Source: an uncultured Pelagibacteraceae bacterium
GTDB lineage: Bacteria > Pseudomonadota > Alphaproteobacteria > Pelagibacterales > Pelagibacteraceae
Direction of reading: 5' to 3'
NCBI GenBank assembly: GCA_902612345.1
Contig: CACMDE010000005.1
Span: forward strand, 1-64,000
DNA: 64,000 nt
Within the stretch, counting starts at the first letter, position 1. Every line of letters starts with the position of its first letter. Of this stretch, positions 1 to 64,000 are shown piece after piece. The notes below the pieces were generated by a model. That model saw nothing but the letters and a program-made list of their open reading frames with translations, ran no database searches and had not been told where the DNA came from. The position numbers and the translations under genes are program-made.

Positions 1-541
1 TGAAGACGTCTTTTCTATATCTGGAAGAGGAACAGTTGTTACAGGTAGAGTAGAGCAAGGCGTTGTAAAAACAGGAGAAGAAATAGAAATAGTTGGAATA
101 AGAGAGACTAAAAAATCTGTATGTACTGGTGTTGAAATGTTTAGAAAAATATTAGATACCGGTGAAGCTGGAGATAACATTGGTGCTCTTCTAAGAGGTG
201 TTGAAAGAGAAGATGTTGAAAGAGGACAGGTACTTTGTAAACCAGGATCAGTTACACCACATACTAAATTTGAAGCTCAAGCATATGTGCTTAAAAAAGA
301 AGAGGGAGGAAGGCATACTCCATTTTTTACTAAGTACAGACCTCAGTTCTATTTTAGAACTACAGATGTTACGGGTGAAGTTGAATTACCTTCGGGTACT
401 GAAATGGTAATGCCTGGTGACGATGCTAAATTTACTGTAAAATTAATAACTCCTATTGCAATGAGTGAAAAACTAAATTTTGCAATTAGAGAAGGTGGTA
501 GAACAGTAGGTGCAGGAGTAGTAACTAAAATTATAGAGTAA
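1..541 (+). CDS. tuf: Elongation factor Tu, C-terminal part (cut by window start)
   Basis: The frame is open from base 2 and ends in TAA, leaving about 179 C-terminal residues. EF-Tu carries aminoacyl-tRNA to the ribosome as a GTP complex. The GTPase domain is outside the window; what remains is most of domain 2 (it opens with [18 protein letters not shown]) and all of domain 3 ([13 protein letters not shown], ending GVVTKIIE). It sits directly before tRNA-Trp and secE, the usual alphaproteobacterial position of one tuf copy. No second tuf occurs after fusA in this window, so this may be the only copy. Confidence 0.98.
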
Positions 542-549
542 AACTCCAT

Positions 550-625
550 AGGAGTGTAGCTCAATTGGTAGAGCGCCGGTCTCCAAAACCGGAGGTTGGG
601 GGTTCGATTCCCTCCGCTCCTGCCA
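550..625 (+). tRNA. trnW: tRNA-Trp (anticodon CCA)
   Basis: A 76-base cloverleaf with a 7-bp acceptor stem (AGGAGTG with CGCTCCT), anticodon stem CCGGT/ACCGG around loop CTCCAAA (anticodon CCA at 583-585), a GGTTCGATTCC T-arm and an encoded 3' CCA (623-625). It lies 8 bases after the tuf stop and 17 bases before secE, so it is probably cut out of a tuf-tRNA-secE transcript. An open frame running through it is not a gene. Confidence 0.97.
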
Positions 626-642
626 AAAGGATAAAGGAATTT

Positions 643-834
643 ATGAAAAACCCATTAAAATTTTTTCAAGAAGTTAAAAATGAAGCTTTTAAGGTTTCAT
701 GGCCAACTTCTAAAGAAACAATTCAAGGTTCCTTAATGGTAGCCGCAATGGCTATTATCGCTTCACTATTTTTTCTTCTACTTGATCAAATTTTAAAATT
801 TTTTTTAGAAATTATACTTAAAGTGAGTTTTTAA
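643..834 (+). CDS. secE: Preprotein translocase subunit SecE
   Basis: A 63-residue protein of the short single-span SecE type. The amphipathic segment FFQEVKNEAFKVSWPTSKET (about residues 7-26) carries the family's VxWPT motif, followed by one membrane helix (about 31-56). It clamps SecY in the SecYEG channel of the inner membrane. ATG 643 is chosen because AAAGGA lies at 633-638 and any longer frame would run through tRNA-Trp. Its stop overlaps the nusG start by one base (TAATG). Confidence 0.95.
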   Translation: MKNPLKFFQEVKNEAFKVSWPTSKETIQGSLMVAAMAIIASLFFLLLDQILKFFLEIILKVSF

Positions 835-1364
835 TGTCTAACTGGTTTATTGTGCAATCACATTCTAGTTTTGAAAATAAAGTAGCTCAACAAATTAAAG
901 ATGAAGCTGATAAATCAAAGGTTTCTGATAAGATACAGGAAATTATAGTTCCTACCCATGATGTTACCGAGGTAAGAAGAGGAAAAAGGGTTCAAAGAAA
1001 GAAAAAATATTTCCCAGGTTATGTTTTAATTAAGTGTGAAATGAATGATGATATATATCATATGATAAAAGGACTTAAAAAAGTTAGTGGATTTTTAGGG
1101 TCAAAGGGGACACCAGTACCAGTCTCTGATAAAGAAATTGAAAAGATCTTAGGTGAAATAAAAGATGGTGTAGTTCAACCAAAATCTGGTATAGATTATG
1201 CGATTGGCGAAAAAGTTCAGGTTATAGACGGACCATTTGCATCGTTTAGTGGTTTAGTTGAAGAAATTGATGAAGATAAATCTAAACTAAAAGTATCAGT
1301 TTCAATCTTCGGTAGACCCACACCAGTTGAGCTAGAGTTTAATCAAGTAGAAAAGGCGAGTTAA
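834..1364 (+). CDS. nusG: Transcription termination/antitermination protein NusG
   Basis: 176 residues, the usual bacterial length. An NGN domain (about 3-110; [30 protein letters not shown]) binds the RNA polymerase clamp, and a C-terminal KOW domain (about 122-176; [17 protein letters not shown]) binds Rho or S10. It couples transcription to translation and to Rho termination. It is joined by one-base TAATG overlaps to secE before it and rplK after it, which suggests coupled translation. Confidence 0.98.
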
Positions 1365-1792
1365 TGGCAAAAAAAGAAATTTCAGGTTATGTTAAATTAC
1401 AAATTAAAGGCGGACAAGCTAATCCTGCTCCTCCTGTAGGTCCTGCGTTGGGTCAAAGAGGTATAAATATTATGGATTTTTGTAAAGCATTTAACGAAAA
1501 AACTAAAGGATTGATGGGAAAACCTGTTCCAGTAATTATTACAGTATATAAAGACAAGAAGTTTGATTTCGTAATAAAAACACCACCTGCAACTTATTAT
1601 ATTAAAGAAAAATTAAAAATAAAAAGTGGATCATCAGAACCAGGAAGAAATATAATTAAATCAATTACAAAAAAACAATTAGAAGAAATCGCAAAAGAAA
1701 AAATGGTGGACTTAAATGCTCACGACATTGACCAAGCTGCAAAAATTATTGCAGGTTCCGCAAGGTCAATGGGAATTGAAGTAAAAGAATAA
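1364..1792 (+). CDS. rplK: 50S ribosomal protein L11
   Basis: 142 residues, standard length. The N-terminal domain has the proline-rich [18 protein letters not shown] motif, where thiostrepton and release factors act; the C-terminal domain binds the GTPase-associated region of 23S rRNA. L11 helps factor binding and RelA-type activation on stalled ribosomes. The ATG overlaps the nusG stop by one base, and rplA follows with the same overlap. Confidence 0.98.
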
Positions 1793-2484
1793 TGACTTCG
1801 AAAAGATATAAAAATTTGTTAAATAATTATAAACATGATGTACAATCAAAGTCTATTAAAGACTTATTGCCAGAAATAAAAAAAAATTGTACTACAAAAT
1901 TTGATGAGTCCATCGACCTGAGCCTTCAAATAAATAATAAGCAAAAAAAAGGTGAAGTAAATATTAGAACAGTAGTAAATATGCCATCTGGGACAGGAAA
2001 AAAAATTAAAGTTGCTGTATTGTGTGATGAATCCAAAAAATCTATAGCTGAAAAGTCTGGAGCTGATTTAGTTGGCTCAGAAGATTTAATAGAAAAAATT
2101 AAAGCTGGTCAATTAAACTTTGAAAAATTAATATGCACCCCTAAAATGATGATAAGTTTGTCAAAACTTGGAAAAATATTGGGTCCAAAAGGTTTGATGC
2201 CAAATCCAAAACTTGGAACAGTAACAGATAATATTGAAGATGCAGTTAAAAGTGCAAAAGCCGGTCAAGTTGAAGTTAAAAACGATAAAGACGGAAATAT
2301 TGGGTTAAGTATTGGAAAAAAATCTTTTTCAGATGATAAAATTTTATTAAACTTTAATGCAATAATAGAAACTTTAGAAAAAGAAAAGGCAAATAACACA
2401 TTTAAAGGTGAGATGATAAAAAGTATTTATTTAACCTCCACCATGGGTATTTCTTATAAATTAAAATTAGAAAAGCAATTTTAA
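1792..2484 (+). CDS. rplA: 50S ribosomal protein L1
   Basis: 230 residues, normal for L1. The signature LGKILGPKGLMPNPKLGTV is intact in the middle of the protein. L1 forms the mobile stalk at the E site and, in many bacteria, represses its own L11-L1 mRNA. The start overlaps the rplK stop (TAATG). No separate promoter is visible before rplJ, which starts at the next base after the stop. Confidence 0.98.
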   Translation: MTSKRYKNLLNNYKHDVQSKSIKDLLPEIKKNCTTKFDESIDLSLQINNKQKKGEVNIRTVVNMPSGTGKKIKVAVLCDESKKSIAEKSGADLVGSEDLIEKIKAGQLNFEKLICTPKMMISLSKLGKILGPKGLMPNPKLGTVTDNIEDAVKSAKAGQVEVKNDKDGNIGLSIGKKSFSDDKILLNFNAIIETLEKEKANNTFKGEMIKSIYLTSTMGISYKLKLEKQF

Positions 2485-2991
2485 ATGAATAAAGAACAAA
2501 AAAAAAATTATATTGAAAAAATGGCTTTAGATGTTGATAAATCTCAAGCTATAATTGTGACCCACTATCAGGGTTTAAATATGCCTCAACTTGATCAATT
2601 AAGAAAACAAATGAGAGAGCATGGTATACTTTTTAAAATTACAAAAAACAGAATTACTAAAATTGCACTTGAGAAAACTAGAGCTAAAGAACTTAGCAAA
2701 CTTTTTGCTGGACCCACTGCTGTAGCATTATCTGATGACGCTATTACCTCTGCGAAAATTATAACTAAATTTTCTAAAGAAAATGCAAATCTCAAAATCT
2801 TAGGTGGAATCATGGGTGACGAGATTCTTGATGTAGCTGCAGTACAAAATGTAGCAACTTTACCTACATTAGATGAAGCAAGAGCTAAAATTGTTGGTAT
2901 TTTAAGGTCTCCAGCACAAAAATTAGCTACGATTTTACTTGCGCCGGCGACAAAAATCGCTATTTTGGCGAGCGAAAAATCAAAAAAATAA
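2485..2991 (+). CDS. rplJ: 50S ribosomal protein L10
   Basis: 168 residues. L10 is the base of the ribosomal stalk: its N-terminal part binds 23S rRNA next to L11 and its C-terminal helix carries L7/L12 dimers. Seen here are the N-terminal IIVTHYQGLNMPQLDQLRK segment and a C-terminal helix rich in Ala/Leu/Lys. It begins immediately after the rplA stop. A long reverse-strand frame covering this gene and rplL is a shadow. Confidence 0.97.
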   Translation: MNKEQKKNYIEKMALDVDKSQAIIVTHYQGLNMPQLDQLRKQMREHGILFKITKNRITKIALEKTRAKELSKLFAGPTAVALSDDAITSAKIITKFSKENANLKILGGIMGDEILDVAAVQNVATLPTLDEARAKIVGILRSPAQKLATILLAPATKIAILASEKSKK

Positions 2992-3009
2992 CCAGGGACA
3001 AAAATTATT

Positions 3010-3378
3010 ATGGCCGATCTAAATAAAATTATCGATGAATTATCAAGTTTAACAGTTGTTGAAGCTGCTGAACTTTCTAAACAATTAGAAGAAAAATGGG
3101 GTGTATCTGCAGCAGCAGCAGTAGCCGCTCCAGTAGCAGCAGGTGGAGCTGCACCAGCAGAAGAAAAAGATGAATTTACAGTAGTACTTGCTTCTGCAGG
3201 AGATAAAAAAATTAATGTAATTAAAGAAATAAGAGGTGTAACTTCATTAGGTTTAAAAGAAGCTAAAGATTTAGTTGAAGGCGCTCCTAAAGAAGTTAAA
3301 GCAGGCGTTAATAAAAAAGAAGCTGAAGAAATTAAACAAAAATTAGAAGCCGCAGGCGCTAAAGTAGAACTCAAGTAA
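3010..3378 (+). CDS. rplL: 50S ribosomal protein L7/L12
   Basis: 122 residues. It has an N-terminal dimerisation domain (about 1-33), an Ala/Pro/Gly hinge ([19 protein letters not shown]) and a C-terminal factor-binding domain with the conserved [21 protein letters not shown]7/L12 recruits and stimulates translation GTPases. The hinge is encoded by a GCA-rich run that stands out from the AT-rich surroundings. It is 18 bases after rplJ and 43 bases before rpoB. Confidence 0.98.
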
Positions 3379-3406
3379 TTAGCTTAAATAATTTTATTAA
3401 GTTAAT
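3378..3406 (+). promoter_or_regulatory. Stem-loop between rplL and rpoB (possible attenuator or RNase III site)
   Basis: ATTAGCTTAA (3378-3387) pairs with TTAAGTTAAT (3397-3406) over 10 bp with one G-U, around a 9-base loop. The first base is the last base of the rplL stop codon. No U-tract follows directly. In Escherichia coli the rplL-rpoB gap holds an attenuator and an RNase III site; a similar role here is inference, and AT-rich DNA makes chance stems common. Confidence 0.4.
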
Positions 3407-3421
3407 AACCAAAAATTTTTA

Positions 3422-6400
3422 ATGGATTTATCTTTTACAGGTAAAAAAAATATTAGAAAAAATTTTGGCAAGCTAAAAGAAAGCTTGTCAATTCCCAATC
3501 TTATAGAAGTTCAAAAAAATTCATATAAACAGCTTACTAAATTAGATTTAAATGTAGAATCCCATTTAGTAAAAGGATTTGATAGAGTATTTAAAGGCAT
3601 ATTTCCAATTGAAGATATCAACGACAAAGCTACTCTAGAATATGTTTCATATAGATTTGACAATCCAAAATTTGATGTAGAAGAATGTATTTCAAGAGGA
3701 TTAACTTATTCAGCTGCATTAAAATGCACACTACGATTAGTAGTTTATGAAATAGATCCTGAAAATAACACTAAAGAAATTTTATCTGCAAAAGAACAAG
3801 AAGTTTATATGGGTGAAATACCCATGATGACTGATAGCGGTACATTTATAATTAATGGTGTTCAAAGAGTAGTTGTGAATCAAATGCATAGAAGCCCAGG
3901 CGTTTTCTTTGACCATGATAAAGGCAAATCCCATGCAAGTGGTAAGTTACTATTTAATTGTAGAGTAATACCTAACAGGGGATCTTGGCTAGACTTTGAA
4001 TTTGATGTTAAAGACCTATTGTACTTTAGAATTGATCGAAAAAAGAAAATCTTAGTTAGCACATTACTTCTAGCTCTTGGTTTTAATAAAAATGATATTG
4101 TTAATGAGTTTTATGAAAAAGAGACTTATTCTTTTGATGAAAATAATAATAAATGGAAATGTAAATTTGATCCAGAAAACTATAAATCAAAAAATTTTTC
4201 TGAAGAGGTAATTGATGCAAGAAATAATAAAGTTGTAATAAAACAAGGGGAAAAAATTAACTTTCTCAACGCAAAAAAATTACAAAGTGATGGACTTAAA
4301 GATATTTATGTATCAACCGAGTCTTTAATTGGAAAATTTTTACATAGAAAAATTTCTATTCAATCCTCAGATGATAATTTTGATATAGGAACAGAAATTA
4401 ATGAAACAATTTTAAATCAATTTATTGAGAATAAGATATTTAATATAGATATTTCAAAAACTAATCCTATTAATAAAGGTCCGTATTTATTATTAACAAT
4501 GCTTAATGATAAAAATGAAACTAAAAATGATGCTATAAATGATATATATAAAATCTTAAGACCTGGTGAGCCTCCTAGCATTGAAATTGCAACACAAATA
4601 TTTAACAATCTTTTCTTTAGTTCAGAGAGATATGATTTATCTGATGTTGGTAGAGTTAAGATGAATTCAAGGCTTGAATTAAATTGTTCTGATAAAATTA
4701 CAATCTTAAGAAATGAGGATATAGTTTCAATTATCAAAAAAATGTTAGATTTAAGAGATGGCAAGGACGACATAGACGATATAGATCATTTGGGAAATAG
4801 AAGAATTCGATCTGTAGGCGAATTAGTAGAAAATCAAGCAAGGATGGGTGTCTACAGAATGGAAAGAGCCATAAAAGAAAAAATGACTACAATAGATGTT
4901 GAGTCTGCAATGCCACAGGATTTAATTAATGCTAAACCATTAACTGTGTCATTGAAAGATTTTTTTGCAACATCACAGCTTTCACAATTTATGGATCAAA
5001 CTAACCCTCTATCAGAGATTACGCACAAAAGAAGAGTATCTGCATTAGGCCCTGGTGGACTAACTAGAGAAAGAGCAGGATTTGAAGTAAGAGATGTTCA
5101 TCCAACTCATTATGGAAGAATTTGTCCAATCGAAACACCAGAGGGACCAAATATTGGACTAATAAATAGTTTATCAACTTATTCAAAAATTAATAAATAT
5201 GGTTTTATAGAAAGTCCTTATAAAAAAGTTGAAAACGGTAAAGTTGGAGAAACTATAGAATATCTATCAGCAATGGAAGAAACAAAATATACAATTGCAC
5301 AGGCAAATTCAAAACTTGATAAAAGTGGAAAATTTATTGAGGATCTTGTTTCATGTAGACAAAATCTTAATTTTATTTTAGCGAAGCCAGAAAATGTTGA
5401 CTATATAGACGTTTCACCAAAACAACTTGTATCTGTCGCAGCTTCATTGATCCCATTTTTAGAAAACGATGATGCAAATAGAGCTCTTATGGGATCTAAT
5501 ATGATGAGGCAGGCGGTACCTTTAATGAAACCTGAGGCACCATTAGTAGGAACAGGAATTGAGAGCGATGTAGCTTTAGACTCTGGGGTGACAATTGTCG
5601 CTAAAAGAGACGGCGTTGTTGATAAAATTGATGGTAAAAGAATTGTTATTAAAGCTTTAGAGGAAAAAGATTTTTCGAAATCTGGTGTAGACATATATAA
5701 TCTACAAAAATTCAAAAGGTCCAACCAAAATACATGTATTAATCAGAAACCTTTAGTTAGAGTTGGGGACAAAGTAAAAAATGGCGATATAATTGCTGAT
5801 GGTCCTTCAACAAAAATTGGTGAATTAGCTTTAGGTAAGAATGTTACTGTCGCCTTTATGCCATGGCAAGGATATAATTTTGAGGATTCAATCCTTATTT
5901 CAGAGAGATGCGTTACTGACGATGTGTTTACATCTATTCATATAGAAGAGTACGAAGTTATGGCTAGAGATACAAAACTTGGAGAAGAAGATATTACTAG
6001 AGATATACCAAACGTTAATGAGGAATCTCTAAAAAATCTTGATGAATCTGGTGTAGTTTATATTGGTGCAGAGGTGAAGCCTGGAGATATCTTGGTAGGA
6101 AAAGTTACACCTAAAGGAGATTCTGCATCAGGACCAGAAGAAAAATTATTAAGATCTATATTTGGAGAAAAAGCAATAGATGTCACAGACACATCTTTAA
6201 GGATGCCAAGTGGAAGTGGTGGAACAGTTGTTGATGTAAGGGTTTTTAATAGACATGGAATTGAAAAAGACGAAAGATCAATAATTATTGAAAGATCTGA
6301 AATTGAAAGTGTACAACAAGATAAACTTGTTGAGGAAGAAATACTTCATAGGAGTATTAAACAAAGAGCTAGTTCTATATTATCAGGGCTTAAAAATGAA

Positions 6401-7507
6401 AAAAAATTAAAAAATCTTGATGCTGGAGTAGTGATAGACGAAGAAAAAATAAACAATCTAACAATCACTGATATATTTAAAATAAATATAAACCAAAGTA
6501 AAACTTTAGAGGCAATGAACAAATTAAAAGATCAATTTAATAGCGCAAATTTAGATATTCAAAATAGATTTGAAGATAAAGTATTAAAAATTCAACAAGG
6601 TGATGACCTGCTACCAAGTGTTATGAAAATGGTCAAGGTATTTGTTGCAATGAAAAGAAGATTAAGACCAGGAGATAAAATGTCTGGAAGACATGGAAAT
6701 AAAGGAGTTGTAAGTAAAATTGTCCCCGTTGAAGACATGCCCTATATGGAAAGCGGTCAACCTGTTGACATAGTTTTAAACCCTCTTGGTGTACCTAGCA
6801 GGATGAATGTTGGGCAAATATTAGAAACTCATCTTGGTTGGGCTTGTTCTGAATTAGGTAATCAAATTAAAAATTTATTAAATGATTTAAGTAAAAATGT
6901 TAAGAATGAAGAAATAAAAAAATTGTTAATTTCTTTTTACGGTGAAGATTTTTATACAAAAATAATTGATAAATTGTCAAACGCAGAGTTCAACGATTAT
7001 GTAGATAATATGAAAAATGGAATTCCAATTGCAACTCCAGTTTTTGATGGCGCAAAGGAATTTGATGTAACAAATATGTTGAAAACTGCAGGTCTTCCGG
7101 GATCGGGACAAACATATCTTTGGGATGGAAGAACAGGTGAAAAGTTTGATAGACAAGTAACTGTTGGAACAATCTACATGCTTAAACTTCACCATCTTGT
7201 AGAAGATAAAATTCATGCAAGATCTACAGGTCCATACAGTCTGGTCACCCAACAACCACTCGGTGGAAAAGCACAAAATGGTGGACAGAGATTTGGAGAA
7301 ATGGAGGTTTGGGCTTTAGAAGCTTATGGAGCCTCATATACATTGCAAGAAATATTAACTGTTAAATCTGATGATGTAGCTGGAAGAGTAAAAGTTTATG
7401 AAACAATAGTCAAAGGTGAAGAAAATTTTGAGTCAGGTATTCCAGAATCATTTAACGTATTAGTAAAAGAAATTAAATCATTAGCATTGAATGTGGAGTT
7501 AAATTAA
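3422..7507 (+). CDS. rpoB: DNA-directed RNA polymerase subunit beta
   Basis: 1361 residues, full length. The rifampicin pocket is at about 519-545 ([20 protein letters not shown]), followed by [20 protein letters not shown] and the SGRHGNKGV motif near the active centre. The C-terminal part ([18 protein letters not shown]) contacts beta prime. The pocket matches the wild-type sequence except Thr at the position equivalent to E. coli N518. rpoC starts 3 bases after the stop. Confidence 0.99.
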
Positions 7508-7510
7508 TAA

Positions 7511-10500
7511 ATGAGCAAAGAATTATCAGAACTATTTAAAGAAAAATCAGTCACTGAGTCACAAAATTTTAATAACATTAAAATTACATTAGCTAGTCCT
7601 GAAAAGATTAAATCTTGGACATATGGCGAAATAAAGAAGCCTGAAACTATTAATTACAGAACCTTTAGACCTGAAAAAGACGGTCTATTTTGTGCAAGAA
7701 TTTTTGGACCAATAAAAGATTACGAATGTTTATGTGGAAAATATAAAAGAATGAAGTTTAGAGGAATTATTTGTGAAAAATGTGGTGTTGAAGTCACAAA
7801 ATCAAATGTAAGAAGAGAAAGAATGGGCCATATAAATTTAGCAACACCTGTTGCCCATATTTGGTTTTTAAAATCACTTCCAAGTAGAATTTCTTTAGTG
7901 ATTGATATGAAACTAAAAGAAGTCGAAAAAGTTCTATATTTTGAAAGTTTTATAGTTGTTGAACCTGGCTTGACTGGACTTAAAAAAAATCAATTATTAT
8001 CAGAAGAAGAGTTAATAAAATATCAAGATCAATATGGAGATGAATCATTTACAGCTGGAATTGGCGCCGAAGCAATATTAGAAATATTAAAATCAATTGA
8101 TTTAAAACAAGAAAAAGAAAAACTAGCAAAAACAATAAAAGAAACCAAATCAAAAGTTACAGAGGAAAGAAATGTAAAGCGTTTAAAATTAATAGATTCA
8201 TTTATAGAAACAGGTAATAAGCCAGAATGGATGATTTTAACTACTATACCTGTAATCCCGCCTGAGCTAAGACCATTGGTACCACTTGATGGTGGAAGAT
8301 TTGCAACTTCCGACTTGAATGATTTATATAGGAGAGTAATAAATAGAAATAACAGATTAAAAAGATTAATTGATTTAAAAGCTCCTGACATAATAATAAG
8401 AAATGAAAAAAGAATGCTTCAAGAGTCTGTTGATGCATTATTTGACAACGGAAGAAGAGGAAGAGTAATAACAGGAACTGGCAAACGACCTTTAAAATCT
8501 TTAGCTGAAATGTTAAAAGGTAAACAAGGAAGATTTAGACAAAACTTATTAGGGAAAAGAGTAGATTACTCTGGTAGATCAGTAATTGTTGTTGGTCCAG
8601 ACTTAAAGTTACACGAATGTGGATTACCAAAGAAAATGGCATTGGAACTTTTTAAACCATTTTTATATGCAAGATTAAACAAATTGGGATTAGCATCAAC
8701 AATTAAACAAGCAAAAAAACTTGTTGAAAAAGAAAGAGATGAAGTATGGGATGCTTTAGAAATTATAGTACGTGAGCATCCAGTATTATTAAATAGAGCT
8801 CCTACATTACATAGATTAGGTGTACAAGCCTTTGAGCCAAAACTTATCGAAGGTGATGCTATACAATTACATCCACTAACTTGTGCAGCATTTAATGCTG
8901 ATTTTGACGGTGATCAAATGGCAGTGCATGTTCCTTTAAGTTTAGAGGCTCAACTTGAGGCTAGAGTCTTAATGATGTCAACTAACAATATATTAAGTCC
9001 TTCAAATGGAAAACCTATAATTGTACCAAGTCAAGATATGATTTTAGGGATATATTATTTATCTCAACCACCTTATCAACAGGAAAAAGTCGAAGGTTAT
9101 TTTGTAAACACTGATGAAATACTTCAAGCCCTAGAAAATGGAAGCGTAAAAATTCATTCAAGGGTTATTTCTAGGTTTGAAACAATCGACGAAAAAGGAA
9201 ATAAAAAATTTGAAAAATACATTAGTACAGTTGGCAGATTTTTGTTAGCCAATATAATTCCTAAAAATTTTAATAATAAATTTTCACTAGTTGATAGGTT
9301 GTTACCAAAAAGAACAGTATCTGAAATTATTGACCATATCTTCAGATTTTCAGGTCAAAAAAATACTGTAATTTTTTGTGACAAACTTAAAGATTTAGGA
9401 TTTAAGTATGCATTCAAGGCGGGTATATCTTTTGGTAAAGACGATTTAATAATCCCAGAAAATAAAGAACAATTAATAGATGAAACTAAGAAGTTAATAA
9501 CTGAATACGAAAATCAATATTCTGAAGGTTTAATTACTAGAGGCGAAAAATATAATAAAGTTGTAGATGCATGGTCAAAGTGCACTGATAAGGTGGCATC
9601 TGAAATGATGAAAAGAATTTCTGCAACAGAAATATCCAAAGAGGGATTAAAAATTAATTCTGTCTTTATGATGGCTGATAGTGGAGCTAGAGGTTCAGCG
9701 GCTCAAATGAAGCAGCTTGCTGGCATGAGAGGATTAATAGCAAAACCATCTGGAGAAATTATAGAAAGCCCAATAACATCAAATTTTAAAGAAGGTTTAA
9801 CTGCATTAGAATATTTTAATTCAACACACGGTGCAAGAAAAGGTTTAGCAGATACAGCTTTAAAAACAGCCAATTCTGGATATTTGACAAGAAGACTTTG
9901 TGATGTTGCCCAGGATTTAACTATAACCAAAAAAGATTGCGATTGTGGAAAGGCTGAAAGTATTAATTTATCTGAGATCATAGAAGGAGGAAATGTAATT
10001 GTAGCTTTATCAGAAAGAGCATTAGGAAGAGTAGCGGCTAGCGATATAAAAAATCCTATTTCAGGAGACAAGATTATTAAAAAAGGTGAAATGATTGATG
10101 AGTCTGGATGTGAAAAAATTGATGCAGCTGGTGTAAAATCAATAGATGTTTACTCTGTAATAACATGTGGCTCAAGAGAAGGAGTTTGTGCAATGAGTTA
10201 TGGTAGAGATTTATCTAGAGGAAAAATGGTTAATGTTGGTGAAGCAATAGGAATGATATCAGCTCAATCTATTGGAGAACCAGGAACGCAATTAACCATG
10301 AGAACTTTTCACGTTGGTGGTACAGCTTCTATAAAGCAAGATAGTCAAATAATTACAAAATCAAAAGGAAACTTGAAAATTATTAATACTAATTTAATTG
10401 AAGACTCAAAAAAAAATCTGATAGTTATGGGAAGAAATACACAATTATCAATTGAAGATGATAAGGGTATGCAAATTGCTGTTTATAAAGTTCCTTATGG

Positions 10501-11680
10501 TTCAAAATTATTTTTTCAAAACGGCGACCTTATAAATAAAAATACAAAAATTTGTGAATGGGATCCCTATACAACTCCGGTGATAGCTGAAAAAAGTGGT
10601 ATAGCAAATTTTGTCGATTTAATTGATGGTGTTTCAATTGCAGAAACAACTGACGATGCAACTGGTATTTCTACGAAAACTGTAATTGATTGGAAAACAC
10701 AATCTAAAAATACAGATTTGAAACCGCGAATAACACTAAGAGATTCAAAAGGAAATGTTATCAAAAAAGCTGATGATAACGAAGCAAGATACTATTTAGT
10801 TCCAGACTCAATTTTGTCTGTTTCAGATGGACAAAAAATAAATGCAGGCGATGTTATAGCTAGATTACCTAAAGAAACTTCTAAAACGAAAGATATAACA
10901 GGAGGCCTACCTAGAGTAGCTGAATTATTTGAAGCAAGGAAAGCAAAAGATAGTGCAATTATTGCTGAGAATGACGGTAAAGTTTTATTTGGAAAAGAAG
11001 TTAGAGGAAAACAAAGAATTACAATTGAATCTGAAAATGGAGATACATCATCATATTTAATACCTAAAGGTAAACATATAAATTTTAACCAAGGTGAAAA
11101 AATAAAAAAAGGTGAATACCTATTAGATGGTCAACCTTTACCACATGATATTTTAAGAATATTAGGAATTAAGGATTTAACAGAATATTTTGTTAATCAA
11201 GTTCAAGAAGTTTATAGATTACAAGGTGTCATAATTAATGATAAACACATAGAAGTTATTTTAAGACAAATGCTAAAAAAAATTGAGGTTAAAATCCCAG
11301 GTGACTCTAATTTACTACCAGGTGAAATAATTGAAAAAACTACATTTGATGAAGTAAATTTAAAACTTAAAAATGAAGGAAAAATTGAAATTGTTGGTGA
11401 AAGAATATTAATGGGTATTACTAAAGCTTCATTACAAACGGAATCATTTATTTCTGCAGCTTCATTTCAAGAAACAACAAGAGTTCTAACAGATGCAGCT
11501 ATAAAAGGTAAAACAGATAAATTGAAAGGTCTTAAAGAGAATGTTATTGTAGGTAGATTAGTTCCAGCAGGTACAGGTTCTGTAAAGGTTGCTTGGAATA
11601 CTAAAGCTAAATCTGATGATAACATTTATTTATCTGAAAAAGAAAAGCAAGAAACGGCTGAAATCCAATCTAATAGCTAG
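7511..11680 (+). CDS. rpoC: DNA-directed RNA polymerase subunit beta prime
   Basis: 1389 residues. It shows the N-terminal zinc site ([19 protein letters not shown], about 73-91), the catalytic magnesium loop NADFDGDQ (about 461-468), the second zinc site (CDCGKAES and TCGSREGVC) and the trigger loop [16 protein letters not shown] (about 920-936). It forms the catalytic core together with RpoB. It ends in TAG and is followed by a terminator-like hairpin, so the rpoBC transcript probably ends here. Confidence 0.99.
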
Positions 11681-11681
11681 T

Positions 11682-11707
11682 AAAATGCCACTTTTTTGTG
11701 GCCTTTT
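11682..11707 (+). terminator. Rho-independent terminator candidate after rpoC
   Basis: GCCAC (11687-11691) and GTGGC (11698-11702) form a GC-rich stem around a six-T loop. The stem is extended, after one mismatch, by AAAA (11682-11685) pairing with TTTT (11704-11707), so the T-run also serves as the U-tract. It lies two bases past the rpoC stop. Such GC-rich stems are rare in this AT-rich sequence, which makes a terminator likely. Confidence 0.6.
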
Positions 11708-11710
11708 AGT

Positions 11711-11738
11711 TTGACAAATCAACAAATTTGAGTATTTT
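11711..11738 (+). promoter_or_regulatory. Promoter candidate for the rpsL operon
   Basis: A perfect -35 TTGACA (11711-11716) is followed after 16 bases by TATTTT (11733-11738, 4 of 6 against TATAAT). It lies just after the rpoC terminator candidate and predicts a leader of roughly 85 bases before the rpsL ATG. It would start the rpsL-rpsG-fusA and downstream ribosomal transcript. Confidence 0.55.
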
Positions 11739-11762
11739 GGCGATATTTTTTTGGTTGGAATG

Positions 11763-11777
11763 TAGTACTTTGTACTA
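11763..11777 (+). promoter_or_regulatory. Perfect hairpin in the rpsL leader
   Basis: TAGTAC (11763-11768) and GTACTA (11772-11777) form a perfect 6-bp stem closed by a TTT loop, about 25 bases downstream of the predicted start of the rpsL transcript. It is followed by ACGCTGCCAAACTAGCCGC, which is unusually GC-rich for this sequence. It could be part of a leader that controls S12/S7 synthesis; this is inference. Confidence 0.35.
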
Positions 11778-11829
11778 AACGCTGCCAAACTAGCCGCTTT
11801 ATAGTTTCTTTCCGAAAAAATAATTTTAT

Positions 11830-12201
11830 ATGCCAACAGTAAATCAATTGTTAAGAAAAAAAAGATCTAGACCTAAGTCTAGAAATAAAGTCCCTGCATT
11901 AGAGCAGTCACCTCAAAAAAGAGGTGTTTGTTTGAAGGTTTATACAACAACCCCAAAAAAACCAAACTCAGCACTTAGAAAAGTTGCAAGAGTTAGATTG
12001 TCAAACGGTCATGAGGTAATTTCATATATTCCTGGCGAAGGTCATAATTTACAAGAACATTCAGTAGTTTTAATTCGTGGTGGCAGAGTAAAGGACTTAC
12101 CGGGTGTTAGATATCATATATTAAGAGGTAATCTCGATACTCAAGGAGTTTCAGCTAGAAAACAACAACGATCAAAATATGGTGCAAAAAAAGGTAAATA
12201 A
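11830..12201 (+). CDS. rpsL: 30S ribosomal protein S12
   Basis: 123 residues, standard length. Decoding-centre motifs are [18 protein letters not shown] and [17 protein letters not shown]; the lysines matching E. coli K43 and K88 are present, so this is the streptomycin-sensitive sequence type. First gene after the rpoC terminator and the TTGACA promoter. The bases before the ATG (AATAATTTTAT) contain no Shine-Dalgarno-like sequence. Confidence 0.98.
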
Positions 12202-12203
12202 AA

Positions 12204-12674
12204 ATGTCTAGGAAAAAGAAAGCGCCAAAAAAAATTCCAATAGTAGATCCAAAATTCAAATCAGTAATAATACCTAAATTAATAAATTCAATAATGTTTG
12301 ACGGTAAAAAAACTACTGCAGAAAAAATTGTTTATGATGCATTAAATAAAATAAAGTCTAAATCAAAAGATGAACCAATTAATGTCTTTAACGAAGCAAT
12401 AAATAACATAAGACCAACAGTTGAGGTTAGATCTAGAAGAGTAGGAGGTGCAACTTATCAAGTGCCTGTAGAGGTTAGACCCAAAAGATCTCAAGCTCTA
12501 GCTTTAAGATGGCTTATAGATGCCTCAAGAAAAAGAAAAGATAAAACAATGTCTGATAAACTGTTTAACGAAATATTTGATGCATATAATAAAAAAGGTT
12601 CATCAATTAAAAAAAAAGAAGATACTCACAAAATGGCAGAGTCCAACAAAGCTTTTGCTCATTATAGATGGTAA
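12204..12674 (+). CDS. rpsG: 30S ribosomal protein S7
   Basis: 156 residues. S7 nucleates assembly of the 30S head and lines the E-site mRNA exit. The signature [14 protein letters not shown]-type segment appears here as [20 protein letters not shown], followed by the helix [17 protein letters not shown]. It lies two bases after rpsL and six before fusA. Confidence 0.98.
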
Positions 12675-12680
12675 TAATTT

Positions 12681-14759
12681 ATGGCTAGAACTCACGATAT
12701 AGATAAATACCGAAATATAGGAATAATGGCTCATATTGATGCTGGCAAGACTACTACAACAGAAAGAGTTCTTTATTATACAGGGAAGAGTCATAAAATT
12801 GGAGAAGTTCATGATGGCGCGGCTACTATGGATTGGATGGAGCAAGAACAAGAGAGAGGTATAACAATTACATCTGCTGCAACGACATGTTTTTGGAGAG
12901 ATCATAGAATTAATATTATTGATACACCGGGTCATGTAGATTTTACAATTGAAGTAGAAAGATCTTTGAAGGTTTTAGACGGTGCCGTAGCAGTTTTTGA
13001 CGGTGTTGCTGGAGTAGAACCTCAATCAGAAACTGTATGGAGACAAGCTGATAAATATAAAGTTCCAAGAATTTGCTTTGTAAATAAATTAGATAGAACT
13101 GGTGCAGACTTTTTCAGATGCGTTGATATGATTAAAGATCGATTGGGAGCGAAACCGCTGGTTCTGCAAGTACCTGTAGGGATAGAGTCTTCTCTTAAAG
13201 GAGTTGTAGATTTGATAAAAATGAAAGCAGTAATTTGGAAAGATGAATCTTTAGGTGCAGAGTTTGAGTATCAAGATATACCTCAAGACTTAAAAGAAAT
13301 AACTGAAAAATATAGACAAGAACTAGTAGAAAGTGCAGTTGAACAAGACGAAAAACTGATGGAAAGTTATTTAAATGGTGATGATATTAAAGAAACTGAT
13401 TTAATTAAATGCGTAAGAAAAGGTTGTTTAAATTTCAGTTTTGTGCCGGTAATTACAGGTTCAGCCTTTAAAAACAAAGGAGTTCAACCGCTTTTAGATG
13501 CTGTAGTTGATTTTTTACCAAGTCCTAAAGACTTAGGGTCTATAAAGGGTACAAAACCTAACACTGAAGAGGAGATTGAAATGAAATTCGATGATAGCGC
13601 TCCTTTCTCTGCTTTAGCTTTCAAAGTTGCAAACGATCCATTTGTTGGAAGCTTGACTTTTATAAGAATATATTCAGGTACAGTAAAATCAGGTACAGGT
13701 ATTTATAACACATCAAAAGATAAAGAGGAAAGGGTAGGTAGAATGCTTTTAATGCACGCCAACTCAAGAGAAGACATAAAGGAGGCTAATGCTGGTGACA
13801 TAGTAGCCTTAGCTGGATTAAAAAATACTATTACTGGACATACATTGGCAAATAAAGACACTCCTGTACTGTTAGAGCCAATGGAATTTCCAGATCCTGT
13901 AATTGAAATCGCAGTAGAACCTAAGAGTAAAGCAGACCAAGAAAAAATGGGTGAGGCGCTTGGAAGATTAGCTAAAGAAGATCCATCATTTAGAGTTACT
14001 TCTGATGAAGAATCTGGTCAAACTATAATTAAAGGAATGGGAGAACTTCATTTAGATATTATTGTTGATAGAATGAAGAGAGAATTTAAAGTAGAAGCAA
14101 ATGTAGGAGCACCACAAGTAGCGTATAGGGAAACAATCCTTGGATCATCAGAGGCAGATTATACACATAAGAAACAAAGTGGTGGAGCAGGTCAATTTGC
14201 GAGAGTAAAACTACAGCTAGAGCCGTTAGAACCTGGAAAAGGAAGAGAAGTAGAAAACAAAATTAAAGGTGGTGCCATTCCAAAAGAATTTATACCTGGT
14301 GTTGAAAAAGGTATAGAGAGTGTTTCTGACAACGGTATTTTAGCAGGTTTCCCAATTATTGATTACAAGGTAACTATTGTTGACGGATTACACCATGACG
14401 TTGATTCTAGTGTATTAGCTTTTGAATTAGCTTCTAGACAATGTTTTAAAGATGCATGTCAAAAAGCAACTTTAAAACTTCTTGAACCTGTAATGAGAGT
14501 AGAGGTGGTAACTCCTGAAGATTATATGGGAGATGTTATAGGTGATTTAAATAGCAGAAGGGGACAAATAAGTACCCAGGAACCAAGGGGAAATGCAACC
14601 GTTATTACGGCTATGGTACCATTGGCTAATATGTTTGGCTACATAAATGCATTAAGATCTATGTCACAAGGTAGAGCACAATATTCAATGTTCTTTGATC
14701 ATTACGATAAAGTTCCACAAAATGTTCAAGACGAAGTAACTAAGAAGACGGGTACATAA
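12681..14759 (+). CDS. fusA: Elongation factor G
   Basis: 692 residues, full length. The GTPase domain shows [19 protein letters not shown] (P-loop), DTPGHVDF and NKLDR; domains II-V follow, with the domain IV segment [23 protein letters not shown] drives translocation and, with RRF, ribosome recycling. Starts after TAATAATTT without a clear ribosome binding site. The gene that usually follows in alphaproteobacteria, tuf, is absent; rpsJ follows after two bases. Confidence 0.99.
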
Positions 14760-14761
14760 AA

Positions 14762-15070
14762 ATGGATAAACAAAATATAAGAATAAAACTTAGAGCTTAC
14801 GATAATAAAATCCTTGATCAATCAACAGAGGAAATAGTTAATACTGTTAAAAGAACTGGAGCAAATATTAAAGGTCCAATTCCTCTTCCAACTAAAATAG
14901 AACGATATACTGTTTTAAGATCACCACACATTGATAAAAAAAGTAGAGAACAATTTGAAACAAGAACGCATAAAAGATTAATAGACATAATTGAACCAAC
15001 GCCACAAACTGTAGAAGCTCTAATGAAATTAGATTTAGCTTCTGGAGTTGATGTAGAAATTAAAATATGA
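14762..15070 (+). CDS. rpsJ: 30S ribosomal protein S10
   Basis: 102 residues. Conserved [21 protein letters not shown] and the loop [24 protein letters not shown] segment identify S10 (NusE), which also binds NusB and NusG in antitermination complexes. It is the first gene of the S10 block but has no promoter of its own here: it lies two bases after fusA. The TGA stop overlaps the rplC ATG by three bases. Confidence 0.98.
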
Positions 15071-15777
15071 GTAATTTAGAGTTAATTGGAAAAAAACTAG
15101 GTATGACACGAGAGTTTTATGATTCTGGACAGTCTGTACCAGTAACAGTCTTAAAAATGGAAAAAGCTAGAATTATATCTATCATTGATAAAGAAAAGAG
15201 AGGTTATTCAGCTATCCAACTTGGATTTGGTAAAATTAAAAACTCAAAACTTACAAAACAAATGCGAGGTTTTTACTCAAAAAAAAGTACTGAACCAAAA
15301 AAAACATTAAAAGAAATAAGAATTGATAACACTGTTGATTTTAAAGAAGGAAATGAATTTGGTGTCGAGATTTTTGAAAAAGTAAAGTTTGTAGATGTTA
15401 AGTCCAAAACTATTGGTAAAGGATTTGCTGGTGCTATGAAAAGACATAACTTTTCTGGATTAAGAGCTTCACATGGAGTATCAATATCTCATAGGTCACA
15501 TGGTTCAACTGGTCAAAGACAAGATCCAGGAAAAGTATTTAAAAACAAAAAAATGGCTGGTCACATGGGTGATAAATACAGAACTGTACAAAATCTAGAA
15601 TTAATAAAAAGAGATAATGAAAATCAACTACTTTTTGTAAAAGGATCTATTCCTGGATCAAAAAATAGCGAGGTAACGGTTAGACAGTCAGTGAAAAATA
15701 TTACTAAATCAACAATTGCTGAAAAAATAGATGCTCAAAAAAAAGCTAAATCAATTTCAGATAAGAAAAAAAAATAA
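15067..15777 (+). CDS. rplC: 50S ribosomal protein L3
   Basis: 236 residues, somewhat longer than E. coli L3 (209) because of a lysine-rich C-terminal tail ([17 protein letters not shown]). L3 reaches the peptidyl transferase centre and starts 50S assembly. Core motifs are [16 protein letters not shown] at the N-terminus and [20 protein letters not shown] in the loop region. It overlaps rpsJ by four bases. Confidence 0.97.
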
Positions 15778-15780
15778 ATT

Positions 15781-16404
15781 ATGAAAATTGAAAAAGTATC
15801 AATTAATGGAAATAAAAATATTTTAGAGATAAACGATAAAATTTTTGTAGATAAAATTAACAAAAAACTTATTAGTGAGATACTCTATAAAAATATTGCA
15901 AATTACAAAGGTAGAAAATCTAAAACTAAACAAAAAAATGAGATAGTTGGATCAACATCAAAAATTTATGCTCAAAAAGGAACTGGTAATGCTAGACACG
16001 CTAGCAGAAAAGCACCAATATTTGTAGGTGGAGGTGTTGCACATGGTCCAAAAGGTGAAAATTCATATAAAATTAGAAAATTAAATAAAAAAGAAAAAAA
16101 GTTAGGATTAATATCTTTAATTTCAGAAAAAAATATTAATAAAAATTTATTGGTTTTTGAAGATTTTACGAAGCAAATAACTAAAACTAAGGAAATGTTT
16201 ACACTACTAAAAAAACATGAAGCAACTGACTCTATAATTATATTAGATAAAAATTCTACCGATAAAATTGGCAGATCTTTGAAAAATATTCCAAATATTA
16301 AAATTTCTGATCCTGGAAATTTAAGTTTATATGACCTGTTAAAATATAAAAAAGTTATTTTTACAGAAAGCTCAATTAAAGAACTAGAAAAGAGATATAT
16401 ATGA
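15781..16404 (+). CDS. rplD: 50S ribosomal protein L4
   Basis: 207 residues. The extended loop KIYAQKGTGNARHASRKAPIF lines the exit tunnel and is where macrolide-resistance changes occur in other bacteria; it looks wild type. L4 also represses the S10 operon in gammaproteobacteria, but no such leader is visible here. It starts after TAAATT, and its TGA overlaps the rplW ATG (ATGA). Confidence 0.97.
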   Translation: MKIEKVSINGNKNILEINDKIFVDKINKKLISEILYKNIANYKGRKSKTKQKNEIVGSTSKIYAQKGTGNARHASRKAPIFVGGGVAHGPKGENSYKIRKLNKKEKKLGLISLISEKNINKNLLVFEDFTKQITKTKEMFTLLKKHEATDSIIILDKNSTDKIGRSLKNIPNIKISDPGNLSLYDLLKYKKVIFTESSIKELEKRYI

Positions 16405-16697
16405 TTAAAAAATATAATATTTTTGATAACATAAAGAGTCCTATAGTTACCGAGAAGTCAACTAATTTATCGGAGCAAAATAAAATAGTTTTTAAAGTAA
16501 ATAAAAGCTTAAATAAAAAATTAATTAAAAAAAATATTGAAAAGATTTTTAAAGTTGAAGTAATTAAAGTTAATATAGTCAACAAACAAAAAAGACTTAA
16601 ATCGACCAGAGGAAGAAAAGTTAAGTTGCCTGGGTTTAAGAAGGCTATTGTGACACTAAAAAAAGGACAAAACATTGATTTAACTACAGGTATTTAA
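16401..16697 (+). CDS. rplW: 50S ribosomal protein L23
   Basis: 98 residues. L23 sits at the tunnel exit and docks trigger factor and SRP. The N-terminal IKSPIVTEKSTNLSEQNKIVFKV pattern and the C-terminal GFKKAIVTLKKGQNIDL are typical. Overlaps rplD by four bases. A 99-residue reverse-strand frame covering it is a shadow. Confidence 0.96.
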   Translation: MIKKYNIFDNIKSPIVTEKSTNLSEQNKIVFKVNKSLNKKLIKKNIEKIFKVEVIKVNIVNKQKRLKSTRGRKVKLPGFKKAIVTLKKGQNIDLTTGI

Positions 16698-16700
16698 TTT

Positions 16701-17528
16701 ATGGCACTGAAACAATTTAAACCCTACACAAAATCAACAAGATCAACAATTTTGATTGATAAATCAAATTTATGGAAAGGAAAACCATATAAACCACTTA
16801 CTTCTCAAAATAAATCTGTAAAAGGTAGAAATAATATGGGACGTATAACTGCTAGAAATCATGGTGGTGGTCACAAACAAAAATACAGGAAAATTGATTT
16901 TTATAGAAACAAGTTTGATGTTTCAGGTGAGGTTGAGAGAATAGAATATGATCCGAACAGGTCATGTCATATAATGTTAATAAATTTTAAAGATGGACAA
17001 AAAGCTTATTATTTGGCGCCTCAAAAAATAAAAATTGGTGATGTTGTTCAAAATGGACCAAACTCTGAAATAAAAATTGGAAATACATTACCTTTAAAAG
17101 ATATTCCTGTTGGAATTGATATTCATAATGTTGAAATACAACCCGGCGGGGGTGGTAAAATTGCTAGAGCTGCTGGTGCATCCGTAACAATATCAGGATC
17201 TGATGGTAACTATTCAATAATAAAAATGACATCAGGCGAAGTCAGAAAGATTGACTCCAGATGTCTTGGTACAATTGGCGTATTGTCTAACCCTGATCAA
17301 AAAAATATTAGCATTGGTAAAGCAGGTAGATCAAGATGGCTTGGCAGAAGACCTCATACAAGGGGTGTGGTAATGAACCCAGTAGATCATCCTCACGGAG
17401 GAGGTGAGGGAAAAACCGCAGGAGGAAGGCATCCAGTATCCCGTACGGGTGTATCTGCTAAAGGTTTAAAAACAAGAGATAATAAGCGAACAGATAAATT
17501 TATAATAAGACGTAGAGGTAAGAAATAA
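16701..17528 (+). CDS. rplB: 50S ribosomal protein L2
   Basis: 275 residues, standard. L2 is needed for subunit joining and peptidyl transfer. The essential C-terminal histidine motif VVMNPVDHPHGGGEGKT is present, along with GRITARNHGGGHKQKYR near the N-terminus. The start follows the stop of rplW with the junction TAATTTATG and no Shine-Dalgarno sequence. Confidence 0.98.
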   Translation: MALKQFKPYTKSTRSTILIDKSNLWKGKPYKPLTSQNKSVKGRNNMGRITARNHGGGHKQKYRKIDFYRNKFDVSGEVERIEYDPNRSCHIMLINFKDGQKAYYLAPQKIKIGDVVQNGPNSEIKIGNTLPLKDIPVGIDIHNVEIQPGGGGKIARAAGASVTISGSDGNYSIIKMTSGEVRKIDSRCLGTIGVLSNPDQKNISIGKAGRSRWLGRRPHTRGVVMNPVDHPHGGGEGKTAGGRHPVSRTGVSAKGLKTRDNKRTDKFIIRRRGKK

Positions 17529-17531
17529 TTT

Positions 17532-17834
17532 ATGTCAAGATCAATTTGGAAGGGACCTTTTGTGGAAGAGAGTTTAATTAAAAAAGTAGAAAAGGAAAAA
17601 AATAATCCAAATAGAAAACCTATAAAGACGTGGTCAAGAAAATCAACTATTTTACCTGATTTTGTTGGGATAAGTTTTTTAATCTATAATGGAAAAAAAT
17701 TTATTCCCATAACGATTTCAGAAGATATGGTGGGTCATAAATTTGGAGAATTTGCTCCTACAAGACAGTTTTTTGGACATACACCAGCTGATAAAAAAGC
17801 AAAAGAGGCAGCTCCTGACGCTGATAAAAAATAA
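17532..17834 (+). CDS. rpsS: 30S ribosomal protein S19
   Basis: 100 residues. The core [20 protein letters not shown] and the signature [20 protein letters not shown] with GEFAPTR are intact; a short charged tail ([12 protein letters not shown]) extends past the E. coli length. S19 binds S13 and the A-site finger in the 30S head. Junction TAATTTATG with rplB. Confidence 0.98.
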
Positions 17835-17836
17835 AT

Positions 17837-18217
17837 ATGAAAAATAATAAAAATACTAAATCTGATTTAAAGACTGTCAAAGCTGTTAACAAAAGTGTGA
17901 GATCTAGTATAAGAAAACTTTCACCTCTACTAAAATCTATAGTAGGAAAGAAGGCAGGTGAGGCTATAAGAGATTTAACATTCTCAGAGAAGAGGATATC
18001 AAGAGATATTAAAAAAACAATTTCGTCAGCTGTTGCTAATGCAGAAAATAATTATCAATATGATATTGATAAATTAGTAATTAAAGAAGCTTACTGTGGA
18101 AAACAAATAATCATGAAGAGATTTAGAGCAAGAGCCAAAGGTAGGGCGGCTCCAATTATGAAGCCATACTCAAATGTTACGATAATTTTGTCAGAAAAAT
18201 CTCAGGAGTTAAAATAA
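17837..18217 (+). CDS. rplV: 50S ribosomal protein L22
   Basis: 126 residues. L22's beta-hairpin lines the exit tunnel; here it is [20 protein letters not shown] near the C-terminus. The N-terminal part has a lysine/asparagine-rich extension of about 15 residues compared with E. coli. Two bases separate it from rpsS, and one base from rpsC. Confidence 0.96.
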
Positions 18218-18218
18218 T

Positions 18219-18878
18219 ATGGGACAGAAAGTTAACCCAATAGGATTAAGATTAGGCATTAATAAAGGCTGGGATTCAGTTTGGTATGCTAATAAAAAAA
18301 ATTTTGGAAATTATTTAATTGAGGACTTTAAAATTAGAGAGCATATTAAAAAAACCGTAGTAAATTCTGGTGTCTCAAAGGTGATGATAGAAAGAACTTC
18401 AAAAAAATGCTTTGTCACAATATATACTTCGAGACCTGGATTTGTAATTGGTAAAAAAGGTAGCGATATTGAAAAAATAAAGAAGAAATTGTCGGATATT
18501 ACTTCTAATGAAGTTGTTTTAAATATTAAAGAAGTTAAAAAACCTGAAACTAATAGTTTTTTAGTTGCTGAAAACATTGCACAGCAACTTGTAAAAAGAG
18601 TTTCTTACAGAAAAGCTATGAAAAGAGCAATGCAATCTGCAATAAGGTTAGGAGCCAAGGGTATTAAAGTAGCACTTAGTGGAAGACTTGGAGGAAATGA
18701 AATTGCAAGAACTGAGTGGTTAAGAGACGGCGCTATACCTTCACATACACTGAGAGCAGATATTGATTATGCAGAGGCAGAGGCACTTACTACCTATGGT
18801 ATAATCGGGGTAAAAGTTTGGATTTATAAAGGTGAAATATTTACAAAGGAGTTTAGTCAAGAGACTAACAAAAATTAA
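18219..18878 (+). CDS. rpsC: 30S ribosomal protein S3
   Basis: 219 residues. An N-terminal [19 protein letters not shown] is followed by a KH domain (about 40-110; [20 protein letters not shown]) and the C-terminal S3 domain ([18 protein letters not shown]). With S4 and S5 it forms the mRNA entry helicase. It starts one base after rplV. Confidence 0.98.
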
Positions 18879-18880
18879 TT

Positions 18881-19288
18881 ATGCTTCAACCGACAAGAAC
18901 AAAATATAGAAAAGCACACAAGGGCAGAATTCATGGTGTAGCATCCAGATGTAATCTGATGAATTATGGTTCGTATGGTCTCAAAGCAATCCAACCAGAA
19001 AGAGTGATATCTAAACAAATTGAGGCAGCAAGAGTAGCTTTAACAAGACATATGAAAAGACAAGGTCGTGTTTGGACAAGAATTTTTCCTAATATACCAA
19101 TTTCAAAAAAACCTACAGAGGTTAGAATGGGTAAGGGAAAAGGATCACCAGAATATTGGGCATGTAGAGTTAAACCTGGTAGAATACTTTTTGAAGTAGA
19201 TGGTGTATCAGAACAAATTGCGAAAGAAGCTTTATATAAAGCATCAGCAAAATTACCAATTAAATGTAAATTTATTAAGAGAATATAA
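18881..19288 (+). CDS. rplP: 50S ribosomal protein L16
   Basis: 135 residues. Motifs [16 protein letters not shown], the loop [18 protein letters not shown] and [19 protein letters not shown] mark L16, which contacts the A-site tRNA elbow. The arginine modified by RoxA in E. coli (R81) lies in this loop region. It starts after TAATT and overlaps rpmC by one base (TAATG). Confidence 0.98.
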
Positions 19289-19476
19289 TGAAAAAAAAAG
19301 AAATAAAAAAACTTTCAAAGTCTGAAATTATAAAAAATTTGGATATTTTTAAAAAAGATTTATTTAACTTAAGATTTCAAAAAAATAACGGACAATTAAA
19401 AAATCCAGCAAAATTTAAAGAGACAAGGAAAACAATAGCAAGACTTAAAACAAATCTAAGAGGTAATAATGCCTAA
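19288..19476 (+). CDS. rpmC: 50S ribosomal protein L29
   Basis: 62 residues, two-helix protein beside the tunnel exit. Seen are a basic start ([14 protein letters not shown]), the signature helix [20 protein letters not shown] and RKTIARLKT. It is one of the smallest genes in the block and overlaps rpsQ by eight bases. Confidence 0.95.
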
Positions 19477-19705
19477 AAAAGTATTAAACGGTATAGTTGT
19501 AAGCGATAAAGGAAATAAATCTATAACTGTACTTGTTGAAAGAAAATATCAACATCCAGTTTTAAAAAAAGTTATTAAAACGAAAAAAAAATATCACGCT
19601 CATGATGAAAATAATTCTTTTAAAAATGGAGATTCAGTTTCAATTATTGAAACCAATCCAATATCAAAAACAAAAAAATTTAAAGTGATAGAAAGTAATA
19701 AATGA
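19469..19705 (+). CDS. rpsQ: 30S ribosomal protein S17
   Basis: 78 residues. The OB-fold protein binds 16S rRNA helices 7 and 11. [19 protein letters not shown] and the signature [13 protein letters not shown] are typical. It starts inside rpmC (eight-base overlap) and overlaps rplN by four bases (ATGA). Confidence 0.96.
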
Positions 19706-20070
19706 TACAAGTTCAAACAGAATTAATGGTTGCAGACAATACAGGAGCAAAAAAAGTTGAATGCATAAAAGTTCTTGGTGGATCAAAAAGAAGATATGCA
19801 AGTATTGGAGATATTATTAAAGTCTCAGTTAAAGAAGCAATACCAAAAGGAAAAGTTAAAAAAGGTTCGGTTCATAATGCTGTTGTTGTAAGAGTTAAAA
19901 AAGGAATACATAGAAATGATGGATCAAAAGTAAAATTCGATAACAACGCTGCTGTACTTACCGATGATAAAGGTGAACCTATTGGAACTAGAATTTTTGG
20001 TCCAGTAACAAGAGAGTTAAGAGTTCGAGGGCAAATGAAAATAATTTCTTTAGCACCGGAGGTTTTATAA
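19702..20070 (+). CDS. rplN: 50S ribosomal protein L14
   Basis: 122 residues, the invariant length. [19 protein letters not shown] at the start and [13 protein letters not shown] near the end are canonical. L14 forms bridge B8 with 16S rRNA and binds the silencing factor RsfS. It is followed immediately by rplX. Confidence 0.99.
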
Positions 20071-20322
20071 ATGATTAAAAAAGGTTTACGAGTAAAAGTG
20101 TTGGCGGGAAAAAATAAAAAAAAAGAAGGTGAAATTATTGAAATAGATAGATCAAACAATCGAGCAAAAGTTAAAGGACTGAATTTAGTTAAGAAGCATA
20201 TGAAGACAACAAAAGAAAAAAAAGGCGGAATCATTAGTAAGGAAAATTATATAAATATTTCAAATTTAATGATTATTGAAAAACAAAAAGAAAAAAAAAA
20301 GGACAAAAAAGTTAAAGTATGA
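20071..20322 (+). CDS. rplX: 50S ribosomal protein L24
   Basis: 83 residues, shorter than E. coli L24 (104). The KOW motif [20 protein letters not shown], which contacts 23S rRNA near the exit, and NLVKKHMKT are present; the C-terminal domain is reduced to a lysine tail. One of the few genes here with a strong ribosome binding site: GGAGG at about 20058-20062, inside rplN. Overlaps rplE by four bases. Confidence 0.95.
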
Positions 20323-20873
20323 CGCCAAGATTAAAAGAAATTTATCAAAAAAATATTATACCAAATCTTAAAACAAAATTTGGATATAAAAACCTAAATA
20401 TGGGACCTAAATTACAAAAAATTGTAATTAATATGGGATTAGGACTAGATGGAAATGATTCAAAAATTTTAAAATCTTGTGAAAATGATTTGTCATTATT
20501 GTCAGGTCAAAAACCTACTCTAACTAAATTTAAAAAATCTATTTCAAATTTTAAAACAAGAAAAGGATCAAATGCTGGATTAAAAGTGTCTCTTAGAAAA
20601 GATAGAATGTATGAATTTTTAGATAGATTGGTTAATATTGCATTACCAAGAATTAAAGACTTTAGAGGTCTTTCTCCAAAAGGTTTTGATAAAAATGGTA
20701 ATTATACATTTGGAATTAAAGAACATATAATTTTTCCTGAAGTTAATTTTGATAAAGTTGAAAAAATCAGAGGTCTTGACATTACTATTGTAATCAAATC
20801 TGAAAAAGTTGACCACAGTTATGAGTTATTAAAAGAATTTAATTTCCCATTTATAACAAAGGAGGGTAACTAA
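20319..20873 (+). CDS. rplE: 50S ribosomal protein L5
   Basis: 184 residues. L5 binds 5S rRNA and the P-site tRNA elbow. Conserved segments are [29 protein letters not shown], and [17 protein letters not shown]. The tail contains AAGGAGGG, which serves as the ribosome binding site for rpsN; the stop overlaps the rpsN ATG by one base. Confidence 0.98.
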
Positions 20874-21178
20874 TGGCTAAATTAAGCTCAATAAATAAAA
20901 ATAATAGAAGAATTAAACTTTCAAAAAAATTTCTAAATAAAAGAAATAAATTAAAAAAAATAGTAATGGATAAAAAACTACCCCTAGAAGAAAGATTTAA
21001 AGCTCAACAAAAACTATCAAAATTACCAAGAAATTCATCAAAAGTCCGTGTTGTAAATAGATGTCAAATATCAGGAAGGCCACACGGTGTTTATAGAAAA
21101 TTAAAAATATCAAGAATTGCTTTGAGAAAATTAACTTTAGAGGGAAAAATTCCTGGTATGGTAAAATCAAGTTGGTAA
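20873..21178 (+). CDS. rpsN: 30S ribosomal protein S14
   Basis: 101 residues, the long zinc-free form: the CxxC pairs of the short form are missing, and the C-terminal signature [20 protein letters not shown] contains only one cysteine. S14 sits in the 30S head with S3 and S10. Starts with TAATG overlap after a strong AAGGAGG. Confidence 0.97.
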
Positions 21179-21188
21179 AGGAGAAATG

Positions 21189-21584
21189 ATGAGTTTAAGT
21201 GATCCAATTGGAGATATGATTGCAAGAATTAAAAATGCAAGTTTAAGAAATTATAAAAAAGTTGTAATTCCTTCATCAAAATTTAAAACGAAAATAGCTG
21301 ATGTCCTTAAGAATGAGGGTTATATAATAAACTATAAAGTAGAGTCATTAGAGGGTAAAAATAATTTATTGATTGATTTAAAATATAATTCAGGAAATCC
21401 AGTTATAAACTCGATTCAAAGAATTTCAAAACCTGGTAGAAGAATATTTTCAAGTGCAGAAAGTTTACCCAAAGTTAGCAACGGTCTAGGTATTGCAATT
21501 ATATCTACCCCCAAAGGTGTAATGACGGATCAGGATGCAAGAAAAAATCAAGTTGGTGGAGAAATTATTTGCAAGGTATTTTAA
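21189..21584 (+). CDS. rpsH: 30S ribosomal protein S8
   Basis: 131 residues from ATG 21189. Two ATGs are adjacent (21186 and 21189); the second is preferred because AAAGGAG ends at 21183, giving a 5-base spacer instead of 2, and because family members begin M-S-x-S-D-P. S8 nucleates the 30S platform and in E. coli represses the spc operon. SDPIGDMIARIKNA and the C-terminal GLGIAIISTPKGVMTD are conserved. Confidence 0.96.
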   Translation: MSLSDPIGDMIARIKNASLRNYKKVVIPSSKFKTKIADVLKNEGYIINYKVESLEGKNNLLIDLKYNSGNPVINSIQRISKPGRRIFSSAESLPKVSNGLGIAIISTPKGVMTDQDARKNQVGGEIICKVF

Positions 21585-22123
21585 TGTCAAAAATAGGTAA
21601 AATAAATATTTCAGTACCAGATAAAGTTAAAGTTTCACTAGATGGAAATATTTTAAAAATGGAGGGACCTTTAGGAAAAAATAACTTATCACTAGATACA
21701 AATGTTTTTGATCTTAATATAAATAATGGTAAAGAAGTTTCTATAAAACCAAAGGTAATTAATCAAAATACAAAAAGAATTTGGGGTTTAAATCGTAGTT
21801 TAATAAATAATGCAATAAAAGGATTAAATGAAGGATATTCTAAAACACTTGAATTAACTGGAGTTGGATTTAGGGCAGCTGTAAAAGGTACATCATTAAA
21901 TTTACAAATTGGTTTCAGTCATGATGTAAACTACAATATTCCTGAGGGCATTAAAATCACTGTTGAAAAACAAACAATTATCAAAATAAGCGGATCAGAC
22001 AAACAATTAGTTGGATCGGTAGCAGCTAAAATTAAATCTTTTAAAAAAACTGAACCATATAAAGGAAAAGGCATAAAGGAACAAGGTCAGTATATTCTAA
22101 GAAAAGAAGGAAAAAAGAAATAA
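21584..22123 (+). CDS. rplF: 50S ribosomal protein L6
   Basis: 179 residues from ATG 21584 ([15 protein letters not shown]), which overlaps the rpsH stop by one base. An upstream in-frame TTG at 21569 would add five residues and is less likely. L6 has two similar domains and binds the sarcin-ricin region; [20 protein letters not shown] is the C-terminal signature. Overlaps rplR by one base. Confidence 0.97.
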
Positions 22124-22476
22124 TGAAATTGAACTCTAAAATCAGAAAAAAATATAGGATTAGAAATAAGCTAAAAAAAAATAATCCTAACAATAGATTG
22201 AGATTATCAGTGTTTAGATCAACAAATAATATCTCTGCTCAAATTATAGATGATAAAATAAATAAAACATTAATTTCAGCTACCTCAAACAAAAAAAATA
22301 TAAAAAATTTAAACAAAAAAAAATCAGAACTATCTGAATTAGTTGCTAAAGATTTAGCAGATAAGGCTAAAGAAAAAAAAATAACAAAAGTATACTTTGA
22401 TAGAGGTGTATATAAATATCATGGAAGAGTAAAACTTTTTGCAGAAGCATTAAAAAAACATGGGATGGAATTTTAA
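22123..22476 (+). CDS. rplR: 50S ribosomal protein L18
   Basis: 117 residues. L18 brings 5S rRNA into the 50S subunit with L5. A basic N-terminus ([15 protein letters not shown]) is followed by [18 protein letters not shown] and the C-terminal [21 protein letters not shown]. Joined to rplF by TAATG; rpsE starts at the next base. Confidence 0.97.
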
Positions 22477-22977
22477 ATGGAAAAAAATAGCGAATTTGTT
22501 GACAAATTAGTACACATAAACAGGATAACAAAAGTTGTTAAAGGTGGTAGGAGATTTGGATTTTCTGCATTAGTTGTTGTTGGAAATCAAAATGGTCAAT
22601 TAGGGGTTGCTCACGCAAAAGCAAAACAAGTCCCTGATGCTATAAAAAAAGCAAATGAATTAGCTAGAAGAAAAATGATAAAGATTCCATTAAGAGATGG
22701 TCGTACTATACATCATGATGTGTATAGCAAAGATGGAGCAGGTAAAGTTATACTTAGATCTGCACCAAAAGGTACAGGAATAATTGCTGGTGGACCTATA
22801 CGTTCAATTTGTGAAGTAGTGGGTATTAAAGATATAGTAGCAAAATCTTTAGGGACCGGAAATCCTCACAATGTTATTAGAGCCTGTATAAAAGCTCTAA
22901 AATTACAACATTCACCAAAATCAATATCATTATCTAGAAATAAAAAAATATCAGAAATTGTTGAAAAAAGAGGGTAA
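22477..22977 (+). CDS. rpsE: 30S ribosomal protein S5
   Basis: 166 residues. The N-terminal dsRNA-binding-like domain has [20 protein letters not shown], and the C-terminal domain has [20 protein letters not shown] and [14 protein letters not shown]5 takes part in mRNA entry and decoding fidelity. In most bacteria rpmD (L30) follows; here rplO starts at the very next base. Confidence 0.98.
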
Positions 22978-23436
22978 ATGAAACTTAATTCAAAATTAAA
23001 AACTAAAGAAAACAAAAAAAGAATAGGCAGAGGGATAGGAAGTGGAAAAGGTAAAACTTCAGGAAGAGGCGTCAAAGGTCAAAAGTCTAGAAGAGGTGTA
23101 GCAATAAAAAGTTTTGAAGGTGGACAAATGCCTTTATACAGAAGACTACCAAAGAGAGGTTTTAATCCGATCAAAAAAAAAGCAAAATATGCTACTATAA
23201 ACTTGTCACAAATTCAGTCGTTGATAGATAAAAAAATAATAAATTCGTCAACAAAAATTGATTTAAAATTGTTAAAATCTAATAAAATAGTTAAAAAAAA
23301 CGTATTTAAGTTTAAAATTTTAGGCTTGGGTGAAATAAAGGATAAAGTCAATTTAGATACAGAGTTTCTTTCGAAATCAGCAAAAGATAAATTATCAAAA
23401 TCAGGATCTCAATTTATAATAAAAAATAATACATAA
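22978..23436 (+). CDS. rplO: 50S ribosomal protein L15
   Basis: 152 residues. The glycine/arginine-rich start (RIGRGIGSGKGKTSGRG, KGQKSRRGV, GGQMPLYRRLPKRGF) threads into 23S rRNA; the C-terminal domain is ordinary. It begins directly after the rpsE stop, preceded by GAGGG as ribosome binding site, leaving no room for rpmD. Overlaps secY by one base. Confidence 0.98.
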   Translation: MKLNSKLKTKENKKRIGRGIGSGKGKTSGRGVKGQKSRRGVAIKSFEGGQMPLYRRLPKRGFNPIKKKAKYATINLSQIQSLIDKKIINSSTKIDLKLLKSNKIVKKNVFKFKILGLGEIKDKVNLDTEFLSKSAKDKLSKSGSQFIIKNNT

Positions 23437-24713
23437 TGAGCTCAAGCAGTCAAAATGATTTAAGAAATAGAATCTTTTTTACAATTTTTATTCTAGCCGT
23501 TTATAGACTTGGTACATTTGTACCACTTCCTGGAATTGATCCAAATCAACTTCAAATCCTTATGGAGGGTAACCAAAAAGGTTTATTAGGAATGTTTAAT
23601 GTATTTGCAGGTGGAGCAATTAGTAGAATGGCTATATTCGCTTTAGGTATCATGCCATATATCTCGTCATCAATTATTGTACAATTATTGACCGGTGTAT
23701 CTGATTATTTTAAAAATTTAAAATCCCAAGGAGAAAAGGGAAGACAGAAAATAACCCAAATAACAAGGTATGGAACTGTTCTTCTTGCTACGGTTCAGGG
23801 TTATGGTCTATCAGTTGGATTGGAGTCATCCGCAAATTTAGTTATAAATCCAGGTATTTTTTTTAAAATATCTACAGTAACGACTATAGTTGCTGGTACT
23901 ATGTTTTTGATGTGGTTAGGTGAACAAATTACTCAAAGAGGAATTGGTAACGGAATTTCATTAATAATTTTTTCAGGGATAGTTGCCGAAATCCCAAGAG
24001 CTCTAGCTACAACATTTGAATTAGGTAGAACGGGAGCTTTGTCAACGTTGGTTATTATATCTATATTTATAATTTTAATATTAACAATTATGTTTATTGT
24101 ATTCATGGAAAGAGCTCTAAGAAAAATTCCTATAAACTATCCTAAAAGACAGGTTGGAAATAAAATTTATGGTGGTGACTCATCACATCTTCCACTTAAA
24201 ATTAATTCAGCTGGTGTTATTCCAGCAATATTTGCGTCAGCTTTGTTACTATTGCCTATTACATTTTCAAATTTTAATATTTCCCAAAATGAAACTTTCA
24301 TCAACCTTGCATCGTTTTTTTCACAAGGGCAACCACTTTATATGCTGCTATATGCGTCTGGAATAATTTTCTTCACTTTTTTTTATACATCAATTACTTT
24401 TAATCCAAACGAGACAGCTGAAAATTTAAGAAAATATGGTGGTTTTATTCCTGGAATTCGGCCAGGAGAGAGCACAGCATTGTATATTGAAAATATTTTA
24501 ACAAAACTTACTACAATTGGTGCATTGTATTTAACTTTAGTTTGTTTAATGCCGGAATTTTTAATTGCTAATTATCCCATACCTTTCTATCTAGGTGGTA
24601 CTTCAATATTAATTGTTGTAGTTGTTGCTATAGATACAGTTACTCAAATCCAAACAAGATTAATGAGTTCGCAATATGAACAATTAATTAAAAAAACACA
24701 ATTTGGAAAATAG
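23436..24713 (+). CDS. secY: Preprotein translocase subunit SecY
   Basis: 425 residues with ten predicted membrane helices. Start segment FFTIFILAVYRLGTFVPLPGID, plug region GGAISRMAIFALGIMPYISS and the loop GEQITQRGIGNGISLIIF are family hallmarks. It forms the protein-conducting channel with SecE (encoded at 643) and SecG (not in the window). Ends in TAG, followed at once by the GTG start of adk. Confidence 0.99.
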   Translation: MSSSSQNDLRNRIFFTIFILAVYRLGTFVPLPGIDPNQLQILMEGNQKGLLGMFNVFAGGAISRMAIFALGIMPYISSSIIVQLLTGVSDYFKNLKSQGEKGRQKITQITRYGTVLLATVQGYGLSVGLESSANLVINPGIFFKISTVTTIVAGTMFLMWLGEQITQRGIGNGISLIIFSGIVAEIPRALATTFELGRTGALSTLVIISIFIILILTIMFIVFMERALRKIPINYPKRQVGNKIYGGDSSHLPLKINSAGVIPAIFASALLLLPITFSNFNISQNETFINLASFFSQGQPLYMLLYASGIIFFTFFYTSITFNPNETAENLRKYGGFIPGIRPGESTALYIENILTKLTTIGALYLTLVCLMPEFLIANYPIPFYLGGTSILIVVVVAIDTVTQIQTRLMSSQYEQLIKKTQFGK

Positions 24714-25277
24714 GTGAACATCATATTATTTGGACCTCCTGGTGCTGGCAAAGGTACTCAGTCAAAATATTTAGTACAAAAGACAAAAGGATATCAAATT
24801 TCAACTGGTGATATTTTAAGAGATGAAATTAAATATGAAACAGATATAGGAAAAATGATAATTAATGATATGAATGATGGTAAATTTGTAAGTGACGATA
24901 TTGTTAACAAATTGATTAAAAAAATAATATTTGATCCTGATAAAAAAAATAAGCTAATTTTTGACGGATATCCAAGATCATTAACTCAAGCTAAAAACTT
25001 GGAACTATTTTTAAATGAATCTAGCCAAAAAATAGATTTTGTTTTCTTTCTTAATGTAAACAAAGAAACAATTATAAAAAGAATTGAAAAAAGAAAAATT
25101 TTAGAGAAAAGATCTGACGATGAATTAAATACAATTATCAAAAGATATGATACATACATGAATACAACTAAACCTGTATTAGATTTCTATTCTAAAAATC
25201 CAAATTTTTATGAGATTGATGGAAGCTCTGAAATAGTTGAAATAACAAGAAAAATTGAGACTTTTATCAATGTTTAA
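24714..25277 (+). CDS. adk: Adenylate kinase, short-LID form
   Basis: 187 residues starting with GTG directly after the secY stop. It interconverts ATP + AMP and 2 ADP. P-loop GPPGAGKGTQS (about 6-16), STGDILRDE, and FDGYPRSLTQA are present. The LID is the short type (RIEKRKILEKRSDDE), without the ~25-residue zinc or non-zinc insert of typical 214-residue bacterial enzymes. Position between secY and rpsM is standard for alphaproteobacteria; infA and rpmJ are absent here, also as usual. Confidence 0.97.
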   Translation: MNIILFGPPGAGKGTQSKYLVQKTKGYQISTGDILRDEIKYETDIGKMIINDMNDGKFVSDDIVNKLIKKIIFDPDKKNKLIFDGYPRSLTQAKNLELFLNESSQKIDFVFFLNVNKETIIKRIEKRKILEKRSDDELNTIIKRYDTYMNTTKPVLDFYSKNPNFYEIDGSSEIVEITRKIETFINV

Positions 25278-25281
25278 GGCG

Positions 25282-25309
25282 TTGACTTTGGTTAAACTTA
25301 TTATATAAA
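25282..25309 (+). promoter_or_regulatory. Promoter candidate for rpsM-rpsK-rpoA-rplQ
   Basis: TTGACT (25282-25287; 5 of 6) and TATAAA (25304-25309; 5 of 6) are 16 bases apart within the 55-base adk-rpsM gap. The predicted start leaves a leader of about 17 bases before the rpsM ATG. This would let the alpha operon be expressed separately from the upstream block. Confidence 0.55.
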
Positions 25310-25332
25310 AGGCACAATTTATCACAAAAATT

Positions 25333-25716
25333 ATGGCTCGTATTGCAGGTGTAAACATTCCACAAAATAAATTAGTTCATATTGGACTTACCTACATTTA
25401 CGGTATAGGTGATAGATTTTCATCTCAAATTTGTAAAGCTTTAAATATTCCTTCATCAAAAAGAGTTAATGAACTTACTGATGAAGAAGTGTTAAAAATC
25501 AGAGAGTATATCGATGGTAACTTTGTAGTTGAGGGTGATTTAAGAAGAGAAAATTCATTAAGTATTAAAAGATTAATAGATCTGGCTTGCTACAGAGGAT
25601 CAAGACACAAAAAAAAATTACCTGTAAGAGGCCAAAGAACAAGATGTAATGCAAGAACAAGAAAAGGTAAAGCGATTGCAATCGCTGGTAAAAAATTAAC
25701 ACCACTTAAAAAATAA
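25333..25716 (+). CDS. rpsM: 30S ribosomal protein S13
   Basis: 127 residues. [26 protein letters not shown] and the C-terminal [25 protein letters not shown] are canonical. S13 forms bridges with L5 and contacts the P-site tRNA. No Shine-Dalgarno sequence is visible in the short leader (CACAAAAATT before the ATG). Confidence 0.98.
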
Positions 25717-25719
25717 TTT

Positions 25720-26154
25720 ATGCCAAAAGAAGAAATAAAAAATAAATCGACAGAAGAAGAGTCTAGTAAGAAAAAAAGTTTTACAAAAAAAAAGAAAACA
25801 AAAAAAAATATTTTAAATGGTATCGCATATGTTCAATCAACATTTAATAATACTATTGTCTCAATAGCTGATACAAATGGAAATGTTATATCCTGGGCAT
25901 CTGCAGGGCAAAAGGGTTTTAAGGGATCGAGAAAATCAACACCTTATGCAGCACAAGTTGCAGCTGATGCCGCCGCGGTAAAAGCTTTGGAATGCGGCAT
26001 GAAAATTTTGTCAGTTGAAGTAAAAGGACCAGGCTCAGGAAGAGAAACTGCTCTAAGAGCATTACAAGCAAGAGGTTTTAAAATTACTTCTATTAAAGAC
26101 ACAACACCAATGCCACATAACGGTACGAGACCACCAAAAAAAAGGAGAGTTTAA
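25720..26154 (+). CDS. rpsK: 30S ribosomal protein S11
   Basis: 144 residues, longer than E. coli S11 (129) because of a charged N-terminal extension (about residues 1-27, Lys/Glu/Ser-rich). The core [17 protein letters not shown] and [19 protein letters not shown], ending PPKKRRV, is intact. Junction TAATTTATG with rpsM. Its end carries AAGGAGAG, a good ribosome binding site for rpoA. Confidence 0.97.
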
Positions 26155-26155
26155 A

Positions 26156-27184
26156 ATGGAAACTAATAATGTTAACTTAAAAAATTGGAAATCATTGATT
26201 AAACCTTCAAAAATCGATGTAGATCAAAATGATGAAAAAACATTTGCAAAAGTTGTGGCGGAACCTTTAGAAAAAGGATATGGTTTAACAATTGGTAATT
26301 CGCTAAGAAGAATTTTATTATCTTCTATAAGAGGTACTGCAGTAACAGCCATTCAAATAGATGGTGTCCAGCATGAATATAGTTCAATTAAAGGTGTAAG
26401 AGAAGATGTTACTGATATTGTATTAAATATAAAATCTTTAGCTTTAAAAAGTACAGCCGAAGGTAATAAAAAATTAATTTTAGATGCAAAGGGACCTGGT
26501 GAAATAAAGGCATCCCAAATCGCTCCAGTAGCTGACATAGAAATTTTGAATCCAGATTTAGTAATATGTAATTTAGATGAAAATACTAATTTTCATATGG
26601 AACTCTTTGTAGGAAACGGAAAAGGTTATGTATCAGCAGAACTTAATAAGCCTGAAGAACCACCTCTAGGATTAATACCAATTGACTCTTTATTTAGTCC
26701 GGTAAAAAAAGTTTCATATTCAGTTAGTACAGCTAGAGAAGGTAAAGCACTCGATTATGACAAACTGACAATGGAAATAGAAACTAATGGATCAATTACA
26801 GCTGAAGATGCCCTTGCATATTCGGCAAGAATTTTCCAAGATCAATTAGGTATGTTTGTAAATTTTGACGAACCTCAAGAAATCAAAATACAAGATCAAC
26901 CAAAAGAACCTGAGTTTAATCAAAATCTATTAAGAAAAGTTGATGAATTAGAACTTTCAGTTAGATCTATGAATTGCTTAAAAAATGATAATATAATTTA
27001 TATTGGTGATTTAGTACAAAAATCTGAGGGTGAAATGTTAAGAACACCAAATTTTGGTAGAAAATCTTTAAATGAAATTAAAGAAGTTTTAAGCGGAATG
27101 TCTTTATACCTAGGTATGGAAATTCCTAATTGGCCTCCAGATAATATTGCTGAGTTATCAAAAAAATTAGAAGATGCTATATAA
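26156..27184 (+). CDS. rpoA: DNA-directed RNA polymerase subunit alpha
   Basis: 342 residues. The N-terminal dimerisation domain (about 1-240; [20 protein letters not shown]) is followed by a linker and a C-terminal DNA/activator-binding domain (about 265-330; [18 protein letters not shown]). rpsD, which sits between rpsK and rpoA in gammaproteobacteria, is absent, as in other alphaproteobacteria. Confidence 0.99.
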
Positions 27185-27188
27185 ATAG

Positions 27189-27629
27189 ATGAGACATCGA
27201 ATAGGACATAAAAAATTAAACAGGACGTCTGAACACAGAAAAGCATTAATTAAAAATATGCTTAATTCTTTAGTTAAGTATGAGCAAATAACGACCACTT
27301 TACCTAAAGCTAAAGTTTTAAGGCCTGAGGCAGAAAAAATAATTACTATAGGAAAAAAAAATACATTAGCCAATACAAAACGACTAGTTTCAAAGTTACA
27401 AAATATACAAACTGTAAATAAAATTAGAAAAACATTATCTAAAAGATATGAAACAAGAAAAGGTGGTTACACAAGAATAATTAAAGCTGGCTATAGATAT
27501 GGTGATAATGCTCCAATGGCTATAATTGAGTTCATTGATAGAGATGTTGAAGCAAAAAAAGTTGACAGAAAAAAAACAAAAACTGAAAACAAAAGTAAAG
27601 AACAAACACCAGCACAAAAAACAGCCTAA
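27189..27629 (+). CDS. rplQ: 50S ribosomal protein L17
   Basis: 146 residues. MRHRIGHKKLNRTSEHRKAL and the GGYTRIIKAGYRYGDNAPMA region are canonical. The final ~25 residues are a charged Lys/Thr/Glu tail beyond the E. coli length, as in many alphaproteobacterial L17s. Last gene of the ribosomal supercluster; the next gene begins 17 bases on without a visible terminator. Confidence 0.97.
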   Translation: MRHRIGHKKLNRTSEHRKALIKNMLNSLVKYEQITTTLPKAKVLRPEAEKIITIGKKNTLANTKRLVSKLQNIQTVNKIRKTLSKRYETRKGGYTRIIKAGYRYGDNAPMAIIEFIDRDVEAKKVDRKKTKTENKSKEQTPAQKTA

Positions 27630-27646
27630 TTTTAATTAAAAGCCTT

Positions 27647-28552
27647 ATGCAAAAGGTTATTAAAATAGATGATACTTCTGTAGGTCTAAGAATTGATAAA
27701 TGGATAAAGTTTTTTTTAACTAAAATTCCACAAAGTTTGGTTGAAAAGGACCTTAGAAATGGAAAAATTAAGGTAAATAAAAAAAAGGTAAAAAGTTCTT
27801 ATAAACTTAAAAAGTCAGATCAAATTTCTTTATATAATATTTCTTATAAAATCATATCTCAAGACAAAAAAAAATCGATACCAAATAATATTGTCATTCA
27901 GGAGACTGAAAATACAATAATTGAAAATAATTCTGATTTTGTTGTAATAAATAAAAAATCAGGATTACCTGTTCAAGGTGGAACAAAAGTAAAAGAAAAT
28001 TTAATAAATATTCTTTCAAATAGTAATTATTTTGAAAATACAAAACCTTATATTGTTCACAGGATCGATAAAGATACATCGGGTGTTTTAATTGTTGCTA
28101 AAAATCGAAATATAGCACAACAACTTACTACTTTGTTTAGAATTAGAAAGATTCATAAATCATATCTTGCAGTAAGTTTTGGTCATGTTGAAAAAAATAA
28201 GGATACAATTGATAATAATTTAATAAGATATGAAAAAAATAAAAAAATATTTGAAAGAGCAGTCACACAATATCAAGTAATTGACAATAATAAAAATTTA
28301 ACTTTATTTAAGTTAAAGCCAATAACTGGAAGAAAGCATCAGATTAGAAAACATCTCACCGATCTAAATTGTCCAATAATTGGTGACAAAAAATATTTTC
28401 TACAAAAGCCAAGTAAAAATAATCAACTTTTATTACATGCCCATGAAATCAGATTTATTTTAAACAATAAAAAATATACTTTTAAAGCAACTATTCCTGA
28501 GTATTTTAAATATTTTTTGTTGAAGAATAATTTGAAATCGAAAGATTTTTAA
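27647..28552 (+). CDS. rluC: RluC/RluD-family 23S rRNA pseudouridine synthase
   Basis: 301 residues. An N-terminal S4 RNA-binding domain (about 10-60) precedes the catalytic domain with VHRIDKDTSGVLIVAKN; the aspartate in HRIDKDT is the nucleophile that converts uridine to pseudouridine. KPITGRKHQIRKHL is the RNA-binding motif. RluC is the best guess; RluD-type specificity cannot be excluded. Probably read through from rplQ. Its 3' end overlaps the convergent lipB by 47 bases. Confidence 0.85.
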   Translation: MQKVIKIDDTSVGLRIDKWIKFFLTKIPQSLVEKDLRNGKIKVNKKKVKSSYKLKKSDQISLYNISYKIISQDKKKSIPNNIVIQETENTIIENNSDFVVINKKSGLPVQGGTKVKENLINILSNSNYFENTKPYIVHRIDKDTSGVLIVAKNRNIAQQLTTLFRIRKIHKSYLAVSFGHVEKNKDTIDNNLIRYEKNKKIFERAVTQYQVIDNNKNLTLFKLKPITGRKHQIRKHLTDLNCPIIGDKKYFLQKPSKNNQLLLHAHEIRFILNNKKYTFKATIPEYFKYFLLKNNLKSKDF

Positions 28553-29153
28553 CTAATTTTTCTTGTAATACCAAACTGAACTCTGGTGAATTAATTTTAG
28601 ATATTTCCATAAGTTTTACAACTTTTTTATTTTTAATTCCACAAGGAACAATTTTTTCAAAATGTTCAAGATTGTTATTAATATTTATTGAAAATCCATG
28701 ATATGCAATCCATTTTTTAACCCTAATACCAATTGCTGCTATTTTTTTGGTTTCGTTTTTATGCTTTACCCAGATTCCAATATTTTTTCTGTCACATTTG
28801 CTATTAATTCCAAATTGTTTTAAGGCTTCAATTATTGAATTTTCCAAGGAAATAATAAATCTTCTTATATCCTTTTTTCTTTTAGATAAATCTATTACAA
28901 GATAGCATATGAGTTGACCTGGCGAATGACATGTTATTTTACCACCACGATTTGTTTTATAAAGATTGATTGATTTATCTAATAAATCTGATTTTGTTGA
29001 ACTAGTACCAGCAGTATAAATTAAATTATGTTCTAAAAACCATATTAACTCTTTTTTACGATTGTTAATTACATTATCAAGCCTTTCCTCAAGTAATCGA
29101 ATCGCATCATGATAATTTACTGGTTTTACTGATTTTTTTATCTCTATACTCAT
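28506..29153 (-). CDS. lipB: Octanoyltransferase LipB
   Basis: 215 residues from ATG 29153 (an upstream TTG would add two). It moves octanoate from acyl carrier protein to the lipoyl domains of E2 subunits and the glycine cleavage H protein. Visible motifs are RGGKITCHSPGQL (canonical RGGxxTYHGPGQL, so Tyr and Gly are replaced by Cys and Ser), the catalytic lysine in KKIAAIGIRVKKW and the catalytic cysteine in VPCGI. It converges on and overlaps the pseudouridine synthase gene by 47 bases. Confidence 0.92.
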   Translation of the reverse strand: MSIEIKKSVKPVNYHDAIRLLEERLDNVINNRKKELIWFLEHNLIYTAGTSSTKSDLLDKSINLYKTNRGGKITCHSPGQLICYLVIDLSKRKKDIRRFIISLENSIIEALKQFGINSKCDRKNIGIWVKHKNETKKIAAIGIRVKKWIAYHGFSININNNLEHFEKIVPCGIKNKKVVKLMEISKINSPEFSLVLQEKLVKNLSISNYSSTKNI

Positions 29154-29204
29154 ATTCAATTTGTAATATAAGGATATCGCTCAAAAAAACTAGGAATATC
29201 GATC

Positions 29205-30581
29205 ATGAGTTTAATAAAAAAAAGTAAAGATAAAATTGTTAATTTTGAATTTAATAAAGAATACATAAAAGTTATTACTGAAAAAATATCAAGTAGTGAT
29301 ACTACCTTTATTATTAAATCTTTCAAAGAAATGCACCCCGCTGATGCAGCGGATATAATAGAACATTTATCTCAGGAGGATAGAGAAAATTTAATTAAAT
29401 TAAGTAATTTTAAAATCGATCCTTCAATTTTTGTTGAATTAAATGAAGCTATTCAAACAGAGATTACAAAATATTTGTCAAATGAAAATATTGTTTTCAT
29501 TTTAAAAAATTTAGATTCAGATGATGCTATTCAAATATTAGAAAATTTAGATGAAAAAAATAAAAATGATATATTAAGTTCACTACCACCAAAAGATCGA
29601 TTTGTTCTTTTAGAAAGTTTGAGCTATCCAGAGGACAGTGCTGCTAGAATTATGCAAAGACAATTTACTGCTATACCAAGTAACTGGTCTGTAGGACAGA
29701 CAATAGATTATCTGAGAGAAAATAGAGATTTACCAGAAGAATTTTTAGAAATATTTATAGTCGATAACGAATTTAAACCAATTGGAACAGTTCCCTCATC
29801 CAAAGTATTACGAACTCCACGAGAAACAAAGATGATATCTATTACTAACGAAACACAATTTTTAATCCCTGTAGATATGGATAGAGAGGAAGTTGGAAGA
29901 ATGTTTGAAAATTATAATCTTAACTCAGCATGTGTTGTAGATAAAAATAACAAACTTGTAGGGATGATTACAAATGATGATATCTTAACAGTGTTAGCTG
30001 AAGAAGCTGAAGAAGATGCGCTTAGACTTGCAGGTGTAGGTGATGAGGAAATTACAGATGGTATAATAACAAAAACCAAAAGAAGATTTAATTGGTTACT
30101 ATTAAATTTGTTTACTGCATTTTTAGCAACATGGGTCATAAGTCTATTTGGTGCAACAATTGAACAAATGGTTGCGTTAGCTTTTTTAATGCCAATAGTT
30201 GCATCTATGGGTGGTAATGCGGGAATGCAAACATTGGCTGTTACTGTAAGAGCTATTGCAACTAATGATTTAACAGAAAATAATTTTACACAAAATATAA
30301 TCAAAGAATTTTCAATAGGAATTTTAAATGGTATAATTTTTGCAATTATAAGTGCAGCCATAGTACAATTATGGTTCAAAGACATAACGCTTTCTTTAAT
30401 TATTTCTATATCAATGATTTTAAATATGATAGTTGCAGGATTATTTGGAATATTAATACCAATAGGTTTAAAAAAATTTAAAGTCGATCCTGCTATTGCC
30501 TCTAGTGTTTTTGTAACAACAATAACTGATGTTATTGGTTTTTTATCTTTTTTAGGAATAGGAGCGTATTTTTTTTATTAA
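29205..30581 (+). CDS. mgtE: Magnesium transporter MgtE
   Basis: 458 residues. A cytoplasmic N domain of superhelical repeats (about 1-150; MHPADAADIIEHLS) leads to a CBS pair (about 155-275; VDMDREEVGRMFENY, LVGMITNDDIL) and five membrane helices (about 295-455; PIVASMGGNAGMQTLAVTVRAI). The N and CBS domains close the channel when cytosolic Mg is high. AGGA lies 9 bases before the ATG. No Mg riboswitch fits in the short divergent gap to lipB. Its stop abuts the panC stop. Confidence 0.95.
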   Translation: MSLIKKSKDKIVNFEFNKEYIKVITEKISSSDTTFIIKSFKEMHPADAADIIEHLSQEDRENLIKLSNFKIDPSIFVELNEAIQTEITKYLSNENIVFILKNLDSDDAIQILENLDEKNKNDILSSLPPKDRFVLLESLSYPEDSAARIMQRQFTAIPSNWSVGQTIDYLRENRDLPEEFLEIFIVDNEFKPIGTVPSSKVLRTPRETKMISITNETQFLIPVDMDREEVGRMFENYNLNSACVVDKNNKLVGMITNDDILTVLAEEAEEDALRLAGVGDEEITDGIITKTKRRFNWLLLNLFTAFLATWVISLFGATIEQMVALAFLMPIVASMGGNAGMQTLAVTVRAIATNDLTENNFTQNIIKEFSIGILNGIIFAIISAAIVQLWFKDITLSLIISISMILNMIVAGLFGILIPIGLKKFKVDPAIASSVFVTTITDVIGFLSFLGIGAYFFY

Positions 30582-31391
30582 TTAAATATTATCAATTAAT
30601 CTTACATTTTTTTGTTTATAAGCAATAAATATTTTAAAATTTTTTACAGAAATTTGACTGCTCAGATTATTAGGATTTCTAACTTCTAGGTAATCAATTT
30701 TGTCACATAAATTCTTAATTTTATATTTATAAAAATTAATTAGACTTATATTTTTAAAATCTTTAGAAATTAACTTTTTAAGATTAAATAAAAGTTTTGA
30801 GATTTTTTCAGACCTTTTATATGAATTTTTACTTAACAAATTATTTCTCGATGATAATGGTAATTTCTTTTTATTTCTTATACATTTACAGGATACAATT
30901 TTTGAATTGATACTTTTTTGTAAATATTTTTTAATTAGATAAATTTGCTGAAAATCTTTCTCTCCAAGATATAGGTATTTAGCATTAATATTCTTCATCA
31001 ATCTATTCATTATCGCTAAAACTCCCTCAAAATGTCCTTTTCTAGATTTTGCACAAAGAACTCTATCCTTTTTTAATATATTAATTTTTTTTTTAATTCC
31101 TTTTTTATAAATTTCATTTTCAGTTGGTATAAATAAATAATCAACATTCATCTTTTTTAGTATTAAAATATCTTTTTTTAGGCTTCTTGGATATTTTATA
31201 AAATCTTTTTTATCATTAAATTGAGTTGGGTTAACAAAAATACTTACTATTACTTTCTTAGATTTTTTTTTAGCAATTTTTATTAATGATATATGCCCTC
31301 TATGGAGTGAGCCCATAGTTGGCACGAAACCAATATTCTGTTTAAAATTAATTTCTTTTTTTAATATATTAAAGCTTTCAAAAATTTTCAT
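30582..31391 (-). CDS. panC: Pantoate--beta-alanine ligase (pantothenate synthetase)
   Basis: 269 residues. It joins pantoate and beta-alanine with ATP to give pantothenate (vitamin B5). Motifs are FVPTMGSLHRGHISLI (HxGH nucleotide site), VSIFVNPTQF, YLGEKDFQQ and LPLSSRNNLL. Slightly shorter than the E. coli enzyme (283). No panB or panD is nearby. The start is only 27 bases from the divergent galU start, and its stop abuts mgtE. Confidence 0.93.
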   Translation of the reverse strand: MKIFESFNILKKEINFKQNIGFVPTMGSLHRGHISLIKIAKKKSKKVIVSIFVNPTQFNDKKDFIKYPRSLKKDILILKKMNVDYLFIPTENEIYKKGIKKKINILKKDRVLCAKSRKGHFEGVLAIMNRLMKNINAKYLYLGEKDFQQIYLIKKYLQKSINSKIVSCKCIRNKKKLPLSSRNNLLSKNSYKRSEKISKLLFNLKKLISKDFKNISLINFYKYKIKNLCDKIDYLEVRNPNNLSSQISVKNFKIFIAYKQKNVRLIDNI

Positions 31392-31418
31392 TTATGATAC
31401 TTGATTAATTATTATATT

Positions 31419-32234
31419 ATGATCAAACAAGCAATAATACCACTTGCTGGATTAGGTACAAGACTACTTCCATTAACAAGCGTATTTCCAAAGGAATTGT
31501 TACCAATTAACGGTAAACCAGGTGTTGAGTACATTTTAGAGGAATGTTTTCAGGCTGGCATAAAAGACATTATTTTTATCATATCTACAAAAAAAAAATT
31601 GATAAAAAAATATTTTTATAATGACAACTTTTATAAAAAAATTATTAATAAAAAAAAAGATAAAAGAATTAGTAATGAATATAAAAAAATTTTAAAATAC
31701 AAAAAAAAAATAAAATTTGTATTTCAAAATAAGCCATTAGGTACTGGAGATGCCATATTAAAAGCAAAAAAATTTGTGACAGAAAATCACTTTTTAATTT
31801 TGTTTCCTGATGATTTAATTGTTAAAAGAAACTGTTCAAAAGATATGATTGATATTCATAAAAAATACAATTGTTCTGTTATGGCCTCTAAAAAAGTAAA
31901 AAAAAATGAAGTTAGTAGATGGGGTATATATTCAGTTAAAAATAAAATTAGTAATAATAATTTTTTAATTGATGATGTTATCGAAAAACCTAATCAAAAA
32001 AATGCACCTTCAACTAATGCTGTCATAGGTAGGTATATATTATCAAAAAAAATATTTAATAAACTCGAACGTCAAAAAAAAGGTATTGGAGGAGAAATTC
32101 ATATTACTGATGCAATAAGAAAATTAATTAAAGATAATAGTAAATTTATTGGCCATAATTTTGCCGGTAAATATTTGGATTGTGGAACCATGAAAGGATA
32201 TATTAAATCTTCCTTAGAAATTTCAAAATTATGA
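31419..32234 (+). CDS. galU: UTP--glucose-1-phosphate uridylyltransferase
   Basis: 271 residues from ATG 31419 (MIKQAIIPLAGLGTRLLPLT); a TTG 18 bases upstream is less likely. It makes UDP-glucose. The nucleotide loop LAGLGTRLLPLT, FPKELLPI and PLGTGDAILKAK are visible. It overlaps ugd by four bases, so UDP-glucose is probably passed on to UDP-glucuronate. The promoter must lie in or against the start of panC; a TATGAT box lies at 31393-31398. Confidence 0.93.
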   Translation: MIKQAIIPLAGLGTRLLPLTSVFPKELLPINGKPGVEYILEECFQAGIKDIIFIISTKKKLIKKYFYNDNFYKKIINKKKDKRISNEYKKILKYKKKIKFVFQNKPLGTGDAILKAKKFVTENHFLILFPDDLIVKRNCSKDMIDIHKKYNCSVMASKKVKKNEVSRWGIYSVKNKISNNNFLIDDVIEKPNQKNAPSTNAVIGRYILSKKIFNKLERQKKGIGGEIHITDAIRKLIKDNSKFIGHNFAGKYLDCGTMKGYIKSSLEISKL

Positions 32235-33529
32235 AATTATGCATGATAGGCACAGGTTATGTTGGTCTTGTTAGTGGTGTTTGTTTTGCTGAGTTAGGTA
32301 ATGACGTAATATGTGTAGATAAAGATGTTTCTAAAATTAATAAACTTAAAAAATCAATTATACCAATTTATGAACCTGGATTAGAGGAACTTATTAAGAA
32401 AAATTATAAAGCTGGAAGATTAAAATTTAGCAATAATCTTCCCGTCTCTATTGATAAATCAAACATCATTTTTATTTGCGTAGGTACACCTACAAAAAAA
32501 AATAAATATGAAGCTGATTTATCACAGGTATATGCAGCCGCTAAAGAAATTAGCAAATGTATTAAATCTTTTAAAATTATAATAAATAAATCAACCGTTC
32601 CGGTCATGACAGGCGATAAAGTTGAACAAATAATATTAAAAAAAATAAAAAAAAAATTATTTAGTGTAGTTTCTAATCCTGAATTTTTAAGAGAAGGAGA
32701 GGCTATAAGAGATTTTATTTATCCTGATAGAATAGTAATAGGAACATCTAACAAAAAATCAAATAAAATATTAAAAAATTTGTACTCTCCTCTTATTTCT
32801 AAAGGTGCAAGGTATATAAATGTATCTAGAAGGGCAGCAGAACTCATTAAGTATGCCTCTAATGCATTTCTTGCAACAAAAATAACATTTATTAACGAAT
32901 TAGCCAATTTATGTGAAAAATTAAATATTAATGTAGAGGATGTTTCAATTGGTGTTGGTAGTGACAAAAGAATAGGTGGAAGATTTTTAAGAGCAGGCCC
33001 AGCTTACGGTGGATCGTGCTTTCCAAAAGACACTAGAGCACTAGTTGACACTGCTAAAAAATCAAAAACTTCATTATCTGTGATTAATACAGTAATAAAT
33101 TCTAATGATAAAAGATCTGGACTACTTCTTAATAGAATAAATTATATTTTGAAAAATAAGATTAAAAACAAAAATATTACTTTCTTAGGAGTTACATTTA
33201 AAGCAAACACAGACGATATGCGTGAGTCTGCAAGTTTGAAAATGATACCATATTTAAATAAGAAAGGTGCTAAAATTAAATATTACGATCCTACAGGAAA
33301 AAAAACTGAATTTGATAAATTTAAAAATGTTCAATTCAAGAATAATATTAAAGACGCATGTGAAATGTCTGATTTAATTATTATTCATACTGAATGGAAT
33401 GAATTTAAGCTTATAGATTTAAAAAAAATTGTAAAAAAAAGAAATTTTATTATTTATGATATGAGAAATATATATTCTACAGAGAAGATGGAAAAACAAA
33501 AAATTAAATATTTTGGTATTGGAAAGTAA
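32231..33529 (+). CDS. ugd: UDP-glucose 6-dehydrogenase
   Basis: 432 residues. Two NAD-driven oxidations turn UDP-glucose into UDP-glucuronate. The N-terminal Rossmann motif MCMIG-type segment here is CMIGTGYVGLVSGVCFAELG, the middle domain has NPEFLREGEAIRDF, and the catalytic cysteine is in AYGGSCFPKDT. Overlaps galU by four bases (ATGA). UDP-glucuronate could feed glucuronosyl lipids, known in SAR11 under phosphate stress; that link is inference. Confidence 0.95.
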   Translation: MKLCMIGTGYVGLVSGVCFAELGNDVICVDKDVSKINKLKKSIIPIYEPGLEELIKKNYKAGRLKFSNNLPVSIDKSNIIFICVGTPTKKNKYEADLSQVYAAAKEISKCIKSFKIIINKSTVPVMTGDKVEQIILKKIKKKLFSVVSNPEFLREGEAIRDFIYPDRIVIGTSNKKSNKILKNLYSPLISKGARYINVSRRAAELIKYASNAFLATKITFINELANLCEKLNINVEDVSIGVGSDKRIGGRFLRAGPAYGGSCFPKDTRALVDTAKKSKTSLSVINTVINSNDKRSGLLLNRINYILKNKIKNKNITFLGVTFKANTDDMRESASLKMIPYLNKKGAKIKYYDPTGKKTEFDKFKNVQFKNNIKDACEMSDLIIIHTEWNEFKLIDLKKIVKKRNFIIYDMRNIYSTEKMEKQKIKYFGIGK

Positions 33530-33530
33530 T

Positions 33531-33992
33531 TTAGTTTAACTCAAATATAGCATCAACTTCAACTGCTACGCCCAAAGGCAAACTATTCGTACTTACTGCA
33601 GCTCGAGCGTGCATACCTGCTTCACCAAATATTTTAACTATTGTATCAGACGCACCATTTATGACTTTAGGTTGCTCAGTAAAATCGTCTACTGAATTTA
33701 CAAAGCCTGTTAATTTTATACAGGATTTAACTCTTGAAAGATCTCCAGATAAATGATTTTTGGTTTGAGAAACAATACTTAATGCACACCTTTTTGCTGC
33801 TTCGTATCCATCTTCAACATTGAGGGTTTTACCTAATTTACCTTTTATTAAATCACCATTTTTATCGATAGAAATTTGTCCAGATATATAAAGTAATTTT
33901 CCTACCTCTTTTGTAGCAACATATGATCCAACAGGTGCAGCAGCTTTAGGTAAATCAATCTTTAGTTCTATTAATTTTTCATCGAAATTCAT
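33531..33992 (-). CDS. RidA/YjgF-family protein
   Basis: 153 residues, longer than E. coli RidA (128), matching the YjgF_UK114-like subgroup that begins PKAAAPVGSYV. RidA proteins hydrolyse reactive enamine/imine intermediates from PLP enzymes. GKLLYISGQISIDKNG is the typical early motif, and the arginine in MHARAAV aligns with the substrate-carboxylate-binding arginine. Substrate unknown. It ends the minus-strand operon, 7 bases after the small lipoprotein gene and one base from the convergent ugd. Confidence 0.85.
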   Translation of the reverse strand: MNFDEKLIELKIDLPKAAAPVGSYVATKEVGKLLYISGQISIDKNGDLIKGKLGKTLNVEDGYEAAKRCALSIVSQTKNHLSGDLSRVKSCIKLTGFVNSVDDFTEQPKVINGASDTIVKIFGEAGMHARAAVSTNSLPLGVAVEVDAIFELN

Positions 33993-33999
33993 TATTTAG

Positions 34000-34140
34000 T
34001 TATTCCCTACAAAGAATATCTGTAACAGTTCTTTCATCTTTTGGTGGACATTTGCCAAATGGGTTACCTAACTGTGGTTTTTTCATTCCACATGAAGTAA
34101 TGAATACTAAAGAAATTATAATTAAAAATATTTTTTTCAT
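34000..34140 (-). CDS. Small lipoprotein, 46 residues, LptM-like N-terminus
   Basis: Short gene read by eye. The product has a basic start, a hydrophobic stretch (MKKIFLIIISLVFITSCG) and a lipobox ITSC, so Cys17 should be lipidated. The mature part, about 30 residues, is CGMKKPQLGNPFGKC... with two further cysteines. CGxKxP-L resembles the first residues of LptM (CGxKGPLYxP), but the match is short and the function is unknown. The ATG overlaps the topA TGA by four bases (ATGA), a strong sign of a real, coupled gene; ridA follows 7 bases on. Confidence 0.75.
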   Translation of the reverse strand: MKKIFLIIISLVFITSCGMKKPQLGNPFGKCPPKDERTVTDILCRE

Positions 34141-36680
34141 TTTTTTCCTTTCTTTTTATTTTTGTCGTATTCTTTTCTTCTTTCTATCAAAATTAATGCA
34201 TCTTCCATAGATAATTCTGATGGATCTTTTTCTTCAGGAATTGTTGCGTTTAAAGACTTATATTTTATATAGGGACCATATTGACCTTTCATGATTCTTA
34301 CTGGCTTCTTATCTTCAGGATGTTCGCCGAGATCTTTTATCAGAGACGAGGAAATTCTGCCTGGTTTTGCTTCTGCAATTAGTGTAACGGCTCTATTTAA
34401 GCCAATTGTAAAAAGATCTTCAATATTATCTAATCTAGCAGATTTATTTTCACATTTTAAATAAGGACCAAATCTTCCTGAGTTTATAGTTATATCTTTC
34501 CCACTTTCAGGGTGTTGGCCGATAACTTTTGGAAGAGAACATAAATATTTTGCTTTTTCCAAATCGACTTGATCAATTTCAATACCTTTTGGAATAGATA
34601 CATTTTTAAATTTATTATCTGTTATTTTCTTTTTCTTTTTTTTAGTAGATAAATCTACTTCAGTCATTTCATATTGAAGATATGGTCCAAACCTTCCGTT
34701 TTTAAGATAAATTTCTTTACCATTTTCATTCTCACCTATTAATTTAGGTTCTGCCAAAGCAATTTGATCATTTGCTTTTGATTTTGAAAGAGGCCTTGTA
34801 AACTTACATTCTGGATAGTTTGAACAACCTATAAATGCGCCGCCTCTAAAACTATTTTTTAAACTCAATTCTCCTGTATTACATAATTTACATTTTCTAT
34901 TAATTTTTCCTTTCTCATCTGACTCAAAAATGAGCTCACCAAGACTTTCATTTAATAGATCCAGCACCTCTCTTGTTCTCTTTTCTTTAACATTTGAAAC
35001 ATTGCTATTGAAATCTTTCCAAAAATTGTCAAGAACATTTATCCATTCTTCTTTGCCAGAGGTAATGTCGTCAAGCTGTTCTTCTAATCCAGCGGTAAAT
35101 CCATAATCAACATATTTTGAGAAAAGTTTTTCTAAGAAAGCGGATAACAATTTACCTCTATCTGTTGGAAAAAAACGTTTATTAACTACATCAGCATATC
35201 CTCTATTGGATATAACCGAAATAATACTTGCGTAAGTAGATGGTCTTCCAATACCCAATTCTTCAAGTTTTTTGACTAAGCTTGCTTCAGAATATCTTGG
35301 TGGTGGTTGTGTAAAATGTTGTTCATCAATAAATTCATTAGCTGAAACATCTTCTTTCTCAACATCTGGTAAAATTTTTTCATACTCATCTTCAATTCTT
35401 GTTAACTTTAAAAAACCATCAAATTTTATAGTAGAACCAGAACACTTAAAATGATTTAGATTATCATTAGATATAATAGTAATTGTTTTTCTATCGAATT
35501 TAGCTGCTTCCATCTGTGAGGAAAGTGCTCGTGACCATATAAGGTCATATAACTTAATTTGATCAGTACTTAAGAATTTTTTCATACTATCAGGAGTTCT
35601 AGAAATATCAGTTGGTCTTATTGCTTCATGAGCTTCTTGTGCATTTTTAGCTTTTTTTCCAGAGTAGTTATTAGCTTCTTTTGGTAGATAATTATCACCA
35701 TACGAGTTTTTTATAAAATTTCTAAACTCTGTAATAGCATCTTTTGAAATGTTTGTTCCATCAGTTCTCATATAAGTAATTAAACCAACTGTATCTCCTG
35801 CAATATCAATACCTTGATATAATCTTTGAGCAATTTGCATTGTTCTAGACGCCCCAAAACCTAATTTACTAGATGCAGTTTGTTGTAAAGTTGAAGTAGT
35901 AAAAGGTCCTAAAGGATTTCTTGTATATATCTTAGATGTAATATCTGAAATTTTAAATTTTAACTTTGTTATTAATTCGATTGCTTGATTGATATCTTCC
36001 TTATTTTTAAATGTAAATTTCTCAACCTTGCTTCCATTAAGTAATACTAAATTTGAATTTAAAATATTTTCATTTAAAGTTTTAAAATTTACATTTAAAG
36101 ACCAAAACTCTTCAGGTATAAATTGTTCTATTTCGTGCTCTCTTTCAGTTAAGAGTCTTAATGCAACAGATTGAACTCTTCCAGCAGATTTAGATCCTGG
36201 TAATTTAGTCCAAAGGATAGGGGATATATTAAAACCAACAAGATAATCCAAAGCTCTTCTAGCCATGTAAGCGTCAACTAAATTTGTTTCTATTGTCCTT
36301 GGATTGTCGATTCCATTAGTTACCGCCTTTTTTGTGATTTCATTAAATACAACTCTCTCAACTTTCTTATCTTTTAAAAGTTTTTTTTCATCTAAATATT
36401 CTTTTACATGCCAGGCTATTGCTTCACCCTCACGATCAGGGTCTGTAGCAAGAATAATCTTTTTCGATTTTTTTGCAGCATCAGTTATTTCTTTTAAATA
36501 TTTTTTTGAAAAACTATCTACTTCCCAAATCATTTTAAATTTATCGTCTGGATTTACAGATCCATTTTTAGAGGGCAGGTCTCTTATATGACCATAACTT
36601 GCTAAAACTGTATAATCTCCACCTAAATATTTGTTTATTGTTTTAGCTTTTGCTGGACTTTCAACAATGACAAGATTCAT
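34137..36680 (-). CDS. topA: DNA topoisomerase I
   Basis: 847 residues. It relaxes negative supercoils. The TOPRIM domain starts at LVIVESPAKAKTINKYL; the active-site tyrosine is in GLITYMRTDGT near residue 305; GSKSAGRVQSVALRLL is conserved. One C-terminal four-cysteine zinc ribbon (CKLCNTGE ... CSNYPEC) is followed by three repeats of the GRFGPYL type (also GQYGPYIKYK). Typical alphaproteobacterial layout. It follows plsY by 39 bases and shares ATGA with the lipoprotein gene. Confidence 0.98.
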   Translation of the reverse strand: MNLVIVESPAKAKTINKYLGGDYTVLASYGHIRDLPSKNGSVNPDDKFKMIWEVDSFSKKYLKEITDAAKKSKKIILATDPDREGEAIAWHVKEYLDEKKLLKDKKVERVVFNEITKKAVTNGIDNPRTIETNLVDAYMARRALDYLVGFNISPILWTKLPGSKSAGRVQSVALRLLTEREHEIEQFIPEEFWSLNVNFKTLNENILNSNLVLLNGSKVEKFTFKNKEDINQAIELITKLKFKISDITSKIYTRNPLGPFTTSTLQQTASSKLGFGASRTMQIAQRLYQGIDIAGDTVGLITYMRTDGTNISKDAITEFRNFIKNSYGDNYLPKEANNYSGKKAKNAQEAHEAIRPTDISRTPDSMKKFLSTDQIKLYDLIWSRALSSQMEAAKFDRKTITIISNDNLNHFKCSGSTIKFDGFLKLTRIEDEYEKILPDVEKEDVSANEFIDEQHFTQPPPRYSEASLVKKLEELGIGRPSTYASIISVISNRGYADVVNKRFFPTDRGKLLSAFLEKLFSKYVDYGFTAGLEEQLDDITSGKEEWINVLDNFWKDFNSNVSNVKEKRTREVLDLLNESLGELIFESDEKGKINRKCKLCNTGELSLKNSFRGGAFIGCSNYPECKFTRPLSKSKANDQIALAEPKLIGENENGKEIYLKNGRFGPYLQYEMTEVDLSTKKKKKKITDNKFKNVSIPKGIEIDQVDLEKAKYLCSLPKVIGQHPESGKDITINSGRFGPYLKCENKSARLDNIEDLFTIGLNRAVTLIAEAKPGRISSSLIKDLGEHPEDKKPVRIMKGQYGPYIKYKSLNATIPEEKDPSELSMEDALILIERRKEYDKNKKKGKK

Positions 36681-36719
36681 AAATTATAAAACTACACAAA
36701 ATATATGCTTATAGTCAAA

Positions 36720-37298
36720 TTAATAAATTTTTGTTTTAGATTCACTGCGATTTAACAGTCTTTTTATATTTTCTCTATGAGTATAAAAAATCAGAACAAA
36801 CATTATAATGAAGAAAAAAATTACTTCTTCATTAAAAATAATAAAATTAATTATTGGAATAGATAAGCTTCCTAATAAAGAAGACAAGGAAGAATATTTA
36901 AATATAAAAAATGTTATTAACCAAATTATACAAAAACTAATTCCTAAATAGATATTTATACAAAAAAGTATACCAATATAGGTTGCTACACCTTTCCCAC
37001 CTTTAAATTTTAACCAAATTGGAAACACATGACCTAGAAAGACACATAAAGAAGTAATATATAAGTATTCTATGAAATAAACTTTAACGAAAAGTACTGG
37101 TATCACAGCTTTAATAGTATCTAAAAATAAAGTTGCATAACCAATAAATTTATTACCTGTTCTCAGCGCATTAGTTGCACCAATATTTCCTGATCCAATT
37201 TCCCGTATATCTTTTTTTAAAAAAAATTTCGTTAATAAAAAACCAAATGGAATTGATCCTAAAAAATATGAAAATATTATTATTATTTCTAGTGTCAT
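36720..37298 (-). CDS. plsY: Acyl-phosphate:glycerol-3-phosphate acyltransferase PlsY
   Basis: 192 residues, about five membrane helices. It makes lysophosphatidate from acyl-phosphate, the first step of phospholipid synthesis. The three loops are visible: GSIPFGFLL start, EIGSGNIGATNALRTG, and KFKGGKGVATYIG. Overlaps pyrC by four bases and precedes topA in the same transcript. Confidence 0.96.
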   Translation of the reverse strand: MTLEIIIIFSYFLGSIPFGFLLTKFFLKKDIREIGSGNIGATNALRTGNKFIGYATLFLDTIKAVIPVLFVKVYFIEYLYITSLCVFLGHVFPIWLKFKGGKGVATYIGILFCINIYLGISFCIIWLITFFIFKYSSLSSLLGSLSIPIINFIIFNEEVIFFFIIMFVLIFYTHRENIKRLLNRSESKTKIY

Positions 37299-38590
37299 TT
37301 TGTTTTAAATAATTCTTTTCCCTTTACAAATGTACTAATAACTTTACCTTGTAATTTTCTTCCCTCTATCGATGTATTTTTTGACTTTGATACAAGGTTT
37401 TCTTTTTTTACAATCCAAGGTTTATTTATATCTACGATACAAAAATCTCCATCAGTACCAACACTTAAATTTCCTTTGTTAATTTTTAAAATTTTTGCGG
37501 GATTATGAGTTAAAACTTCAATAATTTTTTCTAATTTTATAGAACCATTGTGAAATTGTTCAAGTGCTAGACTTAAAAATGTTTCAATACCAGATGCACC
37601 TGTAGCAGCTTGAGTAAAAGTTAACCTTTTTGATTCTTCGTCTTCAGGTTTATGATCTGACACTACTACGTCAATTAGGCTGTTGTTAATTCCTTCTATT
37701 AATGAAATTCTATCTTCTTCTGTTCTTAAAGGAGGTGATAGTTTTAAAAATGTACGAAATTCACCAATATCATTTTCGTTTAGTGCAAGATTGTTAATTG
37801 ATACACCAGTTGTAAAATTAACTAAATTTTTTTTATAATTTATTAAATCTAATGATTTTTTACTTGAAATCTGTGATATGTGATATCTGCAATTTGTTTC
37901 TTCTAATAAACTTAAGTCTCTCTCAATAATTATTTTTTCTGCCAGGTCTGATATGCCAGGAATACCTAATTTAGTAGAAATTATTCCATCATTTATCATG
38001 CCGTCTTTTGATAGTTCTTGATCTTCAGCATGTTGTATTATCAAGCAATCAAAATCATAAGCTGACTTTATAATTCTTGACATTACCCTTGGACTTTGAA
38101 TTGATTTAATGCCATCTGTAAAACCTACTATGCCTTTATTTTTTAAAAGACCAAATTCACACATGTTCATTCCTGCTGCATCTTTAGTCATAGTCGCTGT
38201 GGGAAATATATTTATTTTAGACTTATCTCGTCCTCTTCTCTGAATAAAATCGACTATCGAAACACTATCAATCACTGGCTTAGTGTTAGGCATTGTTACT
38301 ACTGATGTAATACCACCAGCTAATGCTGCTTCACTTAAAGATCTATAATTTTCTTTATATTCATAACCTGGTTCTCCACCAAAAACTCTCATATCAACAA
38401 TTCCTGGAAAAATGTGTTTTCCAGTTAAATCAATAAATTTTTCTCTGCTAGGAATGTTATGTTTATTAACTCTTTTACCAGAAGCTTCGATTATTCCACT
38501 CTCATCAATAATCAATCCACCAATTTCATTGGTAGAGTTACGTGGATCTATTATATGTGCATTCAAGAAATATTGTTTTCTATTTATCAT
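37295..38590 (-). CDS. pyrC: Dihydroorotase-like protein lacking the metal-binding HxH (PyrC/PyrX)
   Basis: 431 residues of the class I dihydroorotase fold, starting one base inside the pyrB stop. Active enzymes have DxHxHxREPG; here it is GIVDMRVFGGEPG (about 63-75), so both histidines and the arginine are replaced. Later elements remain: QHAED (H187), YHIS (H237) and SDHKPE (D312). This matches the alphaproteobacterial pyrB-linked form that I recall carrying DMRxFxGEPG. It is probably a structural partner of PyrB, or a divergent enzyme; a catalytic dihydroorotase may be encoded elsewhere. Confidence 0.85.
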   Translation of the reverse strand: MINRKQYFLNAHIIDPRNSTNEIGGLIIDESGIIEASGKRVNKHNIPSREKFIDLTGKHIFPGIVDMRVFGGEPGYEYKENYRSLSEAALAGGITSVVTMPNTKPVIDSVSIVDFIQRRGRDKSKINIFPTATMTKDAAGMNMCEFGLLKNKGIVGFTDGIKSIQSPRVMSRIIKSAYDFDCLIIQHAEDQELSKDGMINDGIISTKLGIPGISDLAEKIIIERDLSLLEETNCRYHISQISSKKSLDLINYKKNLVNFTTGVSINNLALNENDIGEFRTFLKLSPPLRTEEDRISLIEGINNSLIDVVVSDHKPEDEESKRLTFTQAATGASGIETFLSLALEQFHNGSIKLEKIIEVLTHNPAKILKINKGNLSVGTDGDFCIVDINKPWIVKKENLVSKSKNTSIEGRKLQGKVISTFVKGKELFKTK

Positions 38591-39552
38591 TAACTACAAA
38601 AAATTTTCAAACAAGCCATTCTTACAGCAACTCCTAATTCAACCTGTTCTTTTATTACACTTTTATTTATATCATCCGCTAAAACAGTATCTATTTCTAT
38701 ACCTCTATTCATTGGACCAGGATGCATCACTAATGCATCTGGTTTTGCATATTCTAGTTTTTCAGGCGATAAACCATAGTACTCATAGTATTCTCTATTT
38801 GAGGATAAGTAAGAGCTTGTCATCCTTTCATTTTGAAGTCTTAACATCATTACAATATCGCAATCTTTAACACCTTTTTTCATATTCGTATAAACATTCA
38901 CTCCAAATTTTTCTAAATCTTTTGGCAATAAATTTGTTGGTCCAATAATATTAACATCTGCACCTAGCATTGTTAAAAGATAAATATTTGATCTAGCAAC
39001 TCTTGAATGAAGTATGTCACCACAAATTGCAATTTTTAAACCTTCTATTTCTTTTTTTCTATTAATAATAGTTAACGCATCAAGTAATGCTTGAGTAGGA
39101 TGTTCTCTTCTTCCATCACCTGCATTTAAAACTGCACAATTGACTTTTTGAGATAATAAATTACATGCACCAGAGTCTTGATGCCTAATTACAATAATAT
39201 CTGGATGCATTGCATTTAATGTCATTGCGGTATCAATTAGAGTTTCACCTTTTTTGATCGCTGAATTAATAATATTCATTGACATTACATCTGCGCCAAG
39301 CCTCTTACCAGCCAACTCAAAAGAACTTTGTGTTCTTGTGGATGGTTCAAAGAATAAGTTTATTTGTGTTTTGCCTTTTAAAATATCTAATTTTTTATTT
39401 TTACTTCTATTAAGATCAATAAATTGTTTGGCCTCATTCAATATATTTTTAATTTCTGAAACTTTTAAATCTTGAATACCAAGGAGATGTTTAGGAGAAT
39501 TTTTAATAGCTTTTTTTGTGTCTGTGGCCATTAAAGCTAACTCTATAGCCAT
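38590..39552 (-). CDS. pyrB: Aspartate carbamoyltransferase catalytic subunit
   Basis: 320 residues. It forms carbamoyl-aspartate, the committed step of pyrimidine synthesis. [19 protein letters not shown] (carbamoyl-phosphate site), the histidine in [12 protein letters not shown], and [13 protein letters not shown] are conserved. Start chosen at 39552; an in-frame ATG seven codons later (39531) is possible. No pyrI regulatory subunit is nearby. Overlaps the pyrC-like gene by one base, which fits a PyrB-PyrX complex. Confidence 0.97.
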
Positions 39553-39573
39553 ATTGTTTCATATAATCAAGTG

Positions 39574-40029
39574 TTATTTATTAATATAATCCAAAACTCC
39601 TTGAAGTATGAAAGTTGCTGAATTTTGATCAATATTTTTCACTCTTTTTGATACATTAACATCCAGCTGACTTGATAAATTAAATGAACCAACAGTTGAA
39701 AGTCTTTCATCCCAAAGAGCGATAGAAATCTCTAAATCATTATATATAAGTTTTATTTTATCTTTTACGGATTGAGCTGATGGTCCTTCTGTACCATTCA
39801 TATTTAAAGGTAGGCCGAAAATGATTCCCTTGATATTATTTTCTAAAATTAATTCTTTAAATCTTAAACATAAATTCTTAATATTTGTAAATTCAATGGT
39901 CTCTAAAGGGGTAGCAATTTTTCTATTTTCGTCACATATAGAAATACCAATTCTTTTTGTGCCCATGTCGACTCCTAATAGTCTAGATTTGTTGTCTAAT
40001 TGAACCTTTAATTCATCAATTGTGATCAT
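39574..40029 (-). CDS. ruvX: Putative pre-16S rRNA nuclease YqgF/RuvX
   Basis: 151 residues, RNase H-like fold. LGVDMGTKRIGISICD carries the first catalytic aspartate, IIFGLPLNMNGTEGPSAQ the glycine-rich motif and LWDERLSTV the second acidic site. The family finishes the 5' end of 16S rRNA. First gene of the minus-strand operon, 21 bases before pyrB, and divergent from gatC across 49 bases. Confidence 0.93.
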   Translation of the reverse strand: MITIDELKVQLDNKSRLLGVDMGTKRIGISICDENRKIATPLETIEFTNIKNLCLRFKELILENNIKGIIFGLPLNMNGTEGPSAQSVKDKIKLIYNDLEISIALWDERLSTVGSFNLSSQLDVNVSKRVKNIDQNSATFILQGVLDYINK

Positions 40030-40044
40030 ATTGTAATTTCTAAA

Positions 40045-40050
40045 TATAAT
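40045..40050 (+). promoter_or_regulatory. -10 box for the gatCAB operon
   Basis: A perfect TATAAT at 40045-40050 lies 28 bases before the gatC ATG (40079). The only -35-like sequence is TTGTGA (40020-40025) with a long 19-base spacer. On the opposite strand the overlapping TATATT could serve ruvX, so the two promoters may interfere. An upstream in-frame ATG at 40049 falls inside this box, which argues against it as a start. Confidence 0.45.
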
Positions 40051-40078
40051 GATAATTTGCCTTAAAATTAATTATCAT

Positions 40079-40366
40079 ATGAGTATAGATCTTAAAACAG
40101 TAAAACACATATCTAAATTATCAAGAATTTCAATTGATGATCAAAAAGCTAACAAATTGGAGAAAGATCTTAATGCTATATTTAAATGGATAGAACAACT
40201 TAACGAATTAAACACAGATAATGTTGAACCATTGACCTCAATTGCTGAAACAACTTTAAGATTTAGAAAAGATCAAATAGAGACTAAAAATATCAGAGAA
40301 GATGTTTTAAAAAATTCACCTAAAGATAATAAAGATTATTTTGTAGTACCAAAGGTTGTAGAATAA
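40079..40366 (+). CDS. gatC: Asp/Glu-tRNA amidotransferase subunit C
   Basis: 95 residues from ATG 40079 ([19 protein letters not shown]). The small subunit wraps around and stabilises GatA-GatB. The conserved [20 protein letters not shown] and VEPLTS region are present. One-base overlap with gatA. Confidence 0.95.
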
Positions 40367-41823
40367 TGACAAATTTAATAGATTTAACTCTTAATGATCT
40401 TGTAAATAAAGTTAAGTCTAAAGAAATTTCATCAAAAGAAATAACAACTGCTTATATAGATAGATCAAAACAATCAAAAAAACTGAATACATATGTAGAA
40501 GAGACTTTTGACAGCGCAATTAAAAGTTCAGAAAAATTTGATACTAATCCTGATTTTAAAAAAAAACTTCCAGGAATACCGTTAGCAGTAAAAGATCTAT
40601 TTTGTACAAAAAATGTAAAAACCACAGCCAGTAGTAAGATTTTAGAAAATTTCATACCAAGTTATGAATCTACAGTAACTGAAAATCTTTGGAATGAAGG
40701 AGCAATTTTAATTGGTAAATTAAATTGTGATGAGTTTGCTATGGGTTCTTCGAATGAAACAAGTCATTTTGGAAATGTTATTAGTCCAATTGATGATAAT
40801 CTTGTTCCCGGAGGTTCTTCTGGTGGATCAGCTTCTGCTTTAGCTGCAAAACTTACACCAGCAACAATTGGTACTGATACAGGTGGATCAATAAGACAAC
40901 CGGCATCTTTTACAGGTACAGTTGGTTTAAAACCTACTTATGGAAGTTGCTCAAGATATGGAATAGTCGCTTTTGCATCCTCTTTGGATCAAGCAGGACC
41001 AATGACTAAAGATGTAAAAGATTGTGCATTGTTGTTGGAGGTTATGAGTTCTTTCGATCCAAAAGACTCAACTTCAATTAATTTTAAACGTCCAAATTAT
41101 TCATCAAATTTAAATAAATATATCAAAGGAAAAAAAATTGGAATACCCAAAGAGTATAGAGTTGATGGAATGCCTTTCGAAATTGAAAAACTTTGGGAAA
41201 AAGGTAAAAATTATTTAAAAGATTGTGGTGCAGAAATTATAGATATTTCTTTACCTCATACAAATTATGCTTTGCCAACCTATTATATCGTTGCTCCAGC
41301 AGAAGCATCATCTAATTTAGCAAGATATGACGGAGTTAAATATGGATTTAGAGCTGAGGGTGAAAATTTGATTGATATGTATGAAAAAACAAGATCACAA
41401 GGTTTTGGTGATGAAGTAAAAAGAAGAATTATGATTGGCACATATGTATTATCTTCGGGATATTATGATGCTTATTATCTAAAAGCTCAAAAGGTAAGAA
41501 AACTTATTAAAAATGATTTTGATAATGCTTTTAATAAGGTTGATGCAATATTAACTCCATCAACACCAAGTTCAGCATTTAAAGTAGGAGACAAAAAAGA
41601 TGATCCAGTTTCAATGTATTTAAATGATATTTTTACAGTTCCTGTAAATTTAGCTGGTTTACCAGGAATTTCTATACCAGCAGGCTTAGATAAAAACAAT
41701 TATCCTCTAGGACTACAAATAATTGGAAAACCATTTGATGAACAAGGAATATTAAATATTGCATATTCAATGGAAGAAAAAATAAATTTTAAATTAAAAA
41801 CTAACGATTGGTGGATTAAGTGA
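40366..41823 (+). CDS. gatA: Asp/Glu-tRNA amidotransferase subunit A
   Basis: 485 residues, amidase-signature family. The catalytic Ser-cisSer-Lys triad is visible as AVKDLF (lysine), [10 protein letters not shown] and [11 protein letters not shown] (serines). It releases ammonia from glutamine for GatB. Presence of gatCAB means Gln-tRNA (and perhaps Asn-tRNA) is made by amidation of mischarged tRNA, as in most alphaproteobacteria. Overlaps gatB by four bases. Confidence 0.98.
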
Positions 41824-43283
41824 GTAAAGATCAATACTTAATTGAGAAAAATGGTAACAAATATGAAGTTATTATTGGTTTAGAAGTTCATGCTCAAGTA
41901 CTTTCAGAGTCAAAATTATTTTCTTCATCCGCAACAAAATTTGGATCTGAACCAAATACTCAAGTAAGTTTAGTTGATGCAGCGTTTCCTGGAATGTTGC
42001 CAGTCATCAATGAATTTTGTGTAAGACAGGCAGTTAAGACTGGAATTGGTCTAAATGCAAAAATTAATAAGAAATCTATATTTGATCGAAAAAATTATTT
42101 TTATGCAGATCTTCCACAAGGTTATCAAATCTCACAATACAAGGATCCGATTGTTGGAGAGGGAACTGTAGTTTTAGATTTACCATCTGGATCTAAAACA
42201 ATTGGAATTGAAAGACTTCACCTTGAACAAGATGCAGGAAAAAGTATTCATGACATAGATCCGAGCAGCACATTAGTAGATTTAAACAGATCTGGAGTGG
42301 CTTTAATGGAAATAGTCAGCAAACCTGATCTTAGATCCCCTGAAGAAGTGAACTTGTATATTAAAAAATTAAGATCAATAATGAGATATTTAGGCACTTG
42401 TGATGGAAATATGCAAGAAGGTTCGCTTAGAGCTGATGTAAATGTATCAGTAAGAAAATTAGGTACTGATAAGTTAGGTACACGTTGTGAAATTAAAAAT
42501 GTAAATTCTATTAAATTTATGCAAATGGCTATTGAATATGAAGCAAATCGACAAGTTGAACTTATAGAAGAAGGTAATGCAGTTGACCAAGAAACAAGGT
42601 TATTTGACACAAAAAAAAATCAAACTAGATCTATGAGATCAAAAGAAGATGCTCATGATTATAGATATTTTCCTGATCCTGATCTTTTACCTTTAGAATT
42701 TGATGATCAATTTATCGAAAATATAAAAAAAGAAATACCCGAACTTCCTGATCAAAAAAAGAACAGATTTATTGAAAAATTTAAATTAAGTCCTTATGAG
42801 GCAACAATCCTAGTTTCAGATCTTGATACATCAAGATTTTTTGAAAAAGTAATTGAAAAATCAGATATAAAATTATCAGCAAATTGGATAACCGGTGAAT
42901 TATTTGCGCTCTTAAACAAAAATAATCTTGAAATTAGCGAAAGTCCAATAAGCCCTGAAAATTTGTCTAAATTAATTAATTTAATTTCAGAGGGAATAAT
43001 TTCAGGAAAAATTGCAAAAACAATATTTGAAATAATGTCTAAAGAAAACAAAGACCCAAATATTATTGTGGAGGAAAAAGGTCTAAAACAAGAAAGCGAT
43101 CCTAAGGCGTTAGAAAATTTAATTCAAAAAGTATTAAGATCTAATGAAGATAAAGTAAATGAGTATAAGAGTGGTAAAGATAAATTGTTTGGTTTTTTTG
43201 TTGGCCAGGTAATGAAAGAAAGCAAAGGGAAAGGCAATCCAAAAATGATCAATAAGATTTTAAAAGAAAAACTTAATGGATAA
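41820..43283 (+). CDS. gatB: Asp/Glu-tRNA amidotransferase subunit B
   Basis: 487 residues, starting with GTG that overlaps the gatA TGA. GatB binds the mischarged tRNA and, with ATP, activates Glu or Asp for amidation. IGLEVHAQV, the signature [19 protein letters not shown] and a C-terminal YqeY-like helical domain (about 340-487) are seen. Its end overlaps the methyltransferase gene by eight bases. Confidence 0.98.
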
Positions 43284-43926
43284 AAACATTAATATCGATC
43301 ATAAATTGATCGAATATATATTCACTCACACAAGCAATTTACATCCTATTCAGAAAGAATTAATTAAATACAACGAAAGTTTAGGTCACATTAAAAGACT
43401 TCAAATATCTATATTACAAGCGAACTTTTTACAATTTCTAATTAAATCGAGAAAGATTAATAATTGTTTAGAAGTTGGAACTTTTACAGGTTACAGCACT
43501 TTATCAATGGCACTATCTCTAAATAAAAATGGAAAAATACTTTCTATAGATAAAGATAAAGAAAAAAATATGATTGCTAAAAGTTTTTTTAAAAAAGCAA
43601 AAGTTTCAAATAAAATTAAAACAGAGGTATCAAATGGTAACGACGTTTTAATCAAATTAATTAAAAATAAAAGAAAATATGATTTAATTTTGATTGATGC
43701 GGATAAAGAAAATTATATTAGTTATTTTGACAAATCTTTAAAATTATTAAATAAAAATGGACTATTAGTTGTAGATAATATTCTTTGGAAAGGTGAGGTA
43801 ATAAATGTAAATTCCAAAGATAAATTAACTCAAAAAATTAAAAAATTTAATCTATACGTAAAAAAATCTAAAATTAATAAATATATTCTTCCTATTGGTG
43901 ATGGTTTTTTTATTTGCTGGAAATAA
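43276..43926 (+). CDS. trmR: O-methyltransferase, TrmR-like (predicted tRNA 5-hydroxyuridine methyltransferase)
   Basis: 216 residues, COG4122 class I O-methyltransferase. SAM-binding [16 protein letters not shown] (about 56-71), metal/substrate-binding [15 protein letters not shown] and [12 protein letters not shown] are visible. In Bacillus subtilis, TrmR (YrrM, same family and almost the same length) methylates 5-hydroxyuridine at tRNA position 34. Here the gene overlaps gatB by eight bases and touches trhO, which makes that substrate, so a TrmR role is a good inference; a catechol-type methyltransferase is the alternative. Confidence 0.7.
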
Positions 43927-44823
43927 ATGATTACAATTTTATCTTTTTATAAATTAAAAAAAATTAAAAAATTAACAAGTCTCAAAAATATATTATTCAG
44001 AAAAATTAACTATTTATCTATTAAAGGTTTAATTATATTATCACCCGAAGGAATTAATGGGACTCTTGCAGGTAGTACAAATAATATTAATATTATAAAA
44101 AAAATAATAGTTAAATATTTGAATATTTCTAAATTTGATATTCAAAACATAACGAAATCTAAATTTATACCTTTTTTAAAGGCAAAAATTAAAATTAAGA
44201 AAGAGGTAGTACCTATAAATGAAAAATACAATTTCAATAAAAATTTAAAAAAAAAATATCTTACACCATTACAATGGAATAAGTTTCTTGAACTTAAGAA
44301 TTCAAAAATAATCGACGTTAGAAAACCTTTTGAACATGAAGTAGGAACTTTTAAAAAGGCAATTAATCCCGACACAAATAATTTTAGAGATTTTAAAAAT
44401 TACCTTTCTACAGTCAGTAAAGATGTAAAATTAGGCATGTTTTGTACAGGTGGAATAAGATGTGAAAAGGCATCAAATTATCTTCATAAAAATGGATTTA
44501 AAAATATTTATATGTTGAAGGGTGGAATAATTAATTATTTTAACAAAATTAAACCTAAAAAGAGCAAATGGAAAGGAGAGTGCTTCGTTTTTGATAATAG
44601 AGTGACTATAAAAAAAAATGCTAAACCTGGCTGTTATGGGATATGTAATGGATGCAGAATGCCTATTTCAGCTAAAGAAATGAAATCTTCTAAATATAAA
44701 GTAGGTCTTTCCTGTCCTAAATGTTACGACAAATTATCAGATGACCAAATAAAAAGATTTACTATGCGCCATAACCAAATTGTAAATTCTAAAATAAAAT
44801 TTAAATTTAGACAAAAAAGATAG
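43927..44823 (+). CDS. trhO: tRNA uridine(34) hydroxylase (rhodanese family)
   Basis: 298 residues. TrhO uses oxygen to hydroxylate U34 to 5-hydroxyuridine. An N-terminal ferredoxin-like domain (LSPEGINGTLAG) leads to a rhodanese domain with DVRKPFEHEVGTF and the active cysteine in FCTGGIRCEKAS, then a cysteine-rich tail (CYGICNGCRMP, CPKCYDK). Shorter than E. coli YceA (350). Starts at the base after trmR and ends one base before the MATE gene. Confidence 0.92.
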   Translation: MITILSFYKLKKIKKLTSLKNILFRKINYLSIKGLIILSPEGINGTLAGSTNNINIIKKIIVKYLNISKFDIQNITKSKFIPFLKAKIKIKKEVVPINEKYNFNKNLKKKYLTPLQWNKFLELKNSKIIDVRKPFEHEVGTFKKAINPDTNNFRDFKNYLSTVSKDVKLGMFCTGGIRCEKASNYLHKNGFKNIYMLKGGIINYFNKIKPKKSKWKGECFVFDNRVTIKKNAKPGCYGICNGCRMPISAKEMKSSKYKVGLSCPKCYDKLSDDQIKRFTMRHNQIVNSKIKFKFRQKR

Positions 44824-44824
44824 A

Positions 44825-46180
44825 ATGAACATACTTGCAGATGATGTAAAAAAATTAATTAGAAAACTTGCAATTCCTGCGGTAGTAGGAACTTTGTTTC
44901 AAACTCTTTATAATGTTGTCGATACCTTTTTTGCAGGAAAAATTTCACCTGAAGCCCTTTCTGCCTTAAGCAAATCCTTTCCTGTCTATTTCATAATTAT
45001 TGCAACATCGATTGGTGTAACAGTTGCAGGAACTTCATTAATAGGTAACAGTATTGGAGAAAAAAATGAAAAGAATTCATTATTTTATTTTTCACATATT
45101 GTATATTTTGCATTAATAATTTCGATAGTTATTACTTTTCTTGGTCTCAATTATTCTGAAAAAATATTTATTTTAATGGGATCAACTCAATATGTAACAA
45201 ACTTAGGTTTACAATATACTGATATTATTTTTTATGGCTCGATACTATTTATATTAGTTGTTGCAATTAATTCTTTACTTCATGCTGAAGGAGATACAAA
45301 AACCTATAGAAATGTGTTAATTTTATCTTTTTTGATAAACATAATTTTAAATCCAATATTAATCTTTGGTTTTATGTTTGTGCCAGCTTTTGGTATTAAA
45401 GGAATTGGCATATCAACTCTAGTTGCACAGTTTGTATCGTTTGCCATAATTTTAGTTAAAGTTTTAAAAAACAAACGTATAAAAAAAATTACAAAAGAAT
45501 ATTTATTGCCAAAGTTATACTATTTTAAAAATATATTCTTTCAGTCTATGCCTATTATTGTATCCATATGTGGATATTCTATCGCCGCAGCAATTATTTT
45601 TACGTATGTTGGTAACTCTGGAGAATTTGCTACAGCTGGTTATGGTGCTGGAACAAGAATTGAACAGGTTGTTTTACTTCCAATATTAGGAATAAATACT
45701 GCAATCATAACTATTATAGCTCAAAATTTTGGTGCAAAAAATCTAGATAGAGTTAAAGAAACATATATTGGCGCTATACAATATTCCCTAATGATAATGA
45801 TTGTTTGTTCATTATTAATTTTTATTTTCTCTAATCACATAACAAGTTTGTTTTCTAACAATCAAACTGTAATAGAATATGGTGGAAAATACCTTCAAAT
45901 TTCAGCCTTCGTTTTAACTGCATATCCAATCTTCTTTTTATCTAATGGATGTTTTATGGCATTAAAAAAGTCAGAATTTGCAATGATATCTAATTTTTTC
46001 AGAAATGTTTTAAACCCTGTCTTAGTTTTTTACTTTGCATCTTTGTATAATGCGTCATTTGAACAGTTTTTTTGGATCTGGGTCGTAATTAATTGGATAT
46101 TTTCTATTACTTATTTTTTGTTCACTTTTAATTATTTGAGATCAAGGTTACAAGAAACTCGAGCTATCATTAATCCATAG
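44825..46180 (+). CDS. MATE family efflux transporter
   Basis: 451 residues with about twelve membrane helices in two similar halves. LAIPAVVGTLFQTLYNVVDTFFAG and the second-half GYGAGTRIEQVVLLPILGINTA are typical of the MATE (NorM/DinF-like) family, which exports cationic compounds using Na+ or H+. Substrate unknown. Last gene of the gatCAB transcript; its 3' end overlaps the convergent soxG by 33 bases. Confidence 0.93.
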   Translation: MNILADDVKKLIRKLAIPAVVGTLFQTLYNVVDTFFAGKISPEALSALSKSFPVYFIIIATSIGVTVAGTSLIGNSIGEKNEKNSLFYFSHIVYFALIISIVITFLGLNYSEKIFILMGSTQYVTNLGLQYTDIIFYGSILFILVVAINSLLHAEGDTKTYRNVLILSFLINIILNPILIFGFMFVPAFGIKGIGISTLVAQFVSFAIILVKVLKNKRIKKITKEYLLPKLYYFKNIFFQSMPIIVSICGYSIAAAIIFTYVGNSGEFATAGYGAGTRIEQVVLLPILGINTAIITIIAQNFGAKNLDRVKETYIGAIQYSLMIMIVCSLLIFIFSNHITSLFSNNQTVIEYGGKYLQISAFVLTAYPIFFLSNGCFMALKKSEFAMISNFFRNVLNPVLVFYFASLYNASFEQFFWIWVVINWIFSITYFLFTFNYLRSRLQETRAIINP

Positions 46181-46693
46181 CCAAAGGTGTTCTGAAAAGG
46201 ATTTTCTCACAAATAAATCTACATTATTTATATCATTGTGGTGAAGAATAACATCAACATGATTTAATAGTGTCTGAACTACAACATTTTTATTATTTTT
46301 AAATTGATTAAAGTCAAAAGATGAACCTTTTGATAAAACTTCAAATACATTTTTTCCTCTCATATTTATTAACACCCATTGATCACTAACATCCGTTACA
46401 GAACCTAAGTTTAATTTTGATATTTCAGAGTCTAAAGACAACATTAGATTTTTTTCAATATCTTTGCCATATACCATCCATTCATCAGGACTTAACCACA
46501 ATGCACTAATACTTTTAATAGTTGCACTTGTATTTGGCTCTGGTGGCAACATAATAGATAAAATTCTTCCAGCTTTTGTAAAAAAATCTCTACTTTTACC
46601 TCTTAGGTTTAACTTATGTATCGGCTCTACTAAATTTAATTCTAAATTTGGATAATCTTTTTTTTCAATTTTTGGATAATTAATATTAAGCAT
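46148..46693 (-). CDS. soxG: Sarcosine oxidase gamma subunit
   Basis: 181 residues. This subunit resembles part of the GcvT fold and closes the folate cavity of the heterotetramer. ILPPEPNTS-type motif here is IMLPPEPNTSATI, followed by LWLSPDEWMVYG and VTDVSDQWVLINMRG. It overlaps soxA by eight bases and the convergent MATE gene by 33 bases. Confidence 0.93.
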   Translation of the reverse strand: MLNINYPKIEKKDYPNLELNLVEPIHKLNLRGKSRDFFTKAGRILSIMLPPEPNTSATIKSISALWLSPDEWMVYGKDIEKNLMLSLDSEISKLNLGSVTDVSDQWVLINMRGKNVFEVLSKGSSFDFNQFKNNKNVVVQTLLNHVDVILHHNDINNVDLFVRKSFSEHLWLWINDSSSFL

Positions 46694-49691
46694 TTAATCT
46701 CTCATTTTTACTATCAAAAAATACAAAATCAGAAACAGTAACGTTTATGGTTTTATCTTTCATTGGTACAAGGAGTTTTTGGCCTTTAAGTTTCTTACCA
46801 TTTTTAACAACTGCTAAAGCTATTGATTTATTTAAATTTGGACTAAAGTAACTTGAAGTTACATGTCCAAGCATTTCTATTGGTTGTTTTTTTTCATCTT
46901 GTACTATTTGAGCGCCTTCTTCTAATATTTCTCTTGGATTATCAGTTAATAATCCAACCAAATGTTTTCTGTCCTCTCGCATAGTATCGCTTCTGTATAA
47001 AGATCGTTTTCCGATAAAATCATATTTTTTTTTACTTATTATCCATTCCATTTGAAGATCAATAGGAGTCATAGTTCCATCTGTATCTTGACCTACAATT
47101 ATAAAACCTTTTTCTGCTCTTAATAAGTGCATTGTTTCTGTGCCGTATGGTGTAATGTTAAACTCTTTTCCTGCCTCTATACAATTTTCCCACAATGATT
47201 TTCCATATTTAGATTCAATATTTATTTCATAACTATGTTCTCCAGTAAAACTTATCCTCATTATTCTGCAATTTATTCCGTTCAATTCAGCATTTTTAAA
47301 TGACATATGTGGAAAATTTTCATCATTGAATTCAAGTTTTGGAAACAATTTCTTTAAAATATTTTTTGAATTAGGCCCGCATATACTTGCAGTAGCATAA
47401 TGATCGGTAACAGATGTTAGCCAAACATCTAATTCTGGCCACTCTGTTTGCAAATAATCTTCCAATTTTGAAAGAACATTTGCAGCACCACCAGTGGTGG
47501 TTGTCATCACATAGTGATTTTCTTCCAATCTTGTAGTTACACCATCATCATAAACCATCCCATCTTCATTAAGCATTAGGCCGTATCTACATTTACCAAT
47601 AGCGAGTTTTGACCAGGCATTTGTATAAACCCTATTTAAAAATTCAGATGCGTCAGTTCCCTTGATATCAATTTTACCAAGTGTAGAAGCATCTAATATT
47701 CCTGCGCTTTCTCTAGCTGCTTTACTCTCTCTTTGCACTGCTTGATGCATACTTTCATTATTTTTTGGATAGTACCAGGCTCTTTTCCATTGTCCTACAT
47801 TTTCAAATTTTGCTTTATGATTTTCATGCCATTCATGAATAGGTGTTTTTCTAATTATATCAAAAAAAGTTCCTACATTTCTTCCTACAATCGTTCCAAA
47901 AGTTAATGGAGTGTATGGTGGTCTAAAAGTAGTTGTTCCTAGGCTTCCCATTTTTACACCTGCAGTTTCAGAAATAATTCCAAGAGCATGCATATTTGCA
48001 AGCTTACCTTGATCAGTACCCATGCCAGTAGTTGTATATCTTTTTACATGTTCTATAGATTTAAATCCTTCTCTCATTGCAAGTTTTATATCTTTAGCTG
48101 TGGAGTCATTTTGAAAATCTAAAAAAGGTTTTGTTTTTCCCAAGGGTTTATCGTTAGGTAACAACCATATATTTTTACTTTCTTTTTGCTTCGGACAACT
48201 AATAGTTAATGAGTCATAATCTGTTACTGATGCAGATAAAAAGTTTTTACATTCTGAGTTTGTATTTTTAATAACATCATCTAGTTCAAAATCACCGTTG
48301 CATGAACCTATGCTAATTTGATCAGACATTGCAGTATTTGGTAAAAAAACTTGATCAGAGTCTCTAAATTTTAACTTACCTCCTGATTGTGTAAATAAGT
48401 GTACCATAGGTGTCCACCCACCACTTATAGATAAATTATCACAAACTAAATTTATTTTACTTCCAATAACATTAGTACCATCATCAGACATTTTCATTAT
48501 TTGAATAGATTTAATTCTTCGATAACCTTTTGTGTCAACAACAGTATGGTTCCAATAAATTTTTATACCTGCATTTTTTGCATTTTTTACTAATATAGAT
48601 GAAGAGTTATTTCTTATGTCGACAATAGTAACATTTATACCCTTTTTATTTAAAGATATTGCAGTTTCGTATGCAGAATCATTATTCGTAAAAATTACAT
48701 TTTTATTTCCACATCTAACTCCAAAATAATCGATATATTTTTTAACAGAGTTAGCTAACATTACACCAGGTCTGTCATTATTATTAAATATCAAAGGTCT
48801 TTCTATAGCACCTGTTGCAAGAATTACTTTTTTAGCTCTTATTTTCCATAATCTTTGTCGTAATTTATTCGATCTTTCATCTAAAGATTTATGATCAGCT
48901 AAATTTTCTCTTGCTAATAGGTAATTGTAACTATGGTAAGCTGCCAAACTTGTTCTATGTTTGATTATTAAATTTTTCTTATTTTTTATATTTTTAATTT
49001 GATTATTTAACCATACAGAGGGTATTTCATCATCGATTTTAAAATTTTCATCATCCTGGAAAATTGTTGAACCACCAAGAGAGTTTTTATCGTCAATTAA
49101 AACTGTATTATTTCCATTGTCAGCAGAAATACTTGCTGCAAGTATGCCAGAAATACCACCACCAACAACTAAAACATCACAATGTAAATGATTATGATCG
49201 TATAATTCTGGATCTGGCTGAGTAGGGGATTTGCCTAAACCTGCGGACATTCTTATTGCTGGTTCATACAGACTGTACCAGAGTTTTTTTGGCCACATAA
49301 AAGTTTTATAATAAAAACCTGCTGGAATAACTGGTGAAATAAAATTATTTATACCACCAACATCAAACTCTACACTTGGCCAGCAATTTTGACTTGATGC
49401 CTCTAAACCCTCATATATCTCTTGTTCTGTAGCTCTAACATTTGGTTCAGTAAATGAGCCACTCCCACCTATTTGTACTATTGCGTTTGGCTCTTCTGAA
49501 CCACAGGTCATAATTCCTCTTGGGCGATGATATTTAAAGCTTCTTCCAATTAAATGAACTCCATTTGATAAAAGAGCAGAGGCTAAAGTATCCCCTTTAT
49601 AACCATAATATTTTTTACCATTATATTTAAAGGATATTCTATTAGTTTTATCTAAGAATTTTGTTTCAGATGATCTAAAATTTTCTGACAT
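46686..49691 (-). CDS. soxA: Sarcosine oxidase alpha subunit
   Basis: 1001 residues. With the other subunits it oxidises sarcosine to glycine, H2O2 and 5,10-methylene-tetrahydrofolate. Domains in order: a ferredoxin-like domain (about 15-100; GRSFKYHRPRGIMTCGSEEP), a dinucleotide-binding oxidoreductase domain (about 170-500; DVLVVGGGISGILAASIS), and a C-terminal GcvT-type folate domain (about 610-1000; GILDASTLGKIDI, FTGEHSYEINI). Lies between soxD and soxG in the classic B-D-A-G order. Confidence 0.98.
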   Translation of the reverse strand: MSENFRSSETKFLDKTNRISFKYNGKKYYGYKGDTLASALLSNGVHLIGRSFKYHRPRGIMTCGSEEPNAIVQIGGSGSFTEPNVRATEQEIYEGLEASSQNCWPSVEFDVGGINNFISPVIPAGFYYKTFMWPKKLWYSLYEPAIRMSAGLGKSPTQPDPELYDHNHLHCDVLVVGGGISGILAASISADNGNNTVLIDDKNSLGGSTIFQDDENFKIDDEIPSVWLNNQIKNIKNKKNLIIKHRTSLAAYHSYNYLLARENLADHKSLDERSNKLRQRLWKIRAKKVILATGAIERPLIFNNNDRPGVMLANSVKKYIDYFGVRCGNKNVIFTNNDSAYETAISLNKKGINVTIVDIRNNSSSILVKNAKNAGIKIYWNHTVVDTKGYRRIKSIQIMKMSDDGTNVIGSKINLVCDNLSISGGWTPMVHLFTQSGGKLKFRDSDQVFLPNTAMSDQISIGSCNGDFELDDVIKNTNSECKNFLSASVTDYDSLTISCPKQKESKNIWLLPNDKPLGKTKPFLDFQNDSTAKDIKLAMREGFKSIEHVKRYTTTGMGTDQGKLANMHALGIISETAGVKMGSLGTTTFRPPYTPLTFGTIVGRNVGTFFDIIRKTPIHEWHENHKAKFENVGQWKRAWYYPKNNESMHQAVQRESKAARESAGILDASTLGKIDIKGTDASEFLNRVYTNAWSKLAIGKCRYGLMLNEDGMVYDDGVTTRLEENHYVMTTTTGGAANVLSKLEDYLQTEWPELDVWLTSVTDHYATASICGPNSKNILKKLFPKLEFNDENFPHMSFKNAELNGINCRIMRISFTGEHSYEINIESKYGKSLWENCIEAGKEFNITPYGTETMHLLRAEKGFIIVGQDTDGTMTPIDLQMEWIISKKKYDFIGKRSLYRSDTMREDRKHLVGLLTDNPREILEEGAQIVQDEKKQPIEMLGHVTSSYFSPNLNKSIALAVVKNGKKLKGQKLLVPMKDKTINVTVSDFVFFDSKNERLNA

Positions 49692-49694
49692 AAA

Positions 49695-49970
49695 TTAATC
49701 TGAAGGAGGTTTTTCTCCCATTTTATATACTGCATGAATTTTATCATTAGATGTATCTCTTATTACGTTAAACCATTTTCTGCAGCCATGAGCATGGTTC
49801 CATCTTTCAAACTGGACACCTTTAATATTTTTTCTCATAAATAAAAAATCTGCCCACTCATCGTCACTTAACTCTGTTGGTTGCTTAGGTCTTACTATAT
49901 GTGCTTCACCGCCTGCAGAAAATTCACTTTGGTCTCTTTCACCGCAAAATGGACAAGTTATAATAAACAT
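49695..49970 (-). CDS. soxD: Sarcosine oxidase delta subunit
   Basis: 91 residues. Small zinc-binding subunit: CPFCGERDQSEFSAGGEAH gives the first ligands and HAHGCRKWFNVIRDT the last. Length and motifs match the family. It overlaps soxB by one base and precedes soxA by 3 bases; AAGGAG just before the soxA start lies inside its end (rc of 49699-49704). Confidence 0.97.
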   Translation of the reverse strand: MFIITCPFCGERDQSEFSAGGEAHIVRPKQPTELSDDEWADFLFMRKNIKGVQFERWNHAHGCRKWFNVIRDTSNDKIHAVYKMGEKPPSD

Positions 49971-51223
49971 TAGTGTGCTACAGCAGCAGCGCCGTGCTCA
50001 TCTACAAGATCACCACTTACAAATCTATTGATGTTGAAGGCAGCATTTAATGTATGTGGCTCATCATTTGCAATTGTGTGAGCAAATAAATCTCCAGAAC
50101 CAGGAGTAGCTTTAAAGCCTCCAGTACCCCAACCACAATTAAAATATAAACCTTTAACACTTGTTTTACTAATTATTGGACTCGCGTCAGGACAAATATC
50201 AACAATTCCTCCCCATTGTCTCAACATTTTCATTCTACTGAATATTGGATAAAGTTCTAAAATTGCTTTTAATGTTCCTTCAACAACGTCATGACTGCCT
50301 CTTTGAGTATAAGAAACATATGAGTCTGTTCCTGCACCAATAACTAATTCACCTTTATCTGATTGACTCACATAAGCATGAACAGCATTAGACATTACAA
50401 CGGTATTTATAATTGGTTTTACAGGCTCAGAAACTAATGCCTGCAATGGTTTACTCTCAAGCGGTAATCTAATACCAGCCATATTTGCTATAACACTTGA
50501 ATGTCCAGCTGCAACAACACCAATTTTTTTTGTTTTAATAAATCCTTTGGTTGTTTCTATACCTTCGACAGTACCAACATTTCTTTTAATTCCTTTTACT
50601 TCACAATTTTGAATTATATCTACACCCATTGCATCTGCGCCTCTAGCATATCCCCAGGCAACAGCGTCATGTCTTGCTGTACCAGCTCTTCTTTGAAGTG
50701 TACCTCCTAAAACAGGATATCTAATATTAGGAGATGTATTTATAATAGGGCAAAAATTTTTAACTTCTTCAGTAGATAACCACACTGCATCAATTCCATT
50801 TAATCTATTTGCATGAGTTCTTCTTTTTAAATCTCTTACATCTTGAAGGTTATGAGCTAGATTCATAACTCCCCTTTGACTAAACATAACATTATAATTA
50901 ATTTCTTGTGATAAGTTCTCCCATAATTTAAGCGCATGATCGTATAATCCTGCACTTGCATCCCAAAGATAATTTGATCTTATAATTGTTGTGTTACGAC
51001 CAGTATTTCCACCACCAATCCAACCTTTTTCAACAACGGCTATATTTTTCATATTATGTTTTTTAGCCAGGTAAAAAGCTGTGGCTAATCCATGACCACC
51101 ACCTCCAACAATAACGGCATCGTATTCTTTTTTTGGTTCAGGATCTCGCCATGCTTGTTGCCAATTCTCATGGTAAGACAGAGAATTCTTTAATAGTGAA
51201 AATATTGAATAATTATTTTTCAT
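49970..51223 (-). CDS. soxB: Sarcosine oxidase beta subunit
   Basis: 417 residues from ATG 51223 ([21 protein letters not shown]); a longer frame to 51280 would run toward tRNA-Ser and is rejected. FAD-binding [20 protein letters not shown], the [15 protein letters not shown] segment with the histidine expected to bind FMN covalently, and [17 protein letters not shown] are conserved. First gene of the sox operon. A 14-base palindrome lies 27 bases upstream of the start. Confidence 0.96.
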
Positions 51224-51249
51224 ATTTTGCTCATAATTACTTGATAAAT

Positions 51250-51263
51250 ATTGAATATTCAAT
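51250..51263. promoter_or_regulatory. Perfect palindrome upstream of soxB and tRNA-Ser (operator candidate)
   Basis: ATTGAATATTCAAT is a perfect 14-base inverted repeat in the 64-base gap between the divergent soxB and tRNA-Ser. On the soxB strand a TTGAAA (51271-51266) could be the -35, which would place the palindrome in the promoter spacer. A dimeric regulator of the sox operon could bind here; no regulator gene is adjacent, so this is inference. Confidence 0.35.
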
Positions 51264-51287
51264 GATTTCAAGTTACACACTACATAT

Positions 51288-51382
51288 GGAAGGATGGGTG
51301 AGTTGGTTTAAACCAGCGGTTTGCTAAACCGCCGTACGTTTGAAAAGGCGTACCGAGGGTTCGAATCCCTCTCCTTCCGCCA
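51288..51382 (+). tRNA. trnS: tRNA-Ser (anticodon GCT)
   Basis: A 95-base class II tRNA. Acceptor GGAAGGA pairs with TCCTTCC, the anticodon stem GCGGT/ACCGC holds loop TTGCTAA (GCT at 51323-51325), a long variable arm (CGTACGTTTGAAAAGGCGTACCG) is present, and CCA is encoded (51380-51382). It reads AGC/AGU codons. The 3' end touches the stop codon of the convergent slt gene with no base between. Confidence 0.97.
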
Positions 51383-53599
51383 TTAATATAATGGGTCGTT
51401 TTTAAAGAAATTTTTCAGCTTTATTGGTTTTTGTTCTAAAATATATCTATAAACGTTATAATTCTCCAGAACTCTTTGAACATAGTTTCTAGTCTCTTCA
51501 AATCTTATTAATTCAATCCAATTCACATAATCAATTTGATTTTTTTGTGGGTTTTTATTAATTTTTTTCCAATATCTTACTCTCTTTGGACCAGCATTGT
51601 AAGCTGCAATGGCAAAAGGATAAGATCCGTCATATTCCAAAATTAACCCGGCAATATAATGAGACCCAAGATTAATATTATATTCAGGATCAGTAGTTAA
51701 TCTTGATTTAGAATACGGAAGCTTTGCTTGTTTTGCAACGACTTTAGCTGTATATGGCATTAATTGCATAAGACCTTTCGCGCCTGCCCAACTGTTAGCA
51801 CTCAAATCAAACTCACTTTCTTGTCTTATAATTGAAAGAATAAATGCAGACTCAGGTATTTTTCTTCCATTAATATATTTTGGTGTACTTATTATTGGGT
51901 AGTTATATTTATTATGAAATCTATGATCGTAAGATGCAATTTTTGAAACTTGTATTGCAAAATCATATCTTCCTATTTCGGTTGCTAATTTAGCAGCTAA
52001 AATTTCAGTACCTGATGAAACATCGTCTAAAGCGATGTGTCTTAATATATGTTTAGTATGTTTGTCTTTATCCAACTCATCAAGAAGGTAAATAATTTTA
52101 ACTAATTCGTTTGTATTAAATTTCTCTATAGTGTTTTTATCCACATTCATTAAACTTTCTAATTCAAACATTTTATTTGGGTAAATTTTCATATGAGATA
52201 ATTGGCCATAATACGTGGTTAAATACTTAGACCCTTCTTTAAACCATTCGTCTGATTTTTCTTTATTACCTAATTTTTCGTAAGTCCTCCCTAACCAATA
52301 AGCTCCCCTTGATAAACTAATTGGGTAAGATACATTTTTAGTAAAATTTAAAAAATGTTCTTCAGCAAGGACTGCGTTGTTTAAAAAACTCAATGCAATC
52401 CAACCACTCATCCATTCTGCCTCAGCAAACTCAGGACCTTCTGTTAAGGCATGATTGCTTGATATTTTATAAGCTAATTCGTATTTTTTTTTATAAATTA
52501 AAGATCTAGAAATTATTTCTCTTTCCTTCCACCATTTGTCAGGTCTTATTAAATATTTTTTTGTATTTTTAATTTTCGTTAAAATTTCAACAGAACTATC
52601 GACTCTGCCTCTTTTTCTTCTCCATTTCAATCTATCATAATTTAGACCAGCATCATTTTTATATTTATTTGGAACTTTACTAATGGCATTATCGACACCA
52701 TAGGATTTGCTCATTAATAATTGTCTAGCGGTATATAATAATTGTTCATCTTTAGGCAAATACCTCAACATTCTTTTTAAATCCCAATTTTTACCTTCCC
52801 ACGCAAGATAATCTGCTCTTTTAATATAATCTTCTGTATTTAAATATTTTTTTAGCCGTTTACTAAAGTGTCTAAGATCACTTTTAGTTAAATCTGCCGT
52901 AATCCATCCAGATTTAATTAATGTAATACCTTTTTCTACTTCTCCTATTTTTATTAAACTTTCTCCAAGCTTTATCTTTCCATAACCACTCAACGGGTCA
53001 TTATCTTTAAATAATTTTATTATTTGTTTATGTGAAATTTTGTCTGACGATAATTTATGTTCTGATAAATATTTAATTCGATTTATTCTTGGGTAATTAG
53101 CATTTTTTTTTATAAAATTATTATATTCATTAAATGTTGCTTTGTTACCTGTTGTTAATAAATGTTTCCATTGAATAAAATTATAGATTGATTTATCTTT
53201 AGCCTTCCAAGCTTCTTTTAAAGCATCATACCACTTAGACTGTTCAAAAAGTTTTATTGCCTTTTTAGCTCTTATCACATCTTTTTCAGAATAATATTTT
53301 GATTTTTTAGGAGGTTTAATTTTTGTAACTATAATTGGCTTTGGCAAAGGAAGAAGTAAACCATCATTTTTTTTTGTAATTTTTATTTTTTCTGCTTCAA
53401 TTTCTGTAGATTTGGATTCTTTTTTTGTTAAAATTGGCTTGTTTTTAGGTAGTAAATAATTGATTTCATTGAGCTCAATATCATATTTTTGTATTGATGG
53501 TTTAATTTTAGGAATAATCAACTCTGCACTAAATGCATAATTAAAGTAGTTTACAATAACGATATTAATTACTATTAATTTTATTAACTTTAGGTTCAT
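51383..53599 (-). CDS. slt: Soluble lytic murein transglycosylase
   Basis: 738 residues. A signal peptide (about 1-25, cleavage near NYAFSA) is followed by a Lys/Pro-rich linker, a long alpha-superhelical region (about 100-560), and a C-terminal lysozyme-like SLT domain. The catalytic glutamate is in SIIRQESEFDLSA near residue 591; GAKGLMQLMPYTAK and AYNAGPKRVRYW complete the domain. It cleaves peptidoglycan in the periplasm. Divergent from dapA; its stop abuts tRNA-Ser. Confidence 0.95.
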   Translation of the reverse strand: MNLKLIKLIVINIVIVNYFNYAFSAELIIPKIKPSIQKYDIELNEINYLLPKNKPILTKKESKSTEIEAEKIKITKKNDGLLLPLPKPIIVTKIKPPKKSKYYSEKDVIRAKKAIKLFEQSKWYDALKEAWKAKDKSIYNFIQWKHLLTTGNKATFNEYNNFIKKNANYPRINRIKYLSEHKLSSDKISHKQIIKLFKDNDPLSGYGKIKLGESLIKIGEVEKGITLIKSGWITADLTKSDLRHFSKRLKKYLNTEDYIKRADYLAWEGKNWDLKRMLRYLPKDEQLLYTARQLLMSKSYGVDNAISKVPNKYKNDAGLNYDRLKWRRKRGRVDSSVEILTKIKNTKKYLIRPDKWWKEREIISRSLIYKKKYELAYKISSNHALTEGPEFAEAEWMSGWIALSFLNNAVLAEEHFLNFTKNVSYPISLSRGAYWLGRTYEKLGNKEKSDEWFKEGSKYLTTYYGQLSHMKIYPNKMFELESLMNVDKNTIEKFNTNELVKIIYLLDELDKDKHTKHILRHIALDDVSSGTEILAAKLATEIGRYDFAIQVSKIASYDHRFHNKYNYPIISTPKYINGRKIPESAFILSIIRQESEFDLSANSWAGAKGLMQLMPYTAKVVAKQAKLPYSKSRLTTDPEYNINLGSHYIAGLILEYDGSYPFAIAAYNAGPKRVRYWKKINKNPQKNQIDYVNWIELIRFEETRNYVQRVLENYNVYRYILEQKPIKLKNFFKNDPLY

Positions 53600-53624
53600 A
53601 TTTTTTTAATGAATCTGTAAATTA

Positions 53625-53633
53625 TGTTATAAG
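53625..53633 (+). promoter_or_regulatory. Extended -10 box before dapA
   Basis: TGTTATAAG (TG, one base, TATAAG; 53625-53633) fits an extended -10 element without a clear -35. Transcription would begin about at the dapA ATG (53639), giving a leaderless or nearly leaderless mRNA. The same bases contain AAGGA, so they could instead serve as a ribosome binding site for a longer transcript. Confidence 0.35.
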
Positions 53634-53638
53634 GATTT

Positions 53639-54520
53639 ATGTTTAAAGGATCAAATGTTGCATTAATTACTCCATTTAAGAATAATAAAGTGGATGAAGA
53701 AAAATACATTAAAATAATCAATTTTCATCTTGAAAATGGGACTAACGGACTAGTACCAGTTGGTACAACGGGAGAGTCACCAACTTTATCCCATGATGAG
53801 CACCAAAAGTTAATTGAATTATCAATTAGAGAGTCAAAAGGTAGAATTCCTGTTATAGCTGGCACCGGATCTAATTCAACTGAGGAGGCAATTTCATTAA
53901 CAAAGCACGCAGAAAAAGCTGGAGCAGACGGTGCTTTAGTTGTTACCCCGTATTATAATAAACCAACTCAAGAAGGTTTATATCAACATTATAAAGCAAT
54001 TAATGATAACTGCGGGGTCCCAATTATTATTTATAACATTCCATCTAGATCAGTAATTGATATGTCAGTAGAAACTATGGCAAGACTTTTTGAATTAAAA
54101 AATATAGTTGGTGTAAAAGATGCAACTGGAGATCTAGACAGAGTGGATCAACAAAAATCAAAAATGGGAGATGAATTTATTCAATTGACAGGAAATGATG
54201 ATAATGCATTTGAATTTAATAAAAGGGGAGGTGTTGGTACAATTAGTGTCACAGCAAATATAGCTCCAAAAATGTGTTCTGATTTTCAAAAATTCTCTAA
54301 ATCAGAAAATAAAAATGAATTTGAAGAGGCAGAAAGATTAGATAACATACTTCAACCGTTGCATAAAAATTTATTTATAGAAAGCAATCCTTCTCCAGTT
54401 AAATATGTTGCTAAGTTAATGGGTCTTTGTGACGATGCTGTACGTTTACCATTAGTTACCTGTACAGATCAAACTAAAAAAATTTTAGAAGAGATATCAA
54501 AAAAAGCACATTTAATTTAA
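53639..54520 (+). CDS. dapA: 4-hydroxy-tetrahydrodipicolinate synthase
   Basis: 293 residues. It condenses pyruvate and aspartate semialdehyde in lysine and peptidoglycan precursor synthesis. VPVGTTGESPTLSHDEH, the tyrosine in YYNKPTQEGLYQHY, and the Schiff-base lysine in GVKDATGDL (near residue 161) are present. Placed next to the cell-wall enzyme slt, divergently. smpB follows after 3 bases. Confidence 0.97.
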   Translation: MFKGSNVALITPFKNNKVDEEKYIKIINFHLENGTNGLVPVGTTGESPTLSHDEHQKLIELSIRESKGRIPVIAGTGSNSTEEAISLTKHAEKAGADGALVVTPYYNKPTQEGLYQHYKAINDNCGVPIIIYNIPSRSVIDMSVETMARLFELKNIVGVKDATGDLDRVDQQKSKMGDEFIQLTGNDDNAFEFNKRGGVGTISVTANIAPKMCSDFQKFSKSENKNEFEEAERLDNILQPLHKNLFIESNPSPVKYVAKLMGLCDDAVRLPLVTCTDQTKKILEEISKKAHLI

Positions 54521-54523
54521 TTA

Positions 54524-54994
54524 ATGAAAATTAAAAAAAACAATGGTTTAAAAATCATTTGTTTAAATAGGAAAGCAAGTTTTAATTATTTTTTAATTGA
54601 TATATTTGAGGCTGGACTTGTTCTTAAGGGTTCTGAAATAAAATCTGTTAGAAATGGAAAAGTAAGTATTGCAGACTCATATGGTATTGAAAAAGATGGT
54701 GAAATTTTTTTAATTAACTCACATATTCCTGTTTATAAAGAGGCAAGTTATTCCAACCACAATCCATACGCTGAAAGAAAACTACTACTTAATAGAAAAG
54801 AAATAAATAAACTTATTGGAAAGATGAATAAAGATGGTTTAACTATAGTACCAACTAAAATGTATTTTAAAAAAGGAAAAGCAAAAATAGAATTAGCTGT
54901 TGCTAAAGGCAAAAAAAACTTTGATAAACGTCAAACAAAAAAAACAAGAGATTGGAATCGTGACAAAGCAAGATATTTTAGAAAAACAAGCTAG
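54524..54994 (+). CDS. smpB: SsrA-binding protein SmpB
   Basis: 156 residues. It delivers tmRNA to stalled ribosomes. N-terminal [22 protein letters not shown] pattern, [27 protein letters not shown] and the C-terminal basic helix [17 protein letters not shown] are canonical. The ssrA gene itself is not in the window. Its 3' end overlaps folK by 35 bases. Confidence 0.97.
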
Positions 54995-55487
54995 TTTTAG
55001 CTACATAGCAATTGGTTGTAATCTAGGAGATAAATTAACAAACATAGAACAAGCAAAAAACCTTCTTGATAATTATAATATTTCTGTCCAGGATGTATCC
55101 AGTTACTACGAGACACCGTCGTGGCCAAATAGAAATTTCCCAAATTTTTTCAATATAGTTGTAAAAATCAAAACAAATCTATCATTAGTCGATCTTTTTT
55201 TTGCAATTAAAAAAATAGAAAAATCTTTTGGGAGAAAAAAAACTCAGAGGAATTACCCCAGAAAATGTGATATTGATATTATTGATTTTAAGGGATTATA
55301 TATAAGGTCAGCATATATGGGTCAAAAAATAGAAACTCCACATCCAAGAATGCATAAAAGAAATTTTGTCCTATTTCCACTTTATGAACTTAATAAAACA
55401 TGGATTCATCCAAAAACTAACATAAAAATTAACAATTTAATCAGTGTTTTAAATAATAGGGACTTTTCTGACATTAGAATTGTATAA
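54960..55487 (+). CDS. folK: 2-amino-4-hydroxy-6-hydroxymethyldihydropteridine pyrophosphokinase
   Basis: 175 residues from GTG 54960, chosen because it is the closest start before the conserved [12 protein letters not shown]; the gene then overlaps smpB by 35 bases. HPPK transfers pyrophosphate to the pterin in folate synthesis. [31 protein letters not shown] and [20 protein letters not shown] are the family motifs. No folP or folB is nearby. Confidence 0.92.
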
Positions 55488-55503
55488 TAATTAATGATAT
55501 AAT
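55483..55503 (+). promoter_or_regulatory. Two perfect TATAAT boxes before spoT/rel
   Basis: TATAAT occurs at 55483-55488 (over the folK stop) and at 55498-55503; the second is preceded by TGA, forming an extended -10 (TGATATAAT). The second lies only 6 bases before the ATG (55510), so transcription from it would be leaderless. No good -35 is visible for either. AT-rich sequence makes single boxes weak evidence, but two in 21 bases is notable. Confidence 0.4.
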
Positions 55504-55509
55504 AATTAT

Positions 55510-57255
55510 ATGTTAAAATCCGATGATTTAATTAATAAAGTAAAGATTTATAATAAGTTTCTTAATCCTAAAACTTTATCAAAAGCTTATGACTTTGCAG
55601 TTAAAGCGCATGCTGATCAAAAAAGACATTCAGGGGACCCTTATGTAATTCATCCTGTTGCGGTAGCAGATATTTTAACTGAATTAAAACTTGATAGCGC
55701 AACAATAGCTACAGGTTTACTCCACGATACAATTGAAGATACCCATGCAACATATAATACAATTGTCAAAGAGTTTGGAACCGAAGTAGCAGATTTAGTG
55801 GACGGTGTTACTAAAATAAGTGTTTTAGAAAATCAAGCAAATACATCTACAAAAGCTGAAAATTTCAGAAAATTAATATTAGCTACATCAAAAGATATCA
55901 GAGTTTTATTGGTAAAACTTGCAGATAGACTCCATAACATGAGAACAATAGGAGCAATTGATAATATTGAAAAAAAAGAACGTATAGCTAAAGAGACAAT
56001 GGAAATTTATGCTCCACTTGCAGATCGTATGGGCATGAATAGAATTCGTGATGAACTTGAAGATCTATCTTTTGGTGTTCTTAATTTCAAGGCAAAAAAA
56101 ATGATTAAAGATAGGCTTGATGACATTAAAGAAAAAAATCTTTTAAATTTTAGAAATTTATCAGAAGATTTTCAAAATCTTCTTAATAAAAATAATTTGC
56201 AATGTAAAATATTTGGGAGAGAAAAGACACCATTTTCAATATGGAGAAAAATTCAAAGAAAAAGAACATCTTTAGAGCAAATTACAGATATCATGGGTTT
56301 TAGAATAATTATGAACAGTATTGAAGAATGTTATAAAGCCTTAGGTATTTTTCATAGTAATTATCATTGTATACCTGGAAGATTTAAAGACTATATTTCT
56401 TCTCCAAAAATTAATAATTATCAATCTATACATACTGCAATCATTGGTCCAAATAAAAGACCAATTGAAATTCAATTGAGAACAATGAGAATGCATGAGT
56501 TTGCTCAAAGAGGTATTGCTTCTCACTGGCAATATAAATCGTCTGAAAAAGTTAATTCACTGACTTGGAAGGAATATGATTGGTTGGCAGATCTAGTTGA
56601 AATACTCGATAAAAATGAAAATCCTGAAGACTTTTATGAGTATACAAAATTACAAATGTTTCAAGACAACGTTTTTTGCTTTACGCCAAAAGGCTCAGTC
56701 ATCAAATTGCCAAAAGATGCTACGCCAATTGACTTTGCCTATGCAGTTCATACACAAGTTGGAGACACTGCGATAGGGTGTGAAATTAATGGAAAAGATA
56801 GTCCAATTCAGTCATCTTTAAGAAACGGAGATATGGTGAAAATAATAACCTCAAAAAAGGTTTCACCATCTTTACACTGGATTAGTACTACTAAAACAGG
56901 TAAGGCCAGAGCAGCAATAAGAAGATATTGGCAATATAGAGAAAATAACAAACAGCTTAAATCTAAACAGTATAATACCACTTTATGGATTTCTTTGCCC
57001 GACTTACCAGGTCAATTAGGAGACGTAACAAGTCTTATAGGTCAAAATAAAATGAATATATCTAGTGTAGAAATGGTCGAAAAAACGAAGAATACTATTA
57101 ATTTTAGATTTAATTTAATTATAAATGACCTGAAAAACTTTACAAATTTGATCAGTGAGCTAAAACAAAAAGAATTAAAATTCAAAATTATTAGACATAA
57201 AAATAAAAAATATGCTTTCTTTAAAAAACTCTTTAGCGGTTTTAAGAAAAACTGA
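55510..57255 (+). CDS. spoT: Bifunctional (p)ppGpp synthetase/hydrolase, shortened Rel/SpoT
   Basis: 581 residues against about 700-750 for most Rel/SpoT proteins. The hydrolase domain has KRHSGDPYVIHPVAVAD, LLHDTIEDT and ADRLHNMRTI; the synthetase domain has CIPGRFKDYISSPK, NYQSIHT and EIQLRTMRMHEFA. Both active sites look complete. A TGS domain (about 385-450) is followed almost at once by an ACT-like domain (about 496-575): the helical and zinc-finger/RIS-type region between them is missing. It overlaps pyrE by 44 bases. Confidence 0.95.
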   Translation: MLKSDDLINKVKIYNKFLNPKTLSKAYDFAVKAHADQKRHSGDPYVIHPVAVADILTELKLDSATIATGLLHDTIEDTHATYNTIVKEFGTEVADLVDGVTKISVLENQANTSTKAENFRKLILATSKDIRVLLVKLADRLHNMRTIGAIDNIEKKERIAKETMEIYAPLADRMGMNRIRDELEDLSFGVLNFKAKKMIKDRLDDIKEKNLLNFRNLSEDFQNLLNKNNLQCKIFGREKTPFSIWRKIQRKRTSLEQITDIMGFRIIMNSIEECYKALGIFHSNYHCIPGRFKDYISSPKINNYQSIHTAIIGPNKRPIEIQLRTMRMHEFAQRGIASHWQYKSSEKVNSLTWKEYDWLADLVEILDKNENPEDFYEYTKLQMFQDNVFCFTPKGSVIKLPKDATPIDFAYAVHTQVGDTAIGCEINGKDSPIQSSLRNGDMVKIITSKKVSPSLHWISTTKTGKARAAIRRYWQYRENNKQLKSKQYNTTLWISLPDLPGQLGDVTSLIGQNKMNISSVEMVEKTKNTINFRFNLIINDLKNFTNLISELKQKELKFKIIRHKNKKYAFFKKLFSGFKKN

Positions 57256-57799
57256 AGCATTAAAAGAAGGACACTTTATCCTTTCATCAGGCTTACATTC
57301 ATCCCAGTATGTACAATGTGCAAAACTTTTAAGTTATCCAAATAAAGCAAAAAAAATATGTATTTCTTTAGCCTCGAAAATTAAGAAAAATTTTAAAAAA
57401 ATAGATATAATTCTAGCCCCTGCAATAGGTGGAATAGTGATTGGGTATGAAATTGGCAGGATCTTAAAAAAAGAAACAATTTTTTGTGAAAGAGTAAATG
57501 GAAATTTTAAATTAAGAAGGGGTTTCAAAATAAAACCTAAATCGAGAGTTTTGATCATAGAAGATGTTATAACAACAGGTAAGTCAAGTTTGGAATGTGT
57601 TAAATTAATAAAAAAATCAAAAGCTATTTTAGCTGGTTACGCTTGTATAATTGATAGGTCAAATAAAAATCAATTAAAAATTAAAAAAAAAATTGTATCA
57701 CAAGTTAAATTAAATATTGCAACGTATAAAAAAAACAATCTCCCAGATTATCTAAAAAAAATTCCTGTTACATCACCGGGCAGTAGAAGACTCAAATGA
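57212..57799 (+). CDS. pyrE: Orotate phosphoribosyltransferase
   Basis: 195 residues. It joins orotate and PRPP to give OMP. The PRPP motif is RVLIIEDVITTGKSSLE; N-terminal HFILSSGLHSSQYVQC and PAIGGIVIGYEIGR are conserved. The start lies 44 bases inside spoT. It is far from pyrB and the pyrC-like gene on the other strand, so the pathway is split over several transcripts. Confidence 0.95.
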   Translation: MLSLKNSLAVLRKTEALKEGHFILSSGLHSSQYVQCAKLLSYPNKAKKICISLASKIKKNFKKIDIILAPAIGGIVIGYEIGRILKKETIFCERVNGNFKLRRGFKIKPKSRVLIIEDVITTGKSSLECVKLIKKSKAILAGYACIIDRSNKNQLKIKKKIVSQVKLNIATYKKNNLPDYLKKIPVTSPGSRRLK

Positions 57800-58515
57800 T
57801 AAACCTTGGTGTAAATATTGATCATGTAGCTACAATAAGAAATGCAAGAGGTGAGGACCATCCTTATCCATATCATGCTGCAAAAAATGCAATTAAATAT
57901 GGCGCTAATTCTATTACAATACATTTAAGAGAAGATAGAAGACATATAAATGACAAAGACCTTAAAATTATTTCATCATTAAAAAAAATACCATTAAATC
58001 TTGAGATGGCAGCTACTACAAAAATGCTAAATATTGCTTTAAAATATAAGCCAAATTTTGTTTGTATAGTTCCTGAAAAGAGACATGAAATAACTACTGA
58101 GGGTGGTCTAAATGTAAATAAAAATAAAGAATTAATTAAAAAAATTATTAAGAAACTAAATAAAACTAATATTAGAACAAGTTTATTTTTAAATCCATCG
58201 CTCAAAGATATTAAAATAGCTAATGATCTAGGAGCAAAATGTATTGAAATTCACACTGGTAAAATCTCCAATCTTGTTAAGAAAAAGAAAAATTATAACA
58301 AAGAATTCTTAAAAATAAAATTATGTGCAAAATATGCAGCTTCTTTAAAATTAGGTGTGCACGCAGGTCATGGTCTAGATTATAAAACAACAAAAGTTTT
58401 AAAAAAAATTACCCAAATTACTGAATATAATATTGGACATTTTATAATTGGAGAATCGATTGAGTATGGTTTAAAAAATGTAATAAAGAATTTTAGAAAA
58501 ATTTTAAAAAAATAA
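57796..58515 (+). CDS. pdxJ: Pyridoxine 5'-phosphate synthase
   Basis: 239 residues. It forms pyridoxine phosphate from 1-deoxyxylulose 5-phosphate and the PdxA product in the DXP-dependent vitamin B6 route. All motifs are present: LGVNIDHVATIRNARG, IHLREDRRHI, LNLEMAATT, VPEKRHEITTEGGL, HAGHGLDY and IGHFIIGESI. Overlaps pyrE by four bases; the pdxJ-acpS-lepB-rnc-recO order is typical. Confidence 0.97.
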   Translation: MINLGVNIDHVATIRNARGEDHPYPYHAAKNAIKYGANSITIHLREDRRHINDKDLKIISSLKKIPLNLEMAATTKMLNIALKYKPNFVCIVPEKRHEITTEGGLNVNKNKELIKKIIKKLNKTNIRTSLFLNPSLKDIKIANDLGAKCIEIHTGKISNLVKKKKNYNKEFLKIKLCAKYAASLKLGVHAGHGLDYKTTKVLKKITQITEYNIGHFIIGESIEYGLKNVIKNFRKILKK

Positions 58516-58517
58516 AT

Positions 58518-58904
58518 ATGTCAATAATTGGAATTGGTGTAGATATAATTAATAACAATAGATTAAAAAAACTAATTAAAAATAAAAAGTTTATTGAAAG
58601 AGTTTTTACTTTAAATGAACAAATAAAATCAAAAAAAATGAAAAATAAATTAAATTTTTTTTCTAAAAGATATGCTGCTAAAGAAGCTTTCTCAAAGGCA
58701 ACAGGTTTTGGAATATCCAATAATTTACATTTTAAAAACATAGAGATTGATAATAATAAAAAAGGCAAACCTTCAATAAACCTTGATAAATCTACTTGTA
58801 TTTACCTAAAAAAAAAATTTAAAGTTAAATCGTTTAGAACTAATTTATCATTATCAGACGAAAAAAATTATTCGATAGCATATGTTGTAATTGAAAAAAA
58901 ATGA
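58518..58904 (+). CDS. acpS: Holo-[acyl-carrier-protein] synthase
   Basis: 128 residues. It transfers phosphopantetheine from CoA to acyl carrier protein. IIGIGVDIINNNRLKK carries the magnesium-binding aspartate, and FFSKRYAAKEAFSKATGFG the second signature. It starts 2 bases after pdxJ and overlaps lepB by four bases. Confidence 0.95.
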   Translation: MSIIGIGVDIINNNRLKKLIKNKKFIERVFTLNEQIKSKKMKNKLNFFSKRYAAKEAFSKATGFGISNNLHFKNIEIDNNKKGKPSINLDKSTCIYLKKKFKVKSFRTNLSLSDEKNYSIAYVVIEKK

Positions 58905-59635
58905 TCAAAAAAAACACTATAATAGATAATATTAAAACACTAATATTTGCTTTAATTATAGCAATTATTATTAGATCATTAATTATTCAACCTTTTTATA
59001 TACCCTCATCATCAATGGAGACTAATTTATTGGTTGGTGACAGATTGTTTGTCACTAAATTTACTTATGGTTATAGCAAGCATTCATTTCCTTTTAGTCC
59101 ACCAATATTTAAAGATAGAATATTTGCAAAAGATCCTGAGAGAGGAGACATAATAGTTTTCAAAACCCCTTCTGATAATAGAACAGATTATATAAAAAGA
59201 TTGATAGGTTTACCTGGTGATACAATTCAATTTATTGATGGCAACTTATTTATTAACAATAATCAAGTATCGAGCACAATGATAAATAATAATGAAAAAT
59301 TATATTGTGGTAATCAAGAAATTAATGTTTCAATGTTTGAGGAAAAATTGTCAAATAACAAATCATATATAGTTTCATATAGAAATGATGTTTCATTTAA
59401 TAATAGTGATAAGTATATGGTACCTGAAAATCATTATTTTTTTTTAGGTGATAATAGAGATTGTTCAAAGGATAGTAGATTTTTATCAGAAGTTGGTTAT
59501 GTTCATAATAATAATCTTGTAGGAAAAGCACAAATTTTATTTTTTTCCTCTGATAGTAGAAAAGGTAGTATTTTTGAAATATGGAAATGGTCAAAAATTA
59601 TTAGATACGATAGATTTTTCAAAAAGCTTAAATAA
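58901..59635 (+). CDS. lepB: Signal peptidase I
   Basis: 244 residues, one N-terminal membrane helix (about 12-30). The catalytic serine is in PSSSMETNLLVGD (Ser38) and the general-base lysine in YIKRLIGLPGD (Lys99); FFLGDNRDCSKDSRF is box E. It removes signal peptides from exported proteins. Glu replaces the usual Pro after the catalytic Ser-Met. Directly followed by rnc with a one-base overlap. Confidence 0.97.
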   Translation: MIKKNTIIDNIKTLIFALIIAIIIRSLIIQPFYIPSSSMETNLLVGDRLFVTKFTYGYSKHSFPFSPPIFKDRIFAKDPERGDIIVFKTPSDNRTDYIKRLIGLPGDTIQFIDGNLFINNNQVSSTMINNNEKLYCGNQEINVSMFEEKLSNNKSYIVSYRNDVSFNNSDKYMVPENHYFFLGDNRDCSKDSRFLSEVGYVHNNNLVGKAQILFFSSDSRKGSIFEIWKWSKIIRYDRFFKKLK

Positions 59636-60306
59636 TGAAAAAATTTATTATTAAACTTGAACAAAATTTAGGATTTAAAATTAACAATAAACAACTCTAT
59701 GTTAAAGCTTTAACACATAAAAGTGCAGACAAATTAAATAATTACGAAAAATTAGAATTTTTAGGTGATAGAGTTTTAGGTCTTTGTATTTCTAAAAAAC
59801 TACTAGATATTTTCCCAAATGAAAAAGAAGGAATTTTAGATAAAAAACTAGCCTCTTTAGTAAATAAAAATAGATGTTTTGAAGTTGGTCAAAAATTGAA
59901 TTTAGATAAAATTGTAAAAATTGGTAATTTAAGATTAAACAAACAAACTGTTGAAAAAAAAATTATTTCAGATTCATGTGAGGCAATTATTGGTGCAATA
60001 TATATAGATAAAGGCTTTGATTTTGTAGAAAATTTTATATTAAAAATCTGGGATCATTATATATATGATAAAAATATAAATATCATAGACGCAAAAACTA
60101 AACTCCAAGAATATTCACTTAAAAAATTCAAAATTTTACCAACATATAAATTTATTTCAGATACAGGTCCAAAACACAGACCAAATTTTAAAGTTGCTGT
60201 TAAATTAAAAGATACTTCATTTGTAGAAGCAGAGGGAGCATCAAAAAAATTAGCACAACAAGCAGCAGCAACAAAATTATTAAATCAAATTGAGATTAAA
60301 AAATGA
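59635..60306 (+). CDS. rnc: Ribonuclease III
   Basis: 223 residues. The signature NYEKLEFLGDRVLGL (about 37-51) holds catalytic acids; DSCEAIIGAIYIDKG supplies the last ones, and a dsRNA-binding domain (about 150-222; GPKHRPNFKVAVKL, GASKKLAQQAAATKLL) follows. It processes rRNA and dsRNA stems. Overlaps recO by four bases. The usual era gene is missing between rnc and recO. Confidence 0.97.
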   Translation: MKKFIIKLEQNLGFKINNKQLYVKALTHKSADKLNNYEKLEFLGDRVLGLCISKKLLDIFPNEKEGILDKKLASLVNKNRCFEVGQKLNLDKIVKIGNLRLNKQTVEKKIISDSCEAIIGAIYIDKGFDFVENFILKIWDHYIYDKNINIIDAKTKLQEYSLKKFKILPTYKFISDTGPKHRPNFKVAVKLKDTSFVEAEGASKKLAQQAAATKLLNQIEIKK

Positions 60307-60977
60307 AGATTGATGATAAAGGTTTCATGATTAACAAGCAAAAGTATAACGAAAACTCAGTAATCGCTGAATTTTTTACTGAAAATAATGGAAAAATTTC
60401 TGGATTAATATTTGGTGCTACCTCTTCAAAAATAAAAAATTTTTTATTACTTGGTAATCTATTTCGATTACAGTACAATTCAAAAAATCAGAACAGAGCT
60501 GGATATTTTAAAGTTGAAATAGAAAAGATTTTTACTCCTTATTATCTTGATCACAAAATAAAATTAAATTGCATTTTATATTCTCTTAACTTAGTTAAAA
60601 TTCTCACTGTTGAGAATCAATCTAATTTAAGTATTTATAATCAATTATACAAGTTATACGAAATTTTAAAACATGATGATTGGATTAAAAAATTTATTTT
60701 TTGGGAACTTGAGGTAATTAAAATTGTTGGTTACGATATTAACTTTAATAACTATATAGATACTTCTCAAATAAATAAAACAGGCTCATATATTCGTACA
60801 ATTGATGGTTCTAAAGAGATTCCATCCTTTTTGTTAAAAGACGACGATAAAGAAACTAATTATAATGAATTAAAAGATGGGCTTAATATAGTAGGAGATT
60901 TTTTAAATAAATCAGTCCTTATACCTAATAATATTAATTATCCTTTATCGAGAAATGAATTTATTAAATTAATCTAA
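60303..60977 (+). CDS. recO: DNA repair protein RecO
   Basis: 224 residues. The N-terminal OB fold begins DDKGFMINKQKYNENSVIAEFF, and the helical domain contains FWELEVIKIVGYDINF. RecO loads RecA with RecR. It has no visible zinc-finger cysteines in the C-terminal part, as in E. coli and unlike Deinococcus RecO. Weakly conserved family, supported by position after rnc. The 3' end overlaps the convergent hemB by nine bases. Confidence 0.88.
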   Translation: MKIDDKGFMINKQKYNENSVIAEFFTENNGKISGLIFGATSSKIKNFLLLGNLFRLQYNSKNQNRAGYFKVEIEKIFTPYYLDHKIKLNCILYSLNLVKILTVENQSNLSIYNQLYKLYEILKHDDWIKKFIFWELEVIKIVGYDINFNNYIDTSQINKTGSYIRTIDGSKEIPSFLLKDDDKETNYNELKDGLNIVGDFLNKSVLIPNNINYPLSRNEFIKLI

Positions 60978-61958
60978 TTCTCCCGCAACCTCATTTGCAA
61001 AATATGTAACAATTGCACTAGCACCTGCGCGTTTAAAAGAAATTAAACTCTCAACAACTGCATTTTTATTGATAATATTATTTTTGATTCCATTTTTGAT
61101 TAAAGAATATTCTCCTGAAACTTGGTAAGCAAATACCGGTATTTTAAATTTATTTTTTATACTTTGTATTACGTCTAAGTAAGGCATACCTGGTTTAACC
61201 ATAACAAGATCTGCACCTTCTTTTATATCAAGAGCTACCTCTCTAATAGCTTCATCTATATTTGAATAATCCATTTGATAAGTTTTTTTATCACCTTTTA
61301 ATGCTGACTTTGAACCTACCGCATCTCTAAATGGACCATAAAAATTTGAAGCATACTTTACAGCATAAGACAAAAGCTGGACATCAATATATTTATTTTT
61401 ATCAAGTGATTTTCTAATTTCACCTATTCTTCCATCCATCATGTCGGACGGTGCTAATACATCACAACCCATTTGTGCTTGTATAAGGGATTGTTCAATT
61501 AAAATCCTAATTGTTTCATCGTTTAAAATTTTATTTTTTTTAATTAAACCATCATGTCCGTGTGTTGTATATGGATCTAAAGCTACATCTGCCATAAGTC
61601 CTATTTCATTTTTATATCTTTTCTTTGTTAATCTGAGGGCTTTGCAAACAAGATTATTTTCATTTAATGCTTCTGTTCCAATATTGTTTTTTTTTCTTAT
61701 TAAAGTGTATGGAAAAAAAGCAATTAAAGGTATTTTATTAGATATAGTTTTATCGACAATTTTTGGTAACATATCAATTGAATACTTAAAAATACCAGGC
61801 ATACTTTTAATTTCTATTTTTTTGTTTTTCCCATCAGTAAGAAAAATTGGTAATATTAAATCATTAGAAGATAGATCGTTCTCCCTTATAAGTCTTCTGG
61901 TCCAACTAAATTTTCTATTACGTCTTAGTCTCAATGATGGATATTTGCCTGTTATCAT
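60969..61958 (-). CDS. hemB: Delta-aminolevulinic acid dehydratase (porphobilinogen synthase)
   Basis: 329 residues. It condenses two aminolevulinates in haem synthesis. The metal site reads DVALDPYTTHGHDG, with aspartates instead of the cysteines of zinc enzymes, so it should be the Mg/K-dependent type. The Schiff-base lysine is in LVMVKPGMPYLDV; APSDMMDGRIGEIR is conserved. Divergent from the hydroxylase gene across 72 bases. Confidence 0.97.
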   Translation of the reverse strand: MITGKYPSLRLRRNRKFSWTRRLIRENDLSSNDLILPIFLTDGKNKKIEIKSMPGIFKYSIDMLPKIVDKTISNKIPLIAFFPYTLIRKKNNIGTEALNENNLVCKALRLTKKRYKNEIGLMADVALDPYTTHGHDGLIKKNKILNDETIRILIEQSLIQAQMGCDVLAPSDMMDGRIGEIRKSLDKNKYIDVQLLSYAVKYASNFYGPFRDAVGSKSALKGDKKTYQMDYSNIDEAIREVALDIKEGADLVMVKPGMPYLDVIQSIKNKFKIPVFAYQVSGEYSLIKNGIKNNIINKNAVVESLISFKRAGASAIVTYFANEVAGELD

Positions 61959-61996
61959 ATAAATTTTATTTATTTAATTATGCGACAAAAGTTATA

Positions 61997-62002
61997 TATA
62001 CT
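61997..62002 (+). promoter_or_regulatory. -10 box candidate before the AspH-like gene
   Basis: TATACT (5 of 6) lies 28 bases before the ATG at 62031, within the 72-base gap shared with the divergent hemB. The spaced -35 position reads TTAATT and is poor. No operator or hairpin was seen in the gap. Confidence 0.3.
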
Positions 62003-62030
62003 ATATTAATTTTTGAGCTAATAAAAAATT

Positions 62031-62621
62031 ATGCCTTTAAACTTTAACGATTTTCAAAAGCAAGATATCAAATTCGATATCAAAAAATTAAGAAACGCAT
62101 GTGAGGAAGTATTAAAAATAAAGGGTTTTGATACAAGTTTAGGCATACCTCATTTTGCTGGAATATCTTTAAACCAAATACCAGGTATACCGGAGTCTAT
62201 TACTGGTAATAAAATAAGAGGTGTTTTTTGGACAAAACCAAATTCAACTGGAAAAGAAGTTATGAGAGACTCTGAAATTGACGAAGGTAAATACACTGAA
62301 TTTTTAGAAATATTTAAAAATACTTATTTTAAAGAAGTTTATGATAAATTATCAAAAATTTATAAATTAGGAAGAGTCAGGCTTTTATTAAAAGAACCAA
62401 GATCGACACTAAGCTGGCACAGAGATCCTGAACCAAGATTGCATATACCAATATACACCAATCCTGGAGCGATAATGGTTATTGATCATATAGCCAAACA
62501 TATGCCTGCTGATGGCTCTGTATGGATTACAAACAACACAAAGTACCATAATGCATTTAATGGAGGTGAAGAAAATAGAGTTCATCTTGTTGCGTGTGTA
62601 CTAGATTACAAATTTAATTAA
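62031..62621 (+). CDS. Aspartyl/asparaginyl beta-hydroxylase-like protein, role unknown
   Basis: 196 residues, not recognised as a named protein. The C-terminal half looks like an Fe(II)/2-oxoglutarate dioxygenase of the AspH type: LSWHRDPEPRLHIPI (His130, Asp132), then NTKYHNAFNGGEENRVHLVAC with His173 and Arg183, in the spacing expected for metal and 2-oxoglutarate binding. The N-terminal half has no motif I know. No signal peptide, so cytoplasmic. It sits just before rpiB-glyA (no gap to rpiB). Substrate could be a protein or a small molecule. Confidence 0.6.
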   Translation: MPLNFNDFQKQDIKFDIKKLRNACEEVLKIKGFDTSLGIPHFAGISLNQIPGIPESITGNKIRGVFWTKPNSTGKEVMRDSEIDEGKYTEFLEIFKNTYFKEVYDKLSKIYKLGRVRLLLKEPRSTLSWHRDPEPRLHIPIYTNPGAIMVIDHIAKHMPADGSVWITNNTKYHNAFNGGEENRVHLVACVLDYKFN

Positions 62622-63047
62622 TTGAAAAAAATAATTATAGCTTCAGATCATGCTGGTTTCTCTTTAAAAGAGTATGTAAAAAAAAATTTATTAAAAAAAA
62701 GATTATTACTTAAAGATCTTGGTACTAAGTCAAAAGACAGAGTTGACTATCCTGTATATGCACATAAATTATCTAAAATTATTAAAAAAAATGACAATAC
62801 AATAGGTATTTTGATTTGTGGTTCAGGACAAGGGATGATAATGACAGCAAATAAACATAAGAATATAAGAGCTGCCTTATGTTATGATGTTAAATCAACC
62901 AAATTATCAAGATTGCATAATGATGCAAATATTATAACATTAGGTTCTAGACTAATTTCAAAAAAAAATGCCATTAAATATATTAATATTTTTTTGAAAA
63001 CTAAGTTTGAAGGTGGTAGACACAAAAAAAGGATAGGAAAAATTTAA
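62622..63047 (+). CDS. rpiB: Ribose 5-phosphate isomerase B
   Basis: 141 residues, starting with TTG immediately after the upstream stop; no ATG is available before the conserved IIIASDHAGFSLKEYV. LICGSGQGMIMTANKHKNIRAAL contains the catalytic cysteine and the substrate loop, and NIITLGSRLI closes the core. It interconverts ribose 5-phosphate and ribulose 5-phosphate. rpiB-glyA adjacency is common in alphaproteobacteria. Confidence 0.93.
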   Translation: MKKIIIASDHAGFSLKEYVKKNLLKKRLLLKDLGTKSKDRVDYPVYAHKLSKIIKKNDNTIGILICGSGQGMIMTANKHKNIRAALCYDVKSTKLSRLHNDANIITLGSRLISKKNAIKYINIFLKTKFEGGRHKKRIGKI

Positions 63048-64000
63048 ATGTCTAAAGAAAGTAGTTATATAAATAATCAGTATCAGGATTTTTTTGAAAA
63101 GAGTCTTTTAGATATTGATCCTGATATTCATAAAGCTATAAACGATGAATTAAAAAGACAACAAAGTCATATAGAGCTAATAGCATCTGAAAATATAGTT
63201 TCTCAAGCAGTGCTGGAAGCCCAAGGTTCAGTTCTTACTAATAAATATGCGGAAGGTTATTCTGGTAAAAGATATTATAATGGATGTGCTCATGTTGATG
63301 TCGCTGAAAATTTAGCTAATGAAAGACTTAAGAAATTATTTAATTGTAAATTTGCAAATTCACAACCACATTCTGGAGCACAAGCGAACGGTGCTGTTTT
63401 TTTAGCAATTCTGAATCCTGGTGATACTTTTATGGGTATGAGTTTAAATTCAGGTGGACATATTACACATGGTTTAAAAATCGCAATGTCAGGAAAATGG
63501 TTTAATGCGATTGGTTATGATGTTGATAAAAGTTCTGAGCTTATAGATTATGACAATGTTGAAAAACTTGCTTTAGAACATAAACCAAAATTAATAATTG
63601 CTGGTGGAAGTGCATATTCAAGAGTAATAGATTTTAAAAGATTCAGAGAAATAGCAGACAAAGTAGGAGCCTATCTAATGGTTGATATGGCTCATTTTTC
63701 TGGATTAGTTGCTGGCAAAGGTTATCCAAATCCTGTTGATCATGCACACGTAGTTACTTCAACAACTCATAAAGTATTTAGAAGTGCTAGGGGAGGAATC
63801 ATTCTAACTAATCATGAAGATCTTGCTAAGAAAATTAATACTGCTGTTTTTCCAGGATATCAGGGTGGGCCTCTAATGCATATTATTGCTGCCAAAGCAG
63901 TTGGATTTCTGGAAGCATTAAAACCAGAATTTCAAACTTACATTAAAACTGTTTTATCAAATGCAAAAATTTTAAGTGAAACATTAATAAATAATGGTTT
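63048..64000 (+). CDS. glyA: Serine hydroxymethyltransferase (cut by window end)
   Basis: About 317 N-terminal residues of roughly 420-430. It interconverts serine and glycine with tetrahydrofolate. [48 protein letters not shown] and [18 protein letters not shown] are canonical. The PLP lysine motif reads [13 protein letters not shown], where most bacteria have THKTLRGPRGG. It starts at the base after the rpiB stop. It links to the sox operon through glycine and methylene-tetrahydrofolate. Confidence 0.97.

Follow-up and report, generated by a model that had tools for sequence, protein, structure and literature searches.

Among the closest described systems are some that couple a hydroxylase acting on uridine 34 (U34) of tRNA with an enzyme that modifies the product further. 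The idea that TrhO (YceA) is paired with a methyltransferase is not new, because Sakai et al. 2019 (PMC6599085) report that Phytophthora and Phaeodactylum carry yceA(trhO)-trmR fusions and describe Ehrlichia canis as having trmR in the absence of trhP. For Mycobacterium tuberculosis, another paper mentions a TrmR homologue without a known hydroxylase (PMC10531406). Sakai et al. 2019 was the only paper that we found in the literature on 5-hydroxyuridine, O-methyltransferase and TrhO, and the literature on TrhO, SAR11 or Pelagibacter wobble modification yielded no earlier description of the SAR11 gene pair discussed below or of the branch to which its methyltransferase belongs.

Here we analyzed a 64,000-nucleotide stretch of DNA, referred to as the window, from an uncultured Pelagibacteraceae bacterium whose genome is available as 34 contigs totalling 1.07 Mb (83% complete). 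Named relatives point to SAR11 (Pelagibacteraceae) as the source of the window. The original prediction was that a trmR-like methyltransferase gene and trhO form a complete module for 5-methoxyuridine at position 34 (mo5U34) in this window. The genes concerned are the following.

40049..40366, + strand: gatC, which opens the gene run (PF02686 GatC, 70.6 bits, cut-off 23)
40366..41823, + strand: gatA (PF01425 Amidase, 481.6 bits, cut-off 27)
41820..43283, + strand: gatB (PF02934 GatB_N, 396.7 bits; PF02637, 178.3 bits)
43276..43926, + strand: class I O-methyltransferase (COG4122/PF01596) of the SafC-type branch, proposed ho5U34 O-methyltransferase, 216 aa, ATG start
43927..44823, + strand: trhO, predicted O2-dependent tRNA U34 hydroxylase, 298 aa, ATG start
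44825..46180, + strand: MATE transporter, next downstream of trhO (TIGR00797, 231.1 bits, cut-off 147.4)

The predicted open reading frames, coordinates and families were confirmed: behind gatCAB, a 216-residue COG4122 protein and TrhO are encoded with 0 bases between them, the TAA stop codon of the methyltransferase gene (43924-43926) directly abutting the ATG of trhO. At its 5' end the methyltransferase gene overlaps the 3' end of gatB by 8 bases.

The window TrhO matches the curated family NF001133, "oxygen-dependent tRNA uridine(34) hydroxylase TrhO", with 238.3 bits (cut-off 170). In an alignment with E. coli TrhO the CTGGIRC motif is identical (E. coli C200-C206, window C173-C179), and the CXGGXR active site is intact, with C173-T-G-G-I-R178 corresponding to E. 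coli C200-R205. The activity of E. coli TrhO has been reported to require K112 and R114, two basic residues of a beta-strand (PMC6599085). These residues align with K89 and K91 of the window protein, the R114 position being a lysine here. Because the E. coli motif is identical and K112 and R114 are matched by K89 and K91, the window TrhO is probably active in hydroxylating U34.

The product of 43276-43926 scores 176.7 bits against PF01596 (Methyltransf_3, cut-off 22), and is the sole match above that cut-off in the window's genome. Residues D141, K144, D167 and N168 do not vary across the rows compared, whether these are from SAR11, of the TrmR type or O-methyltransferases; in PF01596-type enzymes D141, D167 and N168 correspond to the metal ligands and K144 to the catalytic lysine. 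Since all four are invariant, the SAR11 methyltransferase should be an active O-methyltransferase, and it is probably metal-dependent. Net charge was considered as a sign of RNA binding and dropped as driven by base composition; it is +20 in the window methyltransferase (P0001), -7 in B. subtilis TrmR and -6 to +16 in four other SAR11 methyltransferase rows. The best sequence match in the PDB was 3r3h (1e-36), followed by 3tr6, 3cbg, 2hnk and SafC (5lhm), and lower matches included 8k1f (2e-20), which is named a tRNA 5-hydroxyuridine methyltransferase, and B. subtilis TrmR (3e-14). The AlphaFold model of the window methyltransferase (pLDDT 94.3) has SafC as its closest fold (Z 32.8, rmsd 1.5, 215 aligned), with 3tr6 (Z 32.7) and 3cbg (Z 32.3) also near, and is less close to TrmR (VIA, Z 28.0, rmsd 2.2, 204 aligned, 24% identity); likeness of fold, it should be noted, says nothing of function. 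The SafC-type branch is thus nearest to the SAR11 methyltransferase by sequence, tree and fold alike. Plant CCoAOMT was also near in the sequence and fold searches, the trees holding no plant row. The substrates of SafC and of the Synechocystis and Coxiella OMTs are known or presumed to be of the catechol type.

Phylogenetic analysis places the enzyme apart from TrmR. A 49-row tree, to which L112, L119 and five plasmid-record rows were added, and which leaves out L207, Bacteroidota rows, others and the three rows from f2, the second family of the order represented in our sample, contains a branch with 99/98 support that parts eight TrmR-type rows from SAR11 and the SafC-type O-methyltransferase references; two further rows, 4oa5 and a plasmid-encoded protein of Bacillus badius, fall on the TrmR side. 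The same split was obtained in a 66-row tree built without L112 and L119, whose bootstrap had not settled and in which the SAR11 side was supported with 97/95. The SAR11 methyltransferases form one group weakly, with 77/17 in the 66-row tree and 85/53 in the 49-row tree, and one Bdellovibrionota row sits among them in the former. Both trees flag rows of unusual letter make-up, including that of the window. A topology uniting SAR11 with TrmR was rejected, being 25.7 log-likelihood units worse (p-AU 0.001, for a group named after the tree had been seen). The motifs VPI (within the first 60 residues) and DAAK, both defined here from the eight TrmR-type rows themselves, are each present in 8 of these 8 (two of them near-copies, and YrrM the only one known to have been assayed) and in none of 14 SAR11 rows. 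An arginine at YrrM position 178 occurs in 7 of the 8 TrmR-type rows and is missing from the SAR11 methyltransferase, and residues Q43, F70, L76, D92, D143, N146, Y150 and T185 of the window protein are of the O-methyltransferase type, not of the TrmR type. Judged by its sequence, the SAR11 methyltransferase is not a TrmR orthologue and belongs to a different branch of COG4122, on the SafC side. The designation trmR-like, understood as orthology, is not supported in view of the tree split, the rejected union and the missing motifs, and neither is the Bacillus-type route proposed in the original prediction, because the methyltransferase groups with SafC-type O-methyltransferases and not with TrmR. 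A grouping of this kind is one of the outcomes that the original prediction had itself named as refuting it.

The gene pair proved to be conserved in other SAR11 genomes. Among 118 genomes of the order, that of the window included, 112 have a methyltransferase match and 109 a TrhO match (E <= 0.001). In the window's own family (f1, 100 genomes) the methyltransferase is present in 95 genomes and both genes in 94, and in all 94, which represent six genera, the two genes are adjacent on one strand with the methyltransferase first, 2-14 bases lying between the match ends, stop codon included. One of the 94 (G034) has its methyltransferase split over two contigs, the piece adjoining trhO being counted; in G087 the methyltransferase is cut by a contig end and trhO is absent. 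Five further genomes, which are genus-mates (G063, G084, G102, G110 and G114), have neither gene. These were considered as evidence of co-loss and rejected: they also lack a gatB match (1e-50), which was found in the other five genomes tested, and the absence of both genes is therefore probably due to a missing contig. The order gatA-gatB-methyltransferase-trhO recurs in 11 of 11 other loci of the family, from six genera. The gene 3' of trhO, on the other hand, varies, encoding a MATE protein in 4 of these 11 relatives, as in the window, and a redoxin-like protein in 7. The description of the locus as a tRNA-centred operon suits gatCAB and trhO. Among named records (the best 80 of 581 related methyltransferases, with flanks of at most 3 kb and less at contig ends), trhO adjoins the methyltransferase in 26 of the 27 of Pelagibacteraceae type, and the 27th ends at a contig edge. 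Thus, the arrangement is not due to chance. Gene order is conserved in SAR11, and the adjacency may in part be frozen synteny.

Beyond this family the picture is different. In the same survey of the best 80 of 581 (flanks of at most 3 kb), only one of the 53 records of other types has trhO near the methyltransferase gene, namely Leptolyngbya sp. BC1307, in which the two genes are convergent with 11 bases between them. In f2, TrhO is present in 15 of 18 genomes and the methyltransferase and TrhO matches lie apart; at four f2 trhO loci, neither gatB nor a SAR11-type methyltransferase was found beside trhO. In the 66-row tree the PF01596 protein of f2 stands far from the SAR11 methyltransferase, to which it is not orthologous. 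Its gene, at five loci, belongs to a separate gene cluster; the ORFs on either side of it, one again of methyltransferase size and the other of 480 residues, scan at one locus (L125) as a methyltransferase and an FMO-like oxidoreductase. For the class, strong matches were defined as E <= 2.4e-14 for the methyltransferase (108 genomes) and E <= 4.4e-26 for TrhO (110 genomes), thresholds that were chosen after the matches had been inspected. Outside the window's family (n=285), 26 genomes have both proteins, 78 the methyltransferase only, 80 TrhO only and 101 neither. The two proteins hence avoid each other (odds ratio 0.42, p 0.0014), in a statistic that takes in neither genome size nor kinship, the genomes not being independent. 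Where both occur, they were never seen adjacent: of the 26 genomes, 21 have them on different contigs and 5 at least 420 kb apart. Because the two proteins avoid each other outside the family and were never seen adjacent there, their association is lineage-specific. A search of viral contigs with P0002 gave 32 pattern matches and 0 relatives.

Other known routes to or from ho5U34 were sought as well. PF01136 (peptidase U32, the family of TrhP and TrhP1/2) matched in 0 of the 118 genomes of the order and in 8 of 14 controls, E. coli and B. subtilis among them. No CmoB (TIGR00452) above the 275-bit cut-off was found in the 118 genomes or in 289 sampled Alphaproteobacteria, E. coli being the single matching control of the class search; the best match in the order reached 62.4 bits, and weak general methyltransferase matches were many. 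CmoA (TIGR00740) was likewise above its cut-off in 0 of 118, with sub-cut-off matches in 7 (129.5-161.2 bits), and the 83% complete genome of the window has no CmoA match at 1e-15. No cmoA, cmoB or trhP was thus found at these cut-offs, and SAR11 is predicted to have one known U34 hydroxylase gene and no carboxymethyl route. Streamlining, which had been offered as the background to the lack of cmoB, does not explain it, nor is this lack peculiar to SAR11, since none of the 289 Alphaproteobacteria has CmoB above the cut-off. A review states that CmoA and CmoB are used by some Rickettsiales (PMC8879553).

The tRNA set of a relative provides a context for such a modification. G015, a one-contig genome that is 99% complete and whose methyltransferase is 67% identical to that of the window, has 32 tRNA genes. 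Its Ala box is read by UGC only and its Pro box by UGG only, and two tRNAs serve each of the boxes for Val (GAC/UAC), Leu CUN (GAG/UAG), Ser UCN (GGA/UGA) and Thr (GGU/UGU). Each of these six NYN boxes therefore has one U34 tRNA, and no C34 tRNA was found in them by a tRNA search that may miss genes. The E. coli counterparts of these six U34 tRNAs have been reported to be modified by way of ho5U34 (PMC6599085). The window's genome, which is 83% complete, yielded 15 tRNAs; their anticodons all occur in G015 as well, but the six U34 tRNAs were not among them. Codon use in 61 window ORFs shows no clear depletion of C-ending Ala and Pro codons beyond that of other boxes: the C-ending share of pyrimidine-ending codons is 0.157 for Ala and 0.102 for Pro, compared with 0.161 for Thr, 0.126 for Ser, 0.119 for Val, 0.164 for Gly and 0.106 for Leu.

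We propose that TrhO would use O2 to hydroxylate C5 of U34, giving ho5U34, and that the neighbouring SAM-dependent O-methyltransferase would methylate the new hydroxyl, giving mo5U34. The curated family match and the identical active-site motif point to the former step, and the conserved pairing, the catechol-type active-site residues and the fact that no other known ho5U-using enzyme was found suggest the latter. Through the pair, the wobble base of tRNAs that read NYN family boxes would become a 5-alkoxyuridine, the likely targets being tRNA-Ala(UGC), -Pro(UGG), -Thr(UGU), -Ser(UGA), -Val(UAC) and -Leu(UAG), and the end product would be that of Bacillus, reached via a SafC-side COG4122 enzyme non-orthologous to TrmR. 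Both activities, their order and their product are what we infer from gene and protein sequences. With regard to the original interpretation as a whole, a TrhO with an intact site beside a COG4122 methyltransferase, retained in 94 of 94 genomes, still stands, and TrmR orthology does not.

Conversion of ho5U34 to mo5U34 by a non-orthologous methyltransferase is in our view the best explanation and a reasonably probable one, because of the conserved pairing and the tRNA set of G015, and because the pair stays constant while the gene after trhO changes. The published trhO-trmR fusions, the trmR of Ehrlichia canis and the four active-site residues held in common with TrmR also speak for it. It is weakened by the grouping of the SAR11 enzyme with presumed small-molecule O-methyltransferases and its lack of TrmR motifs, by the absence of pairing in the class outside the window's family, and by the flat codon use and the six U34 tRNAs not found in the window's incomplete genome. 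Published data on Rv0187, a COMT-type enzyme, count on both sides, as free ho5U was methylated in vitro and no significant activity was seen on ho5U-containing tRNA (PMC6543040). Should ho5U34 be the end product of TrhO alone, the methyltransferase would be a small-molecule (catechol-type) enzyme merely sharing the transcript. This would fit its nearest structures and tree neighbours (SafC, 3tr6 and 3cbg, with plant CCoAOMT-type enzymes near by sequence and fold) and the presence of TrhO in 15 of 18 f2 genomes without an orthologue of the SAR11 methyltransferase. Moreover, genomes in which TrhO has no known enzyme to follow it seem to be common, given the 80 of 285 class genomes outside the window's family with TrhO only and no CmoB above the cut-off in any of the 289. 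However, all 94 genomes with both genes, from six genera, keep the pairing, and it is improbable that a streamlined free-living genome would retain a stray catechol methyltransferase exactly there, so that we regard this explanation as rather unlikely.

The remaining two explanations concern the methyltransferase itself. That its substrate is a translation protein or a different position in RNA, and not ho5U34, could be argued from its place directly behind gatCAB, with the 8-base overlap with gatB, and from an Anaplasma O-methyltransferase whose target is said to be an outer membrane protein (PMC6543040). Nevertheless, no sequence feature suggests such a substrate and the constant 3' partner is TrhO, which makes another target quite improbable. 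Least probable by far is true orthology to TrmR, with divergence through AT-rich drift. The two enzymes do share their Pfam family, their fold, D141, K144, D167 and N168 and the pairing with a U34 hydroxylase, and the unusual letter make-up flagged for the window row is able to mislead trees; but the split in both trees, the rejected union and the eight O-methyltransferase-type residues stand against it.

Returning to the preferred reading, conversion to mo5U34, one broader version is that the Pelagibacteraceae recruited a SafC-type enzyme independently of TrmR for a two-gene, O2-dependent pathway to mo5U34, single U34 tRNAs serving the whole Ala and Pro boxes, and that in f2 the pathway ends with ho5U34, barring a contribution from the unlinked PF01596 protein of that family. 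We consider the chances of this scenario to be evenly balanced. With a strong TrhO in 110 of 289 Alphaproteobacteria and CmoB above the cut-off in 0, the SAR11 pair is a clear candidate for the fate of ho5U34. If the mo5U34 reading is true, two separate branches of a single methyltransferase family gave rise to this modification, and marine proteins resembling caffeoyl-CoA or catechol methyltransferases may be tRNA-modifying enzymes. SAR11 cells are among the most abundant in the ocean.

How does the locus compare with known systems? The window TrhO is 28% identical to E. coli TrhO (YceA) and shares its CTGGIRC motif; E. coli, in contrast, additionally has TrhP and hands ho5U34 to CmoA/CmoB (PMC6599085), neither of which routes was found here at the cut-offs given. 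SafC (5lhm/5log), the Synechocystis OMT (3cbg) and the Coxiella OMT (3tr6) are nearest to the SAR11 methyltransferase in sequence, tree and fold, and differ in that no trhO was found within flanks of at most 3 kb in 52 of the 53 non-SAR11 records among the best 80 of 581. In the trhO-trmR fusions of Phytophthora and Phaeodactylum the same two activities are genetically joined (PMC6599085); these are fused and eukaryotic, whereas the SAR11 genes are separate. Finally, B. subtilis TrmR (YrrM, 5zw3/5zw4) belongs to another branch of the family, and the SAR11 enzyme lacks its VPI and DAAK motifs and is partnered by TrhO, not TrhP. Yet the two have in common the COG4122/PF01596 fold with the four invariant residues, both have a U34 hydroxylase gene as companion (in Bacillus, trhP1/trhP2, as reported in PMC6599085), and the reaction proposed for the SAR11 enzyme, from ho5U34 to mo5U34, would be the same.

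CmoB, an enzyme of the carboxymethoxy route in E. coli, was not found over the cut-off in any of the 289 Alphaproteobacteria of our class sample. In this same sample, a strong match to the tRNA U34 hydroxylase TrhO was obtained in 110 genomes, 80 of which also had no strong match to the SAR11-type methyltransferase. Within the order, CmoA-like proteins were present in seven of the 118 genomes (G030, G043, G053, G054, G063, G075 and G115), with scores of 129.5-161.2 bits, which is under the curated cut-off, and none of these seven genomes contained a CmoB over the cut-off. As for the likely targets, a total of 15 tRNA genes was detected in the window's genome, and none of them corresponds to a U34 tRNA of the NYN family boxes (Ala, Pro, Thr, Ser, Val and Leu); this shortage of tRNA genes probably reflects stretches absent from the assembly.

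In f2, the family of the order that has TrhO and lacks an orthologue of the window's methyltransferase, a PF01596 protein is encoded within a recurring run of four ORFs (loci L122-L126). In L125, scanning of the neighbors of this protein gave matches to a pyridine-nucleotide-disulphide oxidoreductase, to another methyltransferase and to an FMO-like protein. The methyltransferase of L166, labelled Pelagibacteraceae bacterium SI047_bin126, is placed outside the SAR11 group in both trees, where it groups with other marine alphaproteobacteria. The L166 flanks gave no match to TrhO. L166 is either a wrongly labelled bin or an exception.

Among the best 80 of 581 related-methyltransferase records, TrhO was found in the flanks (up to 3 kb per side, less at contig ends) of only one of the 53 non-SAR11 records. 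This record is from the cyanobacterium Leptolyngbya sp. BC1307 (L183, 2992-4559), in which a SafC-type methyltransferase gene and trhO are adjoining and convergent, with 11 bases between them. The Fusobacterium vincentii protein (L251, 2974-3618) is almost identical to PDB chain 8k1f (tree end branches of about 0.01), and, because of this near-identity in the tree, 8k1f, a solved structure named "tRNA 5-hydroxyuridine methyltransferase", is probably of fusobacterial origin.
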